DNA from: a bacterium
GTDB lineage: Bacteria > Vulcanimicrobiota > Vulcanimicrobiia > Vulcanimicrobiales > Vulcanimicrobiaceae
Reading direction: 5' to 3'
Assembly (NCBI GenBank): GCA_021832345.1
Contig: JAKBKY010000007.1
Coordinates: 62,001 to 126,000, forward strand
DNA length: 64,000 bases
The notes beneath the pieces are model-generated. The model was not told the DNA's origin. It searched no databases and worked only from the letters and a program-made list of their open reading frames with translations. A program made the translations under genes and the position numbers. Shown piece after piece: positions 1 through 64,000 of the stretch. Numbering within the stretch: the first letter of the stretch is position 1; every line of letters starts with the position of its first letter.

Positions 1-5
1 ACTCG

Positions 6-1058
6 ATGATACCCGTCCATCTCAACGCCGTTGCTACCGCCGTGCCGCCGAACGTGCTCGAACAGCCCGACGTCGAGCGCCGCGTTCATACGCAATTCGG
101 CGACTCCGCCGTCGTTGCACGTCTCCTCCCCGTTTTCGCTAATACCGGCATCGAACGGCGTTATTCATGCGTCCCGATCGAGTGGTATTACGACGAACAC
201 CGCTGGCCGGACCGCAATGCGCTCTATCGCGAGAGCGCGCTCGCGCTCATCGAGCAAGCGGCGAGCCTCGCGCTCGAACGTGCGGGCCTCGCTGCCGCAT
301 CGATCGATGCCATCGTCAGCGTCTCCACCACCGGCATCGCCACGCCCTCGCTCGACGCATTGCTGATGGAACGGCTCCCCTTCGGCCGGCGCACCGCACG
401 CGTGCCGATCGTCGGGCTCGGTTGCGTCGGCGGAGCGCTCGGTCTCGCGCGCGCGGCCGATCTGGTGCGCAGCAAATCTTTCGCCAACATTCTCTTCGTC
501 GGCGTCGAATGCTGCACGCTCTGGTTTCGCCGCAACGACATCACGAAAAGTAATATCGTTGCGACCGCGCTTTTCGGTGACGGCGCTGCAGCGGCGATTC
601 TTTCACACGCGGGGAGCGGGCCGCGTCTCACCGCTGCCGGCGAGTATACGTTTCCGCGTAGCCTCGATATCATGGGCTGGGATGTCGCCGACGACGGGCT
701 GCAAGCGATCTTCTCACGCGATATTCCGGCGCTCGTTCAACGCGAACTGCGACCGCTGCTCGACGATTTTCTCGCCCGTCATGCTCTGGAGATCGCCGAC
801 ATCGACTGCTTTCTCAGCCACCCCGGCGGCACGAAGGTGCTCGACGCCCTCGAAAGCGCCTTCGGCATCGCGCCGGGTTCGTTACACGATTCGCGAGCGA
901 TTCTGCGTGAGTATGGGAACATGTCGTCGGTGACGTTACTCTTCGTTCTCGAACGCGCGTTACGCGAAGGAGCGCTCGCGCAGCCAGGTGTTCGCCGTGC
1001 CCTCTTGAGCGCGATGGGTCCCGGATTCACCGCCGCCTTTCTCGCGCTCGAACGATGA
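6..1058 (+). CDS. Type III polyketide synthase (chalcone synthase-like)
   Basis: This 350-residue protein has the length and motif order of a bacterial type III PKS, a homodimeric condensing enzyme that extends acyl-CoA starters with malonyl-CoA to make alkylresorcinols, pyrones or related phenolics. The catalytic triad is visible: C140 in GLGCVGG, H272 in FLSHPGGTK and N305 in EYGNMSS. The C-terminal GPGFT-type loop (SAMGPGFTAAF) is also present. The stop codon overlaps the start of an ICMT-family methyltransferase by four bases (ATGA), so the two are translationally coupled. This arrangement is like the Streptomyces srsA/srsB pair, in which the methyltransferase modifies the lipid phenol. 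Substrate length cannot be read from sequence. The start lies at the window edge, so an upstream start is possible. Confidence 0.93.
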   Translation: MIPVHLNAVATAVPPNVLEQPDVERRVHTQFGDSAVVARLLPVFANTGIERRYSCVPIEWYYDEHRWPDRNALYRESALALIEQAASLALERAGLAAASIDAIVSVSTTGIATPSLDALLMERLPFGRRTARVPIVGLGCVGGALGLARAADLVRSKSFANILFVGVECCTLWFRRNDITKSNIVATALFGDGAAAAILSHAGSGPRLTAAGEYTFPRSLDIMGWDVADDGLQAIFSRDIPALVQRELRPLLDDFLARHALEIADIDCFLSHPGGTKVLDALESAFGIAPGSLHDSRAILREYGNMSSVTLLFVLERALREGALAQPGVRRALLSAMGPGFTAAFLALER

Positions 1059-1552
1059 CTTGGCTTTACGGAGCGTTGCTCGTTGTGGCCGCGCAGCGCA
1101 TCGCCGAACTTTTCTATGCTCGCGCGAATACGCGGCGTGCGCTCGCAGCGGGCGGCATCGAGATCGCGGCACGGCAGCATCGGTGGCTCGTCGCACTCCA
1201 TGCGGCGTGGTTCGTCTCGATGCTGCTCTTCATCCCGCGCGAGAGTGCACCGAACCTCGCCCTTCTCGGCACGTACGCCGCACTGCAGATCGCGCGCGTA
1301 TGGACGATCGCTTCGCTGGGTCCCTACTGGACGACGCGCATTATTACGTTTCCGGATCGCCCGCTCGTCACGCGCGGACCCTATCGCTTCATGCGTCACC
1401 CGAACTATGCGATCGTCGCCTTCGAAATAGCGATCCTCCCGCTCGCATTCGGCGCTTGGCAGATCGCGTTGACCTTTAGCGCGCTCAACGCGATTGCACT
1501 GGCATTGCGCTTGGGCGCGGAGGATCCGGCGCTCGATGCGCGGCGCCGATAG
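1055..1552 (+). CDS. Isoprenylcysteine carboxyl methyltransferase-family membrane methyltransferase
   Basis: A 165-residue integral membrane protein with the ICMT-family core: hydrophobic N-terminal helices, then LGPYWTTRI, TRGPYRFMRHPNY (SAM-binding region, RHPNY signature) and a final helix. Family members use SAM to methylate isoprenylcysteine, phenolic or fatty carboxyl groups at the membrane. It overlaps the preceding type III PKS by four bases, so the likely job is O-methylation of the PKS product, as for SrsB with SrsA; that is inference from context. The length is normal for bacterial members. Confidence 0.88.
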   Translation: MTWLYGALLVVAAQRIAELFYARANTRRALAAGGIEIAARQHRWLVALHAAWFVSMLLFIPRESAPNLALLGTYAALQIARVWTIASLGPYWTTRIITFPDRPLVTRGPYRFMRHPNYAIVAFEIAILPLAFGAWQIALTFSALNAIALALRLGAEDPALDARRR

Positions 1553-1648
1553 CGCCGGGATCCACGCCGTCTCCTCGACTTTATCAGGTGCCCTGCATTT
1601 GGTGCCTTGCTGGTGGTCTCTTGGGGCTAGCAATTCGGCTCACCTGGA

Positions 1649-1666
1649 GTTATACTGGCATATAAC
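1649..1666. promoter_or_regulatory. Perfect palindrome, probable mazEF autoregulatory operator
   Basis: GTTATA-N6-TATAAC is a perfect inverted repeat 22 bp before the MazE-like start, in an otherwise GC-rich region. A possible -10 element, TATACT, sits inside it. MazE/AbrB-type antitoxins usually repress their own promoter by binding such palindromes, alone and with the toxin. The assignment is by position and symmetry only. Confidence 0.5.
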
Positions 1667-1687
1667 ACGATTCGATGGAGATGCACC

Positions 1688-1945
1688 ATGCACACAACCA
1701 ATCTGCGGAAGGTCGGCGGCTCGATCATGCTGGCCGTACCGCCGGCCATTCTTGAGCTGCTGCACTTGCGCGCCGGCGCAACAGTCGGCCTGGCCATCGA
1801 TCACGGCCGCCTAGTGATCGAACCAACGCCACGCCCGCGCTACAGCCTGGACGAGCTGCTGGCTCAATGTGATGCATCGGCCGAGGTCAGCGCGGAAGAT
1901 CGCGCCTGGCTGAACAACAAGCCGGTTGGCAGCGAGCTGCTGTAA
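1688..1945 (+). CDS. mazE: MazE/AbrB-type antitoxin
   Basis: An 85-residue protein with an N-terminal SpoVT/AbrB swapped-hairpin domain (LRKVGGSIMLAVPPAILELLHLRAGATVGLAI) and a polar C-terminal tail (residues 55-85) that would wrap the toxin. It neutralises the neighbouring MazF-like RNase and binds its own promoter. GGAG lies about 8 bases before the ATG. The stop overlaps the toxin start (TAATG), the usual antitoxin-first coupled layout. It could equally be called ChpS/PemI; the families intergrade. Confidence 0.9.
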   Translation: MHTTNLRKVGGSIMLAVPPAILELLHLRAGATVGLAIDHGRLVIEPTPRPRYSLDELLAQCDASAEVSAEDRAWLNNKPVGSELL

Positions 1946-2277
1946 TGGAACGCGGCGACGTTTACGTGGTGTCGCTGGACCCGACTTCAGGCCATGAACA
2001 ACAGGGGACGCGCCCCGTCCTGGTCGTGTCTGCGTCCGCCTTCAACCGGCTGACGAAAACGCCGGTTGTGCTGCCGATCACGAACGGCGGCAACTTCGCC
2101 CGCACGGCCGGTTTTGCCGTGTCGCTGATGGGGGCGGGAACGAACACAACGGGCGTTGTCCGGTGCGATCAGCCTCGCGCCCTCGATCTGGCTTCGCGCA
2201 ACGCCCGCAAACTGGAGACCGTGCCGTCGGCGATCATGGATGAAGTGTTGGCGAAACTCGCCCCGATCTTCGAATGA
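1945..2277 (+). CDS. mazF: MazF/ChpB/PemK-family endoribonuclease toxin
   Basis: A 110-residue protein with the PemK/MazF fold signatures: MERGDVYVVSLDPT at the N-terminus, EQQGTRPVLVVS, then PVVLPITNGG and TTGVVRCDQPRALDL. Toxins of this family cleave mRNA at short sites and arrest growth. The catalytic Arg (GTRP) and the Ser/Thr region near TNGG are present and the length is complete, so the module looks functional. It is translationally coupled to MazE and read from the operator upstream of that gene. Confidence 0.93.
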   Translation: MERGDVYVVSLDPTSGHEQQGTRPVLVVSASAFNRLTKTPVVLPITNGGNFARTAGFAVSLMGAGTNTTGVVRCDQPRALDLASRNARKLETVPSAIMDEVLAKLAPIFE

Positions 2278-2534
2278 AGAAGACCCCTTCGTTACGTGTG
2301 CTCTGCGAGGCGGCGGCCCTATCGTGCTCTGGGAACCGATGCGCACTTTGTCGAGATTGCCTCTATCCCCGCATTCGGTTGATCGGGGCTATGTCGTGTG
2401 CCGCACGTCGCATTAAAGGCTCGTCTTCCGCAACGATCAACTCCTGATTGCCGGTTTCCGGCGTTGGGGGCGCCACCCGGCAGAAAGTAGCTGGTCTGTC
2501 CGACATCTGCAATGCTTTCAGAGTGACCCTAAAG

Positions 2535-2753
2535 ATGCGGAAAACCATCGAAGCGACCGTGCGCAGGCGCAACCAGCTCACGTTGCCCGGCGAAGCGGTC
2601 GAAGCCCTGGGCGAGGGCGACATCGTGGTGATCGAGATCGACGGGCACCAGGCCACGCTACGTCCGGTCCGCCGCTTGTATGCCGGCATCAGCAAAGGCG
2701 TCTACGGCGATGCGGACGAGTACGTCGCGCGGGAGCGCGCCGGTTGGGAGTAG
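2535..2753 (+). CDS. AbrB/VapB-like antitoxin of a broken AbrB-PIN module
   Basis: A 72-residue protein beginning MRKTIEATVRRRNQLTLPGEAVEALGEGD, a clear AbrB swapped-hairpin DNA-binding domain, with a C-terminal tail (GVYGDADEYVARERAGWE) typical of toxin-binding segments. The ATG at 2535 is chosen because it starts the AbrB domain. An upstream extension to 2448 has no family resemblance. It is followed by a truncated PIN toxin with which it overlaps, so it is probably an orphan antitoxin now. Confidence 0.72.
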   Translation: MRKTIEATVRRRNQLTLPGEAVEALGEGDIVVIEIDGHQATLRPVRRLYAGISKGVYGDADEYVARERAGWE

Positions 2754-2920
2754 ACGCGCATGCGCTCGCGGCGGTCGTCGCCGATGGCGACCGGCTCGTC
2801 CTCGATACGAACGTGCTGATCGCCTACCTTGAGGGCAATCAAGTCGTCACCGACGCGGCGACCCTGCTCCTTGACGGGAACTTTGCCCCGGTGCGTCGGC
2901 AGGGTCATCGTCATCAATAG
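2744..2920 (+). pseudogene. Truncated PIN-domain (VapC-like) toxin
   Basis: Reading from TTG at 2744, which overlaps the antitoxin stop, gives 58 residues with RLVLDTNVLIAYLEGNQ, the first beta-strand and first catalytic Asp of a PIN RNase, followed by TDAATLLLDGNFAPV. The frame then runs into RRQGHRHQ and a stop. A complete PIN toxin is about 130 residues and needs three further acidic residues, which are missing. The break falls at the border with the AT-richer nucleotidyltransferase segment that starts near 2921, so acquisition of that segment may have cut the gene. Confidence 0.6.
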
Positions 2921-2936
2921 CAAACTTTATTTTTAG

Positions 2937-3623
2937 ATGATTGATATTACGGATGCCAGCGCGCGGCGCCGCTTTTATCTTAGCCGGTCGCTTCGAAAAC
3001 ATCCAATTGGTGCGGGAAGTAACCTTAGCGCTCTTATGGCATTGCCAAGGATACCACTTCCGATGAATTTCGCTGAACTATTCCCAAATGAGCCGTGGTG
3101 TCTTATCGGGGGTGTCGCAACGCGAGCGTACATGCCAGAACGCACAACTCGTGACATAGATATCCTCGTCGCACACCCTGCAACCATTGACAAGATATTG
3201 CGTGACAATACATGGACATACGACCAAGAACTCTTCTTTCCTAATACGACGCTTGCCCTTTGCGGCACAAGTTATCACAAAGATCACATCGTTCTTGATG
3301 TCTTCAGCAGCGAACAAACATGGGTCGCCGAAGCACTAAGAACACCAACCTACGATCAGACTGGCGTGCGCGTAGCACCCCTCGCATACCTTGTGCTTAT
3401 GAAAATTGACTCTGCCCGAGGGGTTGACCAAGGCGACCTTCAGCGTATGCTTGGAAGAGTCAACGACTCCCAACTTAACGACATAGTTGCAATTATCGAA
3501 AAATACTCACACGACCCACAGGCAGCCGACGACGTTCGACAATACGCGCAACTCGGGCGATGGGAACGCCAACAGCCACAACGTAATCACGACTTAGATA
3601 TAGATAGAGGCCCGACGTGGTGA
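2937..3623 (+). CDS. Nucleotidyltransferase-fold protein (AbiEii/MNT-like), horizontally acquired
   Basis: The core from about residue 43 (ELFPNEPWCLIGGVATRAY) has the nucleotidyltransferase pattern GG..A...........RDIDILV, with a DxD metal-binding pair and a later Asp in IVLDVFSS. This suits minimal NTases of the AbiEii/type IV toxin or MNT class, which transfer nucleotides to RNA or protein. No partner antitoxin (AbiEi or HEPN) is adjacent. Base composition is clearly AT-richer than the flanks, a sign of transfer. ATGs at 2937, 3036 and 3063 are all possible starts and none has a strong ribosome-binding site; the conserved part begins after 3063. The 3' end abuts the TnpB element. Confidence 0.6.
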   Translation: MIDITDASARRRFYLSRSLRKHPIGAGSNLSALMALPRIPLPMNFAELFPNEPWCLIGGVATRAYMPERTTRDIDILVAHPATIDKILRDNTWTYDQELFFPNTTLALCGTSYHKDHIVLDVFSSEQTWVAEALRTPTYDQTGVRVAPLAYLVLMKIDSARGVDQGDLQRMLGRVNDSQLNDIVAIIEKYSHDPQAADDVRQYAQLGRWERQQPQRNHDLDIDRGPTW

Positions 3624-3639
3624 CCACCGGGCGAGCGCA

Positions 3640-5302
3640 AGCCTCGCCGTTTAGGGCGAGGTCAGCGAGCAGAATGCCACCCAGTTGGCATTCGCGAGAG
3701 GTAGCATATCCGTGATGTCCGCCCAAAAGGCTTCGTCGAAGCGCGCAAACCGCAAGAAAACACCCAGTTTCGCGGCCGAGTTCTCGGTTCGCGCCTCCGC
3801 TCGCGAGCAGCACGTTCTTTCGCTCAGTCTTGATGCCGCACGGCATATCTACAATGCGAGCCTCGGCGAGGCACTGCGCCGGTTGGACCTCATGCGCGAA
3901 TCGAAAACGTACAACGCGGCCCGCGCGATGCCGAAAAAGGCCGACGAAGAGCGCAAGACGCGCACGAACGAATTCAAGCGGATTCGCGAGCACTACGGCT
4001 TCTCGTCCAGCTCGCTCCAGCAGTTCGCCGAGTCGTGCCGCGATCGGTGCTGGATCGGCGATCATCTGGGTTCGCACGATACGCAGACGACGAGCCTGCG
4101 TGCGTTTCGAGCCGTCGAGCAGTACGCCTACGGCAAGCGTGACCGTCCCCACGTGAAGCGGTATGGCGCGCTCAACTCGCTCGAGGGCAAGTCGAACGCG
4201 GCGGTGCTCACCCTACGCGATGGCGCGGTGCGTTATCGCGGCTTGGGACTTTCGCTGGTCGTCGACCCAACCTCGACGTATCAGGCGCAAGCGTTGAAGC
4301 ATCGCGTGAAGTACGTCCGGCTCGTGCGCCGCGAGATCAAGGGCCACGCGCGCTGGTACGCGCAGCTCGTCTGTGAAGGAGCGCCGCCACAACGCAACGC
4401 GGTGAAACTGGGCACCGGCACCGTGGCCTGGGACATTGGTCCGTCAACGATTGCGACGGTAAGCGAGACTACGGCACAGGTCGGCCGGCTTGCGCCAAGC
4501 GTTGTTCCGATGCAGGCCGAGATACGCCGATTGCAGCGCGCAATGGATCGCTCGCACCGTGCGATGAATCCCGACAATTTCAACGCCGACGGCACGGCCA
4601 AAAGAGGCCCAAAGAGATGGCTACGCTCCCAGCGGTACGTGGTGATTGCGGCGAAGAAGCGCGAGTTAGAACGCACAAAGAAGGCCGAACGGAAGCGCGC
4701 TCACGGGCAACAAAGCAACGAGATGCTCCGCGCCGGCGATGTGTTCAAGGGCGAAGCCGTGTCGTATAAAAGCTTCCAGCGCAACTTCGGTCGTTCGGTC
4801 GGCGTTCGCGCGCCGTCACTGCTGATCTCGACGCTGCTTTCGAAAATCAAGCGTCTTGGCGCACGCTACGTACCGATCGACACCAAGAAAACGAAGTTGT
4901 CGCAATACGATCATACGACCGGCGATTATGTGAAGAAGTCGCTCTCGCAACGCACGCACGTGCTACGCGACGGATCCGGCGTCGTTCAGCGCGACGTGTA
5001 TAGCGCGTGGCTCGCGCGATATTGCGAGCATGATTTTCTCGACGCTCGTCAAGCCGTTGCGGCTTGGCCGGGTATGGAATCGTTCCTGAAGCGGGCGGCG
5101 TCGAGTGGTTCCCAACCGGCGAGGAACGTGGGCTCTGCTCGCGTTCACGATGCGTCTCGGAAGGCGCATCGTCGGAGCCGGTCGTCCGCTACAAGGCCCC
5201 GAGCCCGATGCGAGGCCGCAGACGTCGTAGGCGAAAGCCGAGGGCTGCGGAGAGCATCGACCAGTACGGGCCCAAGAATCTTCGGCCTTCAGGCCGGAGA
5301 GT
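3640..5302 (+). mobile_element. IS200/IS605-type element carrying tnpB only
   Basis: The element is bounded on the left by two hairpins: CCTCGCC/GGCGAGG at 3642-3661 (loop GTTTAG) and a perfect 8-bp stem GAATGCCA/TGGCATTC at 3672-3693. On the right a hairpin CGGCC-TTCA-GGCCG at 5283-5296 is followed by GAGAGTG. Subterminal imperfect palindromes of this shape are what IS200/IS605 elements use instead of inverted terminal repeats. There is no TnpA (Y1 or serine transposase), so the element depends on one elsewhere. Exact ends are estimated. If the right end is correct, the guide of the TnpB-associated RNA would be the bases just after about 5300. Confidence 0.65.
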
Positions 5303-5304
5303 GA
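3715..5304 (+). CDS. tnpB: TnpB-like RNA-guided nuclease (IS200/IS605 OrfB), no zinc-finger cysteines
   Basis: A 529-residue protein from ATG 3715 (GAGAGG upstream); reading from TTG 3685 would run through the left-end hairpin. RuvC-I is seen as VAWDIGPSTIATVSE and a RuvC-II candidate Glu in DVFKGEAVSY. The RuvC-III Asp lies in VVQRDVYSAWLARYC. TnpB proteins cut DNA guided by an RNA from the element's right end. The stretch KLSQYDHTTGDYVKKSL, where TnpB normally has a CxxC...CxxC zinc finger, has no cysteines. The last 80 or so residues (Ser/Arg-rich) look like translation through the RNA-coding right end. The C-terminus is therefore not protein-conserved. Confidence 0.82.
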   Translation: MSAQKASSKRANRKKTPSFAAEFSVRASAREQHVLSLSLDAARHIYNASLGEALRRLDLMRESKTYNAARAMPKKADEERKTRTNEFKRIREHYGFSSSSLQQFAESCRDRCWIGDHLGSHDTQTTSLRAFRAVEQYAYGKRDRPHVKRYGALNSLEGKSNAAVLTLRDGAVRYRGLGLSLVVDPTSTYQAQALKHRVKYVRLVRREIKGHARWYAQLVCEGAPPQRNAVKLGTGTVAWDIGPSTIATVSETTAQVGRLAPSVVPMQAEIRRLQRAMDRSHRAMNPDNFNADGTAKRGPKRWLRSQRYVVIAAKKRELERTKKAERKRAHGQQSNEMLRAGDVFKGEAVSYKSFQRNFGRSVGVRAPSLLISTLLSKIKRLGARYVPIDTKKTKLSQYDHTTGDYVKKSLSQRTHVLRDGSGVVQRDVYSAWLARYCEHDFLDARQAVAAWPGMESFLKRAASSGSQPARNVGSARVHDASRKAHRRSRSSATRPRARCEAADVVGESRGLRRASTSTGPRIFGLQAGE

Positions 5305-5383
5305 TTCAAAATGAACCGGATAAGCATGCTAGGGTCGTATATGATGGACCTGGTTCCGGCGAGGTATGCAAAGCGCAACGTCC

Positions 5384-5528
5384 GCTGGCCCAAACCCGGT
5401 AATCAGGTAGCCGGGCTGCGGTCGCAAGGCCGGAGATCGGCAAGCCGAGGTCGAAAAAGCCAGCCATAAAGCGGAATATCGGTTGCTACCGGCTTCCTCC
5501 CATGGTCGCAACTCTGCGGGAGACTTCT
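5384..5528 (+). ncRNA. Candidate structured RNA, unassigned
   Basis: This non-coding stretch folds on paper into nested stems. A closing stem GCTGGC (5384-5389)/GCCAGC (5459-5464) encloses three hairpins: CCCGG/CCGGG (5395-5415), CGGTC-GCAA-GGCCG with a GNRA tetraloop (5419-5432), and TCGG-CAAG-CCGA (5437-5448). It is followed by CGGT-TGCT-ACCG near 5480 and CTCCC/GGGAG ending near 5525. No known RNA family was recognised. It lies between the TnpB right end and a hydrolase relic, so it may be part of an older mobile element. The strand is uncertain because stems work on both. Confidence 0.35.
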
Positions 5529-5533
5529 CATGA

Positions 5534-5686
5534 AACATCTTGCCCTTGCTCGTCGGCGCCCCGCATGCCACGGTTCTCATGATCGCAAACTCGCGCCACT
5601 TCGCGATGTACGATCAGCCTCAGGCCGTCACCGATGTGATCGCAGGATTTCTTGCGTCACCCCGTCGTCCAACTGCGCGGTCGTGA
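5534..5686 (+). pseudogene. C-terminal fragment of an alpha/beta-hydrolase
   Basis: After an in-frame TGA at 5531, 50 codons read LPLLVGAPHATVLMIANSRH then FAMYDQPQAVTDVIAGFLA. This is the last strand, catalytic His (SRHF) and final helix of an alpha/beta-hydrolase (haloperoxidase/esterase type). The nucleophile-bearing front of the enzyme is absent. It is a relic in the same accessory patch as the truncated toxins and the TnpB element. The identification rests on the characteristic ending motif only. Confidence 0.55.
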
Positions 5687-5781
5687 GACAATCGTTCAGG
5701 TGGACGATCTGCTTTGTGGATTCTGGACGGCACCAGAACGCGTTCACTGCATTTGCGCCTTGACGCTAAAGGAGTCACCAG

Positions 5782-6615
5782 ATGAGCCTACGTTTTTCGT
5801 CGTTCGTTGCTTTCGCCATCGCCCCGTGCATTTGCGCCGGGGCACTGTTCTGCGTTCTCGCCGCGCCCGCACGCGCGCAGGGCTCTTCGGCTGCGAGCGC
5901 ACCGATCCGAGTGACCGGTTGCGGCGCCGGCGAGGGCCGGAAGCCGACTGCGAACTCGCGCGGAACCTCGACCCTCGACATCGAGTACCGGAACGTCTCG
6001 CCCAAACGCATTGCTCGCATCGAGTGGGGCTTTGCGGTCGACGACAAGATCGTCGCGCGCGTCACCGACACCAGCGCGCTTGCGCCGCAGGCCACCGTCG
6101 ACCACCGCTACCCGCTGACTTACGACATCTTCCCGCAAGGCCGATTGCTGGGCGATACGCAGTGCCGCGCTCTCTCGGTGACGTTCGCCGACGGAACGCT
6201 TTGGACCGGCCCCCGCCCTTCGATGCCGTTGCGCGCGGTCGCCACGCCGCCGCCGGGCGAGGATCTGGCGATGCACATGCAGCCCGACGGCGCGAAGATC
6301 GCGATGTCGAGCTGCTCGCTGAGCGTGAACGAAAACCGCACACCGGTTACATCGACCGTCGAGATCGCCTACACCAACACCGCGGCGCGGGCGACCTCAC
6401 GCGTCGACTGGGGACTCGCCGCCGAAGGAACGATCTACGAGAAGTTCGCCGACACCGCGCCGGTCGCCCCGAACGCTAGCGTCGATCGCCGCTGGCAGCT
6501 CCCCGGAAACGTACTCCGGATGGGCCGGCCGCCCGGCGCGCCGCTACTCGGCGCCAAGTGTTTCGTCCTCCACGTGCGCTACGCCGACGGCACGCAGTGG
6601 CCGCCTGCGCCCTAG
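5782..6615 (+). CDS. Secreted protein with two tandem homologous domains, unknown function
   Basis: A 277-residue protein with a Sec signal peptide (residues 1-33, ending ARAQG). Two related domains of about 110-120 residues follow. Each starts with a Cys-containing strand (VTGCGAG / MSSCSLS), continues through a TLDIEYRNVS / TVEIAYTNTA strand, RIEWGF / RVDWGL and TDTSALAPQATVDHRYPL / ADTAPVAPNASVDRRWQL, and ends CRALSVTFADGTLWTGP / CFVLHVRYADGTQWPPA. This is an internal duplication of a beta-sandwich-like module with one possible disulphide per copy. AAGGAG lies 9 bases before the ATG. No family was recognised and neighbours give no functional clue. Confidence 0.8.
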   Translation: MSLRFSSFVAFAIAPCICAGALFCVLAAPARAQGSSAASAPIRVTGCGAGEGRKPTANSRGTSTLDIEYRNVSPKRIARIEWGFAVDDKIVARVTDTSALAPQATVDHRYPLTYDIFPQGRLLGDTQCRALSVTFADGTLWTGPRPSMPLRAVATPPPGEDLAMHMQPDGAKIAMSSCSLSVNENRTPVTSTVEIAYTNTAARATSRVDWGLAAEGTIYEKFADTAPVAPNASVDRRWQLPGNVLRMGRPPGAPLLGAKCFVLHVRYADGTQWPPAP

Positions 6616-6742
6616 GCGCACCGGTTTCGCGGCGGTTGTTCTTTTCCGCTCCCCGGCACAACCCACGCGTGTACCAAATCCATGCCACATCGGCGCAGCG
6701 CGCCGATGCGTTCCGGTTTCCATGTGAGGAGGCGCTACGGCG

Positions 6743-7156
6743 GTGGCGGAGGTGATTTACTGCGCGTATCGTACCGCGGCCACGGGGCACCTTGGGGGTT
6801 ACCTTTGTCGTGCGCAATCCAGGATCGAGGTTGAGATTACAAATGCGCTCCTCGTTGGCCACCGGCGGGGCAGGATTGATGCACATGGTCCTGCTGCGGC
6901 GCTGTCTCGCCTACGTCAGTTGCCGATCCTCATCGACACGGGCGAAGATTTCGGAGATATCCTCGCGTTGGCGCAACGGTGCGAGCTGACCACCTACGAC
7001 GCCGCGTATCTCTCGCTCGCTCAACGGAAGCGCGCTGATCTCTGCACGCTCGATAGAGCGCTACTGCGCGCGGCGCACGATCTGGGCATCACAACGGGGA
7101 GCCTTCAGGGGCATCTCCGGGCGCAGGAGCGCGATGCTAAGCGCCGCCGCTCTTGA
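6743..7156 (+). pseudogene. PIN-domain toxin with eroded N-terminus
   Basis: From about residue 30 the product reads EVEITNALLVGHRRGRIDAH, LPILIDTGEDFGDILALAQR, LTTYDAAYLSLAQRKRADLC and TLDRALLRAAHDLGI. This is the second half of a VapC-type PIN RNase with three of the four acidic positions. The first strand with the essential first Asp (LDASVALAW type) is missing; the first 28 residues (YCAYRTAATGHLGGYLCR) have no family resemblance. Short PIN-like fragments in other frames just upstream (ending CEEALRRW near 6750) suggest frameshifts rather than a clean deletion. No antitoxin is recognisable upstream. Treated as a decayed gene. Confidence 0.6.
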
Positions 7157-7202
7157 AACCTTTGCGTCCGCCGGGCGTAGACTGAGCAGAGGAGATGACG
7201 AT

Positions 7203-7952
7203 ATGAACGTAACCCATCGCAGCCTCGTGCTGCGTGCCGCTACCCTTGCCGCGCTCTTCGGCGGCAGCGTCGTGGGCGTTGCCCAGGCTGCGTCGGGCAC
7301 GACCCTCAACGCTAGCGCGCCGGTCGCATCCGGGCAGCACGTGGTCTTTGACTGCAGCAAGGCGTCCGTCTCGTGCCGGATCGTAGCGGTCGGCGAGGCC
7401 GGTTCGACGGCGCAAGTGAGTGCAACGGTGACCGGCGCCAACGCCTCGAACGTGCAGATCGTGCAGCTCCCGGGCAAGCCGCACTTCATCGTCTCCCTCA
7501 AAGGGCAGTCGAACTGGGTCGGCTCGTGGCTGGCCACCTGGCTTCACCCGGCGAGTTGGTTCCAACCCCAGGCTTCGGCCGTCGTGGAGTTACGCGTCCC
7601 TGCGGATCGGCCGCTGGATATCTCCAATACGAACGGCAGCGTCACCGTGCGCGGCGTTCACGCAAAGCTGCACATCTCCGCCGTCAACACCCCGGTGCGC
7701 ACGCGCGATAGCGCGGACCTGCACATCTCAACCGTCAACGGCTCGGTGCATGCGGTCGTTCCTCCGGGTACGCCGAACATCACAGTAAGCACGGTCAACG
7801 GGAGCATCAGCCTGCTGGTTGCGCACACCTTCGATACGCACGTCTCGGCATCGACGGTCAACGGTCGGGTGCGTAACGCGTTTGCCGGCGCAACGGGCGC
7901 TGGGCGCGTCCAGCTCTCGACCGTCAACGGGAGCATCACGATAGAGCGTTAA
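7203..7952 (+). CDS. Secreted DUF4097-like beta-helix protein with VNGS repeats
   Basis: A 249-residue protein; ATG 7203 is chosen because it starts a signal peptide (residues 1-28, cleavage after AQA) and follows GAGGAGATG. The second half repeats a (T/S)VNGS turn about every 19-23 residues (ISNTNGSVTV, ISTVNGSVHA, VSTVNGSISL, ASTVNGRVRN, LSTVNGSITI), the pattern of DUF4097/GIN-type right-handed beta-helix adhesin-like domains. Function in this family is not established; an envelope or surface location is inferred. The 3' end overlaps the convergent PAS sensor gene by 17 bases. Confidence 0.8.
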   Translation: MNVTHRSLVLRAATLAALFGGSVVGVAQAASGTTLNASAPVASGQHVVFDCSKASVSCRIVAVGEAGSTAQVSATVTGANASNVQIVQLPGKPHFIVSLKGQSNWVGSWLATWLHPASWFQPQASAVVELRVPADRPLDISNTNGSVTVRGVHAKLHISAVNTPVRTRDSADLHISTVNGSVHAVVPPGTPNITVSTVNGSISLLVAHTFDTHVSASTVNGRVRNAFAGATGAGRVQLSTVNGSITIER

Positions 7953-9879
7953 GAGTCCTCGCTGCTCGCCCAAGGGTCGAGTACGCGACGCGGCTTTGCA
8001 GCGAGAGGAAGGTCTCGATGCAGAGCCGTAGGGATGTCAGCGCGGATTCGCTCAGCGTACTCTCCCACGCCACCTTCGCGCAGTGCAGACCTTCATCTTC
8101 ATACCAGAACTGCGCCCGCATCTTCGGGATATCCAGTTGCAACGTGTCGATCGGCCCATCGGCGGCCGGATCGATTCGCAGCGTCGCCTGGAAAACATCG
8201 CGTAACGTGGTCCGGAGAATCTGCAGGCGCGATCCGGCATCGGGTGCGTCGATCATTCCCTGCGTCGCGGCTATCAGGCTGATGACGCGGACGGCCGGGA
8301 AGACATGGGGCTCGGCAGGCGAGATGCGCTGCGCATCCCGCTCCATCGAGATGATCGCCTCGATGCCGCCCGCCGCGTTCACGATCGCCTTCGCATCGAG
8401 TTCAATGGTGCCGATGGCCGGATCGCTGGAATCCGTGATCCAGGTGCGCACCTCCTGATGCGCTTGGAGCCGAGCTCGCAGGTTCACTCCGGCTGCGGAA
8501 TCGTGTACCTCGAAAAGCTCCTTGAGCCGGTAGCGCCCGCGCGCAAATGCGGCGGCATTCTCATAGGAGACTTCCAACGTGCCGTCTTCGCCAACCTCAT
8601 AGATGACGATGCGATACTCCAGGTTGTCCATGGCCGTCATTAAGAGCGCGATCTGATTCTGCGCCTGCTTGCGGAGCGAGATGTCGCGCCCGACAGCCAG
8701 CCAATGTTTAAACTCGCCACTGGAATCGGTGATCGGCTGCGCGACAAACTCACACCAGACGTCATGCCCGTCCTTCGCGCGAAGGAGGAGCTCAAGGCTG
8801 CTCATGATGCGCTGCTCCATGTTGGCCGCGAGCGTCGCTAGGGCGTTGGGTGAGTTGGTCGGCGCGAGCAACATCGTGTAGGGGCGACCGTACAGCTCAT
8901 CGCTGGTGTACCCTGTGAGATGCAAGAGCGCAGGGTTGGCATAACGTATCAGCGGGCCGCCCTCAGAGGCCGGCGTCATGTCGCTGATCGAGAAGAAATC
9001 CACCGCTTCGTCGATGGCTCGCGACAGGAGCCGCAGGTGCTCATTGGTGCTGCGCTGTTCCGTGATATCGGTTACGATGATCAGCGCGCGCTCGGCGTCC
9101 CCGTCGGCGGGCAGGGGCCACGCCGCCAGCTCCACCCAGTACGACGTGCCGTCCAACGCATGAACCTGCGTCTCGTGGCTCGCCGTATCGCCGCGGCGGA
9201 CCCGCGCAAACACCTCCACGCCCAGTGCGGCATTGCCGGGGTCCTCAAAGAGGAGTCCGGGGTTCTGGGAAAACTGCTCGACTGAGGCCCTTAGCCGCGC
9301 GGCCGCCGACGCATTGATGTATTCGACCTGCGGGCGGCCATCCACAAAGCGATAGACGGCGAAACCGTTGGTGGCATGATCGGCGAAGCGGAAGAAGCCC
9401 TGCAAGTCGTGGTCGTCGTGTGCTACGGCGGCACGCGCTAGTTGCGTCACTTCAGCCAACACTCCGCCGAGCAGGGTGAGCCGGCCGATCTGCGCGTCGT
9501 CCAGCGTGCGCGCCACCGTATCGATCAGGAGCAACGCTCCCTCGTCGCCGCCCGCGCCGAAAGGCACGACCGCGCACCAGGCCCACGGCCTCGCTGCATC
9601 CCCGAAAAGGGCACGAAGCTGGGCAGCGTCTGCCGAGAAAACCGGTTTGCTTGTGGCCCAGGCCTGCAGGAGCAGGGGGCTGCCCGAGACGACCTCGGGG
9701 GCATCGTCGCCGACTGCGGCGCGAATCCGGAGTTCTTGCGCCGACGATGTGACGACCAGCGCCGTGGGGACGGCCGCAAGCGAGGCGGCCAGCCGGAGCA
9801 CCATGCCGTAAGCGCTTGCCGGCCCGCCTGGCGCAAGCTCAGGCGGTCGCGCCTGCCCCGATCGATCCTGCTCGCTCAT
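7936..9879 (-). CDS. GAF/multi-PAS sensor protein without recognisable output domain
   Basis: A 647-residue soluble protein. Residues 25-150 look like a GAF domain (LRLAASLAAVPTALVVTSS...GALLLIDT). Three PAS/PAC-type segments follow, at about 160-275 (NGFAVYRFVDGRPQVEYIN...ITDITEQR), 285-410 (FFSISD...IRYANPALLHLTGYTSDELYGR...GRDISLRKQAQ) and 415-520. The remaining 130 residues include a segment that may be helical but lack histidine-kinase, GGDEF, EAL or HTH motifs. It probably senses a small ligand or redox state and signals by protein contact. It is divergent from the acyl-CoA carboxylase gene across 131 bp. Confidence 0.8.
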   Translation of the reverse strand: MSEQDRSGQARPPELAPGGPASAYGMVLRLAASLAAVPTALVVTSSAQELRIRAAVGDDAPEVVSGSPLLLQAWATSKPVFSADAAQLRALFGDAARPWAWCAVVPFGAGGDEGALLLIDTVARTLDDAQIGRLTLLGGVLAEVTQLARAAVAHDDHDLQGFFRFADHATNGFAVYRFVDGRPQVEYINASAAARLRASVEQFSQNPGLLFEDPGNAALGVEVFARVRRGDTASHETQVHALDGTSYWVELAAWPLPADGDAERALIIVTDITEQRSTNEHLRLLSRAIDEAVDFFSISDMTPASEGGPLIRYANPALLHLTGYTSDELYGRPYTMLLAPTNSPNALATLAANMEQRIMSSLELLLRAKDGHDVWCEFVAQPITDSSGEFKHWLAVGRDISLRKQAQNQIALLMTAMDNLEYRIVIYEVGEDGTLEVSYENAAAFARGRYRLKELFEVHDSAAGVNLRARLQAHQEVRTWITDSSDPAIGTIELDAKAIVNAAGGIEAIISMERDAQRISPAEPHVFPAVRVISLIAATQGMIDAPDAGSRLQILRTTLRDVFQATLRIDPAADGPIDTLQLDIPKMRAQFWYEDEGLHCAKVAWESTLSESALTSLRLCIETFLSLQSRVAYSTLGRAARTLNALS

Positions 9880-10010
9880 CGCACCCCCGATGTACTTGAG
9901 GATCGCTTCATACCCCGGGGCTCGACCGGGGGCCTGATTTTTAATGATGCCTTTACCGAATCTTTACGGCGTGCAGGTCGATCGCACCGGCAAGGCAACT
10001 ACCATCCCGT

Positions 10011-11582
10011 ATGGTCGTGCTCGCCTCCAAAGTCGATTCCTCAAGCGTGCAGTTCCGGCAGAATGCAGCGGCGGCGCAGAGTCTCATCAATGAACTGGAG
10101 CGGCGGCGGGCGGTCGTCGCACAGGGAGGCGGTCCTGCGGCACAAGAGCGCCACCGGCAGCGCGGGAAGCTGCTTCCGCGCGATCGCGTCGCACAACTGC
10201 TCGACGACCCCGCAGAGTTCTTCGAGCTGAGCCCGCTGGCCGCTTGGGGAATGTACGACGGTGAATCGCCCGCCGCATCGGTGATCACCGGTTTCGGGAT
10301 GGTCTCCGGTACGCAGTGCATGGTGATCGCGCACGATGCTACGGCGAAGGGCGGCGCGAGCTATCCCATGTCGGTGCAGAAGACCTTACGCGCCCAGGAG
10401 ATCGCGCTTGAAAATCGCTTGACATGCATCTATCTCGTCGAGTCGGCCGGTGCGAATCTCCGCTACCAAGCGGAGTTCTTCGCACATCTGGGAGCGCGCA
10501 TGTTTGCGAACGAGACGCGCATGTCGGCGCTGGGTATTCCGCAGATTGCCGTCGTGTTCGGCAACGCGACCGCAGGTGGTGCGTACGTCCCCGGCCTCGC
10601 GGATTACGCGATCTTCGTTGCCGGTCAAGCAAAGGTCTTCTTAGCTGGACCGCCGCTCGTGAAGATGGCGACGGGCGAGGAGATCGACGCCGAAGAACTC
10701 GGCGGCGCGTCGATGCATGCCTCGAAGTCAGGCCTGGCCGACTACGTCGTGGAAGAAGACGCGCAAGCCCTCGTTCTGGCTCGTCGCATCGTCGCATCGG
10801 GCAACTGCGTTGCGGCCGGAACTCCCGGCCGGATCGCTCCCGAGGAGCCGCAACACGATGCCGAGGAAATCCTCGGCATCATTCCAGTCGATCGCCGGCG
10901 TACATTCGATATGCGGGAGATCCTCGCCCGAATCGTGGATGGATCGCGATTCCTCGAGTTCAAAGCAACATTCGGTACGTCCGTCGTCGCCGGCCATGCT
11001 CATATCGACGGCTATCCAGTCGGGATCCTTGCGAACAACAACATCCTCTACTCGGAATCCGCAATGAAGGCAACACAGTTCGTTCAACTCTGCGATCAGT
11101 CCGGCACGCCGCTGATCTTCTTGCAGAACATCACTGGCTTCATGGTCGGGAAGGTCGCCGAACAAGGAGGGATCATCAAACATGGAAGCATGATGATCAA
11201 CGCCGTTGCGAACGCCTCGGTGCCGAAGATCACGATCATCGTCGGAGCCAGCTACGGCGCCGGGAACTACAGCATGTGCGGGCGCGGATTGGACCCGACG
11301 CTCTTGCTGACCTGGCCGACGAGTCATATCGCCGTCATGGGTGCAAAACAAGCCGCAGGTGTGCTTGCGGCGGTCTCTTCCTCCGCTAGCGAAGAGACGC
11401 GTGCGCAGATCGAAGGAAAGTTCGAGGAAGAGTCTTCGCCGTACTACGCGACGGCCCGCTTGTGGGACGACGGCATCATCGATCCGCGGCAGACGCGCCT
11501 AGCACTGGCTCGGGCGCTGGCGATGGCGCGCAATCGCAACGTGCCCGTCGGCCGGGGGCGCTATGGAACGTTTAGAATGTAA
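10011..11582 (+). CDS. Acyl-CoA carboxylase carboxyltransferase (beta) subunit, MCC/GCC-like
   Basis: A 523-residue biotin-dependent carboxyltransferase of the methylcrotonyl-/geranyl-/propionyl-CoA carboxylase beta family. It has both crotonase-like halves, an acyl-CoA-binding oxyanion loop (GNATAGGAYVPGL), the second-half signature FLQNITGFMVGK, and GASYGAGNYSMCGR, which is strongly MCC/GCC-like. It moves carboxyl from carboxybiotin to a branched enoyl-CoA. The downstream acyl-CoA dehydrogenase and AtuA-like genes point to leucine or acyclic-terpene/branched acyl-CoA breakdown. The biotin carboxylase/BCCP alpha subunit that it needs is not in the window. Confidence 0.92.
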   Translation: MVVLASKVDSSSVQFRQNAAAAQSLINELERRRAVVAQGGGPAAQERHRQRGKLLPRDRVAQLLDDPAEFFELSPLAAWGMYDGESPAASVITGFGMVSGTQCMVIAHDATAKGGASYPMSVQKTLRAQEIALENRLTCIYLVESAGANLRYQAEFFAHLGARMFANETRMSALGIPQIAVVFGNATAGGAYVPGLADYAIFVAGQAKVFLAGPPLVKMATGEEIDAEELGGASMHASKSGLADYVVEEDAQALVLARRIVASGNCVAAGTPGRIAPEEPQHDAEEILGIIPVDRRRTFDMREILARIVDGSRFLEFKATFGTSVVAGHAHIDGYPVGILANNNILYSESAMKATQFVQLCDQSGTPLIFLQNITGFMVGKVAEQGGIIKHGSMMINAVANASVPKITIIVGASYGAGNYSMCGRGLDPTLLLTWPTSHIAVMGAKQAAGVLAAVSSSASEETRAQIEGKFEEESSPYYATARLWDDGIIDPRQTRLALARALAMARNRNVPVGRGRYGTFRM

Positions 11583-11748
11583 TGGGCACCTCGATAAATC
11601 TAGGCACTCGTCTTGAACCCTCGGAGAACGCACCTGCTTCGTCGTGTGCTCAGTCACAGATCACGCTGTATATGCTCCCTCGCACCCTCCTCGCATCTGC
11701 ATTTCTCGAGCGTCCAATCCGAGCATCTGGATTTATCGAGGCGCCCTA

Positions 11749-12888
11749 ATGCGGTTCACGCAAGAACACCACCTCTTTCGCGAGAGCGCTCGCCGCTTCG
11801 TCGACGAGGAGATCAACCCGCATGTCGACGAGTGGGAGCTTGAGGAAATCTTCCCGGCGCACGACCTGTTCAAGAAGCTCGGGGAGCTCGGTTTCCTCGG
11901 GCTGACCTATCCGGAAGCGTACGGAGGCATGGGGCTGGATTACTGGTTCAGTGTCATCTTTGCGGAAGAGCTCGGGAAAGCAGATTGCAACGGCGTACCG
12001 CTGGCGATCGCCGTGCAGACCGACATGTGTACGCCGGCCCTCGCCGAGTACGGCTCGCACGATCTCAAGAAGCGCTTCCTCGAGCCGGCCATCCGGGGTG
12101 ACGCGGTAGGTGCGATTGCGGTGAGTGAGCCCGATGCAGGCTCGGATGTGGCCGCCATTCGGACGCGGGCCGAGTGCGAGGGCGACAACTGGGTCATCAC
12201 CGGTCGCAAGCTCTATATCACGAACGGAACTCAGGCCGACTGGTTCTGCACCCTCGTTCGAACGTCACCGGAGCAAGGCTACGGCGGAATGTCCCTGGTC
12301 GTCGTTCCGAAGGATGCACCGGGTTTCGGCGTGAGCCGCAAACTTCGCAAGCTGGGCAATCGTTCGAGCGATACGGCTGAGCTGTTCTTCGACCGGTGCA
12401 TCGTGCCGCGTGCCTACACCATCGGCGAGGAAGGCAGAGGCTTCTATCTTCAGATGCAACAGTTTGGACGCGAGCGTCTCTTCGCGTCGGTCATGGCCTA
12501 CAGCATGTGCGAGAAAGCCGTACGGATGACCATCGAGTACTTGCGCGAGCGCGTGGCGTTCGGCAAACCGTTGCTGGAGAACCAGGCCGTTCGATTTCGC
12601 TTGAGTGAGTTACTGACGGAAATCGAGCATCTGCGCCGGATGACGTACCATGGCGCTGAAACGATGATCGCCGGGGAGGACGTGTCGCGGCTCAGCGCAA
12701 TGGCCAAGCTCAAAGCCGGACGGCTGGCACGGGAAGTCATGGATACATGTCTGCAGTATTTCGGCGGCATTGGTTACATGGAAGAGTCTCCGATCTCCAG
12801 GATGTATCGCGACGCACGGCTGATCTCCATCGGCGGCGGGGCAGACGAAGTGATGCTCGGGATCATCGCTAGACTTGAAGGTTTGTGA
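11749..12888 (+). CDS. Acyl-CoA dehydrogenase
   Basis: A 379-residue flavoprotein of the acyl-CoA dehydrogenase family. It has the N-terminal helical domain, the FAD/substrate strand signature VGAIAVSEPDAGSDVAAI, KLYITNGTQADW, and a C-terminal domain with MDTCLQYFGGIGYMEE (FAD-binding arginine-rich end). ATG 11749 starts the conserved RFTQEHHLFRES; a start at 11644 would add an unrelated 35-residue leader. It makes the alpha,beta-double bond that feeds the neighbouring carboxylase, as AtuD or isovaleryl-CoA dehydrogenase does. The stop overlaps the AtuA-like start. Confidence 0.93.
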   Translation: MRFTQEHHLFRESARRFVDEEINPHVDEWELEEIFPAHDLFKKLGELGFLGLTYPEAYGGMGLDYWFSVIFAEELGKADCNGVPLAIAVQTDMCTPALAEYGSHDLKKRFLEPAIRGDAVGAIAVSEPDAGSDVAAIRTRAECEGDNWVITGRKLYITNGTQADWFCTLVRTSPEQGYGGMSLVVVPKDAPGFGVSRKLRKLGNRSSDTAELFFDRCIVPRAYTIGEEGRGFYLQMQQFGRERLFASVMAYSMCEKAVRMTIEYLRERVAFGKPLLENQAVRFRLSELLTEIEHLRRMTYHGAETMIAGEDVSRLSAMAKLKAGRLAREVMDTCLQYFGGIGYMEESPISRMYRDARLISIGGGADEVMLGIIARLEGL

Positions 12889-14216
12889 TGCTGCGCATCG
12901 GGTCGGGAGAGGGCTACTACGGTGACGATATCCTGCGTTCGCTCCCGATGATCGAGGGCGGATACGCCGACGTGGTGTGCTTCGAGGCTCTCTCGGAGTT
13001 GACGCTGGCGATCTTGCGCCGGCAGGCCATGCGCGATCCGAAGCGCGGCTACACGCGCGATGTGGAGCTGTTGGCAAGAGCCGTGTTGCCGCGGGCGCTG
13101 GAGAGGAACGTCCCGCTCGTCACCAACGCCGGCGGCCTCAACCCGCGTCGTGCCGCAGAGAAGATGCTCGCCGTCGCCCAAGAGCAAGGGCTCTCACTGC
13201 GGATCGCAGTCGTCACCGGGGACGACGTCGTCGATCGGATCGCGGAGTTTCGCGCGAACGGTGACACCTTGGAGCATCTGGAGACCGGTGCTGCGTTCGA
13301 TTGGCAAGCGCCCGTCTTGAGCGCAAATGTGTACCTCGGCGCGCAGCCTATCGCCGATGCGCTGGCGCAAGGTGCCGATGTGGTGATTACCGGGCGCGTC
13401 GCCGACCCCTCGCTCTACCTTGCGCCGATCGTCGAGCACTTTTCGTGGGCGTGGGATGATTGGGATCGTCTTGCGGCCGGAACGGTCTGCGGGCATCTCC
13501 TTGAATGCACCGCGCAAGTCGTCGGAGGTAACTCTCTTGTTTCGCTCGATCGCTTGAGCGGGGAGGATCTCGCGAATTTGGGCTACCCCATCGCCGAAGT
13601 GGAGAGCGACGGCAGTTTTGTGCTCACGAAGACCCCCGGAATGCCGGGAATCATCACCTCGCAGACGGTCAAGGAACAGCTCTTGTATGAGGTGCACGAC
13701 CCGGGAGGGTATATCACACCGGATGTCGTCGTCGACCTGCGTTCCGCATGCGTCGAGAGCGTTGGGGAGAACCGCATTCGCGTCTCCGGAATTCGCGGCC
13801 GTCCGCGGACGGCGACGCACAAGCTTCTCATCGCTCGGGAAGACGGGTATGCCCGGGAGCTGATCTTCCGGGTCGGATCCGTGCACGCTGAAGCCAAGGC
13901 ATCTCAGCTAGAAGCGATGCTCGCGGCGGCCTGGCGAGATGTGCCGCTCCGGCGCGTCTTCTTTGAGCGACTGGGGGGCGGTGACGAGATCCTCGTCCGC
14001 GCGGCCTTTAGCGCGGAGCGGCGCGAGGCCCTCGATCTGGCGGTACGCAAGGCGCTCGCCTTGGGGCTCTCGGGGCCCGCCGGCATGGTGGTGCTCCCGG
14101 CGCTCATCAACGCCCCGGAGCGTGCGCTCCTGGCACTGTGGCCGACGCTCCTGCGCCGGGAGCGGGTCGTTCCTCACGTCGAAATTCTGGAGGCTGCACA
14201 TGGCGCAGGTCGCTGA
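12888..14216 (+). CDS. AtuA-like protein (DUF1446), N-terminal part
   Basis: A 442-residue protein starting MLRIGSGEGYYGDD, the hallmark of the acyclic terpene utilisation AtuA/DUF1446 family, with NAGGLNPRRAAEKM, ANVYLGAQPIADAL, VITGRVADPSLYLAP and HLLECTAQVVGGN. Family members act in terpenoid or branched acyl-CoA catabolism; the exact reaction is not firmly established. The ATG at 12888 overlaps the dehydrogenase stop (a GTG at 12885 would add one codon). The C-terminal ferredoxin-like piece that is fused in AtuA of Pseudomonas is here a separate overlapping gene. Confidence 0.88.
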   Translation: MLRIGSGEGYYGDDILRSLPMIEGGYADVVCFEALSELTLAILRRQAMRDPKRGYTRDVELLARAVLPRALERNVPLVTNAGGLNPRRAAEKMLAVAQEQGLSLRIAVVTGDDVVDRIAEFRANGDTLEHLETGAAFDWQAPVLSANVYLGAQPIADALAQGADVVITGRVADPSLYLAPIVEHFSWAWDDWDRLAAGTVCGHLLECTAQVVGGNSLVSLDRLSGEDLANLGYPIAEVESDGSFVLTKTPGMPGIITSQTVKEQLLYEVHDPGGYITPDVVVDLRSACVESVGENRIRVSGIRGRPRTATHKLLIAREDGYARELIFRVGSVHAEAKASQLEAMLAAAWRDVPLRRVFFERLGGGDEILVRAAFSAERREALDLAVRKALALGLSGPAGMVVLPALINAPERALLALWPTLLRRERVVPHVEILEAAHGAGR

Positions 14217-14502
14217 TTTGGCAACCGGCCGCTCAGGGGACAAGGGCAATATCGCCAACGTCGTCATCGTCGCGCGTTCGGAAGCTGCGTACGCGCAGTT
14301 GAAGCAGGCGCTTACCGTGGAACGCGTGCGTACGGAGTTGTGTGACCTCGTACGAGGTCGAGTTGAGCGGTACGCTCTCGACAACCTCCACGTGCTGAAC
14401 TTCGTCTTGTACGATGCGCTCGATGGAGGAGCCACGCGGTCTCTGCGTTTCGATACGCTGGGCAAGTCGCTCGCCGACCGGGTCCTCGCTATGCCGATCT
14501 GA
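14200..14502 (+). CDS. AtuA-like C-terminal ferredoxin-fold protein
   Basis: A 100-residue protein (MAQVADLATGRSGDKGNIAN...LDNLHVLNFVLYDALDGGATRSLRFD) matching the small C-terminal domain of AtuA-type proteins, here free-standing. GRSGDKGN and the D-ALDGG-S-R-DTLGKSL stretch are the recognisable motifs. GGAGG precedes the ATG by 6 bases and the gene overlaps the end of the DUF1446 gene by 17 bases. The two products therefore almost certainly form one enzyme. Confidence 0.85.
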   Translation: MAQVADLATGRSGDKGNIANVVIVARSEAAYAQLKQALTVERVRTELCDLVRGRVERYALDNLHVLNFVLYDALDGGATRSLRFDTLGKSLADRVLAMPI

Positions 14503-14507
14503 GTTTC

Positions 14508-14533
14508 GGCGCTTCGCCTCCGTGGCGAGCGCC
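14508..14533. terminator. Hairpin terminator between convergent operons
   Basis: GGCGCTTCGCC and GGCGAGCGCC form a 10-bp stem with a single bulged T around a 5-base loop. It lies between the stop of the AtuA C-domain gene and the stop of the convergent PPK2 gene. No strong U-tract is present on either side, so efficiency is uncertain. Confidence 0.45.
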
Positions 14534-14537
14534 CTCG

Positions 14538-15398
14538 TCACCCTGGTTCCTCCCGGAGTGATTCTGCCAAGAGAGTATATGCAGTGCGGCGCTCTTCGGA
14601 GGGTTCCGGGTACTCAAGCGAGAGGTGTTGTAAGGCCGAAACGATGATGTCGCCGACCACGATGCGCGCGACCCACTTGCGATCCGCCGGTACCACATAC
14701 CACGGTGCCCAATCCGTACTCGTGTGTTCGAGCATCTCCGTGAACGCACGCTGGTAGGCATCCCATCGCGTGTGCCCTTCAAAATCTGCATCGGAGAACT
14801 TCCACATTTTCGATGGATCGTCGAGGCGATCGAGGAGTCGCCGCCTCTGTTCGTTTTTCGAGAGGTGAAGGAAGAACTTCAAAACGATTGTGCCGCAGCG
14901 CGTGAGGTGCCGTTCGAAGGCGTTGATGTCTTCGTATCGTTCGGCCCACGTGTCGGCAACTTCGCGCGCGTTTTCTTGCTCCTGCGTTTCGCGACTGACG
15001 CGCACGACGAGCACCTCTTCGTAATAAGAGCGATTGAAGATGCCCATCTGACCGTACTCCGGTAGCACCTTGCTTTCGCGCCAAAGATAATCGTGTCGCA
15101 GTTCCTCGTCGGTAGGCTGTCGGAAACTCCGAACGTAGACGCCCTGAGGGTTTATCCCGGACATGACGTGTTTTATAATTCCGTCCTTACCGGCAGTGTC
15201 CATCCCTTGAAGGACGATCAAGATCGCATGTGTTTTTCGCGCCGCGAAGACGTCTTGCAGTATTGCTAGCTTCTCAATATCGCGATGGAGCTTCTCCGTC
15301 GCGTCTTCTTTGGAACGCAGCCCGCAATGCCCTGATGGATCGTAGCTCCCGAGGTCGAGGTTGCTTTTCGGTTTAACGATGAGGCGTTTTCGGTCCAT
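14538..15398 (-). CDS. ppk2: Polyphosphate kinase 2 family protein
   Basis: A 286-residue PPK2 with Walker A LQGMDTAGKDG, lid and Walker B-type segments (FRQPTDEEL, FNRSYYEEVLVVRV) and KFFLHLSKNEQRRR. PPK2 enzymes transfer phosphate between polyphosphate and (d)NDP/NMP, commonly to regenerate ATP or GTP. It is the last gene of the operon H+-ATPase, phosphoketolase, acetate kinase, PPK2, three bases after the acetate kinase stop. The context suggests nucleotide recharge under energy or acid stress. Class assignment (I to III) cannot be decided reliably by eye. Confidence 0.93.
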   Translation of the reverse strand: MDRKRLIVKPKSNLDLGSYDPSGHCGLRSKEDATEKLHRDIEKLAILQDVFAARKTHAILIVLQGMDTAGKDGIIKHVMSGINPQGVYVRSFRQPTDEELRHDYLWRESKVLPEYGQMGIFNRSYYEEVLVVRVSRETQEQENAREVADTWAERYEDINAFERHLTRCGTIVLKFFLHLSKNEQRRRLLDRLDDPSKMWKFSDADFEGHTRWDAYQRAFTEMLEHTSTDWAPWYVVPADRKWVARIVVGDIIVSALQHLSLEYPEPSEERRTAYTLLAESLREEPG

Positions 15399-15401
15399 GG
15401 T

Positions 15402-16499
15402 TTACACTCCTTGGTGGTGCTCGATGGTTTCAGCGGTGCGGTACGCGATAGCGGCGTTCTCATCGGTTGCGATCACGCGCACGATCACGCGGGAAGAAGT
15501 ATCGGAGATGACTGCCGCACTCACTGCGTTTGCCGCGTCGTTGATGCGAATGCCGAGATACGCCAGCGCGTCGACGACGCGGCGGCGCACCTCAGGAAGA
15601 TGCTCGCCGATACCGCCGGTGAAGACGAGCGTATCGAGCCCGCCCAGCACTGCGCTCAGCGCTCCTGCCGCCTTGACGACGGAGATGACGAAGGCGTCGA
15701 CTGCGGCGTTCACGTGAGCATCTGCCCGCCGCTCCAAGAGCAGGCGTAGATCACCTTCTCCGCCGGAGATCGCGCGCAGACCGCTCTGCTGCTCCAGGAG
15801 CGTGCGCAGTGCGGCAACGCTCATCCCGCCTTCTTCGAGCAAGTAGAGGAGTACGCCGGGATCGAGATCGCCGGGCCGCGTGGCCATGACGACGCCGCCG
15901 AGCGAACTGAACCCCATCGTGGTGTCGATCGGCTCTCCATCCCGCAAGGCGGCCAGGCTTGCGCCACTCCCAAGATGGGCGATAATCGAGCGGCCGTGCA
16001 AGTCATCGCGTAGCTCCGAGCGGACGTACTCGTATGAGAGCCCGTGAAAGCCGTACCGCCGAAGAAAGACTGGGTCTTTGACCGGGATCGGAAGCCGTCG
16101 CGCCGCCGCCGGCATCTCGCGAAAGAACGCCGTATCGAAGCAGACGACCTGCGGGCGCTCCGGGAAGCGTTGCAGCGCCAAGCGCAAGCACGCGAGCGCC
16201 CCGGGCGCATGCAGTGGATCCAACGCTTCGAAGGCGCTCAGGCGCGCGAGGAGACCGGGATCGGCAAAGGCCGGGAGGTCATCCGGCCCCCCGAAGACGA
16301 TGCGGTGACCTAATGCGTCGATCGGCAGGTGCGTTCTGAGAGCCTCTTCGATCGCCGCAGCCGTTGCCTGCGAGAACGCCTGCGCCGTGGGCTCCACCTC
16401 CACGGCGTTGCTTTCGATCCGCTTCGCCCGGCCATCGTTCACTGCATGGATCGCATACTTTAGGGACGATGAACCGGCGTTGAGCGTCAGCACGTTCAA
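15402..16499 (-). CDS. ackA: Acetate kinase
   Basis: A 365-residue acetokinase with NAGSSSLKY (phosphate-binding), [39 protein letters not shown] and [14 protein letters not shown]. It makes ATP and acetate from acetyl phosphate. The start is taken as TTG at 16499, giving [12 protein letters not shown] and overlapping the phosphoketolase stop (TTGA). A TTG nine codons upstream is less likely because the family starts right at this motif. With the phosphoketolase just upstream it makes a complete acetyl-phosphate to ATP branch; no phosphotransacetylase is nearby. Confidence 0.93.
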
Positions 16500-18847
16500 T
16501 GCTTGGCGCTCCCGGTCCAGCTCCAATCGCGAATCTCGGGCATGTCTTCGCCGTAGGTCCTCACGTAGATTCGATGCTCGACGAGTCGATCGCGAATCAG
16601 TTGTCTGACGTGCGCCGCCCGCTCGCTCAATCGAGGCACCCGGTCGATGGCATCTCCGGCGAGATGGAAGCGATCGATCTGGTTGAGAACCGTCATATCG
16701 AACGGGGTCGTAGTGGTTCCCTTCTCTTGATAGCCGTGGACGTGCAGATTATCGTGGTTTGTGCGCCGGTAGGTGAGGCGATGGACGAGCCCGGGATAGC
16801 CGTGAAATGCAAAGATGATGGGTTTATCGCTCGTAAATATCGAGTCGAAGTCACGGTTGGAGAGCCCGTGAGGGTGCTCGCTCTGCGGGCGCAAGCGCAT
16901 CAGGTCGACGACGTTGACGACGCGTACGCGCATCTCCGGGACGTGCTGCCGCAAGAAATCCACTGCTGCCAGCGTTTCAAGCGTCGGCACGTCGCCGGCA
17001 CAGGCCATCACGACATCGGGCTCCGCTCCATCGTCGTTACTCGCCCACGACCAGATGCCCAGGCCTTGCGTGCAATGAGCTACTGCGGACTCGATGCTGG
17101 TCCATTGGAGCTCCGGTTGCTTTCCGGCAACCACCACGTTGATGTAGTTGCTGCTGCGCAGGCAGTGATCCATGACCGATAGGAGCGTGTTTGCATCCGG
17201 AGGCAGGTAGATGCGGATGACGTCGCTGGATTTGTTCATCACGACGTCGAGGAAGCCGGGATCCTGGTGGGTGAAGCCGTTGTGGTCTTGCCGCCAGACA
17301 TGTGAGGTGATGAGGTAGTTGAACGATGCGATGGGCGTGCGCCACGGGATGCTATTGGTTGCCTCGATCCACTTCGCATGCTGATTGAACATCGAATCCA
17401 CGACATGGATGAACGCTTCGTACGAGGTGAAGACGCCGTGGCGACCGGTGAGAAGGTAGCCTTCAAGCCAGCCCTGACATGAGTGTTCGCTCAATATCTC
17501 CATCACTCGCCCGTCCGGAGCGACATGGTCGTCGCCCGGTAGAATGCGGGCTGTCGAACAACGATCCGTGACCTCAAAGAGCGCATCGAGTCGATTCGAT
17601 GCCGTCTCATCGGGGGCGAAGATGCGGAAGTTGTTCGGATTGGCGCGCATGGTGTCCCGCAGAAACGAGCCCACCACGGTCGTGGCTGCCGAGCGCGTTT
17701 CACCCGGTGAAGCGATCGTGACCGCAGCTCGGCGAAAATCAGGCAGGTCGAGCGGGCGAAGCAACTCACCGCCGTTGGCGTTCGGATTGGCGCTCATGCG
17801 TCGATCTCCGTGTGGCGCCAGGCTTGCGAGCTCGGGGAGAAGTCGTCCCGTTTGGTCGAAGAGTTGCTCCGGGTGATACGAGCGCATCCAGGCTTCAAAC
17901 TGGAGTAAGTGCTCGGGCTTGCGTTCGAAATCTCCAATTGGAATCTGATGAGCGCGGAACGTTCCCTCGATGGGAATGCCGTCAACTTCCTTGGGCCCGG
18001 TCCAGCCTTTCGGTGTGCGCAGCACGATTGCGGGCCAACGCGGCCGAGCGGTGAATCCATTCGCGCGCGCGTCTCTCTGAATGACGCGAATGTGCGCTAA
18101 CGCCGTATCGAGCGCCGACGCGAGCGCCGCATGAACGATCGCTGGGTCATCGCCTGCTACGATGACGGGGTCGTATCCGTATCCTCGGAGCAGGGAGAGT
18201 AACTCCTCGTCGTCGATCCGCGCCAGGATCGTAGGGCCCGAGAGTTTATAGCCGTTGAGGTGGAGAATCGGGAGTACCGCGCCATCTCGTACGGGGTTGA
18301 GAAACTTGTTGCCGTGCCAGCTCGTCGCGAGCGCACCGGTCTCGGCCTCACCGTCGCCGATGACGCAGCACACGAAGAGGTCCGGATTGTCGAAGGCGGC
18401 GCCATAGGCATGCAGCAAGCTGTAGCCAAGCTCGCCTCCCTCGTGAATGGAGCCGGGAACGTCGGGCGATACGTGGCTTGGAATGCCGCCGGGAAACGAA
18501 AATTGCCGAAAGAGCCGGCGCAGGCCGGTCTCATCTTGCGAGATATGCGAATAACGCTCGGTGTAGGTGCCTTCGAGGTACGCATTGGCCACGACAGCCG
18601 GGCCGCCGTGCCCGGGGCCGGCGATGAAGATCGCGTCCAGATCGTTCTCTCGAATCAGGCGGTTCATATGTGCGTAGACCAAGTTGAGGCCAGGCGAGGT
18701 TCCCCAATGCCCTAACAGGCGCTTTTTGATATGTTCGAGCCGCAGTGGTTCGCGTAGCAGTGGGTTATCCAGCAGGTAGATCTGCCCGATGCTCAGATAG
18801 TTGGCCGCACGCCAATACGCATCGATGTCGTCCAGCTCTATGGTCAT
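16496..18847 (-). CDS. xfp: Xylulose-5-phosphate/fructose-6-phosphate phosphoketolase
   Basis: A 783-residue ThDP enzyme with all phosphoketolase landmarks: [53 protein letters not shown], the ThDP/Mg site [27 protein letters not shown] and [14 protein letters not shown]. It splits xylulose-5-P (and/or fructose-6-P) with phosphate to acetyl phosphate plus glyceraldehyde-3-P or erythrose-4-P. It overlaps the H+-ATPase gene upstream and the acetate kinase gene downstream by four bases each, so expression is tightly coupled. Confidence 0.96.
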
Positions 18848-21186
18848 GTTGAACTCCTCGCTTCAGGGAGCGGCACGTTAGATAGAACGGGAGGGGAAGC
18901 GTCGAGCCCGATTCCAAACGCACGATAGATGGGCAGCTTCATTGCCAAGAGCAGTATGCCCCAAACCAACACGGCTGCCAGCGTCTCGCCGACGACCGCC
19001 GGCGGCAGCGGCGGCATCAGTATACCGCGTAAAGCCATGAAGGATGCGCCGGCGACGGCCAGCGCCGCAGTGCATACGAGAAAGAGTGACGGTCGTTCGC
19101 GAAAGATTGCCTCTCGCTCGCGAAGGGCGAGGATAGCAACCTGCCCCATGCAGGCCATCGCGAGGAACGCGAGTCCGCGCAGTGCTGCAAGATCGAGATG
19201 CGCGGCATTGCGTTCAATGAACAAGATGCCTAAGATCGCAGAGGAGGTGAAGAGCGCGATGATTGCCGATGCCCTCACCAGGCGACCAACCTTCCAGGCG
19301 TCAAACCCCTGCGACGGCGCGACACGATCCGTAGAGATCGACAGCGTCACAAAATCGTTGAAAATGAGCAACGCGACCATCAGGGTTGGAGTGAGGACGA
19401 AATGAAAGAAGATGAAGAACGCGACGCTCGTCACGAACACGATTTCAAAGTATTTCACAATCTTGGCGACAACATACGTCAGCATCCGTTGATAGACGCA
19501 CCGGCTGATATCGATCGCTTCGCGCATCCCACCGAGACCGGGCTGCGTCAAAATGATACTGGCGGCCGCTTTCGCAACGTCCGTGGCATTCGAGACCGCG
19601 ACGCCCACGTTGGCTGCCCGCAGCGATGGGGCGTCGTTCACCCCGTCGCCGGTCATCCCAACGATGTGACCGGCAGCCTGCTCCCGTTGCACGATGTGCA
19701 GCTTCTCTTCCGGGTAGACCGACGCATCGACCGAGCTTGGTGGAATGCCGATCTGCGCTGCAACGTGGAGAGCGGTCTCCCGGCCATCCCCGGTCAGCAT
19801 CCGCACCTCGACACCTCGCGAGCGAATATCGGAGATGAGCTGTGCGGCATCGGGGCGCGGAGGGTCGGAGAGACCGATCAGCCCTACCGCCACTCTCTGC
19901 GCTCCGGTCGTCACGGTGACACCGATCGCGCGGTCGCCCATGGCCGCGAGCGCGCCTACATCCAAGAACGGTACGCCGAGGAACGACGGCTCGCCCTTTG
20001 CGATGGTCTCCATGGAACCATCGGGCAGTCTCACCGAGGCTTCGGAGCGTTTCGTCTTCGGATCGAACGGCACGATGTGTTCGACCGTAAAGGCCTTCCC
20101 CGGTTGCTCCTTTTGAGTCGCCGCAGCTAGAATCGCGAGGTCGATGGGGTCTTGACCAGAAGCGTCCGAGGCGGCGGCGGCGAAATGCAGGACATCATCG
20201 TCCGAGTACGGAGCAGAGGCTCGCACGTCGGCAACCCGGATCGTATTCATCGTGAGCGTTCCGGTCTTGTCGCTACAGAGGACATCCATCGATGCTGCAT
20301 CTTCCATTGCCGTTAAATGCGTCACGAGAACGCCCGACTTGGCTAGCGCGAGTGCGCCGAGCGCCGTTGCGAGCGTAAACGCGGCAGGTAAGGCCACTGG
20401 GATCGAAGCCAGCAAAACCACCAGCGCGAAGATCACGATCTCGGAGATGGCGACATGCATTAGAAAGACCGGGACGCCGACAAGCAGGACGACGGCGGCA
20501 CCGGCTATCGCGAGCATCCGTACGACGCCGAGGATCATGCGCTCGACGCTGCCGACGGTTCGAACGTCGCGCATGAGTTCGGCGGTTGTTCCGAACTTCG
20601 TTTGTGCCGCGGTAGCGACGACGAGGCCGACGGCGTCGCCACGTGTCACGGTTGATCCGGCATAGACAACATCGGGTGGAGCTGCATCGCGAGGAAGCGA
20701 CTCGCCGGTGAGAACCGCTTGATCGATCTGCACGGTTCCACTGGTGAGTTTCAGGTCGGCGGGGACGACATCCCCGACGATCAGGCGAACGACGTCATCG
20801 GGGACGACTTCGCGCGCTGAGAGCGTCGACCACGCCCCATCACGTAGAACCTTTGCGTGTACGACCAGGCGCGCTCGCAGCAAATCGAAGGCGCGCTGCG
20901 CACGCCGTTCTTGGAAAAACGCCAGCACCACGTTAAAGACGAGAAGAAAGGCGACTGCCGCAGCATCGCTATAGCGCTGTGTGACGAGCGCAAGGGCGAT
21001 GGTGGCTTCCAGGAGCCACGGGATCGGCGACCAGAACTTGCCAAGCAGATCCAGGAGCGGATGCTGCTTCGCCGGAGCGATCTCGTTGGGGCCGTGCTGC
21101 AGGAGAGCCGCTTGCGCTTGCGCCGACGTGAGGCCCGGAGGAGAGGCCTGCGAGGGTTGATTCGGGCTTGATTGAGTTTCCTTCAT
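18844..21186 (-). CDS. P-type (P3A-like) proton-exporting ATPase
   Basis: A 780-residue P-type ATPase. It has N-terminal cation-ATPase-N ([19 protein letters not shown]), actuator loop [10 protein letters not shown], a PVALP motif in the ion-path helix ([13 protein letters not shown]), the phosphorylation site [14 protein letters not shown]-binding [10 protein letters not shown], hinge [13 protein letters not shown] and about 10 membrane helices. PVALPA and overall length match PMA1-like plasma-membrane H+-ATPases lacking the eukaryotic regulatory tail; an ion other than H+ is possible. ATG 21186 precedes MKETQSSP. The open frame upstream to 21564 overlaps mobB and has no family resemblance. 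First gene of the phosphoketolase operon. Confidence 0.93.
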
Positions 21187-21268
21187 GCGGGCTGTCGCTC
21201 CCAAGCAACCAATGCGCATCTGCCAACCTGGTCGTGTGCGCTGCCAACGAAGCCATGGCTGGTGCTGG

Positions 21269-21853
21269 CTATGCTGTACCCACTTGTTCGCACCCGCAAC
21301 CACACATGGCAGGGCCGCACTGAGCGCGGTTTGACGCGAAAGCGACGCGCCGCAGATACTCGGCAAGCGCTCCGATCTGTGTCCAGTCGAAATGTGGGCA
21401 GTCATCCTCGGACGCCGCATCGCCGACGGTCGCGATGTAGGGACCGGCGGGAATGCGACGGCTGCCGGCGATGCCGCTGCGCCGTACCAGAATTTTGGGC
21501 AGCGGCGAATCGGCGAAGCCTTCCACGAAAACGAGATCGGCGTCGTCAACTCGTCGCAGCGCAACGTTCAGCGAATCCTCGATCGTCCCGACCGCGCCGG
21601 GACGATTGTAGATGCGATCGACGATGCCACACGGCCCTACGAGCAGCGTTCGTGCGACGCCGGCGGCCGCAGCGCGCCCCGTGTCGCGCCGCGGGTCGTC
21701 CAAGGCGTCTTGATGCATGTGATGTTTGACCATCGCGACGCGAATGCCGACTGCCTGCAACCGCGGCGTGAGACGTTCGATCAACGTGGTCTTGCCTGCG
21801 TTCTTGAAACCGACGACGGCAAGTACCGTCGCAGAGAGCGACGCCGTATTCAC
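21269..21853 (-). CDS. mobB: Molybdopterin-guanine dinucleotide biosynthesis protein MobB
   Basis: A 194-residue P-loop protein: VLAVVGFKNAGKTTLIERL (Walker A), VAMVKHHMHQDALDDPRRDTGRAAAAG, LVFVEGF and PLPKILV. MobB is the GTP-binding helper in making the bis-MGD cofactor used by DMSO-reductase-family enzymes, two of which are encoded within 16 kb. The start is GTG 21853, one base after the porin stop, so it is read with the porin. The C-terminal Cys cluster (CGPAMCGCGCEQ) is unusual and might bind metal. Confidence 0.88.
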   Translation of the reverse strand: MNTASLSATVLAVVGFKNAGKTTLIERLTPRLQAVGIRVAMVKHHMHQDALDDPRRDTGRAAAAGVARTLLVGPCGIVDRIYNRPGAVGTIEDSLNVALRRVDDADLVFVEGFADSPLPKILVRRSGIAGSRRIPAGPYIATVGDAASEDDCPHFDWTQIGALAEYLRRVAFASNRAQCGPAMCGCGCEQVGTA

Positions 21854-21854
21854 C

Positions 21855-23351
21855 TTAGAAGTCGTATTCGAGTTGGGTGCGGTTGTAGACGAAGTAGGGC
21901 AGGGTCGAGGCAAACGGCAGATTCGTCGCCGTACGGGCGCCCCAACGATCGCGCAGCGACCATCCGCGATACGGCCCCTTGCGGACGTTGTTGAAGAAGT
22001 AGGTGAGGTCCACATCGGTCTCCGCAGCGCGGCTCAGGGCGATCACGTTGCTGTAATCGTAGCGAGCCGCACTGAAGATGGCCCGGAAGCGCTTGTTGTT
22101 GGTTGTAAGCACGGCTGCCAGTTTGTACGACATACCGGCACTGCCGCGATCGGCCATGCCTTGCGTCATGCTTGTAGTGAAGAGCGGATCGGTCGCATAC
22201 CCGAAGGTATACGGCGAGGCCAAGCCGCCATAGGCATACGTGAAGGTGCCGTTGGCGTTCGGCGCACAGGCCGGGGAGCCGCCGCTGGGCAGGAAGTAGT
22301 TGATCGGGCAACCGCCGGCAAGCGTCCCCGTGCGCCACGGAATGTTGTCGTAGCCAAACGACAGCACGATGTTGCGGTTCAGCTTCTCACCGATCTGTGC
22401 GCCGAAGACGCTGCTATTGATCTGACCGACGAGCGCGCTGCCTGCGTTGCGTTCGCTGCCGTACTGCACGGCCAGATACGGCTTGTTGCGCGATTTCTTC
22501 ATCGTGAAACGGCCGTCGAACCAGAACAGGTTTGCAATGTTCGTGAATTGATAGACGCTGGCCATCGCCGAGAAGCCCGATCTCTTCGGGGCATACTTGA
22601 CGTCACCGTAGGTCCAGCCCGACGTCGGGTTCATGGTAGGGCTCGTCAGGAGCGTACTCTTATCGAAGAGCGACGAAACGCGACTCTCCCAACGAATCAT
22701 GCGGGAGACGCTCACCGACCAGTCCCGATTGAGCTGATAGCCCAGAACCGCGCCTTGGAAGAACACCGGCTTCATGCGCGAATCCGAGGCGTTAGCCCAC
22801 GCCGTGTTGTAGAGCTGATTGCCGGCCTTTGCGAAAAGGCCGTGCTGCTGATACTTCACATAGGCTTCACCAAGGGTGCTCAAGCCGAACCCCGGCAGCG
22901 TAGTATCCACGCGCGAGAACTGCGCCGGTTGGCACGATCCGGCCGGCGTGTAGTTAGCCGCATTGGAGCACACTCCGTTGGCGCCCAAGGGATTGGCGTA
23001 GACGTAGGTTGCGCCGAGCGAGAAGGGTGAGTTTGCAAAGCGATACTCGCCGTGCAGGCTCAGGGCCGCGTTAAACGCCGCTTGGTTCGGCACCGGAATG
23101 CCGGCGCTGGCGTTCTGGCGGGTGAAATAGTACGACCGGAAGTAGCCGCTGTAGGTAAACGGTTTCGGGGTCGCTTTGGTCTTCGGCGCTCTCCCCTGCG
23201 CAACGACCTGCTTCTTCGGCAGTATGTCCTGCGTTGTCGCTGACGTAAGCGACGCGTTGGCGGCTCGCACCGGAGACGTAAGACTGATACCAAACATTAC
23301 GATAAACGTCGCAGCCATCAAGAGACGGATAAAGAAGCGCGTTTGTGTCAT
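21855..23351 (-). CDS. OprD-like outer-membrane porin
   Basis: A 498-residue protein with a signal peptide (1-30, SPVRA-AN), a short linker, then FTYSGYFRSYYFTRQN and alternating amphipathic strands to a C-terminal aromatic residue (NRTQLEYDF), the barrel-assembly signal. PFSLGATYVYANPLG, FSRVDTTLPGFGLSTLGEAYV and the internal layout resemble OprD/OpdA-type substrate-specific porins. It is an outer-membrane channel, perhaps for the anionic substrate of the divergently encoded Rieske/Mo enzyme; that link is inferred from position. It shares a 148-bp divergent promoter region with the Rieske gene. Confidence 0.82.
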   Translation of the reverse strand: MTQTRFFIRLLMAATFIVMFGISLTSPVRAANASLTSATTQDILPKKQVVAQGRAPKTKATPKPFTYSGYFRSYYFTRQNASAGIPVPNQAAFNAALSLHGEYRFANSPFSLGATYVYANPLGANGVCSNAANYTPAGSCQPAQFSRVDTTLPGFGLSTLGEAYVKYQQHGLFAKAGNQLYNTAWANASDSRMKPVFFQGAVLGYQLNRDWSVSVSRMIRWESRVSSLFDKSTLLTSPTMNPTSGWTYGDVKYAPKRSGFSAMASVYQFTNIANLFWFDGRFTMKKSRNKPYLAVQYGSERNAGSALVGQINSSVFGAQIGEKLNRNIVLSFGYDNIPWRTGTLAGGCPINYFLPSGGSPACAPNANGTFTYAYGGLASPYTFGYATDPLFTTSMTQGMADRGSAGMSYKLAAVLTTNNKRFRAIFSAARYDYSNVIALSRAAETDVDLTYFFNNVRKGPYRGWSLRDRWGARTATNLPFASTLPYFVYNRTQLEYDF

Positions 23352-23499
23352 GTCATAGTTCCCAACCCTTCGCTACCGACGATACATCGCAGGTGGGAAA
23401 AAGCCGGGGAAATGCAACGAACAAGCTTCTTGGAAACGCCCCGTATCTTCCCCGTATCTTCCCAAATGCAAACGACAATGAGGCTGGAGGTGCGGGCGC

Positions 23500-23994
23500 A
23501 TGAAGATGAATCGGCGCGAAAGTATAGCGGTGATCGCCGCCGCCTCGGCGGTCGTGGCCGCCTCTCCTCTCGACGGCCTTGTAGGTTATGCAAGCCCTGC
23601 GTCGGCGCCTCGCGTAAAGGTTGGCACGAAGATCGAGCTCGACCGTACCGGTCGGCTTTCGTTCGCTTACCCTACGGCGGCGCAGCCGGCGGAGGCCGTC
23701 CAACTCGCCGACGGACGTATCGTCGCCTATAGCCGTATCTGCACCCACATGGGTTGCCCGGTCGACTATCGCCCGAAGGAGCAGTCCTTCGTGTGCCCCT
23801 GTCATCAGAGCCGTTTTTCCGCTCGTGCGAAGGGGCGCGTGTTGGACGGGCCTGCACCACGCCGGCTTCCGGAGATCGCTCTCGAGGTCGATGCGCGTGG
23901 CGACATCTATGCCGTCGGTATCTCTGCCCCGCCCTTCGGTGCAGCGGAGACCGTGCGTGCGGTCGAGGCAATCTATCGGGAGGTGGCGCCGTGA
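23500..23994 (+). CDS. Rieske 2Fe-2S subunit (AioB/IdrB-like)
   Basis: A 164-residue exported Rieske protein. A signal-anchor begins MKMNRRESIAVIAAASAVVA (a weak twin-arginine pattern, as in AioB). The cluster ligands are CTHMGC (C and H) and CPCHQS (C and H), followed by GRVLDGPAPRRLPEI, the AioB/IdrB-type tail. Such subunits pass electrons from a Mo enzyme to c-type cytochromes in the periplasm. GGAGGT lies 8 bases before the ATG and the stop overlaps the start (GTGA) of the Mo-enzyme gene. The order small subunit then large subunit is that of aioBA. Confidence 0.87.
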   Translation: MKMNRRESIAVIAAASAVVAASPLDGLVGYASPASAPRVKVGTKIELDRTGRLSFAYPTAAQPAEAVQLADGRIVAYSRICTHMGCPVDYRPKEQSFVCPCHQSRFSARAKGRVLDGPAPRRLPEIALEVDARGDIYAVGISAPPFGAAETVRAVEAIYREVAP

Positions 23995-26102
23995 AACGTT
24001 CTGCATTGTTCCCTGCATTGATCGCGGCAGCGGGAAAAGACGACACGCGCGAGTATGCGACGAGTTGTCGTTTCTGCAATGTCGGCTGTGGGTACCGCGT
24101 CTTGGTGGGGAGGCACCTGAAGCCGCAGAGTCCAGATTTGCCGGTGGTGACGCTGCCCGACGGAAAGTTCGTCGAGTTGGTGCCGGATGCTGCCTGTCCG
24201 GTGAATCAGGGCGACTACTCCGTGCGCGGTGCGTTTCTTTCCGAGAGCCTCTACACCGGTGGCGGTCCTACCTCGGATCGGCTGCTCCATCCGATGGTTC
24301 GCGTGAAGGACCGGCTGGTGCGGGCCTCATGGGACGACGCGCTCGATCTCGTGGGGACTCGCCTCAAAGGATACTTGGAACGCTACGGCCCCGAGAGCCT
24401 AGGCCTCTATCACGCCGATTGGTTCGGAGGCGAGAATGCCTATGCGTACATGAAGCTCGCCAAGATGCTCGGCATTAAGAACTACGACATCAGCGGACGG
24501 TTGTGCGCCGCGAGCGGCGCCGCCGGCCTCATGCGCTCGCTGGGCAACGGGACTCATCCCTGGGCCCTTGAGGACATCGAGCATGCGGAGACGATCGTGC
24601 TTGCCGGTGCGAACGCCTCGGCCTCGCTTTCCGCAGCCTACGATCGCGTCTTCGCGCGAGCGCAAAGCGGCGGCGCAAAGCTGATCGTCGTCGACGTGCG
24701 TCGCACCCTTCCGGCTCGCAACGCCGGGCGGTACGGCATGTTCCTCGAAATACGCCCCGGCACCGATGTCGCGCTCTACAATGCGATCGGCAACGTCCTG
24801 ATCGCCGAAGGGCTGGTCGATCGCGCCTTCGTCGACGCGCACACCGCCGATTTCGACACCTACCGCGCCTTCGTTGCGCAACGCTATACTCCCGAGCGCG
24901 CGGCGCAGATCACCGGCCTAACCGCCGAGCAGATTCGGCAGGCCGCACGTACAATCGGGCGGTCCAAGGCAACGCTCTTCCTCTCGGGTAAGGGCCTCGA
25001 GCATCAGGCTCACGGCGTGGATATGATCTGCTCGTTCATCAACCTGGCGCTCGTGACCGGGAACATGGGCAAACCCGGAGGCTCGTACTCTCCGCTCGGC
25101 GGGCACCAAGGCTCGATCGTCAATCCTCCGCTCTTCGCAGGCCAACTCGGCGATGTCACGATCCCGAATCGTACGATCTTTCAGATGTACGATCAGATCG
25201 AACGCGGGACGCAAAAAGCCTTGCTCTTGGCAAGCGTACAGCAAATCGTGAATTTCCCGGACGCCGATCGCTTCCGGAGCATTCTCTCGGGGAAGCTCGA
25301 ATTCTTGGTTGTGACCGACATCTACCCGAATGATGTGACCGCTCTGGCCGACGTGGTGTTTCCGGCGGCGTCCTGGGGCGAGACTCCGTTCACGTCGACC
25401 AACACCGAACGACGCGTGCGTTTCTACGAGGCCTTTGCTCCGGTTCCCGGCGAGGCCCGCCCGGATTGGGTCGTCCCCGCCGAGCTTGGCAAGCGGATGG
25501 GGTATGCCAAGGAGTTTGGGTGGAAGGATGCCGAGCAAATCTTCGACGAGATGAAAACGGGGCAGCCCTTTGCCGGTCTGACGTATGCACGCATGCGAGC
25601 CTCAAAGTCGACGAACTATCAGATGCCTGTGCCGACCGCGCACTCCGAGGGCACCGTGCGGCTCTATACCGACGGTCGTTTCCCGACGCCCGACGGGCGC
25701 GCGAAGATCTGGGCACTGGAGTACCTCCCGCAGCCTGAACCACCCTCACGCGATTATCCATTTACGCTCGTGACCGGACGCGCCAACGATAACTGGCAGA
25801 GCGGATACATATTTAGCCGGACGCCGCAACTTGTTGCTCGGCTCCCGCGAAATTACGTGCGCATCAACCCCGGCGACGCGCATCGCCTAGGAGTGCAGGA
25901 TGGGAAAACCGTGCGCGTACGGACGCGACGCGGATCCATCGATATCGTCGCGCACGTCACCGATAATGTTCCGCCCGGCGTGATCTTCACGTTATGGGGC
26001 TACCCTGACAGTCTCACGAACGTGCTGACCATCAATGTCCGAGACCCAATTTCTCAGACGCCGTGTTACAAAGCCTGTGCGGCATCCGTAGAACGCGTCT
26101 AG
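23991..26102 (+). CDS. Rieske-partnered molybdopterin oxidoreductase (AioA-related, atypical)
   Basis: A 703-residue bis-MGD enzyme of the DMSO reductase family. Start is GTG 23991 (GGGAGGT upstream); C26-x2-C29-x3-C33 (SCRFCNVGCGY) binds the FeS cluster and CPVNQGDYSVRG follows. The CxFCxVGCGY form, the SVRG region (S77 may sit near the place of the ligand lost in arsenite oxidase) and the Rieske partner point to AioA/IdrA relatives. However GRLCAASGAAG carries C172 where Nap/Fdh enzymes have their Mo-ligating Cys and AioA has Ala, and AioA is about 820 residues. The substrate (arsenite, iodate, nitrate, selenate or another oxyanion) is open. Export would rely on the partner's signal because none is seen here. 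Confidence 0.8.
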   Translation: MKRSALFPALIAAAGKDDTREYATSCRFCNVGCGYRVLVGRHLKPQSPDLPVVTLPDGKFVELVPDAACPVNQGDYSVRGAFLSESLYTGGGPTSDRLLHPMVRVKDRLVRASWDDALDLVGTRLKGYLERYGPESLGLYHADWFGGENAYAYMKLAKMLGIKNYDISGRLCAASGAAGLMRSLGNGTHPWALEDIEHAETIVLAGANASASLSAAYDRVFARAQSGGAKLIVVDVRRTLPARNAGRYGMFLEIRPGTDVALYNAIGNVLIAEGLVDRAFVDAHTADFDTYRAFVAQRYTPERAAQITGLTAEQIRQAARTIGRSKATLFLSGKGLEHQAHGVDMICSFINLALVTGNMGKPGGSYSPLGGHQGSIVNPPLFAGQLGDVTIPNRTIFQMYDQIERGTQKALLLASVQQIVNFPDADRFRSILSGKLEFLVVTDIYPNDVTALADVVFPAASWGETPFTSTNTERRVRFYEAFAPVPGEARPDWVVPAELGKRMGYAKEFGWKDAEQIFDEMKTGQPFAGLTYARMRASKSTNYQMPVPTAHSEGTVRLYTDGRFPTPDGRAKIWALEYLPQPEPPSRDYPFTLVTGRANDNWQSGYIFSRTPQLVARLPRNYVRINPGDAHRLGVQDGKTVRVRTRRGSIDIVAHVTDNVPPGVIFTLWGYPDSLTNVLTINVRDPISQTPCYKACAASVERV

Positions 26103-26168
26103 ATGGGATAATCACGTACGCGAATTACACTGCACGGAGCAGTAACACGACCGATATCGAGAGGAACA

Positions 26169-26738
26169 ATGTATATGCGGATTGTTAGCTTCGCCGTGAC
26201 GATGGTGCTAGGCGTTCTAATCGTCACCGGATGTTCGAAGCAAGCGTCGACCGCACAGTCGACGACTGCACCCACGAGGACAACGGCAGCGCCCAGCAGC
26301 ACAAGCCGGCCATTGGGCCGGAGCGTCGCGCCTGTGCCGACGCGGAGAACGGCAGTGACGACCGCTTCGACGAGGACGGCCAAACCGTTGATCCAGAAAG
26401 TCGTCTCTACGCCGGTCTTGAAAACAAGCCCGCCCGCGACCGCCGCAGCGACCCGGCCGTCGCCGACTTCGATCCCGAGTGCGGCGAGTGCCGTTGTCGC
26501 CACCGGCGATGCGGCGCACGGCAAGGAACTCTATATGCAAAGCTGTTCCGCGTGCCACGGAGCCGCCGGACAAGGGAGTTACGGTCCATCGCTGCAGAAC
26601 GAGGCATCGCGCAAGAATCTCGCCCAAACGATCGCATTGATCAAAACCCCGAAACCACCCATGCCGAAACTCTATCCGGGGAGTTTGAACGATAAGGATG
26701 TGTTGGACATCGCCACATACGTGGAATCGCTGAAATAA
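26169..26738 (+). CDS. Lipid-anchored c-type cytochrome with Thr/Ser/Pro linker
   Basis: A 189-residue protein with a lipoprotein signal (VLGVLIVTGCSKQ, lipidated C22), a long low-complexity Thr/Ala/Ser/Pro linker (residues 25-110), and a single class I cytochrome domain with CSACH as haem-c site and PPMPKLY supplying the Met ligand. It would be a tethered electron carrier able to swing from the inner face of the outer or cytoplasmic membrane, and is the first of three cytochromes after the Mo enzyme. GAGAGGAAC precedes the ATG. Confidence 0.88.
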   Translation: MYMRIVSFAVTMVLGVLIVTGCSKQASTAQSTTAPTRTTAAPSSTSRPLGRSVAPVPTRRTAVTTASTRTAKPLIQKVVSTPVLKTSPPATAAATRPSPTSIPSAASAVVATGDAAHGKELYMQSCSACHGAAGQGSYGPSLQNEASRKNLAQTIALIKTPKPPMPKLYPGSLNDKDVLDIATYVESLK

Positions 26739-26840
26739 CGGTTCGAAACGAGTTCTTCTCAGGAAATTCCCAATAACTGCATCGTGCGGTGTTAATGTTA
26801 CCGTCGAAAGAGTTTCGCTCGCTTGATAGGAAGTACTGTC

Positions 26841-27206
26841 GTGAAGAGGTTCTGGCCTGCGATCGCGTTAGCGACGATCGCCGTGTCGGCGCTCGCAGGT
26901 TGTGGGAGCGGTTTCGGGTCATCGACCGGCAGCCACGCCCGGGTATCTACCGTCAGTGAGGTCCGGGTATCTACCGTCAACCATGCCCGGGGAGACGTTG
27001 CGAAGGGCGGGCAGCTCTTCTTCGAATACTGCTCGGGCTGCCATACGCCGGGCGTCGGGTTGGAGAACTTTGCGAAGACCGCCGCCTTCATCAAACATCC
27101 TGTGGTCTTTCTAGATCCCTCCAAGTCGCCGATGCCCGGGTTCTATCCGAGCCCACTCACGGGAAAGGACGTCAACGACATAGCGGCTTACCTTCTCTCG
27201 GTCTAA
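26841..27206 (+). CDS. Short lipid-anchored c-type cytochrome
   Basis: A 121-residue protein from GTG 26841 (AGGA upstream), with lipobox ALAGCGSG and one haem site CSGCH; SPMPGFYPS gives the axial Met. The linker holds a direct repeat: RVSTVSEV and RVSTVNHA are coded by two copies of CGGGTATCTACCGTCA. The fold and spacing match the preceding gene's cytochrome domain, so the two probably arose by duplication. Likely electron acceptor or relay for the Rieske/Mo enzyme. Confidence 0.85.
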   Translation: MKRFWPAIALATIAVSALAGCGSGFGSSTGSHARVSTVSEVRVSTVNHARGDVAKGGQLFFEYCSGCHTPGVGLENFAKTAAFIKHPVVFLDPSKSPMPGFYPSPLTGKDVNDIAAYLLSV

Positions 27207-27253
27207 TCTCGCACTTCGCGAAGCTCCATTGTCGACCCCATAAGGAGGGCACC

Positions 27254-27280
27254 ATGTCAATCCCAAAGGAGGCACCATGA
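27254..27280 (+). other. Eight-codon leader ORF with duplicated Shine-Dalgarno/ATG
   Basis: AAGGAGGGCACCATG is followed after 8 bases by AAAGGAGGCACCATG. The first ATG opens MSIPKEAP-stop, whose TGA overlaps the second ATG (ATGA), the start of the third cytochrome gene. Both starts have near-perfect ribosome-binding sites. It looks like a small duplication that makes a translationally coupled mini-leader. Function, if any, is unknown. Confidence 0.5.
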
Positions 27281-27774
27281 ATCGGATGAAAGCGTTGGTA
27301 GTGGCTGGGATCGTGCTAGTCATCGCGGTTGTTGCGTGGGGATGGAAAGAGGTTGGCTCCCAGCACGCGTGTCCACCAGTAGCGAAGGCTCCAGTATCGG
27401 TTACTCCATGGGGATGGAAAGAGGTCAGCTTCCGAAAGGATGTCTATCCCATTCTCCAGCAGAACTGTGCCGTCTGTCATACTCCCGGCGCCGTGGGTTA
27501 TGCCCAGAGCGGGTTCAGCGTCCAGAGTTACCAATCCGTGATGAGGGGCACGAAATACGGCCCTATGGTTATTCCCGGCTCAAGTCTCTCCAGCAACTTG
27601 GTGGTGTTGCTCGAGCATGCTGCTAGTCCGTCCATCAGCATGCCAAAAATGTACCAGGTGATGATACGGAATCACCGCAAATATATAGTCCCATCAGGGC
27701 AAGCGCGGCGGCTCTCTCCGCACGATGTGCGGCTGATCAAAGAGTGGGTTGACCAGGGCGCTAAGGATAACTAG
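27277..27774 (+). CDS. Membrane-anchored cytochrome c-like protein (PSCyt1-type)
   Basis: A 165-residue protein with an N-terminal membrane anchor (MKALVVAGIVLVIAVVAWGW) and one haem-c site in the context VSFRKDVYPILQQNCAVCHTPG. That wording is typical of planctomycete-type cytochrome domains found at the end of surface proteins. SMPKMYQ could supply the Met. The peptide PxxWGWKEV occurs twice (residues 20-25 and 45-50), from a roughly 20-bp coding repeat GGGATGGAAAGAGGT. Third cytochrome of the cluster. Confidence 0.78.
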   Translation: MNRMKALVVAGIVLVIAVVAWGWKEVGSQHACPPVAKAPVSVTPWGWKEVSFRKDVYPILQQNCAVCHTPGAVGYAQSGFSVQSYQSVMRGTKYGPMVIPGSSLSSNLVVLLEHAASPSISMPKMYQVMIRNHRKYIVPSGQARRLSPHDVRLIKEWVDQGAKDN

Positions 27775-28290
27775 CGGGTATCTGAAGCCAGGCCGGTTTC
27801 CGTGGAATTTCGTCGCGTCGTAGCCGGCAAGCGCGATTGTTTTCTAGCACCGTTGACACGGCGAGCAGGGCGCGGCCTTGGACACGCCCTCGCGCCGGTG
27901 CATGGGCCAAGGCGACGGCGTTAGGCCGACGATCATCGTGGCGGTTCGCCGACGAACTCCTGATCGCAGCGAGCGCTATTCGAGCAGCTCCGCCGTCCCC
28001 GGCGAAACCCACGGGCGAGCACTTCCAGAACAAGGGCGGACAGACGTGAGAAGTTCTCTTCTTTATTTCATCTCTGTTTCCACCGCATCGTTCTCCACTT
28101 TGACCTGCGCACAACGGTCTTTTCGGAAAAGGCCCGTCATTACGAGCTTTCACGCTTAGAACTCCGGGACTACCGCGGGAGTTTGTGCTACAGGCTCCTG
28201 AGAATTCAGCGGTGACCTTTGTTGCTGTTCACGGGCCTTTCTCAGTCACATCACAGCTTCTTCTCGCGCGATCGCTAGTATAGAGATGCT
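27775..28290. other. 516-bp intergenic region, no convincing gene
   Basis: Short open frames exist here on both strands but none has family resemblance, sensible codon bias or a ribosome-binding site. The last 100 bases are somewhat AT-richer and should hold the promoter of the FadL-like gene. No hairpin terminator with a U-tract was found after the cytochrome gene. Confidence 0.5.
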
Positions 28291-29613
28291 ATGAAAGGAT
28301 CGAACGTTGTCACGGCGCATCGCTTGAGTCCGACCCGAATCATCGCCGCGTCGTGCATGTTGGTTGTTCTGACGGCGCTTCCAGCACAGGCCACGACCAA
28401 CGGTCACATTCTGATCGGCGTGGGGGCGGTGAACCAGTCCATGGGTGGAGCAGGGATTGCGACATCGCTGGACGCGATGGGTTCCTGCTACAGTAACGCC
28501 GGCTCTATCTCGTTTGTCCGATCCAGCAGCGCGGAGTTTGCTATGGATCTGTTCACTCCGCACCGCACTATGTATGCCTCGATCCCCGGCGTAGCGGCCG
28601 GATCCGTTACGAGCCAGACGGAACAGTCGGTCATTCCCGGCATGAGCTTCCTTGATAAGCCGCTCAATAGCCGCTTTACTTACGCACTCTGTGCCCTGGG
28701 TATCGCAGGCATGGGCGTGAATTATCCCGCCGTTCTGCCCAACGCCGCCGGTCACTTCAACCCTCTGGCAGTTCCGCAAAACGACGGCGGTTTCGGGGCG
28801 ATCTATTCCAATCAACAATTCCTGCAAGTGACGCCCATGGTCGCGTATATGCTGAACCCCAGGCTCTCACTCGGTCTCGGCTTAGATAGCGACTGGCAAA
28901 GCCTGCAAGTCTCCCCATTTGCCGCTACACCGCCCAACGCCAGCGGGTATCCCGTCTCGAGCCCGGCCTCATCGGGCTTCGGCTCGGGGTTTACCGTGGG
29001 ACTCGCGTGGCGGCCGGACGACAAGCTTGAGTTGGGAGTCGTCTACAAGAGTCCGCAGCACATGCAGACGATGCACTACACCTCCCAATATCCGGACGGG
29101 GCTCCGGCGGCTTTCAGCTTCAGGCTCGACTATCCGATGATCGTCGGCGCGGGCATTGGTTATCAGCTTACACCCAAGCTGCTGGTCGCCGCCGATGAGC
29201 ACTGGATCGATTACGCTGACACGAGAGGGTTCTCGCAATCGGGCTTTGCGCCGAACGGCGCCGTGAAAGGGTTCGGCTGGCGCAGCATCTACGCGACAGC
29301 CGTGGGATTCCAGTATAGAGTCAACGGACGACTGGCAGTGCGAGCCGGCTACAACCACTCCGACAACCCGGTTCCACCGAGCCAACAGTTCTTCAACGTC
29401 TTCGCTCCCGCGCTCATTCAAAACAGCGTGACCGCCGGCTTCGGCTACAAGATCGACGGCGCGCGCACAATCGACGTGGTGTATCTGCACGGCTTCTCGA
29501 ACGCGGTATCTGGTCCGATATACATGACGAACAATGCAGCCATTCCCAACAGCGTAGTGCGAAACCGTTTGAGCGAGAACGAGTTGAGCCTTCAGTTCCG
29601 CTTCAAGATGTAA
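28291..29613 (+). CDS. FadL/OmpP1-family outer-membrane transport protein
   Basis: A 440-residue protein with a signal peptide (to about residue 35, PAQA-TT) and then the FadL N-terminal hatch motif NGHILIGVGAVNQSMGGAGIATSLDAMGSCYSNAGSIS, here with SNAGS instead of NPAG. Barrel strands end in LSLQFRFKM. FadL barrels let hydrophobic molecules enter the envelope. Located before the SQR/TusE/DsrE genes, it could import hydrophobic sulfur species or act independently for lipids; only context suggests the former. Confidence 0.87.
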   Translation: MKGSNVVTAHRLSPTRIIAASCMLVVLTALPAQATTNGHILIGVGAVNQSMGGAGIATSLDAMGSCYSNAGSISFVRSSSAEFAMDLFTPHRTMYASIPGVAAGSVTSQTEQSVIPGMSFLDKPLNSRFTYALCALGIAGMGVNYPAVLPNAAGHFNPLAVPQNDGGFGAIYSNQQFLQVTPMVAYMLNPRLSLGLGLDSDWQSLQVSPFAATPPNASGYPVSSPASSGFGSGFTVGLAWRPDDKLELGVVYKSPQHMQTMHYTSQYPDGAPAAFSFRLDYPMIVGAGIGYQLTPKLLVAADEHWIDYADTRGFSQSGFAPNGAVKGFGWRSIYATAVGFQYRVNGRLAVRAGYNHSDNPVPPSQQFFNVFAPALIQNSVTAGFGYKIDGARTIDVVYLHGFSNAVSGPIYMTNNAAIPNSVVRNRLSENELSLQFRFKM

Positions 29614-29646
29614 TCGTCCAACGTCATCGGATTCAGAGGAGGGAAA

Positions 29647-30879
29647 ATGCGCAAACTGGTTATTCTCGGTGGGGGAACCGCGGGGACGATGATGTTGAAC
29701 AAGCTCTCGCGCGTCTTGAACGAGGATCAATGGCAGATCACGGTGATCGACGACTCCGAGACGCATTTCTACCAGCCTGGGTTCCTGTTCATCCCCTTCG
29801 GCATGTATGGGCAAAAAGACGTCGTAAAGCCGCGTCGCGAATTCTTCCCGATGCGCGCCAACGTCGTGATCTCCGGAATCGACCGTATCGACGCAGACCA
29901 CAAGCGCGTCATCCTCGATGACAAGTCCGTCGTCGACTACGACTATCTGATCATTGCTACCGGAGCGAAGATCCGCCCCGATCAGACCGAAGGACTCCTC
30001 GATGATGAATGGGGGAAGAGCAAGTTCGACTTCTATACCTTGGAAGGTGCGCAGCGCCTGCACCAGTTCTTCGAGTCGTGGCATGGCGGGCGGTTGGTAC
30101 TCAACATGACCGAGATGCCGATCAAATGCCCGGTCGCGCCGTTGGAGTTCCTCTTCCTCGCGGATTCGTACTTTACTGCGAGAGGGATTCGCGACAAGGT
30201 CGAGTTGCGTCTGGCGACACCGCTGTCGGGAGCGTTTACCAAGCCTAAGGCGACAGAGATTCTCGGGGGGCTATTGGAGCACAAGAACATCAAAGTGACG
30301 CCGGACTTCGGCATCGCGCGGGTTGATAATGAGAGAAAAATGATCGTCTCTTATGACGATGTCGAGGTCCCATACGACGTGCTGGTTTCGATTCCAACCA
30401 ATATGGGGGATGAGTGCATCGCTCGTAGCGGTCTGGGTGACGAACTCAATTACGTGCCGACGGATAAGGAAACGCTTGTCTCAGAAGCACACGATGATAT
30501 TTTCGTGATCGGAGACGCCGGCAATCTGCCCAGTTCGAAGGCAGGCTCCGTCGCACACTTCCAGTCCGAGATCCTGTTCAAGAACTTCCTTGACCGCATC
30601 GAAGGACGGCCGATGCATTCCAGCTTCGACGGTCATGCCAACTGTTTCATCGAGTCGGGCTTCGGGAAGGCGCTGCTCATCGACTTCAATTACGATGTCG
30701 AGCCGCTGCCGGGGAAATTCCCGTTTCCGGGGATCGGCCCGTTCTCGTTGCTGCACGAGACGCGGATGAACCACTACGGGAAACTCGCGTTTCGCTGGAT
30801 GTACTGGAACGTCCTGATTCGCGGCGCGGAGTTGCCGATCGACTCGAAGATGTCGATGGCGGGAAAGGTAGCGGCGTAA
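29647..30879 (+). CDS. sqr: Sulfide:quinone oxidoreductase-like FAD protein
   Basis: A 410-residue flavoprotein: N-terminal FAD site KLVILGGGTAGTMMLNKL, YDYLIIATGAKIRPD, EMPIKCPVAPLEFLFLAD (conserved Cys region of SQR), ALVSIP-type second Rossmann half, DIFVIGDAGNLPSSKAGSVAH (FAD C-terminal site) and HANCFIESG with a second conserved Cys. It ends with an amphipathic, membrane-seeking tail. SQRs oxidise sulfide to polysulfide and reduce quinone. GAGGAGGG precedes the ATG. Followed within 3 bases by tusE and then dsrE2, consistent with handing sulfane sulfur to carriers. Confidence 0.88.
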   Translation: MRKLVILGGGTAGTMMLNKLSRVLNEDQWQITVIDDSETHFYQPGFLFIPFGMYGQKDVVKPRREFFPMRANVVISGIDRIDADHKRVILDDKSVVDYDYLIIATGAKIRPDQTEGLLDDEWGKSKFDFYTLEGAQRLHQFFESWHGGRLVLNMTEMPIKCPVAPLEFLFLADSYFTARGIRDKVELRLATPLSGAFTKPKATEILGGLLEHKNIKVTPDFGIARVDNERKMIVSYDDVEVPYDVLVSIPTNMGDECIARSGLGDELNYVPTDKETLVSEAHDDIFVIGDAGNLPSSKAGSVAHFQSEILFKNFLDRIEGRPMHSSFDGHANCFIESGFGKALLIDFNYDVEPLPGKFPFPGIGPFSLLHETRMNHYGKLAFRWMYWNVLIRGAELPIDSKMSMAGKVAA

Positions 30880-30882
30880 GAC

Positions 30883-31200
30883 ATGGAAACGCTGGAGATT
30901 CTCGGAAAGCACCTCGCCGTCGACAAAGACGGCAACCTCGTCAACCGTGCCGACTGGAACGAGGAGATCGCGCGAGCCATCGCCGCCCAGGAAGGGATCG
31001 GCGAACTCACCGATCGGCACTGGGCGGTGATCAGGGCGATGCAGAAGGCTTTCGATCGCGACGGAGACGCGCCTTCGATTCGCCGTCTCACGAACGAGAG
31101 CGGTGTCGATGTCAAGACCCTGTATCAATTGTTTCCGAAAGGCCCGGCAAAGAAGGCGGCCAAGATCGCAGGGCTGCCGAAGCCGAAAGGATGCATTTAA
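30883..31200 (+). CDS. tusE: TusE/DsrC-family sulfur carrier with one terminal cysteine
   Basis: A 105-residue DsrC/TusE protein ending LYQLFPKGPAKKAAKIAGLP then KPKGCI. The penultimate Cys (CysA) that carries persulfide is kept. The second Cys of true DsrC, 10 residues before it (QACK type), is Ala (KKAAK). By family knowledge single-Cys members work as sulfur relay proteins rather than as the DsrAB trisulfide partner; no dsrAB is seen here. It starts 3 bases after the SQR-like gene and should take sulfur from it or from DsrE2. Confidence 0.9.
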   Translation: METLEILGKHLAVDKDGNLVNRADWNEEIARAIAAQEGIGELTDRHWAVIRAMQKAFDRDGDAPSIRRLTNESGVDVKTLYQLFPKGPAKKAAKIAGLPKPKGCI

Positions 31201-31201
31201 C

Positions 31202-31657
31202 GTGGACAGAGTGTCAGTCATCGTCTCGCACGGTTCGCTTGAGGGCGTATACCCGGCGTTGATTATGGCCAACGGTGCGAGAATGGAGGGCATCGAAGTG
31301 TCGCTCTTCTTTACCTTCTTTGGACTCGAGCCCATCATCGAGCGACGCATGGATCACTTGCAGGTTGCCACCGTGGGCAATCCAGCGATGCACATCCCGA
31401 CGCTGATCGGAATGCTGCCGGGTTTCCCAACGCTTGTGACATCGATGATGAAGAAGGAGATGGAGAAGCTGGACATCCCACCGGTCCGCGAGTTCTTGCA
31501 GATGATCCACGACGCCGGCGCCGAGATCTATGCGTGCAAGGCCTCGGTGGATATGTTCCACTTCAAGAAGCAAGACTTCTGGTCCGGGGTCGACGACATC
31601 ATCTCCGTGGGCGAGTTCTACGAGAAGGCGGCCGACGGACAGATCGTCTTCACCTAG
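31202..31657 (+). CDS. DsrE2/DsrE-DsrF-like sulfurtransferase protein
   Basis: A 151-residue protein from GTG 31202 (AAAGGA upstream): VSVIVSHGSLEGVYPALIMA, GIEVSLFFTFFGLEP, MEKLDIPPVREFLQMIHDAG and AEIYACKASVDMF. The Cys in IYACKAS is the conserved active-site Cys of DsrE2-like proteins, which shuttle sulfur with TusA/TusE and rhodaneses in sulfur oxidisers. It is in an operon with SQR and TusE; TusA is not in this window. Confidence 0.87.
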   Translation: MDRVSVIVSHGSLEGVYPALIMANGARMEGIEVSLFFTFFGLEPIIERRMDHLQVATVGNPAMHIPTLIGMLPGFPTLVTSMMKKEMEKLDIPPVREFLQMIHDAGAEIYACKASVDMFHFKKQDFWSGVDDIISVGEFYEKAADGQIVFT

Positions 31658-32058
31658 CCTGAATTTCCACGGGGCCGAAATCGCCTAACGCGGAGACGAA
31701 GCCATTATTCCTGAAGCGCTGATGATCGATAGGTGGGCGCGGTGATGGAAGCGCACATGTTCGACCGTGGCCTGATCGGCTTGCGCCAGGAGACGAGCAA
31801 CGACGAGCTGGGGCACGTCTACCTCGAAAGCGCGCTGCAGCAAGGGATGGGTCCTGCCTGGAGCGGCAGGTGGGCGGTGCTGTCTCCCACGCGCAGCTCA
31901 AAGGCGTGCCGGACGTGCGCGATCGCATCCTCGTCCGGGTTCAGAAGCGTGGTTCTCGAAATGTTCCTTGCGCATTCACAACTTACGCTCGTCTGTTACG
32001 TTATCTTAAATCCCGAAAGGCCTTCCCCGGCTAGATACGGCGGAAGGTACGGTGCGCG
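31658..32058. other. 401-bp region without a supported gene
   Basis: Open frames occur on both strands (for instance 31733-32158 plus and 31650-31928 minus) but none has recognisable motifs, and the plus one would run into the FeS-protein gene in another frame. AT-richness rises near 31980-32020, where the promoter of the downstream FeS/NrfD/Mo operon is likely. A decayed gene cannot be excluded. Confidence 0.45.
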
Positions 32059-33000
32059 GTGGGGAATACGAATTCGGAGCCTTCCGCAGCAGATCGCGAG
32101 GCCGCATCGAGGCGTGCCTTTCTTGCGAAGGCGGCGAGCGCCGTTCTTGCCGGCGTAGCGGTAAGCGGGAGCGCGGTAGAGGCGGCGCCGGTTGCCAAGA
32201 GCGCGAACGCTTCACCGGCGCCGATGCCGGCGCCGCCGTTCAGCGTGAGCGCCGAGGCGAACGAAGATGTGCTGGTCACGATGCAGCGCGAGCTTCAGCG
32301 CGCATTACGAAAACCGCGATCCGAGCGGCGTTGGGGCATGGTGATCGACACGCGGAAGTGCGTCGCCTGCTCTTCCTGCACGGTGGGATGCGTGATGGAG
32401 AACGCGCTTCCGCCCGGCGTGGTCTATCGACCGGTCATCGACATGGAGGTCGGAACCTATCCGAATGTGACCCGCAAGTTCTTGCCGAGACCATGCATGC
32501 AGTGCGAGAACCCACCGTGCGTCCCCGTCTGCCCGGTGGAAGCGACTTGGAAGCGCTCTGACGGCATCATCCAGATCGACTACGCCGCCTGCATTGGTTG
32601 CCGATACTGCATTACCGCATGTCCTTACCAGGCTCGTACTTTCGACTTCGGCGAGAACTGGACCGACAACGCCGCGCAAGGGAGCGAGGGCGTATTAGCT
32701 CTCGACGCGGCATCGAAGTACGAAACACGACCGAGCTACGACTGGGGCACGAAGTGGGAGCGAGCAGAAGGCATCATTCCGGAGAGCCCTGTAGGCAACG
32801 CTCGCAAATGCACGTTCTGCGTTCCTCGCCTAGCCGAGGGGCTGTTGCCGATGTGCGTGACCACCTGCCTCGGTCGCGCTACGTTTTTCGGTGACCTCAA
32901 CGACCCGCACTCGCTGGTCTCCGAGCTATCCGCGAGCCCGAACGCAATCCGACTCAAAGAAGAGCTCGGGACTCATCCGAAGGTCTATTACTTGATGTAA
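32059..33000 (+). CDS. Tat-exported four-cluster ferredoxin subunit (TtrB/PsrB/DmsB-like)
   Basis: A 313-residue protein with a twin-arginine leader ([19 protein letters not shown]) and four cysteine groups: [39 protein letters not shown] and [20 protein letters not shown]. Together these bind four 4Fe-4S clusters, the electron wire of complex iron-sulfur molybdoenzymes. Start is GTG 32059 with GGAAGG about 11 bases upstream. Followed by NrfD and the catalytic subunit (order B-C-A), as in tetrathionate, polysulfide and sulfur reductase operons. Confidence 0.92.
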
Positions 33001-33015
33001 TCGGGAAGGTACCGT

Positions 33016-34245
33016 ATGTCCACTGTTTCCGTAAGCGCTGGACGATCTGGCCGCAACCCCTGGAGTTGGGTGGTGTGGGCTCTTTGGCTCGTAGCCGCGG
33101 TCTTCGGCGGCACAGGCATCGTCGAACGATTGCTGTATGGCGAGAGATTCGTGGCTTACACGAGCTACGTGCCGTGGGGAATGTGGGTTTCGGCGTACAT
33201 CTTCTTCATCGGACTCTCGGCCGGCGCGTTCCTCTTGTCGAGTCTGGTTTATGTCTTCGGCGTCCGCTCGTTGGAGCGGATCGCGAAGCTCTCGCTGTTC
33301 ACCGCGGCCGTCACGCTGGCGATGGCGCTCCTCTCGATCGTCTTCGACCTCGGGCACATGGAGCGCTTCTGGGAGGTGTTCACGCGACCGCAGTTCCATT
33401 CGATGATGGCTTGGATGGTGTGGCTCTACACCGCCTACTTCACGCTCTTGCTGGCAGAACTCTACTTCGCGCTCCGCGGCGACATGAGCCGTACAAGCAC
33501 CGCATCCCACGAACGCGATCGACGGGTGCTGCGCATTCTGGGCGCCGTCGGCATTCCGTTGGCGATCGCCTTCCACGGTGGTGTCGGCGCGCTCTTCGGC
33601 ACGGTAATGGCTCGCGAATACTGGCATAGCGCGCTCTACCCGATCATCTTCCTTGTCGGTGCCCTGCTCTCGGGCGGCGCGCTGATGACCGCCATCGTGG
33701 CTTTCTTTTGGCCGAGGCGAGACGAGGCGTGGCGAGAGACCATGAATTTCTTGAGCAAACTGCTGCTCGGGCTGGTGCTCTTCGACTTCCTCCTAGAGTG
33801 GGCCGAGTACTCGATTCCCGGGTGGTACCAGATCGGCGCCGAGTACCATCTCATCTCGTACGTGCTCTTCGGTCCGTTCTGGTACGTCTTCTGGGTCATC
33901 CATCTAGGCTTCGGCGTGATCCTCCCGGTGCTGATGCTCACGCTGAGCAAGCGCCCGGTGGTGCAAGGGATCGCCGCAGCGCTGATAGCCGTGACATTCT
34001 TTGCAATCCGATTGAACCTGGTGATTCCCGGCCTTATCTCGCCGGAGTTGCGAGGCTTGCAGACGGCCTATCTCGATCCGATCGGGCATCGACTGAGTTA
34101 CAGCTATGTCCCGAGCATCTTCGAGTGGCAGGTGACCATCGGTGTTCTCGCGATCGGCGTGGCCCTCTTCTATCTAGGATGCCGGTATCTACCACTCTTC
34201 GACCAGAGCCGGCGCGTGGAGCGCCGCAGTGAGGAGATCGCATGA
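33016..34245 (+). CDS. nrfD: NrfD/PsrC-like quinone-interacting membrane subunit
   Basis: A 409-residue polytopic protein with about nine helices and the family features VPWGMWVSAYIFFIGLSAGAFLLS in the second helix, HMERFWEVFTRPQFHSMMAWMVW, and SPELRGLQTAYLDP in the final loop. It exchanges electrons between the FeS subunit and the quinone pool and anchors the complex. GGGAAGGT precedes the ATG. It overlaps the catalytic subunit gene by four bases (ATGA). Confidence 0.92.
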   Translation: MSTVSVSAGRSGRNPWSWVVWALWLVAAVFGGTGIVERLLYGERFVAYTSYVPWGMWVSAYIFFIGLSAGAFLLSSLVYVFGVRSLERIAKLSLFTAAVTLAMALLSIVFDLGHMERFWEVFTRPQFHSMMAWMVWLYTAYFTLLLAELYFALRGDMSRTSTASHERDRRVLRILGAVGIPLAIAFHGGVGALFGTVMAREYWHSALYPIIFLVGALLSGGALMTAIVAFFWPRRDEAWRETMNFLSKLLLGLVLFDFLLEWAEYSIPGWYQIGAEYHLISYVLFGPFWYVFWVIHLGFGVILPVLMLTLSKRPVVQGIAAALIAVTFFAIRLNLVIPGLISPELRGLQTAYLDPIGHRLSYSYVPSIFEWQVTIGVLAIGVALFYLGCRYLPLFDQSRRVERRSEEIA

Positions 34246-37200
34246 ACACGGAGCGCAAAGCTCAGGATGTCACACGTCGCGATGCTCTGACGGCGGGCGG
34301 GGTACTGCTCGGAACGGGAGTGCTCCTCGGCGTACAAGGGCGGCTGCTTGCCCAAGCGGCGACCGGGAGCGCGCCGGAGGCCCAAACCGCAAGGGGCAAC
34401 GATGTGTACACGCTCGACAACCCCGAGAATATTCTGTACACGACCTGTTTGCAGTGCAATACGCAGTGCACCCTGAAAACGAAGTTCTACAACAGCATGT
34501 TGGTGAAGATCGATGGGAACCCGTATAGCCCGATGAACCTCTTCCCACAGCTCGCCTATGAAACCGATCCAAACGCGATTGCATGGGTCGACGCTCCGGT
34601 CTGCCCGAAGGGGCAGAGCGGCGTCCAGACGCTCTACGATCCCTACCGGCTGCGCAAAGTTCTCAAGCGTAAAGGGCCGCGCGGCTCCGGAGAGTGGGAG
34701 AGCATCTCGTTCGATCAAGCGGTGAAAGAGATCGTCGACGGCGGTCCGCTCTTCTCTCACCTCGGTGAGCATCGCAATGTCGCGGGCTTCCGCGATGTCT
34801 TCGTCCTGCGCGATGCCAAGCTCGCCAAAGCGATGTCCGCCGACGTGCAAGCGATCCGGTCGGGCAAGATGACGGTCGCGGCCTTCAAACAGAAGCATCG
34901 CAGTCATTTGCATCTGCTCATCGACGCCGACCATCCGGATCTGGGCCCAAAGAACAATCAGTTTGTACTTCAGGGCGGACGCATCGCACCCGATCGCGAG
35001 GTCATCAGCCAGCGCTTCACGTTCGGCACCTTCGGTTCCGTGAACTGGTACGGCCACACGAGCATCTGCGAGCAGGCCCACCACGTCGCATTCATGTACT
35101 CAACGGCCGATTGGGTAGCCGGCAAAGACGGCAAGTACGCGTGGAAGAAGGGCCCCAATCAGCTCAAGCCCGACTACACGCAGGCCGAGTTCGTCATCTT
35201 CTGGGGGACCGGGTACAACGAGGCCAACTTCGGTCCGACCCCGATGAGCCCGCGCCTCTCGAAGGCGCTGGTCAACGGCAAGCTCAAGATCGCCGTAGTC
35301 GATCCTCGGCTCTCAAAGACGGCCGCCAAGGGGTGGTGGATCCCGGTGATTCCCGGTGGCGACTTGGCGTTGGCGATGGGGATGATCCGCTGGATCGTCG
35401 AGAACGCGCGGTACGACGCGCCGTTCTTGCGCAACGCCAACCAGGCCGCGGCGGGGCAGGGGGGCGAGAAGAGCTGGAGCAACGCGAGTTGGCTGGTGGA
35501 GCCCCGGACCGGGAAGTTCTTACGGGCGTCGGCGCTGGGCATCGGCAGCGAGAACGAGTTCGTGGTCTTGGCAAACGGGTATGCGGTCGCCGTCGACTCA
35601 AACGATACGACGCGACCGGTCATCGGAGATCTCGACGTGGCGACGAGGATCGGCGGCGTAGCGGTGAAGAGCGCCTTCCGCGTCCTCAAAGAGGCGGCGT
35701 TTGAACACGAACTCGCATTCTATGCCGAAGAGAGCGGCGTCCCCGTGACGGAGATCGTGGAACTCGCGCGCGAGTTCACGGCGCACGGCAAGAAAGCGGG
35801 GATCGACTTCTACCGCGGCCCGATCAAACTGACCTACGGCTACTACGCCGCGCAGGCGATCATTGCACTCAACTTCCTGATCGGCAACGTGGACCACAAG
35901 GGCGGTTTCGTCGTGGGGGGCGGCAGTTGGGACGGCATGGGAACGAAGAAAGGCCAGCCGTACGATCTGGCCAAACTCCATCCCGAAGCGCTCTCGCCGT
36001 TCGGCGTCAAGCTGACGTGCGAGGCCAGCGGTCCGTATGAAACCAGTACGCTCTTCGCGCGCGATGGCTACCCGGCAAAACGGCCGTGGTTCCCGTTCAC
36101 GAACGATGTCTATCAAGAGATCATTCCATCCGCGCATGCCGGCTATCCTTACCCGATCAAGATCCTTTGGCTCCACTACGGGACCCCGGCGCTCTCGGCG
36201 CCGGCCGGGCATCTGCAGATCAAGATGCTCCAGGACGTCGAGCGGGTCCCGCTCTTCATCGCGACGGACATCGTGATCGGCGAAACCAGCATGTACGCGG
36301 ATTACATCTTCCCCGACCTCTCCTATCCGGAGCGCTGGGGGAACAACATCGGCACAAGCCCGGTGGTGCTGAGCAAGATCAGCAAGTTCCGGCAGCCCGT
36401 CGTCGCTCCGGTTCCCGAGACGGTCACCGTCGCCGGCGAAGAGATGGCACCAAGTATGGACACGCTGATGCTCGCAATCGCCGAGCGCCTCGGCGCATCG
36501 GGCTTCGGGAAGAACGCGTTCGGCCCGGGGATGGACCTGAACCGTTTGGAAGACTTCTACCTAAAGATTGTCGCCGATCTCGCCGCCGGCGACAGACCCG
36601 GCGATGCGGTGCCCGAAGCGACGGACGCCGAGATCGAGCTCTTCCGGAAGGCGCGTCGACACCTGCCTGCGGCGGTCTTCGATGAGAAGAAGTGGAAGCG
36701 CGCCGTCAGGGCAAAGGATTGGAGACGCGTGGTTTACGTCCTCAATCGTGGCGGGCGTTTCGATCCGCCCTCCGACGCGTACGACGGAGCGTTCGCCAAC
36801 CATACGCTCTCCGGGTTGACCAACCTTTACGTCGAGCCGGTCGGATCGGGGATCCAATCGGTGACGGCAAAGCGCTTCTCCGGCGTACCGTACTACCAAC
36901 GCCTCGAATCAATGGACGGCAAGCCGGTCGAGTTCCCGGCGGGGTACGATCTCCGGCTCTTCACGTACAAGGAGATCTTCGGCGGGCATTCGCGCACGGG
37001 TGCAAATTACGCGGGCCAGATGGCGCTCATGCCGGAGAACTTCGTGTACCTCAACAGGGTCGATGCGATTCGGCTCGGGTTGAAGGACGGCAACGTCGTG
37101 CGGCTTGAGGCTCCCGGCGCCGACGGCGTGTTCCAGGTGACGCCCGGCGGTGGAACGGCACGCGTCGAGGGCAAGGTGAAGGTGATCGAAGGGCTGCGAC

Positions 37201-37613
37201 CGGGGGCGGTCATGGTCTCATGGCACTACGGGCACTGGGCCTACGGGGCACGCGACGTGGAGATCGACGGCGTAGTGATCCCGGGCGAACCGGCACGTGG
37301 AAAGGGACTCGTTCCAAACCCGGTGATGGCGGTCGACGGCTACCTCAAAGACGTCAGCCTTACTGATCCGATCGCGGGCGATTCCGCCTTCACCGGAAGC
37401 CGCATACGCTTGGTCAAGGTGGCCGATGGCGACACATCCGGAATGCGGGTTGGCTATATAAGTGAGGGCCCCAAGGTCGCTTTGCACGAGACGGACGATG
37501 CAGCGTTTGCCGTCTTTTTGCGTGAGGAGTCGTTGCGCGTCGCTCGGGGCGAGAGCGATCCCGCTGCGTTGCGTACGGCTGTGATCCGTCACGCGGGGTC
37601 TAGATCGGGATGA
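34242..37613 (+). CDS. Large catalytic molybdoenzyme subunit (TtrA/SreA/PsrA-like)
   Basis: A 1,123-residue Tat-exported enzyme (TRRDALTAGGVLLGTGVLLG). The 4Fe-4S ligands are C-x2-C-x3-C in YTTCLQCNTQCTLK plus the Cys in APVCPKGQSG. The Mo-ligand candidate is Cys in GHTSICEQAHH, and a C-terminal MGD-binding domain follows. LIDADHPDLGPKNNQ and GPRGSGEWESISFDQAVKEI match large tetrathionate/sulfur/arsenate-type reductases, and the size exceeds PsrA (about 750) and is near TtrA (about 1,020). It would act on tetrathionate, polysulfide or a related oxyanion, in either direction. The neighbouring SQR/TusE/DsrE2 genes favour sulfur. Confidence 0.88.
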   Translation: MNTERKAQDVTRRDALTAGGVLLGTGVLLGVQGRLLAQAATGSAPEAQTARGNDVYTLDNPENILYTTCLQCNTQCTLKTKFYNSMLVKIDGNPYSPMNLFPQLAYETDPNAIAWVDAPVCPKGQSGVQTLYDPYRLRKVLKRKGPRGSGEWESISFDQAVKEIVDGGPLFSHLGEHRNVAGFRDVFVLRDAKLAKAMSADVQAIRSGKMTVAAFKQKHRSHLHLLIDADHPDLGPKNNQFVLQGGRIAPDREVISQRFTFGTFGSVNWYGHTSICEQAHHVAFMYSTADWVAGKDGKYAWKKGPNQLKPDYTQAEFVIFWGTGYNEANFGPTPMSPRLSKALVNGKLKIAVVDPRLSKTAAKGWWIPVIPGGDLALAMGMIRWIVENARYDAPFLRNANQAAAGQGGEKSWSNASWLVEPRTGKFLRASALGIGSENEFVVLANGYAVAVDSNDTTRPVIGDLDVATRIGGVAVKSAFRVLKEAAFEHELAFYAEESGVPVTEIVELAREFTAHGKKAGIDFYRGPIKLTYGYYAAQAIIALNFLIGNVDHKGGFVVGGGSWDGMGTKKGQPYDLAKLHPEALSPFGVKLTCEASGPYETSTLFARDGYPAKRPWFPFTNDVYQEIIPSAHAGYPYPIKILWLHYGTPALSAPAGHLQIKMLQDVERVPLFIATDIVIGETSMYADYIFPDLSYPERWGNNIGTSPVVLSKISKFRQPVVAPVPETVTVAGEEMAPSMDTLMLAIAERLGASGFGKNAFGPGMDLNRLEDFYLKIVADLAAGDRPGDAVPEATDAEIELFRKARRHLPAAVFDEKKWKRAVRAKDWRRVVYVLNRGGRFDPPSDAYDGAFANHTLSGLTNLYVEPVGSGIQSVTAKRFSGVPYYQRLESMDGKPVEFPAGYDLRLFTYKEIFGGHSRTGANYAGQMALMPENFVYLNRVDAIRLGLKDGNVVRLEAPGADGVFQVTPGGGTARVEGKVKVIEGLRPGAVMVSWHYGHWAYGARDVEIDGVVIPGEPARGKGLVPNPVMAVDGYLKDVSLTDPIAGDSAFTGSRIRLVKVADGDTSGMRVGYISEGPKVALHETDDAAFAVFLREESLRVARGESDPAALRTAVIRHAGSRSG

Positions 37614-37639
37614 TGATTCGACCGCGCATGCGCCGATGA

Positions 37640-38164
37640 CTACCGGTCGTGAATGAAGGCGTCGATCTGCCCCCAATGCGCGCCCGGGGCCATACCTTGT
37701 GAGACCACCTTGCCGTGCGCATCGACGAGGTAGAAGATATCCATGTCGCTCTTCGGGTCGATGGTCGCGGTCTGCACTTGGTTCAAGATGCCCCAGTACC
37801 AGTTCTGTGCTTGCGCCGGCTTGCCGATGCTTCGCTTGACGGAGGCGAGCGTTGGGCCATTCCCGCCGAGGTTCTCATAGGCTTCCATCTCGACCAGCGC
37901 CACATGCGCGCGTTCGAGTTCGGTGATGTGCTGCGCGGCGATCTGCGAGCCGGTACGGCAGGACGGGCACCACGTGCCCATCACCCACAAAATGTACTTG
38001 TGGCCGTGCAGTTGCGCCGGGGTCAGCGTGCGGCCACCGAGGAGCTGGTAGGTAAACTGTGGCGCAGGCTTGCCGACGGCGATCGGCGCCGGGGCAGCGG
38101 CAGCCGCCTGCGCAACGAGTGCAAGAAGAGCCGGAACTGCGAGGAGCTGCAGAAGTCGTTTCAT
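37640..38164 (-). CDS. TlpA-like periplasmic thioredoxin
   Basis: A 174-residue protein with a signal peptide (1-23, AAAA-AP) and a thioredoxin/peroxiredoxin-like fold: VGKPAPQFTYQLLGGRTLTP, active site MGTWCPSCRTGS and late FYLVDAHGKVVSQG. It reduces or shuffles disulfides outside the cytoplasmic membrane. It overlaps the CC-motif membrane protein gene and is in the ArsR-led operon next to merA, so it may keep Hg(II)-binding thiols reduced. It is convergent with the Mo-enzyme gene across 26 bp. Confidence 0.87.
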   Translation of the reverse strand: MKRLLQLLAVPALLALVAQAAAAAPAPIAVGKPAPQFTYQLLGGRTLTPAQLHGHKYILWVMGTWCPSCRTGSQIAAQHITELERAHVALVEMEAYENLGGNGPTLASVKRSIGKPAQAQNWYWGILNQVQTATIDPKSDMDIFYLVDAHGKVVSQGMAPGAHWGQIDAFIHDR

Positions 38165-38772
38165 CGATCATCCTTTGTCGTAACGAGAGAGAGCGCACAG
38201 CCGGCAGCGAGATTGCTCGCCGCCAGCCACAGGGAGAGCAGCACGGCAGCTACGGCAACGCCGATGAACGCTGCGGCGTACTGCGCAAAGAATCCTTGGA
38301 ACCTTCCGCTCAGGTGCATGACGACCGGCGCGGATGCTCCGAGCGTCGCAAGCGCGCTTGGAATGAGCGTCGTGCAGCATAAGCTACTCGGCAGCAACGC
38401 CGCGATCACGCCGCCGAAGGTGAGCGTTGCCTGCGCGGCGCGGGCCTTGCGCGTAGTCAGGTTGATCGCGATGCTAACGGGGACACCCAAACCAATCAGC
38501 ACGGCCGCTATCGCATCGCCGGGAGTGAGAAACTGCAATGCGCCCCACGCGAGCGCCCCAAAGCGTTCGGCGGGCAGCGCGACCAAGTAGAAGGCGGTTA
38601 GGGGCACGCCGATCAGCAGCATGAGCAGCGCCGATCGCAGAACTGCAGGCGGCGTAAACGCGAGTTTCATCGCGGCTGCCGCGAGCACGCCGGCGCTCTG
38701 CCCGGCTCGGCGGGCCGCGAACGTTGCCCAGAGCAGCACGACGACGATCGCCGCGAGATCGGCGATCAGCAT
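38161..38772 (-). CDS. Six-helix membrane protein with vicinal-cysteine motif, possible Hg(II) transporter
   Basis: A 203-residue integral membrane protein whose ATG overlaps the ArsR stop (TAATG). Helices at about 1-20, 40-60, 70-95, 110-130, 140-160 and 170-195. LPSSLCCTTLIPSALATLGAS carries adjacent cysteines in a membrane segment, reminiscent of the CC pair of MerT-type mercury importers, though overall sequence is not MerT. Position in an operon with an ArsR repressor and opposite merA supports mercury transport. That assignment is inference. Confidence 0.65.
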   Translation of the reverse strand: MLIADLAAIVVVLLWATFAARRAGQSAGVLAAAAMKLAFTPPAVLRSALLMLLIGVPLTAFYLVALPAERFGALAWGALQFLTPGDAIAAVLIGLGVPVSIAINLTTRKARAAQATLTFGGVIAALLPSSLCCTTLIPSALATLGASAPVVMHLSGRFQGFFAQYAAAFIGVAVAAVLLSLWLAASNLAAGCALSLVTTKDDR

Positions 38773-39119
38773 TACGCGAGCTGGGTGCACTCGGCGATCG
38801 CGCAAGCATTTGCCGCGACCAGCCGCTGCGCGGTGGAGAGCAACTCGCCGATCGCCGGGCTTGCGATCCGATACATCACGTTGCGCCCGTGACGCTCGGC
38901 GTACACGTATCCGCACCACTTGAGGCAGGAGAGCTGATTGCTGATGCGGCTCTGCGACATCCCAAGCTCGGTGACGATCTCTCCTGCGGTGTGCGGCCCC
39001 TCGAGCAGATAGCGGACGATGCGCAAGCGCGTTTCGTCGGCCAGCCCAGAGAAGAACTTCGCATAGAGCGTGTCGGCGAGGCGATCGCGAGGCTCGATCG
39101 GGGCCTTACGAGTGTGCAT
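38772..39119 (-). CDS. ArsR/SmtB-family metal-responsive repressor
   Basis: A 115-residue winged-helix repressor: LYAKFFSGLADETRLRIVRYL, recognition helix TELGMSQSRISNQLSCLKWCGYVY, wing ERHGRNVMYRI. Candidate metal-binding cysteines are the two in SCLKWCG and two in the tail NACAIAECTQ, an arrangement suited to soft metals such as Hg(II) or Cd(II). ATG 39119 is preferred over 39128 because the minus-strand -10 (TATTAT) would place transcription start at this codon. It presumably represses itself and merA through the shared dyad. Confidence 0.85.
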   Translation of the reverse strand: MHTRKAPIEPRDRLADTLYAKFFSGLADETRLRIVRYLLEGPHTAGEIVTELGMSQSRISNQLSCLKWCGYVYAERHGRNVMYRIASPAIGELLSTAQRLVAANACAIAECTQLA

Positions 39120-39154
39120 TGACAACATAATATCATTGATTTATGTTATGTCAA
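39119..39154. promoter_or_regulatory. Overlapping divergent promoters and operator for arsR-like operon and merA
   Basis: Plus strand: TTGACA (39119-39124), 17-bp spacer, TATGTT (39142-39147). Minus strand: TTGACA (complement of 39149-39154), 16-bp spacer, TATTAT (complement of 39127-39132). The two -35 boxes are the outer ends of an imperfect AT-rich dyad (TTGACAACATAA / TTATGTTATGTCAA), an ideal single operator to shut both genes. The minus-strand transcript would begin at or next to the repressor's ATG, that is leaderless. Confidence 0.7.
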
Positions 39155-39188
39155 GATATCCCGCCACGCTCCAGATAACGGAGATTCA

Positions 39189-40568
39189 ATGAGCACCGGC
39201 ACCTACGACCTCGTCATCATCGGCAGCGGGTCGGCCGCGTTTGCGGCCGCCATCCGCGCCAGCTCCCACGACGCGCGCGTGGCGCTGGTGGAGTCTGATA
39301 CCGTCGGGGGAACCTGCGTGAACGTCGGTTGCGTTCCGAGTAAGGTTCTCTTGGAGGCCGCCCAGCGGCAACACGACTGCCCGAACGTTGCGTTCGATCT
39401 CGCGGCTACGATCGATCGGAAGAACGATCTGGTCGGCCATCTGCGTCGCGTCAAGTATGAAGAGCTCCTCGATCGCTACCAGCTCGAACTCTTGCATGGT
39501 GAGGCCCACTTTCTCGATGCGCAGACGCTGCAGACCGGCGGCCGCGCGGTGCGCGCCGGTGCCTTCCTCATTGCGACGGGCGCATCGCCGTCGGCACCGC
39601 CGATCCCGGGCCTCGATGAGAGCGGGTATCTGACGAGCACCACCGCGCTTGATTTCAAGCGCTTGCCCGCGCGCCTCGGGGTCATCGGCGGTAACGCCAT
39701 CGGCTTAGAGCTGGGGCAGTATTTTGCGCGCCTCGGTGCCCGCGTGACGATCTTCGAAGCACAAGGCAGCATCGCGCCGCTCGAAGAGCCCGAGTTGCAA
39801 AGCGCGCTTGCGAGCGCCCTGCAGCGTGAGGGCATCACCATCGTAACGGACGCGCACATCACCGCGGTCCGCCGTGAAGGCGAGGAGCGCGTCGTCAGCT
39901 GCGCGCCGCAGGCCGGCGAGGTTGAAGATCATCGCTTTGACGCACTCCTCGTGGCGACGGGCCGACGCCCCAACACCGCAGCGTTAGGGCTTGAGGCTGC
40001 CGGGATTCGGACCGCACCCAACGCCGCGGTGCTTACCGATGAGTTCCTGCGCACCGGCAATCCGCGCGTCTACGCCGCCGGTGACGTGACGGGTGCGCCG
40101 CAGTTTGTCTACGTCGCTGCCTATCAGGGAGCACTTGCCGCCGATAACGCGCTGGGTAGCGGCGTACCGAAGATGCAGGATCTCTCCGCCGTGCCGCGCG
40201 TCATCTTTACGCAGCCGCGCCTGGCGGCAGTCGGTCGGAGCCAAGCGCAGGCGACCGAGCGCGGTCAAGCGGTCGAGATCGCGGTGCTGGATCTGGGCGC
40301 AAACGTTCCCCGCGCCATCGTCAACGGCCAGGATGGCGTCATCAAGATCGTCGCCACCGCCGGCGAGCGGAGGATCCTCGGCGTTCACATGGTCGGCGAA
40401 CATGCCGACGAGGTGATCCAGGCAGCGACCTACGCCGTGAGGTTCGGGCTGACCGTGGCGCAGATCATCGATACGTTCCATCCGTACTTAACGATGGCCG
40501 AGAGCCTGCGGCTCTGCGCGCAAACCTTCGATCGCGATCCGGCGACGCTCTCCTGTTGCGCCGCTTGA
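39189..40568 (+). CDS. merA: Mercuric reductase
   Basis: A 459-residue pyridine nucleotide-disulfide oxidoreductase with FAD site DLVIIGSGSAAFAAAI, redox pair GGTCVNVGCVPSK, NAD(P) site LGVIGGNAIGLELGQYFARLG, FAD site VYAAGDVTG and the mercury-specific vicinal cysteines at the extreme C-terminus (ATLSCCAA). It reduces Hg(II) to volatile Hg(0) with NADPH. The N-terminal NmerA metal-binding domain is absent. AACGGAG precedes the ATG. Read from the divergent promoter opposite the ArsR-type repressor. Confidence 0.94.
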   Translation: MSTGTYDLVIIGSGSAAFAAAIRASSHDARVALVESDTVGGTCVNVGCVPSKVLLEAAQRQHDCPNVAFDLAATIDRKNDLVGHLRRVKYEELLDRYQLELLHGEAHFLDAQTLQTGGRAVRAGAFLIATGASPSAPPIPGLDESGYLTSTTALDFKRLPARLGVIGGNAIGLELGQYFARLGARVTIFEAQGSIAPLEEPELQSALASALQREGITIVTDAHITAVRREGEERVVSCAPQAGEVEDHRFDALLVATGRRPNTAALGLEAAGIRTAPNAAVLTDEFLRTGNPRVYAAGDVTGAPQFVYVAAYQGALAADNALGSGVPKMQDLSAVPRVIFTQPRLAAVGRSQAQATERGQAVEIAVLDLGANVPRAIVNGQDGVIKIVATAGERRILGVHMVGEHADEVIQAATYAVRFGLTVAQIIDTFHPYLTMAESLRLCAQTFDRDPATLSCCAA

Positions 40569-40625
40569 TCGCGGCCTCGCTCGTGCCCGCTTGAAAAACC
40601 CAGGCGTTTAGGATATACTCTGCTT

Positions 40626-40865
40626 GTGCCGGGTATTGTCGAGGTCAATGGGTACGCGGTTCGGCTCTTCACGCGTGACCACGGGAATCCGCACGTGCAT
40701 GTGTTTCACGATGGAACCCTGATGAAAATTTGGATATCGCCTCAGGTGGTCTTTGCATCCCATAGCGGTCGCAAACCGCGCAAGGCGGAAATCACTACCG
40801 CGGAACGCATCGTTGCGGATCACCATGCCGCGTGCCTCAGAGAATGGAAGCGAATGTATGGCTAA
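40626..40865 (+). CDS. DUF4160-family small protein
   Basis: A 79-residue protein with the DUF4160 pattern: MPGIVEVNGYAVRLFTRDHG, NPHVHVFHDG and IVADHHAACLREWKRM. It is paired with a DUF2442-like gene whose start overlaps its stop. Such DUF4160/DUF2442 pairs are common, mobile and sometimes listed as putative toxin-antitoxin systems, but no activity is proven. The His-rich NPHVHV may bind metal. Confidence 0.8.
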   Translation: MPGIVEVNGYAVRLFTRDHGNPHVHVFHDGTLMKIWISPQVVFASHSGRKPRKAEITTAERIVADHHAACLREWKRMYG

Positions 40866-41304
40866 CGTAACCGAACCGATGCCGCGACATGTCGGACATG
40901 CGCCGGGGCTCGCTGCCGTCCGTCAGCAATCGTCCAGCAGCGTAGCTCGCGAACCAATTCTTGGGAAAGTCGGATACGCGCCTAGCCGTGATGTCGTGAA
41001 GGTGCAGCTAACCACGGGTGCGCTCGTTGAAATCCCACGCAGCGCGATCGAGGAGTTGCGGGGCCTCACGGAAGCGCAGTTGCGCGCGCTTAAGGTGGAC
41101 AATGCCGGAATGACCATCTCGCAGCGGAGCCTCAACATCGACATTTATCTGCCGGGTCTGCTTGCGGACCTGTTCGGCGTGAACCCGGGTGCGTTGCTTG
41201 GGAAGAAGGGCGGCGCAAAAACATCGGATGCGAAGCGTCGTGCCGCTCGGAAGAACGGCCGGAGCGGTGGCCGGCCGAAGAAGCGCGCCCCGCTGAAAGC
41301 CTGA
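40858..41304 (+). CDS. DUF2442-like protein with basic C-terminal tail
   Basis: A 148-residue protein. The middle has DUF2442 character: VGYAPSRDVVKVQLTTGALVEIP, AIEELRGLTEAQLRALKVDN, MTISQRSLNIDIYLPGLLADLFGV. The last 35 residues are Lys/Arg-rich (SDAKRRAARKNGRSGGRPKKRAP), a likely nucleic-acid-binding tail. ATG 40858 overlaps the DUF4160 stop, so the two are co-translated. Function unknown. Confidence 0.75.
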   Translation: MANVTEPMPRHVGHAPGLAAVRQQSSSSVAREPILGKVGYAPSRDVVKVQLTTGALVEIPRSAIEELRGLTEAQLRALKVDNAGMTISQRSLNIDIYLPGLLADLFGVNPGALLGKKGGAKTSDAKRRAARKNGRSGGRPKKRAPLKA

Positions 41305-41386
41305 GCGCTCAGAGCGGCGAACGCGGCGCGCCCGGCCCCCCTGCCGGCAAAGTCTCGCCCGGGCGTTGTCGAAAGAGCCGGGCGAT

Positions 41387-42583
41387 ATGCTGGAAGAGAC
41401 TGAGCTGCTCGTCGTCGGTTGCGGCCCTGCCGGAGGCGTAGCCGCCCGCGAGGCCGCTCGTGCCGGCGTCGAGACGCTCGTCCTCGAGAAGGACGCGCAG
41501 ATCGGCGTCAAGCGCGTCTGTGCGGCCGGCTTGCGGCCGGGCTTCTGCACCACCTTCGATCTCCCCAAGACGATCGTCCACTGCGATACGCCGCGCCTGG
41601 CGCTCTTCGATATCCACGGCCGGGAGCACGAGGTCTTCTTCGGGCCTGGGCACACCACCACGCGTGAGGAACTCGACGGGACGATCGCGCAGTTGGCGCG
41701 TGCGGAAGGCGCGCAGATTCGCACCGGCGCGCTCCTGCGTTCGTTTGCGCGTGACGGGGATCGCGTGGTCGTCGAATATGCGGATCTCGCGGCGGGCCTG
41801 CGCCGGCGCGTTTCGGCGCGCACGGTCTTCTTCGCACAGGGCGCGACCGCGCGCCTCGAGGACGGCTCGCCCTTTGCCTACGAGGGCTGGCGCGACGGCT
41901 TGATGGCCACGCTGCAGTATCGCGTCTATCCGGAGCGCCCTGCGGCTGCGATCGCCTATCAAACGCTTGAACTGCACTACTACCGTGCGCGTGACGGGCG
42001 CATGCTTATCGGCTGGATGTTCCCCAAACGCGACCACCTGGCGGTGGGGCTCGGCGTGATGGGCAAGATGCCGGGCGCGCAGCTCCGTACTGAACTCGAC
42101 GCCTTCGAAGCGCGCGTCCGAGCGCGCCTCTATCCGCAGATCCCCACGCGCCGGAAAGAAGAAGGGCATCTGCTCTACGGCGGGATGCCGCGCCCAGCGG
42201 TGGCGCAAGCGGGCGCGCTCGTGGGCGGTACGGCCGCAGGGCTCGTCGATGCCACCAACGGTGAAGGCATCTTCGAAGCGGCGGCCAGCGGGCGGCTCGC
42301 GGCCCAGACGGCGGCGAGCGCGGGCTTACGCTCCGGAGAGGCGGCCGGGCGCTATGCAAGCGCGCTGCAGGCGCGCTTCTCGACGCGTTTGCGCCGCCGC
42401 GTGCGCATCATGGAGTTTCTCTGTGCGCGCCCCGAGCGTTTCGGGATGCTCTTTGAATCGCTGGCCGCATCACCGCCCTTTGCGCAAGCATTGTACCGTG
42501 AGGATCGAGAGCGCACACCGGCCGATCGCCTCGCGCTCTATGCCGCCGCGGCTCGTTTTGCGCTGCGAGCGTTGTACGCCTAG
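41387..42583 (+). CDS. Geranylgeranyl reductase-family FAD oxidoreductase
   Basis: A 398-residue flavoprotein: N-terminal FAD motif LLVVGCGPAGGVAAREAARAG, CAAGLRPGF (the family's CG.G loop region), DGTIAQLARAEGAQ, and LVGGTAAGLVDATNGEGIFEAAASG, the hallmark of geranylgeranyl/digeranylgeranyl-glycerophospholipid reductases and related halogenase-fold enzymes. It would saturate isoprenoid chains such as quinone or carotenoid tails. ATG 41387 was chosen; TTG 41366 would add seven residues. No isoprenoid genes adjoin it. Confidence 0.82.
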   Translation: MLEETELLVVGCGPAGGVAAREAARAGVETLVLEKDAQIGVKRVCAAGLRPGFCTTFDLPKTIVHCDTPRLALFDIHGREHEVFFGPGHTTTREELDGTIAQLARAEGAQIRTGALLRSFARDGDRVVVEYADLAAGLRRRVSARTVFFAQGATARLEDGSPFAYEGWRDGLMATLQYRVYPERPAAAIAYQTLELHYYRARDGRMLIGWMFPKRDHLAVGLGVMGKMPGAQLRTELDAFEARVRARLYPQIPTRRKEEGHLLYGGMPRPAVAQAGALVGGTAAGLVDATNGEGIFEAAASGRLAAQTAASAGLRSGEAAGRYASALQARFSTRLRRRVRIMEFLCARPERFGMLFESLAASPPFAQALYREDRERTPADRLALYAAAARFALRALYA

Positions 42584-42622
42584 ATGCGACTTTCCCGGTC
42601 CGCCGCGTAGCCGAGCGCAACG

Positions 42623-43459
42623 ATGTCGAGCGTCGTTATCTCCGATACCGAGTATCGTCTGCTGCGCGATCTCATTCGCGAGCGCTTCGGCATTAACTAC
42701 GATGACGGCAAACAGTTCTTACTCCAGAGCCGGCTGCAGACGCGGTTGATCAAGACGCGTACCGCCGACTTTATGGCCTACTATCGCTACTTGCTGAGCG
42801 ACCTGCAGCGCGATGCCGAGTGGGACGAGCTTGCCTCGGTGCTCTCCAACAATGAAACCTACTTCTTTCGTGAGCGCTCGCAGCTCGACGTATTGGCCCA
42901 AGAGGTGGTGAGCGAAGCGCTGCAAGGTGCGGGGCCGCTGCGGATCTGGTCGGCGGCCTGCTCCACCGGCGAGGAACCCTATTCGGTGGCCATGACGCTG
43001 CTCGACGGTCACCGCATCGCGCCTGCCGCAGCCCGCATCAAAGCCGGAGATCTCTCCCCACGGGCGGTAGAGAAGTGCGCCGCGGGCTTCTATCGCGAAC
43101 TCTCCTTCCGTGCGACACCGCCGGAGGTGATCGGCCGCTACTTCAAACCTTTTGAAGGCGGGTTCTTCATCACCGATGAGGTCAAGCGCATGGTCGAGTT
43201 CTCGCGCATCAATCTGCTCGACGAGCGCACCTATGCGGCGGTCGGGCCGCAAGATGTCGTGTTCTGTCGAAACGTCCTCATCTACTTCGATAAAGCGACG
43301 CAAAAACGCGTGGTGGAGAGCTTCGCCCGGGTGCTGCGCCCAGGCGGTTTTCTCTTCCTTGGGCACGCCGAATCCATCATTCGCCTCACCGGCCTCTACG
43401 AACCATTCGTGACCGCCAAAGCGGTCTACTATCGACGGAGAGACGATGCACATCATTAA
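42623..43459 (+). CDS. cheR: Chemotaxis protein methyltransferase CheR
   Basis: A 278-residue CheR with its helical N-domain (YRLLRDLIRERFGINYDDGK, SRLQTRL) and SAM-dependent C-domain (NNETYFFRE, IWSAACSTGEEPYSVAM, GDLSPRAVEKC, DVVFCRNVLIYFDKATQKRVV). It methylates chemoreceptor glutamates with SAM. It overlaps cheB by 14 bases, giving the usual adaptation pair. No chemoreceptor or CheA is in the window. Confidence 0.95.
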   Translation: MSSVVISDTEYRLLRDLIRERFGINYDDGKQFLLQSRLQTRLIKTRTADFMAYYRYLLSDLQRDAEWDELASVLSNNETYFFRERSQLDVLAQEVVSEALQGAGPLRIWSAACSTGEEPYSVAMTLLDGHRIAPAAARIKAGDLSPRAVEKCAAGFYRELSFRATPPEVIGRYFKPFEGGFFITDEVKRMVEFSRINLLDERTYAAVGPQDVVFCRNVLIYFDKATQKRVVESFARVLRPGGFLFLGHAESIIRLTGLYEPFVTAKAVYYRRRDDAHH

Positions 43460-44504
43460 CGTCTTGGTCGTGGACGACTCGGCTTTCATGCGCCGGGCGA
43501 TCACAAAGATGCTCGAAGGCGAAGAAGGCATCGTCGTCTGTGCAACCGCGCGCAGCGGCGAAGAGGCGATTGAAAAGGCCGTCGCCCTTCGGCCGGATAT
43601 CATCACGATGGATGTCGAGATGCCCGGCATGGGCGGCCTCGAAGCCGTTCGCCGGATCATCGCGCACGAGCGCGTACCGATCATCATGGTCAGTGCCCTG
43701 ACGCAACAGGGGGCCGAAACCACCTTTCATGCGTTGGATCTGGGCGCAGTCGACTTCATCGCCAAGCCCGATGCCGCGTATGAAAACATTCAAGGTGTCG
43801 CGCGCGACCTCGTCGCCAAGATTCGCACCTTTGCGCGGCGTGGCGCCCAGCCGCTGGCCGATCGTAGCCGCACCTCTTACGCGCCGTCCCTGCCTGCGCG
43901 CCGGGCGGTGGCTTCAGCCTTTGAGTGCGTGGCCATCGGAACTTCGACCGGTGGCCCGGTGGCGCTCTCGCACGTCCTGCCGCGGCTGCCCGCGAACTTT
44001 CCGTTGCCGCTGGTCGTCGTGCAACATATGCCGCTCGGCTTTACACGGCCGCTCGCCGATCGCTTGAATGCGCAGAGCAAGGTGCGCGTAGTGGAAGGGG
44101 CGCAAGGCATGGTGCTTGAGCCCGGGCTTGCGATCATCGTGCCCTCCGGCAGGCAGGCCGACCTCCATCGCACGCACGGCACGGTGGAACTGCGGCTCGT
44201 CGATGATGACGGCAGCTCGCTGCATGTGCCGAGCGTGGATATTCTCGCTGAAACGGTGGCCCAGGCCTATCGCAGCGCCTCCGTCGGCGTGATTCTCACC
44301 GGTATGGGGCAGGACGGTGTGCGCGGATTGCGTGCCTTGAAGGATCGCGGCGGTTACGTCGTCGGCCAAGACGAGGCGACCTGCGTCGTCTACGGCATGC
44401 CGCGGGCCGCGGCTCGGGCCGGTCTCGTCGATCGCGTCGTACCGCTGGATGAGGTTGCGCAGGTCCTCTGCGAACTCGGAGGCGCAGATTTCTCTAAATC
44501 TTGA
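43446..44504 (+). CDS. cheB: Chemotaxis response regulator/methylesterase CheB
   Basis: A 352-residue two-domain protein. Receiver domain 1-120 has VLVVDDSAFMRRAI, phospho-acceptor Asp in IITMDVEMPGMGG, and VSALTQQGAETTFHAL. The esterase domain from about 160 has the catalytic Ser in IGTSTGGPVALS, His in VVQHMPLGFTRPLADRL and Asp in LTGMGQDGVRGLRAL. It removes methyl groups added by CheR. Immediately downstream sits the HEARO/IscB element, which separates it from the sigma factor gene. Confidence 0.95.
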   Translation: MHIINVLVVDDSAFMRRAITKMLEGEEGIVVCATARSGEEAIEKAVALRPDIITMDVEMPGMGGLEAVRRIIAHERVPIIMVSALTQQGAETTFHALDLGAVDFIAKPDAAYENIQGVARDLVAKIRTFARRGAQPLADRSRTSYAPSLPARRAVASAFECVAIGTSTGGPVALSHVLPRLPANFPLPLVVVQHMPLGFTRPLADRLNAQSKVRVVEGAQGMVLEPGLAIIVPSGRQADLHRTHGTVELRLVDDDGSSLHVPSVDILAETVAQAYRSASVGVILTGMGQDGVRGLRALKDRGGYVVGQDEATCVVYGMPRAAARAGLVDRVVPLDEVAQVLCELGGADFSKS

Positions 44505-44509
44505 CGCAT

Positions 44510-44878
44510 TCGGCGGTGCGTGTGCGTCGACTGCAGTAGGAGCCGCAGGGCTCGCTTGGAATACACACCAACGGCGCGCGCGGGCGGGCGCTTGATGGAG
44601 CAAGGGTCAACGACCTCGCCGTAAACGGCGAGACTTGAGAAAGGAAACGATCTTGAGCCCACATTGACCAGGGTTAGCCCGCGAGGGCGGTTGCTGGTAG
44701 GCATCAGACCGACGTCCGAATGCTTCCTCAGTTCGGACCTCTCGAAGCCGCGACTGCAGACACGCCGGGTCAGGCACGAAACGGGTCGCGGCGCAACACC
44801 GGCCGGCAACCTTCCCGAGGGGAGCAACGCCGCAAGGCGTTCGTCACTAGGCCCGTAAGGACAGAAAGAATCTCAACC
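44510..44878 (+). ncRNA. HEARO / omega RNA of the IscB element
   Basis: About 370 bases of structured, non-coding DNA directly upstream of iscB, the fixed position of HEARO (omega) RNA that guides IscB. Visible stems: CTCGCCG-TAAA-CGGCGAG near 44620, GTCCGAA/TTCGGAC near 44714-44738, and ACGCC-GCAA-GGCGT (GNRA loop) near 44828, with pseudoknot-capable G/C runs between. By knowledge of the family the guide is at the RNA's 5' end and comes from sequence just outside the left end, here the end of cheB or the bases after it. Exact ends are not resolved. Confidence 0.75.
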
Positions 44879-46228
44879 GTGGTCTTCGTCCTCGATGCGA
44901 AAAAGAAACCACTCATGCCCTGCAGTGAGAAGCGCGCACGACTGCTGCTCGAACGCGGCCGGGCGCGCGTCCACCGCATGGCGCCGTTCGCCATCCGGCT
45001 GGTCGACCGCACGCAGGAAACCTCGGTTCTCCAACCGATCGCGCTTAAACTCGATCCGGGATCGAAGACCACCGGCATCGCCTTGGTCGCGCAGCAGAAC
45101 GATCGCCTCACCATGCTGTTTCTGGCCGAGCTTTCACATCGCGGAAACGCCATCAGCGAGGCCCTCACACAGCGCAAAGGATACCGGAGACGCCGCCGGT
45201 CGGTCAACCTGCGCTATCGCAAGCTGCGCTTTGACAACCGGCGCAAACCCGCAGGGTGGCTGCCACCGTCACTGCGCCATCGCTTGCAGACGATCCACTC
45301 CTGGGTGCAGCGGCTGCGGCACCTGGCCCCGGTCGCAACCATCGCCCAGGAGCTCGTTCGGTTCGACATGCAAGCCGTGCAACGCCCGGGGATCTCCGGC
45401 ATCGAGTACCAGCAAGGCGCGCTCGCCGGCTACGAAGTGCGCGAGTACCTGCTTGAGAAGTGGGGGCGCACCTGTGCTTATTGCGATGCCAAGAACGTGC
45501 CGCTCCAGATCGACCACGTCGTGGCAAAAGCCGGTGGCGGCTCGGACCGGGTCTCGAATCTGACACTCGCCTGCGAACCGTGCAACAAGAAGAAAGGCGC
45601 GCAATCCATCGACGGCTTCCTGGCAGCCGACCCGGAACGGCTCGCACGAATCAAGGCCCAGCTCAAATCCCCACTCAAAGACGCCGCCGCCGTGAACGCC
45701 ACCCGCTGGGCGCTCCTCGCGACCCTGCAAGCAGAAGGCCTGCCTGTCGACACGGCCTCCGGCGGGCGCACCAAGTTCAATCGGAGCCGCCTGGGCCTGC
45801 CGAAGACCCATGGACTCGACGCGGCCTGTGTCGGTAATCTCGACGCCATCACGCAAATCACCACCAACACGACGACAACACTCCAAATCAAAGCATGCGG
45901 ACGCGGTGCCTATCAACGCACCCGCGTCACCGAACACGGCTTCCCACGCGGGTACTTGATGCGCCGCAAACACGTCCGTGGATTCTCCACCGGCGATCGC
46001 GTTCGTGCAATCGTTCCAATCGGCAAGAAGGCCGGAGTCCACATCGGCCGCGTGGCCGTGCGCGCTTCGGGATCCTTCAACATCCAGACGGCACACGGCA
46101 CCATCCAAGGCATCAACGCCAACTTCTGTCGGCTCGTCCAACGGGGCGACGGCTACTCTTACCACCTGCGAAAGGACGCGCCGCTCCTCTCCGGTCTGAA
46201 CGCCGGAGTCGGCGGCGTGATTTTCTGA
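44879..46228 (+). CDS. iscB: IscB RNA-guided nuclease (RuvC/HNH)
   Basis: A 449-residue protein, the normal size for IscB. PLMP domain VFVLDAKKKPLMPCSEKRAR then LLLERGRARV; RuvC-I LKLDPGSKTTGIALV; arginine-rich bridge helix GYRRRRRSVNLRYRKLRFDN; RuvC-II TIAQELVRFD; HNH CAYCDAKNVPLQIDHVVAKA with SNLTLACEPCNKKKG, including both CxxC pairs; RuvC-III KTHGLDAACVG. All catalytic residues appear intact. IscB is the ancestor-type relative of Cas9 and uses the omega RNA encoded upstream. Start GTG 44879 begins the PLMP strand; the longer frame to 44720 would run through the RNA. No TnpA accompanies it. Confidence 0.95.
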   Translation: MVFVLDAKKKPLMPCSEKRARLLLERGRARVHRMAPFAIRLVDRTQETSVLQPIALKLDPGSKTTGIALVAQQNDRLTMLFLAELSHRGNAISEALTQRKGYRRRRRSVNLRYRKLRFDNRRKPAGWLPPSLRHRLQTIHSWVQRLRHLAPVATIAQELVRFDMQAVQRPGISGIEYQQGALAGYEVREYLLEKWGRTCAYCDAKNVPLQIDHVVAKAGGGSDRVSNLTLACEPCNKKKGAQSIDGFLAADPERLARIKAQLKSPLKDAAAVNATRWALLATLQAEGLPVDTASGGRTKFNRSRLGLPKTHGLDAACVGNLDAITQITTNTTTTLQIKACGRGAYQRTRVTEHGFPRGYLMRRKHVRGFSTGDRVRAIVPIGKKAGVHIGRVAVRASGSFNIQTAHGTIQGINANFCRLVQRGDGYSYHLRKDAPLLSGLNAGVGGVIF

Positions 46229-46290
46229 AGACCAACCGCGGTGCGCACCGCTACGTCATCGGCGGCGTCGAGCGATCCCGCGAAGAGATC

Positions 46291-47052
46291 GTGCATAAGT
46301 ATCTTCATCTGGTGAAGTACGTCGCCGGTCGCATCTCGGTCAATCTGCCCCCCAACGTCGAACTCAACGATCTCATCAACGACGGCATCCTCGGCCTGAT
46401 AGACGCCATCGAAAAATACGATGACGATCGCGGCGTGAAGTTTGAAACCTACGCGATCACGCGCATCAACGGCGCGATTCTCGATGCGTTGCGCTCGCTC
46501 GATTGGGTGCCGCGAGCCGTGCGCCAGCGCGCTCGCGAGTTGGAGCGCGCCCATCAAGAGCTGGAAGCGACCCTGGGCCGCTCGCCGACCGAATCCGAGT
46601 TAGCCGCGCATCTTGGGGTCACACCGGCGGAGCTGGCCGTCATTTTGCAGCGCGTGCGGGGCACGGCGGTGCTCTCGCTCGAGGAGTTTCTGCCCAACGA
46701 GCGAGGCTACGAGATTCCGCTGGTCGACACGCTGCACGTTGACGATAACGATGTGACCGCGGAGGTCGAGCAGCATGAGGTGCATGCGGCGCTCGTCCGC
46801 GCGGTGGACGGGTTGCCGCCGCAGGAGCGGACCGTCATTCGCCTCTACTATTTTGAGGGCCAGACGCTCAAGGAGATCAAGTCAACCCTGGGCGTCTCCG
46901 AATCGCGGGTCTCGCAGATCCACGCCCAGGCGGTGATCCACCTGCGCCGGCGGCTGCGGGAGCTGCAAGGCGATCTCGGTTATCGCGATGACGATCCCAA
47001 CGTGAAACAGAAGTATCTCAGAAAACCTGCCGAAATAACCGATACTCCGTAA
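46291..47052 (+). CDS. FliA/WhiG-type sigma factor, start displaced by the IscB element
   Basis: From GTG 46291 the product is 253 residues: HKYLHLVKYVAGRISVNLPP then NVELNDLINDGILGLIDAIE (region 2), GVKFETYAITRINGAILDAL, DWVPRAVRQRARELERA (region 3) and LPPQERTVIRLYYFEGQTLK with SESRVSQIHAQA (region 4 HTH). This is the flagellar/sporulation sigma-28 class. The frame remains open upstream into the end of iscB, but codons 46229-46290 lack an ATG/GTG, so the native start may have been lost or replaced when the element inserted. Residues from about 46270 (VERSREEI) look protein-like, which leaves the true start unresolved. Followed by flagellar genes. Confidence 0.85.
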   Translation: MHKYLHLVKYVAGRISVNLPPNVELNDLINDGILGLIDAIEKYDDDRGVKFETYAITRINGAILDALRSLDWVPRAVRQRARELERAHQELEATLGRSPTESELAAHLGVTPAELAVILQRVRGTAVLSLEEFLPNERGYEIPLVDTLHVDDNDVTAEVEQHEVHAALVRAVDGLPPQERTVIRLYYFEGQTLKEIKSTLGVSESRVSQIHAQAVIHLRRRLRELQGDLGYRDDDPNVKQKYLRKPAEITDTP

Positions 47053-47056
47053 AGAA

Positions 47057-47383
47057 ATGGCTATCCAACCGGTCGACCTCCAGCTCGCCTATATGGCCTC
47101 GCCGCTGACGGCGGCGGCGGCTAGCGTCGCACAGGCGGCGCCGCAGGTCGCCCAAGAGGCTGCCCAGGCCTCGTTCGTCTCCAAGCTCCAAGAGCGCCAA
47201 GAGAGCATCGAAGAGACGAAGGAGGCGCACGGCAATCGCGTCAACGAGCGTACCGAAGGCGATGGCGGTCCGGATTGGTCGCAGCATCGCGGGCATCACC
47301 CGGGTCAGCGGGACGCCGAGCAGGATGATGGTGCGCAGCCGGCGGCCGGCGAGGAACACCACTTCATCGACGTCACCGCCTAA
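47057..47383 (+). CDS. Small helical protein between sigma-28 and FliK-like genes
   Basis: A 108-residue protein with an Ala/Gln-rich helical N-half (SVAQAAPQVAQEAAQASFVSKLQERQ) and a charged His/Glu/Asp-rich C-half (GGPDWSQHRGHHPGQRDAEQ). No family was recognised. It begins 4 bases after the sigma-factor stop and ends 5 bases before the FliK-like gene, so it belongs to the flagellar operon. Confidence 0.7.
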   Translation: MAIQPVDLQLAYMASPLTAAAASVAQAAPQVAQEAAQASFVSKLQERQESIEETKEAHGNRVNERTEGDGGPDWSQHRGHHPGQRDAEQDDGAQPAAGEEHHFIDVTA

Positions 47384-47388
47384 ACGGT

Positions 47389-49401
47389 ATGTCGGCGAGC
47401 GATCCGGGCAGTGGGCTTGCGGCGCAAGCCGTCGCGGCCGCACAGAATGCCATTGCCGATGCCACCCTCCAACTCGGCACGGCAGCGATCCTGCGCGCCG
47501 ACTTGCAGGTCGGCCAGGTCCTCGATGCGTTGGTGCTGCCGCCGCAGGGCGGTAGCGACCGTGTCCAGATTTTGGGGCAGACCGTCGTCGCGCAACTGCC
47601 CCCGGGCATCGATCCGGGGCAGACACTCGCCCTGCAGATCACCGGCTTCTCGGGCAATCGCATCCTGGTCCACAACCTGGGGCCCACCGAGGTTGCAAAC
47701 CCGCCGCTTCCACCCAGCGAGCTGCCGTCCAGCGGACCGCGCGCTGCGCTGCTTACGACGCCCGCGCCGCCGTCGCCAACGCCACCCGCGTCTTGGGTGC
47801 CGGTAACCTCGCCTATTGCCCCACCGCGCGAAGTTTTCGTCGCCGCCAGCGTCCGGCCGCCGGTCGCAGGCGCCCCGCCGCCCGCAGGCACTCCGTCGGC
47901 ATCCGCGGGCACTTCGTCGGCATCCGCGTCACCCTCGCCGACCGGTACTGGGCCTTCGCAATCCACGCCACCGGGGGGCTCGACTCCCGCAGCTTCACCA
48001 CCAGCTCCTCCACCAGCTCCATCACCAGCCGTCCCACCGAGCGGCACCCTGAGCATCGAGACGTCAGCAGTGGAGGCGCGTATCGCCGCCGCGCGACTCC
48101 TTGGGGGCGATCTGCTGCAGGGGCCGCTTTCCTCTGATGCCGCATCGCTGCCTGAGGCGTCCTCCTCCGGCAGCGGCGCTGCGCCATCCGGGATCGCTAC
48201 GCCCACGCCCGCAACGCCGACGGCCGGTGCGGCGCCGAGCCCCGCTGCGCAGAGGCCCATCGGTACGACGCCGCTTTCGGCCGAGCTCATCCAGAACGCG
48301 CAAGCGCCCGATCCTGCCGTCGTTCTCGGCAGCGCGCAGCGACTGCTGGCACAACTCGGTATTCCAGCGACGCCGACGACGCTCGCCGCCGCGCGCATCG
48401 TGTCGGACGCGGCAGCGGCGGTCCCGCGGGCTCTCGCCTCGCTCGAATCGGCGCTGGCGCAGGTGCCCGCCGAGGCGCCCTATGCGGCGCCGGCGCAGGC
48501 GTTGCGCGCGTTGGTCGGATTCATCGCGCAGCTCGATCCCGGCAATGCTCATGCGTTCCCCGAGCAGATCGCCGCCTATGTCGAAAACGTGCTCTCCGGT
48601 TCCGAACCCAAACTCGCCGCGCTCTTGCAGGCGCTGCGCGACGGCGTGAGCGCACCGCCGGTGACGCAACGCGGCGCACCCGCAACGGTGGCGCAGCAGG
48701 GCGCGCAGCCCGCGGCTACAGAACCGGGCGCGCGGTCACCGAGTACGCCGCAGGCGCCGGGCCTGCCGGCAACGCCGGCCGGGTTACCCAACGCCGCCGC
48801 AGCATCGACTCCGGCGATGCTGGCGGCCCAGGCGCATGCCGTCGAACGCAACGTCGCGATGCAGTACGACCCCAAGAGTTTGCTGCTCTCCATGTTGCGC
48901 TCGCCGGCGCTCGCTGCGTCACCGATACTGGCGCGAGCGGTAAACGATGCGGTCGTCGCGTTGACCGCAGCGCAACTCGGCTCGCTCGCCGCGCAGAACA
49001 ACGATCCCTCCGCCATCACGTTGGCGTTGCCGGTCTTCTTTCATCCTGAGGGTCGCCCGACGCAGATTCGCATCTCCCGGGAAGCGCCGCGGCGTGGTAC
49101 GCGGCTCGATGCGGAGAACTTCCATGTGGCCTTCGTGCTCGATACCGCACGCATGGGCACGGTCGGCGTCGAACTACGCTCGACCGGCCGTGCCGTGAGC
49201 GTGGAAGTGCGTACGGAACGGCCGTCCTTTGCCGATCGCTTTCGCGCCGCGTTGCCCCAGTTGCGCAGCCGCTTCGAGGAGATGCGCTACCGCGTCGCCG
49301 CGATGACCGCAGGTGTTCTGCGCACCCCGGAATCCGCGCAGCCGCAGCCCGAAGCGCCGCCCTCTGCCGAGTCGTCGACGCATTTGGACGTGCAGGCATG
49401 A
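47389..49401 (+). CDS. FliK-like flagellar hook-length control protein
   Basis: A 670-residue protein. An N-domain of about 90 residues (ILRADLQVGQVLDALVLPPQ then GGSDRVQI) is followed by a long Pro/Ala/Ser/Thr-rich disordered region (about 100-480). The C-terminal Flg_hook-type domain has LPVFFHPEGRPTQIRISRE, FHVAFVLDTARMGTVGVELR and a closing helix RFEEMRYRVAAMTAGVL. This molecular-ruler layout fits FliK. It overlaps the FlhB C-domain gene by four bases, consistent with their known interaction in export-specificity switching. Confidence 0.82.
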   Translation: MSASDPGSGLAAQAVAAAQNAIADATLQLGTAAILRADLQVGQVLDALVLPPQGGSDRVQILGQTVVAQLPPGIDPGQTLALQITGFSGNRILVHNLGPTEVANPPLPPSELPSSGPRAALLTTPAPPSPTPPASWVPVTSPIAPPREVFVAASVRPPVAGAPPPAGTPSASAGTSSASASPSPTGTGPSQSTPPGGSTPAASPPAPPPAPSPAVPPSGTLSIETSAVEARIAAARLLGGDLLQGPLSSDAASLPEASSSGSGAAPSGIATPTPATPTAGAAPSPAAQRPIGTTPLSAELIQNAQAPDPAVVLGSAQRLLAQLGIPATPTTLAAARIVSDAAAAVPRALASLESALAQVPAEAPYAAPAQALRALVGFIAQLDPGNAHAFPEQIAAYVENVLSGSEPKLAALLQALRDGVSAPPVTQRGAPATVAQQGAQPAATEPGARSPSTPQAPGLPATPAGLPNAAAASTPAMLAAQAHAVERNVAMQYDPKSLLLSMLRSPALAASPILARAVNDAVVALTAAQLGSLAAQNNDPSAITLALPVFFHPEGRPTQIRISREAPRRGTRLDAENFHVAFVLDTARMGTVGVELRSTGRAVSVEVRTERPSFADRFRAALPQLRSRFEEMRYRVAAMTAGVLRTPESAQPQPEAPPSAESSTHLDVQA

Positions 49402-49700
49402 AGGGCGGATTCTTCGACTTCCGCAAGTCCACGGGGCGTCGTCCCGCCGCCGCAGCGTTGCTCTACGATCCACTCAAACACAGCGCCCCGGAGGTGCTCG
49501 CCACCGGGCGCGGCCTGCTGGCTGAGGAGATCGTGCGCATCGCTAAGGAGAACGGCATCGCGCTGCAAGAAGATGCTGCGCTCGTCGAAGCGCTCGCGCG
49601 GCTCGATGTCGGCGATCAGATTCCCCGCGAACTCTACGCCGTTGTCGCCGAAGTGTTGGCTTTCGTCTATCGTCTGGACCGCGAGAGCGCGGCTTCGTGA
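49398..49700 (+). CDS. Free-standing FlhB C-terminal domain protein (FlhB2/FhlX-like)
   Basis: A 100-residue protein: AAALLYDPLKHSAPEVLATG, RGLLAEEIVRIAKENGIALQ, EDAALVEALARLDVGDQIPRELYAVVAEVLAFVYRL. This is the FlhB cytoplasmic domain after the NPTH autocleavage site, with LYDPLKH replacing the usual N-terminal strand after cleavage. Stand-alone copies next to fliK occur in several phyla and can substitute for the cleaved FlhB fragment. ATGA overlap with the FliK-like gene. Last gene of the flagellar operon here. Confidence 0.88.
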   Translation: MKGGFFDFRKSTGRRPAAAALLYDPLKHSAPEVLATGRGLLAEEIVRIAKENGIALQEDAALVEALARLDVGDQIPRELYAVVAEVLAFVYRLDRESAAS

Positions 49701-49805
49701 GGACCCTCCGTGAAGATCCTTCCGGGCATACGGCTAGCGTAGCTCCAGAGGCTTCGTGGTAGAGCGAAGGGCGTGCCATCGTGGCAATCGAAAGGCATGC
49801 CGGAA

Positions 49806-51221
49806 ATGAAGCCGTTCCGCACGTCTTCGGTGAGTGGCGCCTGTCGGTGTTACCTTATCGTCATACTTGTGGCATTGCTGGGCACGGCGTGTACCTCGAG
49901 ACAGAGCCCGACGCACGTGCCGCCGCGGTCGCCGCAGCCAACACGTGTAATCGTGACCTTGCAGCCGACGCCGCCCGTGCATGCGGCGGCGCCGCGCTGG
50001 CGCTACCGACTTGCGCCGCACGAACATGTTGCCGCAATTCGAATTGCCCATGGCATTGCCGTTGTCGGCGGATCGGGTGGTCTCGTGGCATTGAGCGTGC
50101 GCACCGGGCGACGTCTGTGGCGCCGGCCGGGGGCAACGAAGGTGTTCGCGACCGTTGGCAGGGTGATCGTCGCCGGAACGCCGGGAGGAGGCATCCTCGC
50201 GCGCCGGCTCACCAGCGGTACGGCGCTGTGGCGTAGTCGGCGCATCTGTGTTTTCCCTCAGGCCTCTTCTCGCGGGTTCGCCCCGACGGCCATCGATGTT
50301 GCTGACGACAGGATTATTGTCGGTTGCGTCGCTGGTCGTGTAGCCCTTCTTGACGAACGAACCGGCGCTGTAGACGCAGAGCGGACGGTGCTCCTTGTTG
50401 ATAGCATCTCTGGTATTCAGCGGCTGGGCCCGTGCGCATTGAGTGTCCGCGGCTTATCCGACGGTGCGATGCTTGTAGAGCGTCTGGCCATCGTTGACTG
50501 TCGGCAACTGCGCCCGATTATGACTTCTCAAGACGACACCTCTGTGATAGGGGTCGTTGGCGACATCGCCATTCTCGATGACGCCTGCTGTCTGCTGCGG
50601 CCGGGCGGTTACCAGCCGGTCATGGTTTTTCGCGTTGATCTGCGCACCGGTGACCAAAGTACGTCGGTCGATCTGCATCGCGACCCGCGCCTCTTCTCAG
50701 CCGGTCAGTCTCCACACGGTCAAGAGGCATCGAGCGCCATCGCGCGTTCTTCGCTCTATATGAGTGTGCCGCCGATGCTTTACGACTACGGCGACGCACG
50801 CGACTTAACCGCGCCAGTGCGTATCGCCGGCAATCTCGTCGATCCATTGCAGCACATCGAGGGTGCCGTTTTTACCGCGCGCGTCCGCGATGCCTCCGGT
50901 GCGATTATGGACGAAGTCTTGGAGCTCAAACACGGTCAGCCACGGATCCTATGGCATATGCCGGATCACGGAGTGAGCCCCTTCGAATACTTTCCGCGGG
51001 CGGCGCCAAATATGCTCTTAATGGGAACCTACAGCAGTCGCATTGGGGGGGATATCCTTCTGCGCTTTCGCACCGGCGCGCATCTTACGGTCGATCCGGC
51101 GTGTAGGCTAGAAGCATCGCGGGGTCGCATCGCGTTAACCGTGTGTACGTCGCTCGACTCATACGCGAACGATATCGCGGCGTATTGGGTCCGGGCACGA
51201 CCGCGGCCGGTCGAGCCTTAG
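49806..51221 (+). CDS. Lipoprotein with PQQ-like beta-propeller repeats
   Basis: A 471-residue lipoprotein from ATG 49806 (AAAGG about 13 bases upstream; ATG 49797 is an alternative). Lipobox in VILVALLGTACTSRQ, a Pro/Thr-rich spacer, then repeats such as AAIRIAHGIAVVGGSGGLVA then LSVRTGRRLWRR and FATVGRVIVAGTPGGGILARR then LTSGTALWRS, the PQQ/YVTN-propeller blade pattern. Later blades are weaker. No catalytic residues were seen; likely an envelope scaffold or sensor. Unknown function. Confidence 0.7.
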   Translation: MKPFRTSSVSGACRCYLIVILVALLGTACTSRQSPTHVPPRSPQPTRVIVTLQPTPPVHAAAPRWRYRLAPHEHVAAIRIAHGIAVVGGSGGLVALSVRTGRRLWRRPGATKVFATVGRVIVAGTPGGGILARRLTSGTALWRSRRICVFPQASSRGFAPTAIDVADDRIIVGCVAGRVALLDERTGAVDAERTVLLVDSISGIQRLGPCALSVRGLSDGAMLVERLAIVDCRQLRPIMTSQDDTSVIGVVGDIAILDDACCLLRPGGYQPVMVFRVDLRTGDQSTSVDLHRDPRLFSAGQSPHGQEASSAIARSSLYMSVPPMLYDYGDARDLTAPVRIAGNLVDPLQHIEGAVFTARVRDASGAIMDEVLELKHGQPRILWHMPDHGVSPFEYFPRAAPNMLLMGTYSSRIGGDILLRFRTGAHLTVDPACRLEASRGRIALTVCTSLDSYANDIAAYWVRARPRPVEP

Positions 51222-51264
51222 CGCGAATTTGCTCAGCCGCTCTAATCGCCTAATCCCGAAGTAG

Positions 51265-51350
51265 GGAAGCCCATCTTGAGCGCTCTAGGTGCGTTTTGCA
51301 CTTATGCTCCGGGTCGATAGGCTGTTACTATCCGGTGAGACTGGGCTTCC
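51265..51350 (+). ncRNA. Candidate three-way-junction leader RNA of the sedolisin gene
   Basis: A perfect 9-bp closing stem GGAAGCCCA (51265-51273)/TGGGCTTCC (51342-51350) encloses two arms. One has GAGC/GCTC with an inner AGGTGC-GTTTT-GCACTT (51278-51309). The other has CCG plus GATAG-GCTGTTA-CTATC plus CGG (51309-51335). It lies 76 bases before the GTG start, in a leader without open reading frame support. The shape is that of a small riboswitch or attenuator, but no known class was recognised. Confidence 0.45.
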
Positions 51351-51425
51351 TTGCCCGGAGGTCGTGTGCCCTCTGTGGACTCGCGACCGTGCCGTGTTCT
51401 TGCAGCGATCTTTGGAGGAGTTTTC

Positions 51426-52664
51426 GTGTACCAACGCCTTTTACGAATGTTCGGAGTCCTTGCGGTCATCGCCCTGGCCGCGTGTTCGGGGACGGGATCG
51501 ACCGGGATGACGCCCTCGATGCCCGCCCCTTTGCAACCTGCACTCCAAAATAATGTGGCCGCGTCATGTGCCGGCCCCGTGCCCGCCGGGTACTCGCAAT
51601 GTTTTGCCCTCATGCGCACCGATGTCGGTGCTCCGGTCGACCCGGCCATGCGCGTCATCGAGGGCAAAGTGCGCCAGACGACGACCCCCGCCGGTTACGG
51701 CCCGAGCGACCTTCGCTCGGCCTATTCGTTCCCCTCGACGACCGCCGGGAGCGGTCAGACCGTCGCCATCGTCGATGCCTATAACGATCCGAACGCCGAG
51801 AACGACGTGAACGTCTATCGCTCGCAGTTTGGGATCCCGGCGTGTACGACGTCGAACGGCTGCTTCCGCAAGGTCAATCAGAATGGCGTGCAAGGAAGCT
51901 ATCCTCGCGGCAACACGGGCTGGGGCCAGGAAATCTCGCTCGACCTCGATATGGTTTCGGCGGTCTGCCCGAACTGCCACATCCTCTTGGTTGAAGCGAG
52001 CAGCTCGTCCAATAGTAACCTCGATACCGCTGTCAATACGGCGGCGAAGCTCGGCGCCACCGAAATCAGTAATAGCTACGGTGGTAGCGAACAGAACGCC
52101 ACCAATGCGGCCTACAATCATCCGGGCATCGCCATCACGGCCAGCGCCGGCGACAGCGGCACCGGCCCAGAGCAGCCGGCATCCTATGCAACGGTGACCG
52201 CGGTCGGCGGCACGTCGCTGACGCGTGCGAGCAACGCGCGTGGCTGGACTGAGACCGTGTGGAGCGGAAGCGGAAGCGGCTGCAGTGCGTATGTTGCGAA
52301 GCCATCCTGGCAGACCGGCTCGGTCTTCCAGTGCCCGAATCGAACGAATAACGATGTCTCTGCGGACGCAGACCCGAACACCGGCGTAGCCGTCTACGAT
52401 AGCTACGGTTCACCGCGCAACACCGGTTGGCTGGTCTTCGGCGGTACAAGTGTTGCCAGTCCGGTGATCGCATCGGCCTATGCACTTGCCGGCAACGCTG
52501 CATCGGTGACGTACGGATCGTATCCGTACTCACACGCATCGGACTTCAATGACGTGACGTCGGGAAGCAACGGCACCTGCACGTACTTCTATGTCTGTAA
52601 CGCTGAAGTGGGCTACGACGGACCCACCGGAATGGGAACGCCGAATGGCGTAGCCGGTCTCTAA
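51426..52664 (+). CDS. Lipid-anchored sedolisin (S53) serine-carboxyl peptidase
   Basis: A 412-residue protein from GTG 51426 (GGAGGAG 5 bases upstream). Lipobox ALAACSG (C20). The S53 catalytic set is complete: E169 and D173 in WGQEISLDLD, oxyanion Asp D243 in TASAGDSGTG, and Ser S342 in FGGTSVASP. Sedolisins are acid-active endopeptidases, normally with a prodomain of about 180 residues; here only about 80 residues precede the catalytic core. This suggests an acid-active envelope protease and an acidic habitat. A structured leader upstream and a strong terminator downstream frame the gene as a single unit. Confidence 0.92.
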   Translation: MYQRLLRMFGVLAVIALAACSGTGSTGMTPSMPAPLQPALQNNVAASCAGPVPAGYSQCFALMRTDVGAPVDPAMRVIEGKVRQTTTPAGYGPSDLRSAYSFPSTTAGSGQTVAIVDAYNDPNAENDVNVYRSQFGIPACTTSNGCFRKVNQNGVQGSYPRGNTGWGQEISLDLDMVSAVCPNCHILLVEASSSSNSNLDTAVNTAAKLGATEISNSYGGSEQNATNAAYNHPGIAITASAGDSGTGPEQPASYATVTAVGGTSLTRASNARGWTETVWSGSGSGCSAYVAKPSWQTGSVFQCPNRTNNDVSADADPNTGVAVYDSYGSPRNTGWLVFGGTSVASPVIASAYALAGNAASVTYGSYPYSHASDFNDVTSGSNGTCTYFYVCNAEVGYDGPTGMGTPNGVAGL

Positions 52665-52677
52665 CCGACTATCCCGC

Positions 52678-52741
52678 CATGAAGAGGCCGAGCGTCGTTA
52701 GGCGCCCGGCCTCTTCATGCTTCCGCAAGCGAACGCTTGCG
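52678..52741 (+). terminator. Strong hairpin terminator plus adjacent palindrome after the sedolisin gene
   Basis: A perfect 13-bp stem CATGAAGAGGCCG (52678-52690)/CGGCCTCTTCATG (52707-52719), 14 bases after the sedolisin stop, is followed by a second perfect palindrome CGCAAGCG-AA-CGCTTGCG (52724-52741). There is no long U-tract but the first stem is the strongest in the window. Confidence 0.7.
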
Positions 52742-52776
52742 CCGCCATCCACCTCACCGTGCGTGAGGGCAGAGTG

Positions 52777-52895
52777 CACCGCCACAGAAACGCATCGCCG
52801 TCGTCAATGTAACTCCGTTGTAACCGCCCCGAGAGCACAATGAGGATACCGATGGCTGGGAACACCGGCCAGGCTATTCACCGCGAGGGGGCAAA
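52777..52895 (+). promoter_or_regulatory. Promoter-type dispersed repeat, copy A, with 11-bp-phased TGTAAC pair
   Basis: Nearly identical to 62390-62485. It contains CGCATCGCCGT, TGTAAC at 52808 and 52819 (direct repeats exactly one helical turn plus, 11 bp), then 11 bp to CACAAT (52836-52841), a plausible -10, and TATTCACCGCGAGGGGGCAA just before the cytochrome gene. Copy A has about 20 extra bases between CACAAT and TATTCACC. Winged-helix activators of the OmpR/SARP type bind direct repeats with 11-bp spacing placed like this. Confidence 0.65.
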
Positions 52896-52900
52896 TCGTC

Positions 52901-53422
52901 GTGAGCGGTTTACGCATGAGAATCGCAATTCCCCTGGTATCTCTGGGGTTTCTGGCAGTATGCGGGCTGTACGCTCGCTCGAGCGCGATGTCGACGCCGT
53001 ACGTCAGCGCCGCCTCCCCGCAAGATGCGGGGAGATACCTCGTTATCGTCGGCGGCTGCAACGACTGCCATACCCCGGGTTGGGACCAGTCTCAGGGCCG
53101 TCTTCCGGAGTCGAAGTGGCTTCTGGGGAGCGACGTGGGTTTCCGCGGGCCCTGGGGCACGTCGTATCCGGCAAACCTGCGGCTGTTTGTCGCTCATACC
53201 TCAGAGGCGAAGTGGTTGCGCCTCGCACATGCGGGCATGGGTGACCCACCGATGCCGTGGGCGAATCTGCATGCCCTGAGCACGAGGGACGCGCGAGCGA
53301 TCTACGCATTCGTGAAAGCCTTGGGCCCGGCCGGGGTCGAGGCCGCAGCCTATGTTCCGCCCAATCGCGAGCCGACGACGCCGTACATCGTCTTCGAACC
53401 CCGGCAACCCGCCCGGCCGTGA
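52901..53422 (+). CDS. c-type cytochrome paired with a CopD-like membrane protein
   Basis: A 173-residue exported monohaem cytochrome: signal sequence RIAIPLVSLGFLAVCGLYA, haem site GGCNDCHTPG at about residue 52, and PPMPWANL providing the Met ligand. GAGGGGG lies 9 bases before GTG 52901; ATG 52916 is an alternative that still keeps the signal. The next gene encodes a four-to-five-helix CopD/DUF2269-like protein, so the two may form a membrane redox pair. Expressed from the TGTAAC repeat promoter. Confidence 0.85.
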   Translation: MSGLRMRIAIPLVSLGFLAVCGLYARSSAMSTPYVSAASPQDAGRYLVIVGGCNDCHTPGWDQSQGRLPESKWLLGSDVGFRGPWGTSYPANLRLFVAHTSEAKWLRLAHAGMGDPPMPWANLHALSTRDARAIYAFVKALGPAGVEAAAYVPPNREPTTPYIVFEPRQPARP

Positions 53423-53434
53423 GGAACTCCGATC

Positions 53435-54016
53435 GTGACGGCGACAGCCGAGGTCCAGCCGCTCTTCTCGCCGCTTCCACTTCACCGGCAACTGATGTGG
53501 TGGACGGTCGCCTTCCCCGTCGTCATGATCGTCGCGCTCGTCGAGCGCAGCTTCTATCTGCTCAACTGGATCCACGTACTCTCGGGAGCGCTCTGGACCG
53601 GCGCCGACCTCTTCATGGGCTTCGTCCTCGGGCCGGTTCTCAGAAGCCTCGACATGCGCGCGCGCACGGCGGTCATCGCCTATCTCGTGCCGCGCACGCT
53701 GCTCTACTTTCCGATGGTCTCGCTCACCACGGGCACGGCCGGCTGGCTGTTGGCTTCATGGCTGGGTTTCCTTGTTCCCGGCCACGCGCAGTTCCCGTGG
53801 GCGATCGTCGCCTTGGCCCTCGTGACGATCATGACGATCCAAGGGCTGGGCGTTATGCTCCCAAACAGCTTGCGCATCTGGAGCGAGCTACGGCTCCCCG
53901 AGCCGGATCGCGAGCGCATCGTGCGACTCAATCGCACCAACATCGTCTTAGCCGGCGTGCAAGGCGTCATGCAGGTCGTCATCATCGTGGTCATGGCCCA
54001 CTTCGTGGTTGGCTGA
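53435..54016 (+). CDS. CopD/DUF2269-like integral membrane protein
   Basis: A 193-residue protein with about five helices. The first conserved segment, SFYLLNWIHVLSGALWTGADLFMG, has the WxHxxxGxxWxG pattern of CopD, DUF2269 and the membrane part of PuuD urate oxidase, in which the His may bind haem. It begins 12 bases after the cytochrome c stop. In PuuD a similar membrane domain is fused to a cytochrome c, so this pair may be a split oxidase-like unit; substrate unknown. The start is GTG 53435. Confidence 0.72.
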   Translation: MTATAEVQPLFSPLPLHRQLMWWTVAFPVVMIVALVERSFYLLNWIHVLSGALWTGADLFMGFVLGPVLRSLDMRARTAVIAYLVPRTLLYFPMVSLTTGTAGWLLASWLGFLVPGHAQFPWAIVALALVTIMTIQGLGVMLPNSLRIWSELRLPEPDRERIVRLNRTNIVLAGVQGVMQVVIIVVMAHFVVG

Positions 54017-54071
54017 AATGCTCCCGTAACCCGAGCATTCCGCTTTCTAGCGCGGTGTAAGCGCATTCATC

Positions 54072-54239
54072 TTTACGAACCTGCGCGAGAAGCTGATCAA
54101 GATCGGTGCCAAGGTCGTCAGCCACGGTCGCTATGTCGCGTTCCAGATGGCCGAGATTGCGATCTCACGGCAGTTGTTTGCTGCGATCATGCAGCGCATT
54201 GCTGCTTTGCGATCGCCTCCCATGGCAACGGCAACATGA
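54072..54239 (+). pseudogene. C-terminal relic of an IS1380-type transposase
   Basis: The 55 codons read FTNLREKLIKIGAKVVSHGR then YVAFQMAEIAISRQLFAAIM and end QRIAALRSP...stop. This is the conserved ending of IS1380-family DDE transposases, where the strand IGAKVVSHGRYV.FQMAE is diagnostic. Nothing upstream continues it; the membrane protein gene ends 55 bases before. A fossil that marks an older insertion next to the IS607 element. Confidence 0.7.
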
Positions 54240-54421
54240 GCACCCCGGAGTCTATGTAGGCCGGGAAAACGACGGGAGAACTGCGCCCTTTTGCGCACCC
54301 AATCGGCTTTTCGGCGCTCGGTAGCGCATACGTCCGTCGCCCGCGTTCCCATGGGCGTCCAAACCGTTCCTGATTCCATAGGCGTTTATTCTACGCCATG
54401 GAGCCGCGTGAACCATAGGGT

Positions 54422-55891
54422 TCACGACGCCGGCCGAACGCGTGTTGCCGGCGATTCGCGCCCGGGAGTTCCACCCGGCTGAACGGATTGATCGCTCGCC
54501 CGCGGGCGTTGCACGAATGCAGCCGCACACCTGCGAGGATCGCCTTGCGACGACCGCTCTGCGCTTTTCCGCGGACGCTCCGTTTCCTTCGCCTTGATCG
54601 ACACATGTCCGCACCCATCTTTGCAAGTCGATGCGGAGTGACCTCGATTGCTAGAAACGTACCTGTCTCGAAACTTCTGTGCACGGCGCGCCAGCACCAG
54701 CGCCGCCGCGAGATGCACGCTCAAGCCGTACCGGCGAGCGTACTTCTGACGGCCGATCTTTGAGCTATAGGCCGGATTGACGTGCAGCACCTCGACCCCG
54801 GCATCGTACGCGCGAGCGACGAGCGTTCGCTCGAACGCGCGATAGGCGAATGAGGAGAGCATCCGCTGTGTTCGCGAGCTCGCGTACGAGAGTTGTGCCT
54901 TCTTCTTCGCAAAATCCAACCGCTCGATCGAGATCGGGTTGCCGGCATGCACGGCATAGCCGACGATCTCCTTAATACAACCGGCAATCGCCGTCTTGGC
55001 TTGATGCGACGAGGCGCCTTGCAACGCCAAGAGCAGGTTGAACGATTTGACGATATTGCCGAAGCGGTCGGTCTCCGATACGGAAGCAAAGCCGACGTTG
55101 AGGTCGACGCCGATGCAGCCCATGACGAGTCGTGATTGTACCGGTTTCTCGAGCGCCTTGGTGCCGGCGAACATGCGCCAGCCTTTCGCATCCCGTAGGA
55201 AACGGTAGGAGATCGCTTGTTTCAAGCGGAGCGCTGTGGCCAGGTGCTCCGCACCATAGGCAAACCGAACCTCGAAAGAAACGTACCGCCGAACGGGGCC
55301 GTTTAAGCGAAGACGCACCGCGAAGCGATCGTCGCCCAGATGGGTGAGCACGCAGCCTTGGCAGCCTGCCGTTTCGTCTTTTGAGCCGAGCACGAAGAAC
55401 TGCGAAGTACGCTTGGTTTTCCAGGCATTCCGCCACTGCGCGTGCGAGACGAAGCCGTTCTCTTCCAGATGGTGCTGCGCATTGAAGAGCCTCCGCGAGC
55501 CAAAGCACAGACGCGGCTCGGAGGCTTCTTGAAGCGCATCGAGCCGCGTCCGCAAAGAGGCCATCCGGCGCTTCATGTGATGAATCTTCGCCGGCTTTGC
55601 TTCGCTCTTGATCTTCCCGGCAACCGCTTTGATTCGATGCTTCAGATCCGTGATCCGGCCAGGACGCAACTCGCGAATCGACAATTCCATGCCGTCCAGC
55701 GTAAACTTCACCGCATTGTACTGCCGCGACGTCAACTTGGAATCGCACATGAACTGCGGCTTGGAGATCGTTCTCCCCGCACGTCGCTGGGCATGGAGCG
55801 TACGCAGTGCACGCCCGAAAAGGTCGCCGTACGCGTCGAGCGCGCAAGTGGGCTCGTCATCGAGGGCAATCCGCGATTGATAGGTTCTCAT
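54422..55891 (-). CDS. tnpB: TnpB-family protein of the IS607 element, zinc-finger-less with atypical RuvC-III
   Basis: A 489-residue protein. RuvC-I GCIGVDLNVGFASVSETD; RuvC-II PISIERLDFAKKKAQL; then VNPAYSSKIGRQKYARRYGL then SVHLAAALVLARRAQKFRD. In this TnpB branch the zinc-finger cysteines are absent and the usual RuvC-III Asp (DxNAA) is replaced by SVHLAAA, so a His may occupy the third metal position. The last 90 residues are low-complexity Arg/Ser/Pro and likely reflect read-through of the guide-RNA region. Overlaps the tnpA stop by four bases. Confidence 0.85.
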   Translation of the reverse strand: MRTYQSRIALDDEPTCALDAYGDLFGRALRTLHAQRRAGRTISKPQFMCDSKLTSRQYNAVKFTLDGMELSIRELRPGRITDLKHRIKAVAGKIKSEAKPAKIHHMKRRMASLRTRLDALQEASEPRLCFGSRRLFNAQHHLEENGFVSHAQWRNAWKTKRTSQFFVLGSKDETAGCQGCVLTHLGDDRFAVRLRLNGPVRRYVSFEVRFAYGAEHLATALRLKQAISYRFLRDAKGWRMFAGTKALEKPVQSRLVMGCIGVDLNVGFASVSETDRFGNIVKSFNLLLALQGASSHQAKTAIAGCIKEIVGYAVHAGNPISIERLDFAKKKAQLSYASSRTQRMLSSFAYRAFERTLVARAYDAGVEVLHVNPAYSSKIGRQKYARRYGLSVHLAAALVLARRAQKFRDRYVSSNRGHSASTCKDGCGHVSIKAKETERPRKSAERSSQGDPRRCAAAFVQRPRASDQSVQPGGTPGRESPATRVRPAS

Positions 55892-56469
55892 TCGTTTGCC
55901 GCCTGACGCGCCAACGCACGTTCGATACTGATGGCCCGATTACGCGCCGAACGCCGCCCGTACAAACGCGCACAAAAACTCGTGAGAACCGCAATCATGT
56001 CGTGTACGAGATCGTCGTTCATCTCAGTCGAGTCCACGACGATGAGGTGTCTATTGGATGACGCAAGTGCAGCTTCAAGATACTCCGAGCCAAATCGGGC
56101 GAAACGGTCGCGATGCTCGACAACGATGGCGCTGATTGCGCTATTCGAGAGTAGCCGTAGAAGTTTGCGGCGCTTGCCGTTGAGCCCCGAGCCGACTTCG
56201 GCAACGGTTTCGACGACGTGGAGATCGTGCTCGGCGGCATAGTGCGATAGCCGGGCCAACTGCCGATCCAGATCGTTGCGCTGATCGTGGTTGCTCACGC
56301 GCGCATAGAGCGCGACGGCCGCAGGTTTTTCCTCCATCGGAACCTCAACGAGAATCGTTCCGCTGGGCGTCTTGCACCACGAAACCGGCATCGCGTTCTC
56401 TTTCGTCCAACGCCAGGCAGTCGTGTACGAAATGCCTTGACGCTGTGCCCATTCCGCTAACTTCACCAA
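55888..56469 (-). CDS. tnpA: IS607-family serine recombinase TnpA
   Basis: A 193-residue protein: MerR-like HTH at the N-terminus (KLAEWAQRQGISYTTAWRWT), then a serine-recombinase catalytic domain with ALYARVSNHDQRNDLDRQLA (nucleophile S59), EVGSGLNGKRRKLLRLL and VEHRDRFARFGSEYLE. The DNA-binding domain preceding the catalytic domain is the mark of IS607 transposases. Complete and apparently active. Confidence 0.93.
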   Translation of the reverse strand: MVKLAEWAQRQGISYTTAWRWTKENAMPVSWCKTPSGTILVEVPMEEKPAAVALYARVSNHDQRNDLDRQLARLSHYAAEHDLHVVETVAEVGSGLNGKRRKLLRLLSNSAISAIVVEHRDRFARFGSEYLEAALASSNRHLIVVDSTEMNDDLVHDMIAVLTSFCARLYGRRSARNRAISIERALARQAANE

Positions 56470-56673
56470 TTCATTGTCTCATAGGAACATACGTTCGTCT
56501 AGATGCGCTTAGCTTTCCCGCAGCAGTTGCCAACCCCGAATCACATCGCCGGGCCGAGCCTCGCAAGGCCGGAAACCGGCAATCTGGCATCGAAAGGCGC
56601 GGAATACCCCATCAACTGTCTGCTGCTCCGTCCACGCGGTGGTATGCGGCGTTCGCCAGGGAGGAACGCAACC

Positions 56674-57249
56674 ATGCCGATTACGACGATCGATCCACGA
56701 TCGGCCCTCGTGGTCATCGATATCCAAAAGGGCATCCTGACTCAGCCGACCGTTCACGACTCGCGGGCCGTCATCGACAATGTGGCGACACTAGCAAAGA
56801 CCTTTCGCGAGAAGCGGTTACCCGTCGTGCTCGTACGCGTGGGCTGGTCTGCAGACTTTGGAGATACGCTCAAAGCGCGCGTCGAATCGCCACGGCCTAC
56901 AGGCGCCGTAGCCGCCGACTTCATGGAGTATGTCGACGCGCTCGACGTCGATCCGGCCCGCGACATCCTCATATTCAAACGTCAGTGGGGAGCATTTTAC
57001 GGAACGGATCTGGACCTGCAGCTTCGCCGCCGCGGCGTTACGAATATCGTGCTCTGTGGCATTGCGACCAGCATCGGCGTCGAGTCTACGGCTCGCGACG
57101 CATTCGAGCGCGGGTATAATCTCACGTTTGCAGCAGATGCGATGAGCGACAGAAGCGTGGAGGCTCACGACCGCGCGTTACAGATCATCTTTCCGCGCAT
57201 CGGCGAGATAGGTACTACTGCAGATATCCTCGCGAAGCTGCCCGTCTGA
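56674..57249 (+). CDS. Isochorismatase-family hydrolase with Gly at the nucleophile position
   Basis: A 191-residue protein from ATG 56674 (GGAGG 10 bases upstream). ALVVIDIQKGIL supplies the conserved Asp and FKRQWGAFYGTDLD the Lys region. NIVLCGIATSIGVESTARDA has Gly where cysteine hydrolases (nicotinamidase, N-carbamoylsarcosine amidase) have the nucleophilic Cys (CVESTAR), as in true isochorismatases that also lack it. It may therefore hydrolyse a vinyl ether, or the nearby Cys may be used; the substrate is unknown. Its last 72 bases overlap the convergent regulator gene. Confidence 0.85.
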   Translation: MPITTIDPRSALVVIDIQKGILTQPTVHDSRAVIDNVATLAKTFREKRLPVVLVRVGWSADFGDTLKARVESPRPTGAVAADFMEYVDALDVDPARDILIFKRQWGAFYGTDLDLQLRRRGVTNIVLCGIATSIGVESTARDAFERGYNLTFAADAMSDRSVEAHDRALQIIFPRIGEIGTTADILAKLPV

Positions 57250-59904
57250 GGGCAACCGCCCCGTTAGCTCGGCTGGTGCTCGGTCATAGTTTCGATCAAC
57301 GGCAGTTACTGCTCTTGCGGCGCGTGCGCGCAAGGCACGTATGCGTTCCGTTGCCGGGGCACCCCACGATGCGGGCACATCGATATCCTCGGGAAGGTCG
57401 CCAAAGAGCACCGTAATGGCGCGGATGGCGGCAACGGAGCCGCGCTCGGCAAGTTCGATATATCGCTCCGCAACGTCGAGATCGACGCATGCGATCTCTG
57501 GGGAGAGCGCATAGTCTCCGGCTGTCGCCACGATCAGCTCCTTGCTCCGCGTGTGCTCGCGTACGCGGTTCACGCAGACCCTCAATGCGTTGAATGCGGT
57601 GTCTTCATCATGCACCGGCCAGAACGCATCGGCCAGTTCCATGCGTTGAACGGACTGCCCCCGAGCAGCGAGCAACAAAACGAGCTCGAGTTCTCGCTTT
57701 CCCAGGCGCAGTACCTCGCCGTTGCGGCGCAGGCGCCGGCGGAGGAGATCAACGTGGACGCATTTACGCGCCCGCTCCCCGGCTTCTCGGAACCGTTGAA
57801 CAAAGCGCGTCAGAGAACCGCACGTTACGTGATGTTCGCGGACCGCCGCGAGGGCCTCTCGATATGCAAGGAAGTCGCAACGCTCTCCATACCGCAAGGC
57901 TTCGTCGAGCAGAGCGATTCGTTCGGGATCGAAGCACGCCAGCGCGGTATATGCCAGCGTAACCCCCCAAAAACTGCGGGTCGCACCGGCGATTCTACAC
58001 GCCTCCTCGAGCGCAGCGAACGCTTCGTTCTCCTCCGGCACGGCAGCAGCGTACATCATACGTAGGGAGAAAACGTCGCCCATGGTGCGCTCCGCTCCAC
58101 TCCACGGCAATCCCCATGACGCATCGAGCATTTGCTGCGCTTCGCATGCGGCGAGATCATCGGGAACAAAAGGATCGCGCAGCAGCGCCAGCAGTTCCGT
58201 ACGATATCGCTCGAGCGCTTCATCGTCGCCAAACAGCCATGCCATCCATATGGCTTTCCCCAACGCGATCCTGGCATGCGTGGGATAGCGCGTTCTGCGC
58301 GCCGCGGCAACCATCCGCTCGATCGATGCTGTCGCGAGACCGGGTCTACCGCGCAAGAAGGCCATGCGCGCTTCGGTCGTATAGTGCTCGGTCAGCACAA
58401 TGTCGGAACGCGAGATAGCAGAGCCGTAACGCTGCCAGAACTCTGCATCGTCGTACTCGTTCCCATTGCTGATCGCACCATATGCACGAAAGAGGGCAAT
58501 GAACGCACATGCATCGTCGTTATCAGTCGTTGTTCCGTCATGGAGCCGCGATATCTCAAAGGAATCGAGCAGGCGAAATGCCTCCTGCCATTCTCCGCGA
58601 TCGGCGAGATGATAGCAAGCAATCGCGATGCACGCAGCGCGCGTCTCCAAGGGAACGCTCTGGGGAAGTCGCGCAACGATCTCGCGCACCTCTCCCGCGA
58701 GTGGGCCGAAGCGATTCTCCCAATAGATGGACGACAGCGCCCAAAGCTCCGGAAAGCGGATGAGGACGCTGCGCCCCAAGCGTTCGAGCACTGCAAGATA
58801 CCGCGGTTCCGGGAGGTTCATCGTGCCCGTGCCCATGCGAACGAGCGCGTGGGCGGCTTCGTCTTCGTCACCACGTTGCAGATGTAGCTCCGCGCATCGC
58901 AGATGATCCCCACGACGCCGCGCATTCGCAATAACTCCTCCCAGGGTGTCGTCGAACGTCGCTCCATGCAGGCGTGCGATCGCCGCACGAGCTATCGGAT
59001 GCAGCTCGTAGGTTCCGTCGATGCGTCGCGTCAGAAACGGTACGGCGCTCACCAAACGATCGGCGAAAGCCCGCGCCAGGAGCGCATCGCTGCCTTCGGC
59101 GAGATCTTCTGCACGAGGCTGTTTGATCGCAGCGCAGCGAACCGCTCCGATACGTAGGTCTTCCGGCAGCGAGCGCAACAACTGCTCGAGCAGCATGTCA
59201 GCGAGCTCCTGCGGTGAATTTCCGCCTCCCACCAGACCGTGTATGTCGCTACCTTCACGCATGTATCGTGCCACTTGCGTTGCAGCGAACGGCCAGCCGC
59301 CCGTCCAGGCATACAGGTGATTGATCTCCCCGGAAGAGACCGCACTGCCGGCGAAGAGTGCCGCGAACTCCCTCATCGAGAAGAGCAGTTGCTGCTCACG
59401 CACGGCGATGTTTTCGTGCGGGAACAAGGCATCACTCCAGCGCAGAGGAACGTCGTTGCGACTGCACAACACCAACGAGCCGCGCGGGCGCTTCGCGAAC
59501 AGCGTCGCCAGCAATGCGAGCGCTTCCCTATGCGCGACGATCTCTTCGACATTTTCGACGATCAAGACGCCGCATTCCGGAAACACCTCCCAGAGCTGTT
59601 CAAGGTATGCCCGTCGATCGTCAACGCTCGAGAACGCGAGAGACATCGCCTCGTCCTTGATGCGCCTGCCATGCTCTCCGGCGAGCATTGAGAACGCTGC
59701 GATCAAGCGTTGCGCCAGCGCGACGGTCTCGCGTACTCCCAGACAATCACAGACCGCGCTCTTCGGAAAGCGGCGGGCGATCTGCGCCGCCATGAAGGAC
59801 TTGCCGAAGCCCGCCGGTGCGACCAAGCGATAGACTTTAGCCTCGCAGGCGACGAGCGCGTCAATGAGATCGCGCTCGACGATATATGGCGACGTAACGA
59901 TCAT
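57178..59904 (-). CDS. STAND-type ATPase regulator with winged-helix (SARP-like) C-terminus
   Basis: A 908-residue protein. P-loop VAPAGFGKSFMAAQIARRF at about residue 30, Walker B-like GVLIVENVEEI, and the MalT-like motifs LVLCSRNDVPLRW and WTGGWPFAATQVARY, then about 400 residues of helical repeats. The OmpR-type winged helix lies near residues 720-815 (LLRRRLRRNGEVLRLGKREL, ADAFWPVHDEDTAFNALRVC). It resembles MalT/SARP hybrids that sense a ligand and activate transcription. ATG 59904 overlaps the stop of the upstream regulator (ATGA), so the two are co-translated and may form a complex. Confidence 0.85.
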   Translation of the reverse strand: MIVTSPYIVERDLIDALVACEAKVYRLVAPAGFGKSFMAAQIARRFPKSAVCDCLGVRETVALAQRLIAAFSMLAGEHGRRIKDEAMSLAFSSVDDRRAYLEQLWEVFPECGVLIVENVEEIVAHREALALLATLFAKRPRGSLVLCSRNDVPLRWSDALFPHENIAVREQQLLFSMREFAALFAGSAVSSGEINHLYAWTGGWPFAATQVARYMREGSDIHGLVGGGNSPQELADMLLEQLLRSLPEDLRIGAVRCAAIKQPRAEDLAEGSDALLARAFADRLVSAVPFLTRRIDGTYELHPIARAAIARLHGATFDDTLGGVIANARRRGDHLRCAELHLQRGDEDEAAHALVRMGTGTMNLPEPRYLAVLERLGRSVLIRFPELWALSSIYWENRFGPLAGEVREIVARLPQSVPLETRAACIAIACYHLADRGEWQEAFRLLDSFEISRLHDGTTTDNDDACAFIALFRAYGAISNGNEYDDAEFWQRYGSAISRSDIVLTEHYTTEARMAFLRGRPGLATASIERMVAAARRTRYPTHARIALGKAIWMAWLFGDDEALERYRTELLALLRDPFVPDDLAACEAQQMLDASWGLPWSGAERTMGDVFSLRMMYAAAVPEENEAFAALEEACRIAGATRSFWGVTLAYTALACFDPERIALLDEALRYGERCDFLAYREALAAVREHHVTCGSLTRFVQRFREAGERARKCVHVDLLRRRLRRNGEVLRLGKRELELVLLLAARGQSVQRMELADAFWPVHDEDTAFNALRVCVNRVREHTRSKELIVATAGDYALSPEIACVDLDVAERYIELAERGSVAAIRAITVLFGDLPEDIDVPASWGAPATERIRALRARAARAVTAVDRNYDRAPAELTGRLPSDGQLREDICSSTYLADARKDDL

Positions 59905-62102
59905 TGCCGAAAGCGCTCTGCAAGAGTACGCAGAGCGAGCGACGGTACGGCGCCGAGTTCGTTGCGTACCACCTGCGCGAAGCGCTCGTACGCGACGATG
60001 GCTGCTCGTGCGTCTCCTTCCAACGCAGAGCTGCGCATCACCAACTCGCAACCGTACTCGTCGCAAGAATCGGTAGCCAGCAGGTCGAGGCCGAGTGCGC
60101 GCAACTCTTGCGCATCACGGCAAGCAAGCGAGGACTCCGCCAGGGCGCGCACAAGTTCGTGTCTGAGGGCGTTTAAGCGCGCCTCGATCGGGGCGAACCA
60201 TTCGGCGCTGCACAGCCGCGGCGGACGCGCTGTTCTCACCAGGCTCCGGAATCGGCGAAGTCGCTCGATGTTCCCGTCTGCTATGACGGCACTCAACGCG
60301 GCGATAAGCTCCACCAGGTCTACCGTGGCTTCCCTCGACAGCGCATAGCGGCCATCCCGGAAACTCACCGTCTCCGGATATCCTATGCGCGCGCGCAGCC
60401 GCGAGACGGCGACCTTGAGGGCGCGCCGTGCCGACTCGCTATCGTGATCGGGCCAGATGCTCTCGGCCAATCGTTGCGCATTCATGGCTCGGTCGGGAGC
60501 CGCGGCCAACGTGAAGATCACGGCACATTCTCGCTGGGAGCAACTCAGCACAATGCCGTTCTTGCGAACCTCCCCTCTGAAGAGCGCTATCTCGATCGTT
60601 GCGTGGCCGCGCTCGCGATTTGCCAGCATACACGCCGCATCTTCCATAAAGCGATCGCCGATCGCGAACGCCAAGCGCGAAGCGTCTTCGGTCCGCCGCG
60701 TGCCATTCGCCGGCGAGCCGGTGAGCTGCAGAAGTGCGGCGAGTGCTTGCGCTCGCACGCTCGGTTCTTCTTGTTTTGGCGGGATAGGAATGCGCGGTAC
60801 GTCACCTCCGAGGAATATCGTCACGAGCGCCCGCTCGGCGCGTACCTCGTATTCCAACGCCGCATCCGGCAATGCCCCCGCGATGGCGCACGCGACGCTC
60901 CAATGCTCCTCCGCGATGCCCTGGATGCCGCGCAGAGCAGCGTTGCGCGCCAACTGCGCGTGTGCCACTGCCGCGACCGCCGTGCATTCTTCCGTCAAGG
61001 CCTCCAACTCCGCCCGTATCTCAACCTCTCGATCGCCGCACATGCGATCGAGCAGTACGGAACGATAGAGCCCCAGCGTACGAATCTCGGACGACGCGTA
61101 GCCCGCGATCCGTGGATCTTCGCATGTTGCCAGAGCGGCCGTCAGGTTTCCTATCGCCATGTGCGCGCGAGCAACGCTGACAATCACGGCGGCGTACTCC
61201 GCCGGAGAGAGGGTCTGCAAGGCGACCTGTGCGATCGCCGTGGCTTCCACCAGCCGTTCATGTGGGGTGCTGCGTGCTTCTCGTTCTTTGAGCGTTGCCG
61301 CCCATAGCCGTGGATGCTGCAACAGCACCGCAAAGGGTAGTGCCGTTGCCGTGGCTCGGCCGTTCTCGCTGAGCGCGATCCCATCGAGCAGTCCTGCCGC
61401 GCGTTCGAAATACTCAGCCACGATCGCCCAGCGCGCCGCGAGCAGCGGCTCACCGCCTCGCTCGGCCGCGACCGAACGGCGCAGACAACACGCGATCATC
61501 TCTTTCCCCTGCCGCGCCCGGACGGCAGCCTTCAGCAACGGATGCACCCGCTTGCGTCCATCGGCATCGCAGAGCAGCATCGGCACGTCTTTCATCCGCG
61601 ACACCCGATCGTCTGCGAGTAGCGGTTCATAGCCCTCGCAGGCGGTCCGAAGCAGCAGCGCTTCACGCGTCCCCCTCGTGCACGGCCTCAGCACCTGCTC
61701 GTCGAGGTAGTCGTAGAGATCATCGTATGCAGCCGAGCGAAGGTCGGCCAGCGCCTCGTCGAGCACTCCCAGATGCGCCAGGCGACGGAAGTAGAGCGCC
61801 CCGGCGGGCCAGCCGCGCGTCAACTCCACGATCTGCCCAAGCGCGGTTAGCGAGAGCCCGAAGGGGGCGAAAAGCATGCGCATCTCGACTTCGTCGAAGG
61901 CGAGTTGCGAAAGACCGATGATCGTCGCTCCGTTTCGCCTCGGACGCGCGCGGGACTCCTCGATGGGAGCGCGGACCCCGTTATCGCGCAGCATCGCGGC
62001 AAACGTCGATTTACCGTAGCCCGGCGGCGCGCACAGCGCTATCGGGTGCCCTGCGCGCCGCAGCTCATTCGCCAGTTCTTGCCGACGTGGTGAAGCGATC
62101 AT
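59901..62102 (-). CDS. SARP-family regulator with P-loop and BTAD domain
   Basis: A 733-residue protein from ATG 62102. P-loop ALCAPPGYGKSTFAAML near residue 25 with a compressed STAND region (VELTRGWPAGALYFRRLA), helical repeats, then winged helix (VRKNGIVLSCSQRECAVIFT, LAESIWPDHDSESARRALKV) and a C-terminal bacterial transcriptional activation domain (ELRALGLDLLATDSCDEYGC ... AAIVAYERFAQVVRNELGAV). That order is typical of SARP regulators, which bind 11-bp direct repeats upstream of -10 boxes. It is divergent from the repeat-promoter at 62390-62485. Confidence 0.87.
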   Translation of the reverse strand: MIASPRRQELANELRRAGHPIALCAPPGYGKSTFAAMLRDNGVRAPIEESRARPRRNGATIIGLSQLAFDEVEMRMLFAPFGLSLTALGQIVELTRGWPAGALYFRRLAHLGVLDEALADLRSAAYDDLYDYLDEQVLRPCTRGTREALLLRTACEGYEPLLADDRVSRMKDVPMLLCDADGRKRVHPLLKAAVRARQGKEMIACCLRRSVAAERGGEPLLAARWAIVAEYFERAAGLLDGIALSENGRATATALPFAVLLQHPRLWAATLKEREARSTPHERLVEATAIAQVALQTLSPAEYAAVIVSVARAHMAIGNLTAALATCEDPRIAGYASSEIRTLGLYRSVLLDRMCGDREVEIRAELEALTEECTAVAAVAHAQLARNAALRGIQGIAEEHWSVACAIAGALPDAALEYEVRAERALVTIFLGGDVPRIPIPPKQEEPSVRAQALAALLQLTGSPANGTRRTEDASRLAFAIGDRFMEDAACMLANRERGHATIEIALFRGEVRKNGIVLSCSQRECAVIFTLAAAPDRAMNAQRLAESIWPDHDSESARRALKVAVSRLRARIGYPETVSFRDGRYALSREATVDLVELIAALSAVIADGNIERLRRFRSLVRTARPPRLCSAEWFAPIEARLNALRHELVRALAESSLACRDAQELRALGLDLLATDSCDEYGCELVMRSSALEGDARAAIVAYERFAQVVRNELGAVPSLALRTLAERFRQ

Positions 62103-62389
62103 AACCGTACGCCGGCGGTCTACGCCGATCTCGCGGCGAGCGTGCAATGACGCACCGTTGCAAAGCAACTACGCCGGACGTTCCCCATACAACCGAACAT
62201 TTCGACCCAAGATTATCGCCGGCCTTGAGGAGTCGGCCCGGCCGCGGGCAGATGCACCGTTCGGATCGCCGCATGGCTGCGCTCGGCATCCTCGTCTCCA
62301 TCTGGTCACGCGGACCTCTTGCCGGTAGCCCTGCAACCCGGGTCTTCGGGCCCGTGCGTGAGGGTGGTCGAGGGGGATACTCGCGCCGG
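62103..62389. other. Divergent intergenic region upstream of the SARP operon
   Basis: No gene is supported. A stem-loop CGGGTC-TTCG-GGCCCG (62339-62354) with a stable UUCG loop is present. GTGCGTGAGGG just after it is shared with the sequence ahead of copy A of the repeat promoter (52759-52769), so homology between the two loci starts a little before the annotated repeat. Confidence 0.45.
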
Positions 62390-62485
62390 CACCATAGAAG
62401 CGCATCGCCGTTGTCAGTGTAACTCCGTTGTAACCGCCCTGGGCGCACAATGAGGACCTCGACTTATTCACCGCGAGGGGGCAAA
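62390..62485 (+). promoter_or_regulatory. Promoter-type dispersed repeat, copy B, with 11-bp-phased TGTAAC pair
   Basis: TGTAAC at 62418 and 62429 (11 bp apart), 11 bp, then CACAAT (62446-62451) and TGAGGA, ending TATTCACCGCGAGGGGGCAA at 62465-62484. Every element matches copy A in order and, apart from the deletion after TGAGGA, in spacing. It faces the FecR gene and is back-to-back with the SARP-like regulators, the classic place for a target of a divergently encoded activator. Confidence 0.65.
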
Positions 62486-62490
62486 CCACG

Positions 62491-62720
62491 ATGCATACCC
62501 TTCCCGCTACGATCTTTTCGACCAGTGCGAACCGCATGCTCCCGGCCGGCAGGCAGCCTCACCGAGCGCCCGGGGGGGCAGGCGCAACGCCTGCCAAATC
62601 TTCGTGGAAGTACGGACCCGATGGCTTGCACCAGGTGTACAATGGTGCCGGAGCCTGCGTTCTCCTGCGGGGGTTCCGATGATCGAAGACCGCCATGAAG
62701 AGCCGAAAAGGGAGGCCGCC
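62491..62720 (+). other. Long leader of the FecR gene with hairpin and doubtful 63-codon ORF
   Basis: An ATG at 62491 follows the repeat's GAGGGGGCAA in the same place as the cytochrome start at copy A, and opens 63 codons to 62682. The product (MHTLPATIFSTSANRMLP...) has no signal or motif and its reading frame contains a perfect hairpin GGCAGGCG-CAA-CGCCTGCC (62576-62594). It may be an untranslated or lightly translated leader rather than a gene. Confidence 0.4.
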
Positions 62721-63830
62721 ATGCGCGCTCGGTATGTCCGGTATGTACTCGCTCTCGTGCTGATCCTCGCGCCGATGGCATCCGGAGGGATACCGGGAGC
62801 CGCGAGCGGAGTCAAGACCCTCGGCAACCTGCGTGGCGATGTCGCGTATCAGTTCGCGAGCGAGAAGCCTCTGCCCCTCCCCGTGCGCACGGTGATTGTG
62901 TTGCACAATGACGCCTTCGCGATCACGGGCACCAAGTCACTAGGCGTACTGACGATGCCCGACAGTTCGCGCGTCCTCCTCGGCGCGAACACGCGTGTGC
63001 AACTCGCCTATTTCACGCCCGGTCGTGTGGCTAGCGCGAAGTTCGTGCTCTACGACGGCAAGATGCGCTTCAGCGTCGAGCATTACAAAGGCGCGCGAGC
63101 CAACTACATCTTCCAGACGCCCACCTCGCAGATCGCGGTGCGCGGCACGGTCGGGGACATTGGCCTCCTGCGAAACACGCTGCGGGTCAACGTCTACAAG
63201 CTGAGTAACCCGAACCTACCGGTGCAGGTCACCTTCAAGAATGGCCGGCTCTTCCTGTTGCATGCCGGGCAATCGTTGACCGCGTCGATCGTCAACGGCG
63301 TGATCACGGTTACGGTGATGCACCTAACGGCGCAGGCACTCACGACTTTCAGCGCGTTCGGCAACCCGGCGAACTTCGCCAAGGTGATCCAGGCGCTGAG
63401 CACCGGCACTACCGCGGTCGGCACCGCCGGAGCCGCTGCTGCCGCCGCCGTCGGCGGTGCCGCAGTGGTGAGTGCGGTCAAGGGGGCCGGCCCGGCGCCG
63501 AGCCCAAGCCCGGCGCCGAGCCCAAGTCCGACGCCGAGCCCAAGCCCATCGCCGAGCCCAAGCCCGACGCCGAGCCCAAGCCCGACGCCGAGCCCAAGCC
63601 CGACGCCGACCGGGGTGCCGATCATCATCAACGTCGCCACCCCGGCTCCGTTCCTCACGCCGCCGGCTCCGGGTGGCCCGCCGAATCCGGGGCCGCCGGG
63701 GCCACGTCCGCCGAATCCGGGACCGCCGGGGCCGCCGGGGCCGCGACCGCCGAATCCCCCCGGCCCGCACCCGCCTCTCCGGCACGCCGCACCGGCCGTG
63801 GCGTTCCAAACGAGGGAGGAGTTCGCATGA
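62721..63830 (+). CDS. FecR-domain envelope protein with Pro/Ser and Pro/Gly repeats
   Basis: A 369-residue protein from ATG 62721 (GGGAGG 6 bases upstream). Signal peptide RYVRYVLALVLILAPMASG, then a FecR-like beta domain (RTVIVLHNDAFAITGTKSLG, GANTRVQLAYFTPGRVASAK, FQTPTSQIAVRGTVGDIG), an Ala/Gly linker helix, a PSPSPxPSPSP tract (roughly 290-335) and a PPNPGPPGP tail. In metagenomic phyla such FecR proteins are surface scaffolds rather than partners of TonB receptors. The repeat tract is coded by AGCCCAAGCCCGACGCCG units prone to slippage. Overlaps the next gene by four bases. Confidence 0.82.
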   Translation: MRARYVRYVLALVLILAPMASGGIPGAASGVKTLGNLRGDVAYQFASEKPLPLPVRTVIVLHNDAFAITGTKSLGVLTMPDSSRVLLGANTRVQLAYFTPGRVASAKFVLYDGKMRFSVEHYKGARANYIFQTPTSQIAVRGTVGDIGLLRNTLRVNVYKLSNPNLPVQVTFKNGRLFLLHAGQSLTASIVNGVITVTVMHLTAQALTTFSAFGNPANFAKVIQALSTGTTAVGTAGAAAAAAVGGAAVVSAVKGAGPAPSPSPAPSPSPTPSPSPSPSPSPTPSPSPTPSPSPTPTGVPIIINVATPAPFLTPPAPGGPPNPGPPGPRPPNPGPPGPPGPRPPNPPGPHPPLRHAAPAVAFQTREEFA

Positions 63831-64000
63831 GACACCCTGTCGCCGTACTGAAACTCGTCGGAGCGGCGGTGGGTGCCGTCGCCCTCACACTCGCCGTGGG
63901 ATGCGGCGGAGGTGGTGCGAGCGGGCCTGCGGTGCTACCGCCGACGGGCAGCCGCCCGGGGCCGGCACAGAGCGTCGGGATGGTGATCCATGTTCCGGCG
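63827..64000 (+). CDS. Lipoprotein, N-terminal part only (runs off window)
   Basis: ATG 63827 overlaps the FecR stop (ATGA) and GGGAGGAG lies 6 bases upstream. The 58 codons present encode a lipoprotein signal (LVGAAVGAVALTLAVGCGGG), then a Gly/Pro/Ser linker and a strand beginning SVGMVIHVP. Functional domains lie beyond the window end. Co-translation with the FecR protein suggests a shared envelope role. Confidence 0.75.
   Translation, partial: MRHPVAVLKLVGAAVGAVALTLAVGCGGGGASGPAVLPPTGSRPGPAQSVGMVIHVPA

Follow-up and report, generated by a model that had tools for sequence, protein, structure and literature searches.

SARPs have been described as activators, mainly from actinomycetes, and are tied to antibiotic clusters (PMC10936776). 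AfsR of Streptomyces coelicolor, a large SARP (8hvr, 8k60), binds a box of two 11-bp direct repeats on afsS at -40 to -19, centred at -29.5, and activates from this register (PMC10936776). The afsS promoter has a weak -10 (CACTGT) and no good -35, and AfsR unites in one protein a winged helix and BTAD fold with a STAND-type ATPase and helical repeats. The SARP-LAL PimR of Streptomyces natalensis combines an N-terminal SARP domain with a LuxR/MalT-type large ATPase region; its heptamer repeats at 11-bp steps are bound cooperatively by at least two monomers (PMC5930380), and its three CGGCAAG heptamers, which do not overlap the -35, lie at an antifungal-cluster target. Tandem 11-bp direct repeats are also read by the winged helices of PhoB, the PHO boxes consisting of two 11-nt direct repeats (PMC4415409).

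Here, we analysed a window of 64,000 nucleotides, the whole stretch presented above, which shows the same SARP promoter geometry and fold in an uncultured, non-antibiotic setting. Like the afs box, the box of the window comprises two 11-bp direct repeats in the same calculated register, ahead of a weak -10 (CACAAT) and without a good -35, and its regulators likewise carry a winged helix, a BTAD fold, a STAND-type ATPase and helical repeats. Three features differ: the repeat sequence (TGTAACY, in AfsR CGTT(T/C)ATC), the design of the regulator, which is either split over two overlapping genes or a single fusion with two winged helices, and the targets, which are redox and envelope genes rather than genes of antibiotic regulation.

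Two promoter cassettes in the window

The sequence-only reading had placed two copies of a promoter repeat of about 100 bp; both were recovered at the stated positions, and every element that it names recurs in the same order (Table 1). Positions 52782-52846 and 62392-62456 are identical at 58 of 65 bases (BLASTN, E 3e-19 against the window), the 21 bases of TATTCACCGCGAGGGGGCAAA at 52875-52895 and 62465-62485 are all identical, and an additional stretch of 13 identical bases lies further upstream in both cassettes (also BLASTN). The proposed 11-bp phasing was borne out, as the repeats start 11 bp apart and the second TGTAAC is separated from CACAAT by 11 bp in both copies. The distance from TGAGGA to TATTCACC is 28 bp in copy 1 and 8 bp in copy 2. 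Transcription is predicted to start at about 52848 in copy 1 and at about 62458 in copy 2, the latter about 260 bp 5' of the FecR gene, while the cassette itself ends about 235 bp 5' of that gene and is directly followed by an unmatched 63-codon ORF at 62491.

Table 1. Features of the two cassettes, the regulators and the adjoining genes (window coordinates).
Feature	Position	Strand	Basis or remark
Promoter cassette copy 1 (box, -10, leader, ribosome-binding site)	52782..52895	+	5' of cytochrome c gene; matches copy 2
22-bp box copy 1, two 11-bp direct repeats TGTAACTCCGT TGTAACCGCCC	52808..52829	+	class-wide pattern search
-10 hexamer CACAAT, copy 1	52836..52841	+	spacing kept across sites
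Cytochrome c, CNDCH haem motif, lipobox-like signal	52901..53422	+	PDB match to fructose dehydrogenase cytochrome subunit, E 1.7e-5
193-aa membrane protein	53435..54016	+	3' of cytochrome c; orthologs in three genomes
SARP2, MalT-like STAND ATPase, helical arm, C-terminal winged helix, partial BTAD-like tail	57178..59904	-	MalT model 2e-5; Trans_reg_C
SARP1, shortened STAND region (Walker A kept), then winged helix and BTAD	59901..62102	-	BTAD 7e-8; Trans_reg_C 4e-7
Promoter cassette copy 2	62392..62485	+	divergent from SARP1; matches copy 1
22-bp box copy 2	62418..62439	+	class-wide pattern search
-10 hexamer CACAAT, copy 2	62446..62451	+	spacing kept across sites
FecR-domain secreted protein	62721..63830	+	FecR 5.5e-8; likeliest start ATG 62721
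Start of 738-aa lipoprotein	63827..64000, runs past window (L127:5828-8044)	+	weak NHL/virginiamycin-lyase-like repeats

In the genome of 2,342,452 bases (98% complete), a scan for TGTAAC-N5-TGTAAC with at most one mismatch returned two places, namely both cassettes; the pattern of box and -10 with one mismatch added one unconvincing place. No sigma-70-type promoter was found at 62100-62760, and viral contigs gave no match. Rfam gave no relevant match in 52600-62800, so that an RNA leader or riboswitch is not supported.

If the -10 hexamer is set at -12 to -7, the box is calculated to occupy -40 to -19 with its centre at -29.5. Measured to the -10, the 3' repeat lies 6 bp away if it is taken as the 11-bp unit, 10 bp if taken as TGTAACC and 11 bp if taken as TGTAAC, and the fit to the published rule of "8 bp from the -10" for SARPs depends on where the repeat is drawn.

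The box across the class

Since two copies alone could reflect one recent promoter duplication, relatives were tested. The pattern YGYAACN5YGYAACCN11ANNAT, which contains two 11-bp repeats and the -10 hexamer, had 11 matches in 117 genomes of the class, 10 of them within 7.5 kb of a SARP2 ortholog, while the reversed-pattern control had 3; the single stray match, in G025, was judged to be at chance level. SARP2 orthologs occur in five of the 117 genomes, from three genera and two families, and all five carry the box (Fisher p 3.6e-8, uncorrected for shared ancestry). Three of these genomes represent one genus, leaving only three lineages, and the motif was known from the window genome (G000), G020 and G037 before the loci of G090 and G091 were read. 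A genome-wide repeat unrelated to gene starts, looked for in both the genome and the class-wide pattern searches, was not what emerged.

Identity between genomes rises from 0.22-0.34 on the 5' side of the box to 0.62-0.86 within it, then falls to about 0.5 around the -10 and to 0.25-0.39 beyond; conservation is confined to the box and the -10, with flanks at background. At all 10 sites the 11-bp repeats lie just 5' of the -10 and the -35 is poor, as is typical of SARP promoters, and the spacing from box to -10 is the same, the hexamer being CACAAT, TAAAAT, TACAAT, TATCAT or GATAAT. When spacers of 3 to 19 nt between the repeats were tried, only the 5-nt spacer was present in the loci.

Box and -10 are kept ahead of the orthologous cytochrome c gene in G020, G090 and G091. 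Outside the window genome, the box lies 5' of the cytochrome c/membrane-protein pair, a plastocyanin-like lipoprotein, an envelope protein, a lipoprotein and a third winged-helix gene; in G020 and G091, divergent boxes serve cytochrome c on one side and the plastocyanin-like lipoprotein on the other. G037, a member of another family, encodes a SARP1-SARP2 fusion of 1104 aa with one winged helix at the N-terminus and one at the C-terminus, directly followed on its 3' side by a box, a winged-helix gene, a second box and a lipoprotein gene. The envelope gene of G020 and G090 has a similar -10 and leader without the box, so the make-up of the predicted regulon drifts. None of the boxes is directed at the SARP genes.

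When the DNA of copy 1 was searched against 60 relatives, only short matches at chance level came up beyond the window genome, since BLAST misses a box of this length at such divergence; the pattern search succeeded. A 26-base match on contig 1 of G020 was rejected, the first repeat being absent and a proper -10 missing. The loci of cytochrome c homologs with about 50% identity in other genomes had no box, which means that the box follows the regulator and not the cytochrome family. The predicted regulon counts two promoters here and one to three in other genomes, with the FecR promoter copy specific to this genome.

Two regulators with AfsR-like folds

The two adjacent STAND/SARP regulators described in the sequence-only reading do lie back-to-back with copy 2, and the stop of SARP1 overlaps the start of SARP2 by 4 bp (ATGA, 59904-59901). 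In SARP1, winged helix and BTAD both score above the Pfam cut-offs, giving the two-domain arrangement of SARPs, and its fold matches EmbR (1e-6) and AfsR (1.3e-6) in Foldseek. Its winged helix is found at residues 521-577 of 735, so that the SARP domain is C-terminal, whereas it is N-terminal in AfsR, and of the MalT-type STAND features only Walker A is retained. SARP2 displays the features of a MalT-type STAND protein, with the Walker A GFGKS and a match to the MalT ATPase model at residues 19-259, but ends in an OmpR-type winged helix (728-785), where MalT, the STAND activator of Escherichia coli, has a LuxR-type helix-turn-helix. This winged helix scores 24.8 bits, slightly under the cut-off of 26.2, and only a short tail follows, without a Pfam BTAD match, so the two-domain arrangement is lacking. 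The best fold match of its C-terminal part is AfsR (8k60, E 2.9e-5), and the C-terminal parts of both proteins match AfsR in the promoter complexes 8k60/8hvr. With a shortened STAND region in SARP1 and a truncated BTAD in SARP2, neither is a standard SARP.

Both window proteins keep the equivalents of R92 and R94 of AfsR and have V in place of T88; so do two winged helices of G037, the N-terminal one of the fusion and the third, small one. K95 is not conserved in the winged helices examined. The box differs from that of AfsR at its position 5 too, the one read by T88 in AfsR.

Box conservation, the association with the regulator genes, the spacing, the AfsR-like folds and the shared contact residues are the observations from which we consider it likely that the boxes are a SARP-dependent promoter cassette for a few local genes of envelope electron transfer. 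The SARP pair very probably switches on a few membrane and electron-transfer genes and not antibiotics. The earlier proposal of a regulon in which one or both SARP proteins act at both boxes is supported by the box following the regulator orthologs, by its spacing and SARP-like register and by the redox and envelope genes behind it, and this regulon appears to be tiny and local.

The two winged-helix domains from SARP1 and SARP2 would sit next to each other on the two 11-bp repeats, from -40 to -19, and keep RNA polymerase, like AfsR at afsS, on a promoter with a usable -10 and without a recognisable -35. SARP2, through its STAND ATPase and helical arm, would gate the promoter on some signal. 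The cassette would have been copied once in this genome, placing FecR and the lipoprotein under the same switch. More tentatively, each half-site might be read by a different member of an obligatory pair, one by SARP1 and one by SARP2, and the SARP2 ATPase would control assembly; the G037 protein would then be the same pair fused, with a winged helix at each end. If so, a SARP-type activator would work as a heterodimer or as a two-headed single chain, and the pair would control an envelope electron-transfer module in acidic, metal-rich habitats. As box, regulators and targets are defined to the base, binding and activation are testable with purified domains and short DNA, without culturing.

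Alternative readings and target genes

That the boxes belong to another response regulator of the OmpR/PhoB type that likewise binds 11-bp direct repeats, and that the SARP pair merely adjoins them, is suggested by the 11-nt repeats of PHO boxes and by the scores of the winged helices against VanR and PhoB-type regulators. We regard this as unlikely, since the sites are absent elsewhere in these genomes and from relatives lacking the SARP2 ortholog, a distribution that misfits a widespread response regulator, and in Foldseek response regulators fall far behind AfsR and EmbR for SARP1 and the top match for SARP2 is AfsR. Moreover, unlike PhoB, the SARP pair has no receiver domain, neither the sequence of the box nor its distribution, which is restricted to sites beside SARP genes, suits a phosphate regulon, and neither of the two sites of the genome lies at a phosphate gene. 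GTAAC-type -35 elements occur at extracytoplasmic sigma-factor promoters, but it is highly improbable that the motif is such a promoter and not an activator box, given that it is a tandem repeat phased at a constant 11 bp, that its -10-like hexamer is of an ordinary kind (TAAAAT, TATCAT, CACAAT) and that its occurrence follows the SARP genes. Repression by the bound SARP pair, whose box from -40 to -19 covers the region of a would-be -35 element, seems improbable too: AfsR bound in the same register activates (PMC10936776), and without a sigma-70-like -35 there is little to repress.

A possible, though doubtful, reading is that the window copies are no more than a recent duplication or a small mobile repeat, without useful output from copy 2. 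In its favour, the two copies share the 26 bp 5' of the box as well as the 21-bp ribosome-binding segment, neither of which is shared by the orthologs, copy 2 precedes the unmatched ORF, and neither box nor cassette is present upstream of SARP1 in G020. Against it, the genome holds two copies only, no inverted repeat in the style of a mobile element bounds either cassette, and box and -10 are conserved 5' of orthologous genes elsewhere. Duplication can be true for copy 2 while the SARP-dependent promoter holds for copy 1.

FecR is probably a target in this genome only, with transcription expected from copy 2. Its cassette copy has no counterpart in the other genomes, and the idea that FecR is conserved together with the SARP pair was rejected, as G020 has no homolog at E 1e-5. 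The lipoprotein gene overlaps FecR by 4 bp. The neighbours of the SARP locus (cytochrome c, membrane protein, cupredoxin, FecR and lipoproteins) are redox and envelope genes and not an antibiotic cluster, in line with the setting first proposed. A search for a cupredoxin ortholog elsewhere in G000, G090 and G037, run without a positive control, found none. Of the suggested cytochrome c/CopD-like pair, the cytochrome c stands, with an ortholog in G020 that is 82% identical, while the CopD-like label is not backed by any Pfam or NCBIfam match of the 193-aa membrane protein. Orthologs of the latter are 85-88% identical and always adjoin cytochrome c (G020, G090, G091); distant homologs with about 27-30% identity lie on haloarchaeal plasmids and are the only plasmid matches.

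The promoter cassette in the window and its relatives

The two promoter repeats described in the sequence-only reading are present in the window: copy 1, ahead of cytochrome c, and copy 2, ahead of FecR, are identical at 58 of 65 aligned positions (52782-52846 and 62392-62456) and, 3' of this block, at 21/21 positions over TATTCACCGCGAGGGGGCAAA. With at most one mismatch, TGTAAC-N5-TGTAAC occurs in these two cassettes and nowhere else in the 2.34-Mb, 98%-complete genome (G000). Because the copies share flanks missing from the orthologs, they can, as sequences, represent one recent duplication, so the pair alone is no evidence of a regulon and other genomes were needed.

All relatives searched belong to genera other than that of G000. 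In G020, from another genus of the same family (MAG DBS1-2.bin29, JAJYFL010000004.1), orthologs of the regulator SARP1 (78% identical) and of cytochrome c (82%) form one cluster with SARP2, and TGTAACTCCGCTGTAACCGCGCGGGACGTAAAATG stands upstream of cytochrome c. Searching 60 relatives for the 22-bp box (two 11-bp direct repeats) plus -10 with up to three mismatches revealed this site with 0 mismatches, a divergent G020 site with one, and two sites in G037, a member of a different family, on the contig holding its best SARP1 match. Among 117 genomes of the class, SARP2 has four orthologs besides the window's own, namely in G091 (78% identity), G020 and G090 (73% each), and G037 (34%, E 1e-124), the best match below these showing E 1e-69 and ~30% identity. 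The sites of G000, G020, and G037 served to fit the pattern YGYAACN5YGYAACCN11ANNAT, which gave 11 matches in these 117 genomes, ten of them near SARP genes in the five genomes with a SARP2 ortholog and one at a single site in G025; the reversed pattern, as control, gave three in total. The association of box and ortholog (Fisher p 3.6e-8) is uncorrected for relatedness, and as G020, G090, and G091 form one genus, the five genomes make up three independent lineages. The proposal that one or both regulators activate both promoters as a regulon is supported, though with the FecR branch peculiar to G000. The predicted regulon is also small and local, since the pattern searches give one to three boxes per genome (G000, G020, and G037 two, G091 three, G090 one); a further mismatch added only one weak place in the five genomes.

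A wider STAND-SARP family of ~950-990 aa, with ~30% identity to SARP2, occurs in G000 and ~45 other class genomes, without the TGTAAC box.

Features of the window and of related loci
Feature	Location	Strand	Remarks
Hairpin	52678-52719		17-nt arms, 94% complementary; between S53-like peptidase gene and cytochrome promoter; strong, probably a terminator
Copy 1	52782-52895		
IS607-like element	54422-56469	minus	resolvase-type protein (193 aa) overlapping TnpB-like protein (489 aa)
SARP2	57178-59904	minus	MalT-like ATPase, long arm, C-terminal winged helix, truncated BTAD-like tail
SARP1	59901-62102	minus	Walker A motif, shortened STAND region, winged helix, BTAD
Copy 2	62392-62485		
63-codon ORF	62491-62682		straight after copy 2; good ribosome-binding site, no family match; suggested leader peptide or remnant
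Wider-family STAND-SARP	G000:C5:153255-155831		
426-aa product	L094:4584-5864 (G020), L158:4314-5594 (G091)		adjoins SARP pair
159-aa winged-helix protein	L122:9378-9857 (G037)		
Upstream of envelope gene	L094 11860-11930 (G020), L159 2340-2420 (G090)		

Geometry of the box

In all ten sites, GTAAC, 10-G, 13-G, AACC, and the -10 A..AT are invariant, and the -10 hexamers (CACAAT, TAAAAT, TACAAT, TATCAT, GATAAT) lie at constant spacing. When genomes are compared, identity rises from 0.22-0.34 upstream of the box to 0.86, 0.77, and 0.62 within it, then falls to ~0.5 from box to -10 and to 0.25-0.39 beyond. Of the spacers of 3-19 nt tested between two YGTAAC, only 5 nt was found in SARP loci (n=8). 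Taking the hexamer as -12 to -7, the box is calculated at -40 to -19 with its centre at -29.5, exactly the position of the AfsR box on the Streptomyces coelicolor afsS promoter (-40 to -19, centre -29.5), which has a poor -10 (CACTGT) and a poor -35 (PMC10936776). The bases contacted by AfsR R92, T-38 and T-27 (PMC10936776), are kept at the matching calculated positions, with T at -38 in 10/10 sites and T (9/10) or C (1/10) at -27. The distance from the 3' repeat to the -10, compared with the published 8 bp rule, varies with how the repeat is drawn.

Regulators and proposed mechanism

SARP1 and SARP2 overlap at ATGA. Their AlphaFold2 models, built on five-sequence alignments (mean pLDDT 80.6 and 75.3), best matched EmbR and AfsR (SARP1, E 1e-6) and AfsR (SARP2, E 2.9e-5). 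In both, the residues with which AfsR contacts DNA are kept at R92 and R94 but not at K95, and T88 is replaced by V; a base change at box position 5 accompanies this V, a link that we infer. G037 encodes a single 1104-aa protein comprising a winged helix-BTAD start, a SARP2-like ATPase and arm, and a second winged helix. The best reading, by analogy with AfsR, is that SARP1 and SARP2 would sit side by side on the two repeats and recruit polymerase, with the SARP2 ATPase controlling their action at the promoter. Geometry and fold match a SARP activator, whereas box sequence, split/double winged-helix design, and target genes differ; no described SARP with these features was found in the open literature, which is weak evidence.

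By eye, the 426-aa product in G020 and G091 reads like an aspartokinase/ACT protein that ends with an OmpR-type winged helix, an unusual combination.

Predicted target genes and habitat

In G020 and G091, divergent boxes face cytochrome c and a membrane protein on one side and, on the other, a lipoprotein with plastocyanin-type copper domains (Copper-bind 1e-22; PDB plastocyanins matched); no match to this cupredoxin was found in G000. There, copy 2 lies upstream of FecR and a 738-aa lipoprotein and would place both under the predicted SARP control, a candidate branch particular to this genome. The IS607-like element, not found in the G020 cluster, is inserted between redox pair and regulators and, with an isochorismatase gene, separates the targets from SARP2. 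One G037 box adjoins the gene of the 1104-aa protein, straight ahead of a third winged-helix protein, which suggests a feed-forward or autoregulatory loop; the second is followed by a lipoprotein gene whose product shows weak propeller repeats. The third G091 box lies upstream of a gene for a 190-aa envelope protein, of which G000 has only a distant homolog (25%). Upstream of this gene, G020 and G090 keep a cassette-like leader and -10-like hexamer; the box is absent there, as if it had been lost or the gene had joined the upstream operon.

The lineage probably belongs to the phylum Eremiobacterota. The MAG name of G037, if so read, points to Oak Ridge well FW021 as its source, a well with a recorded pH of 3.4 (PMC11046850), and the other MAG names suggest mine-drainage sites.
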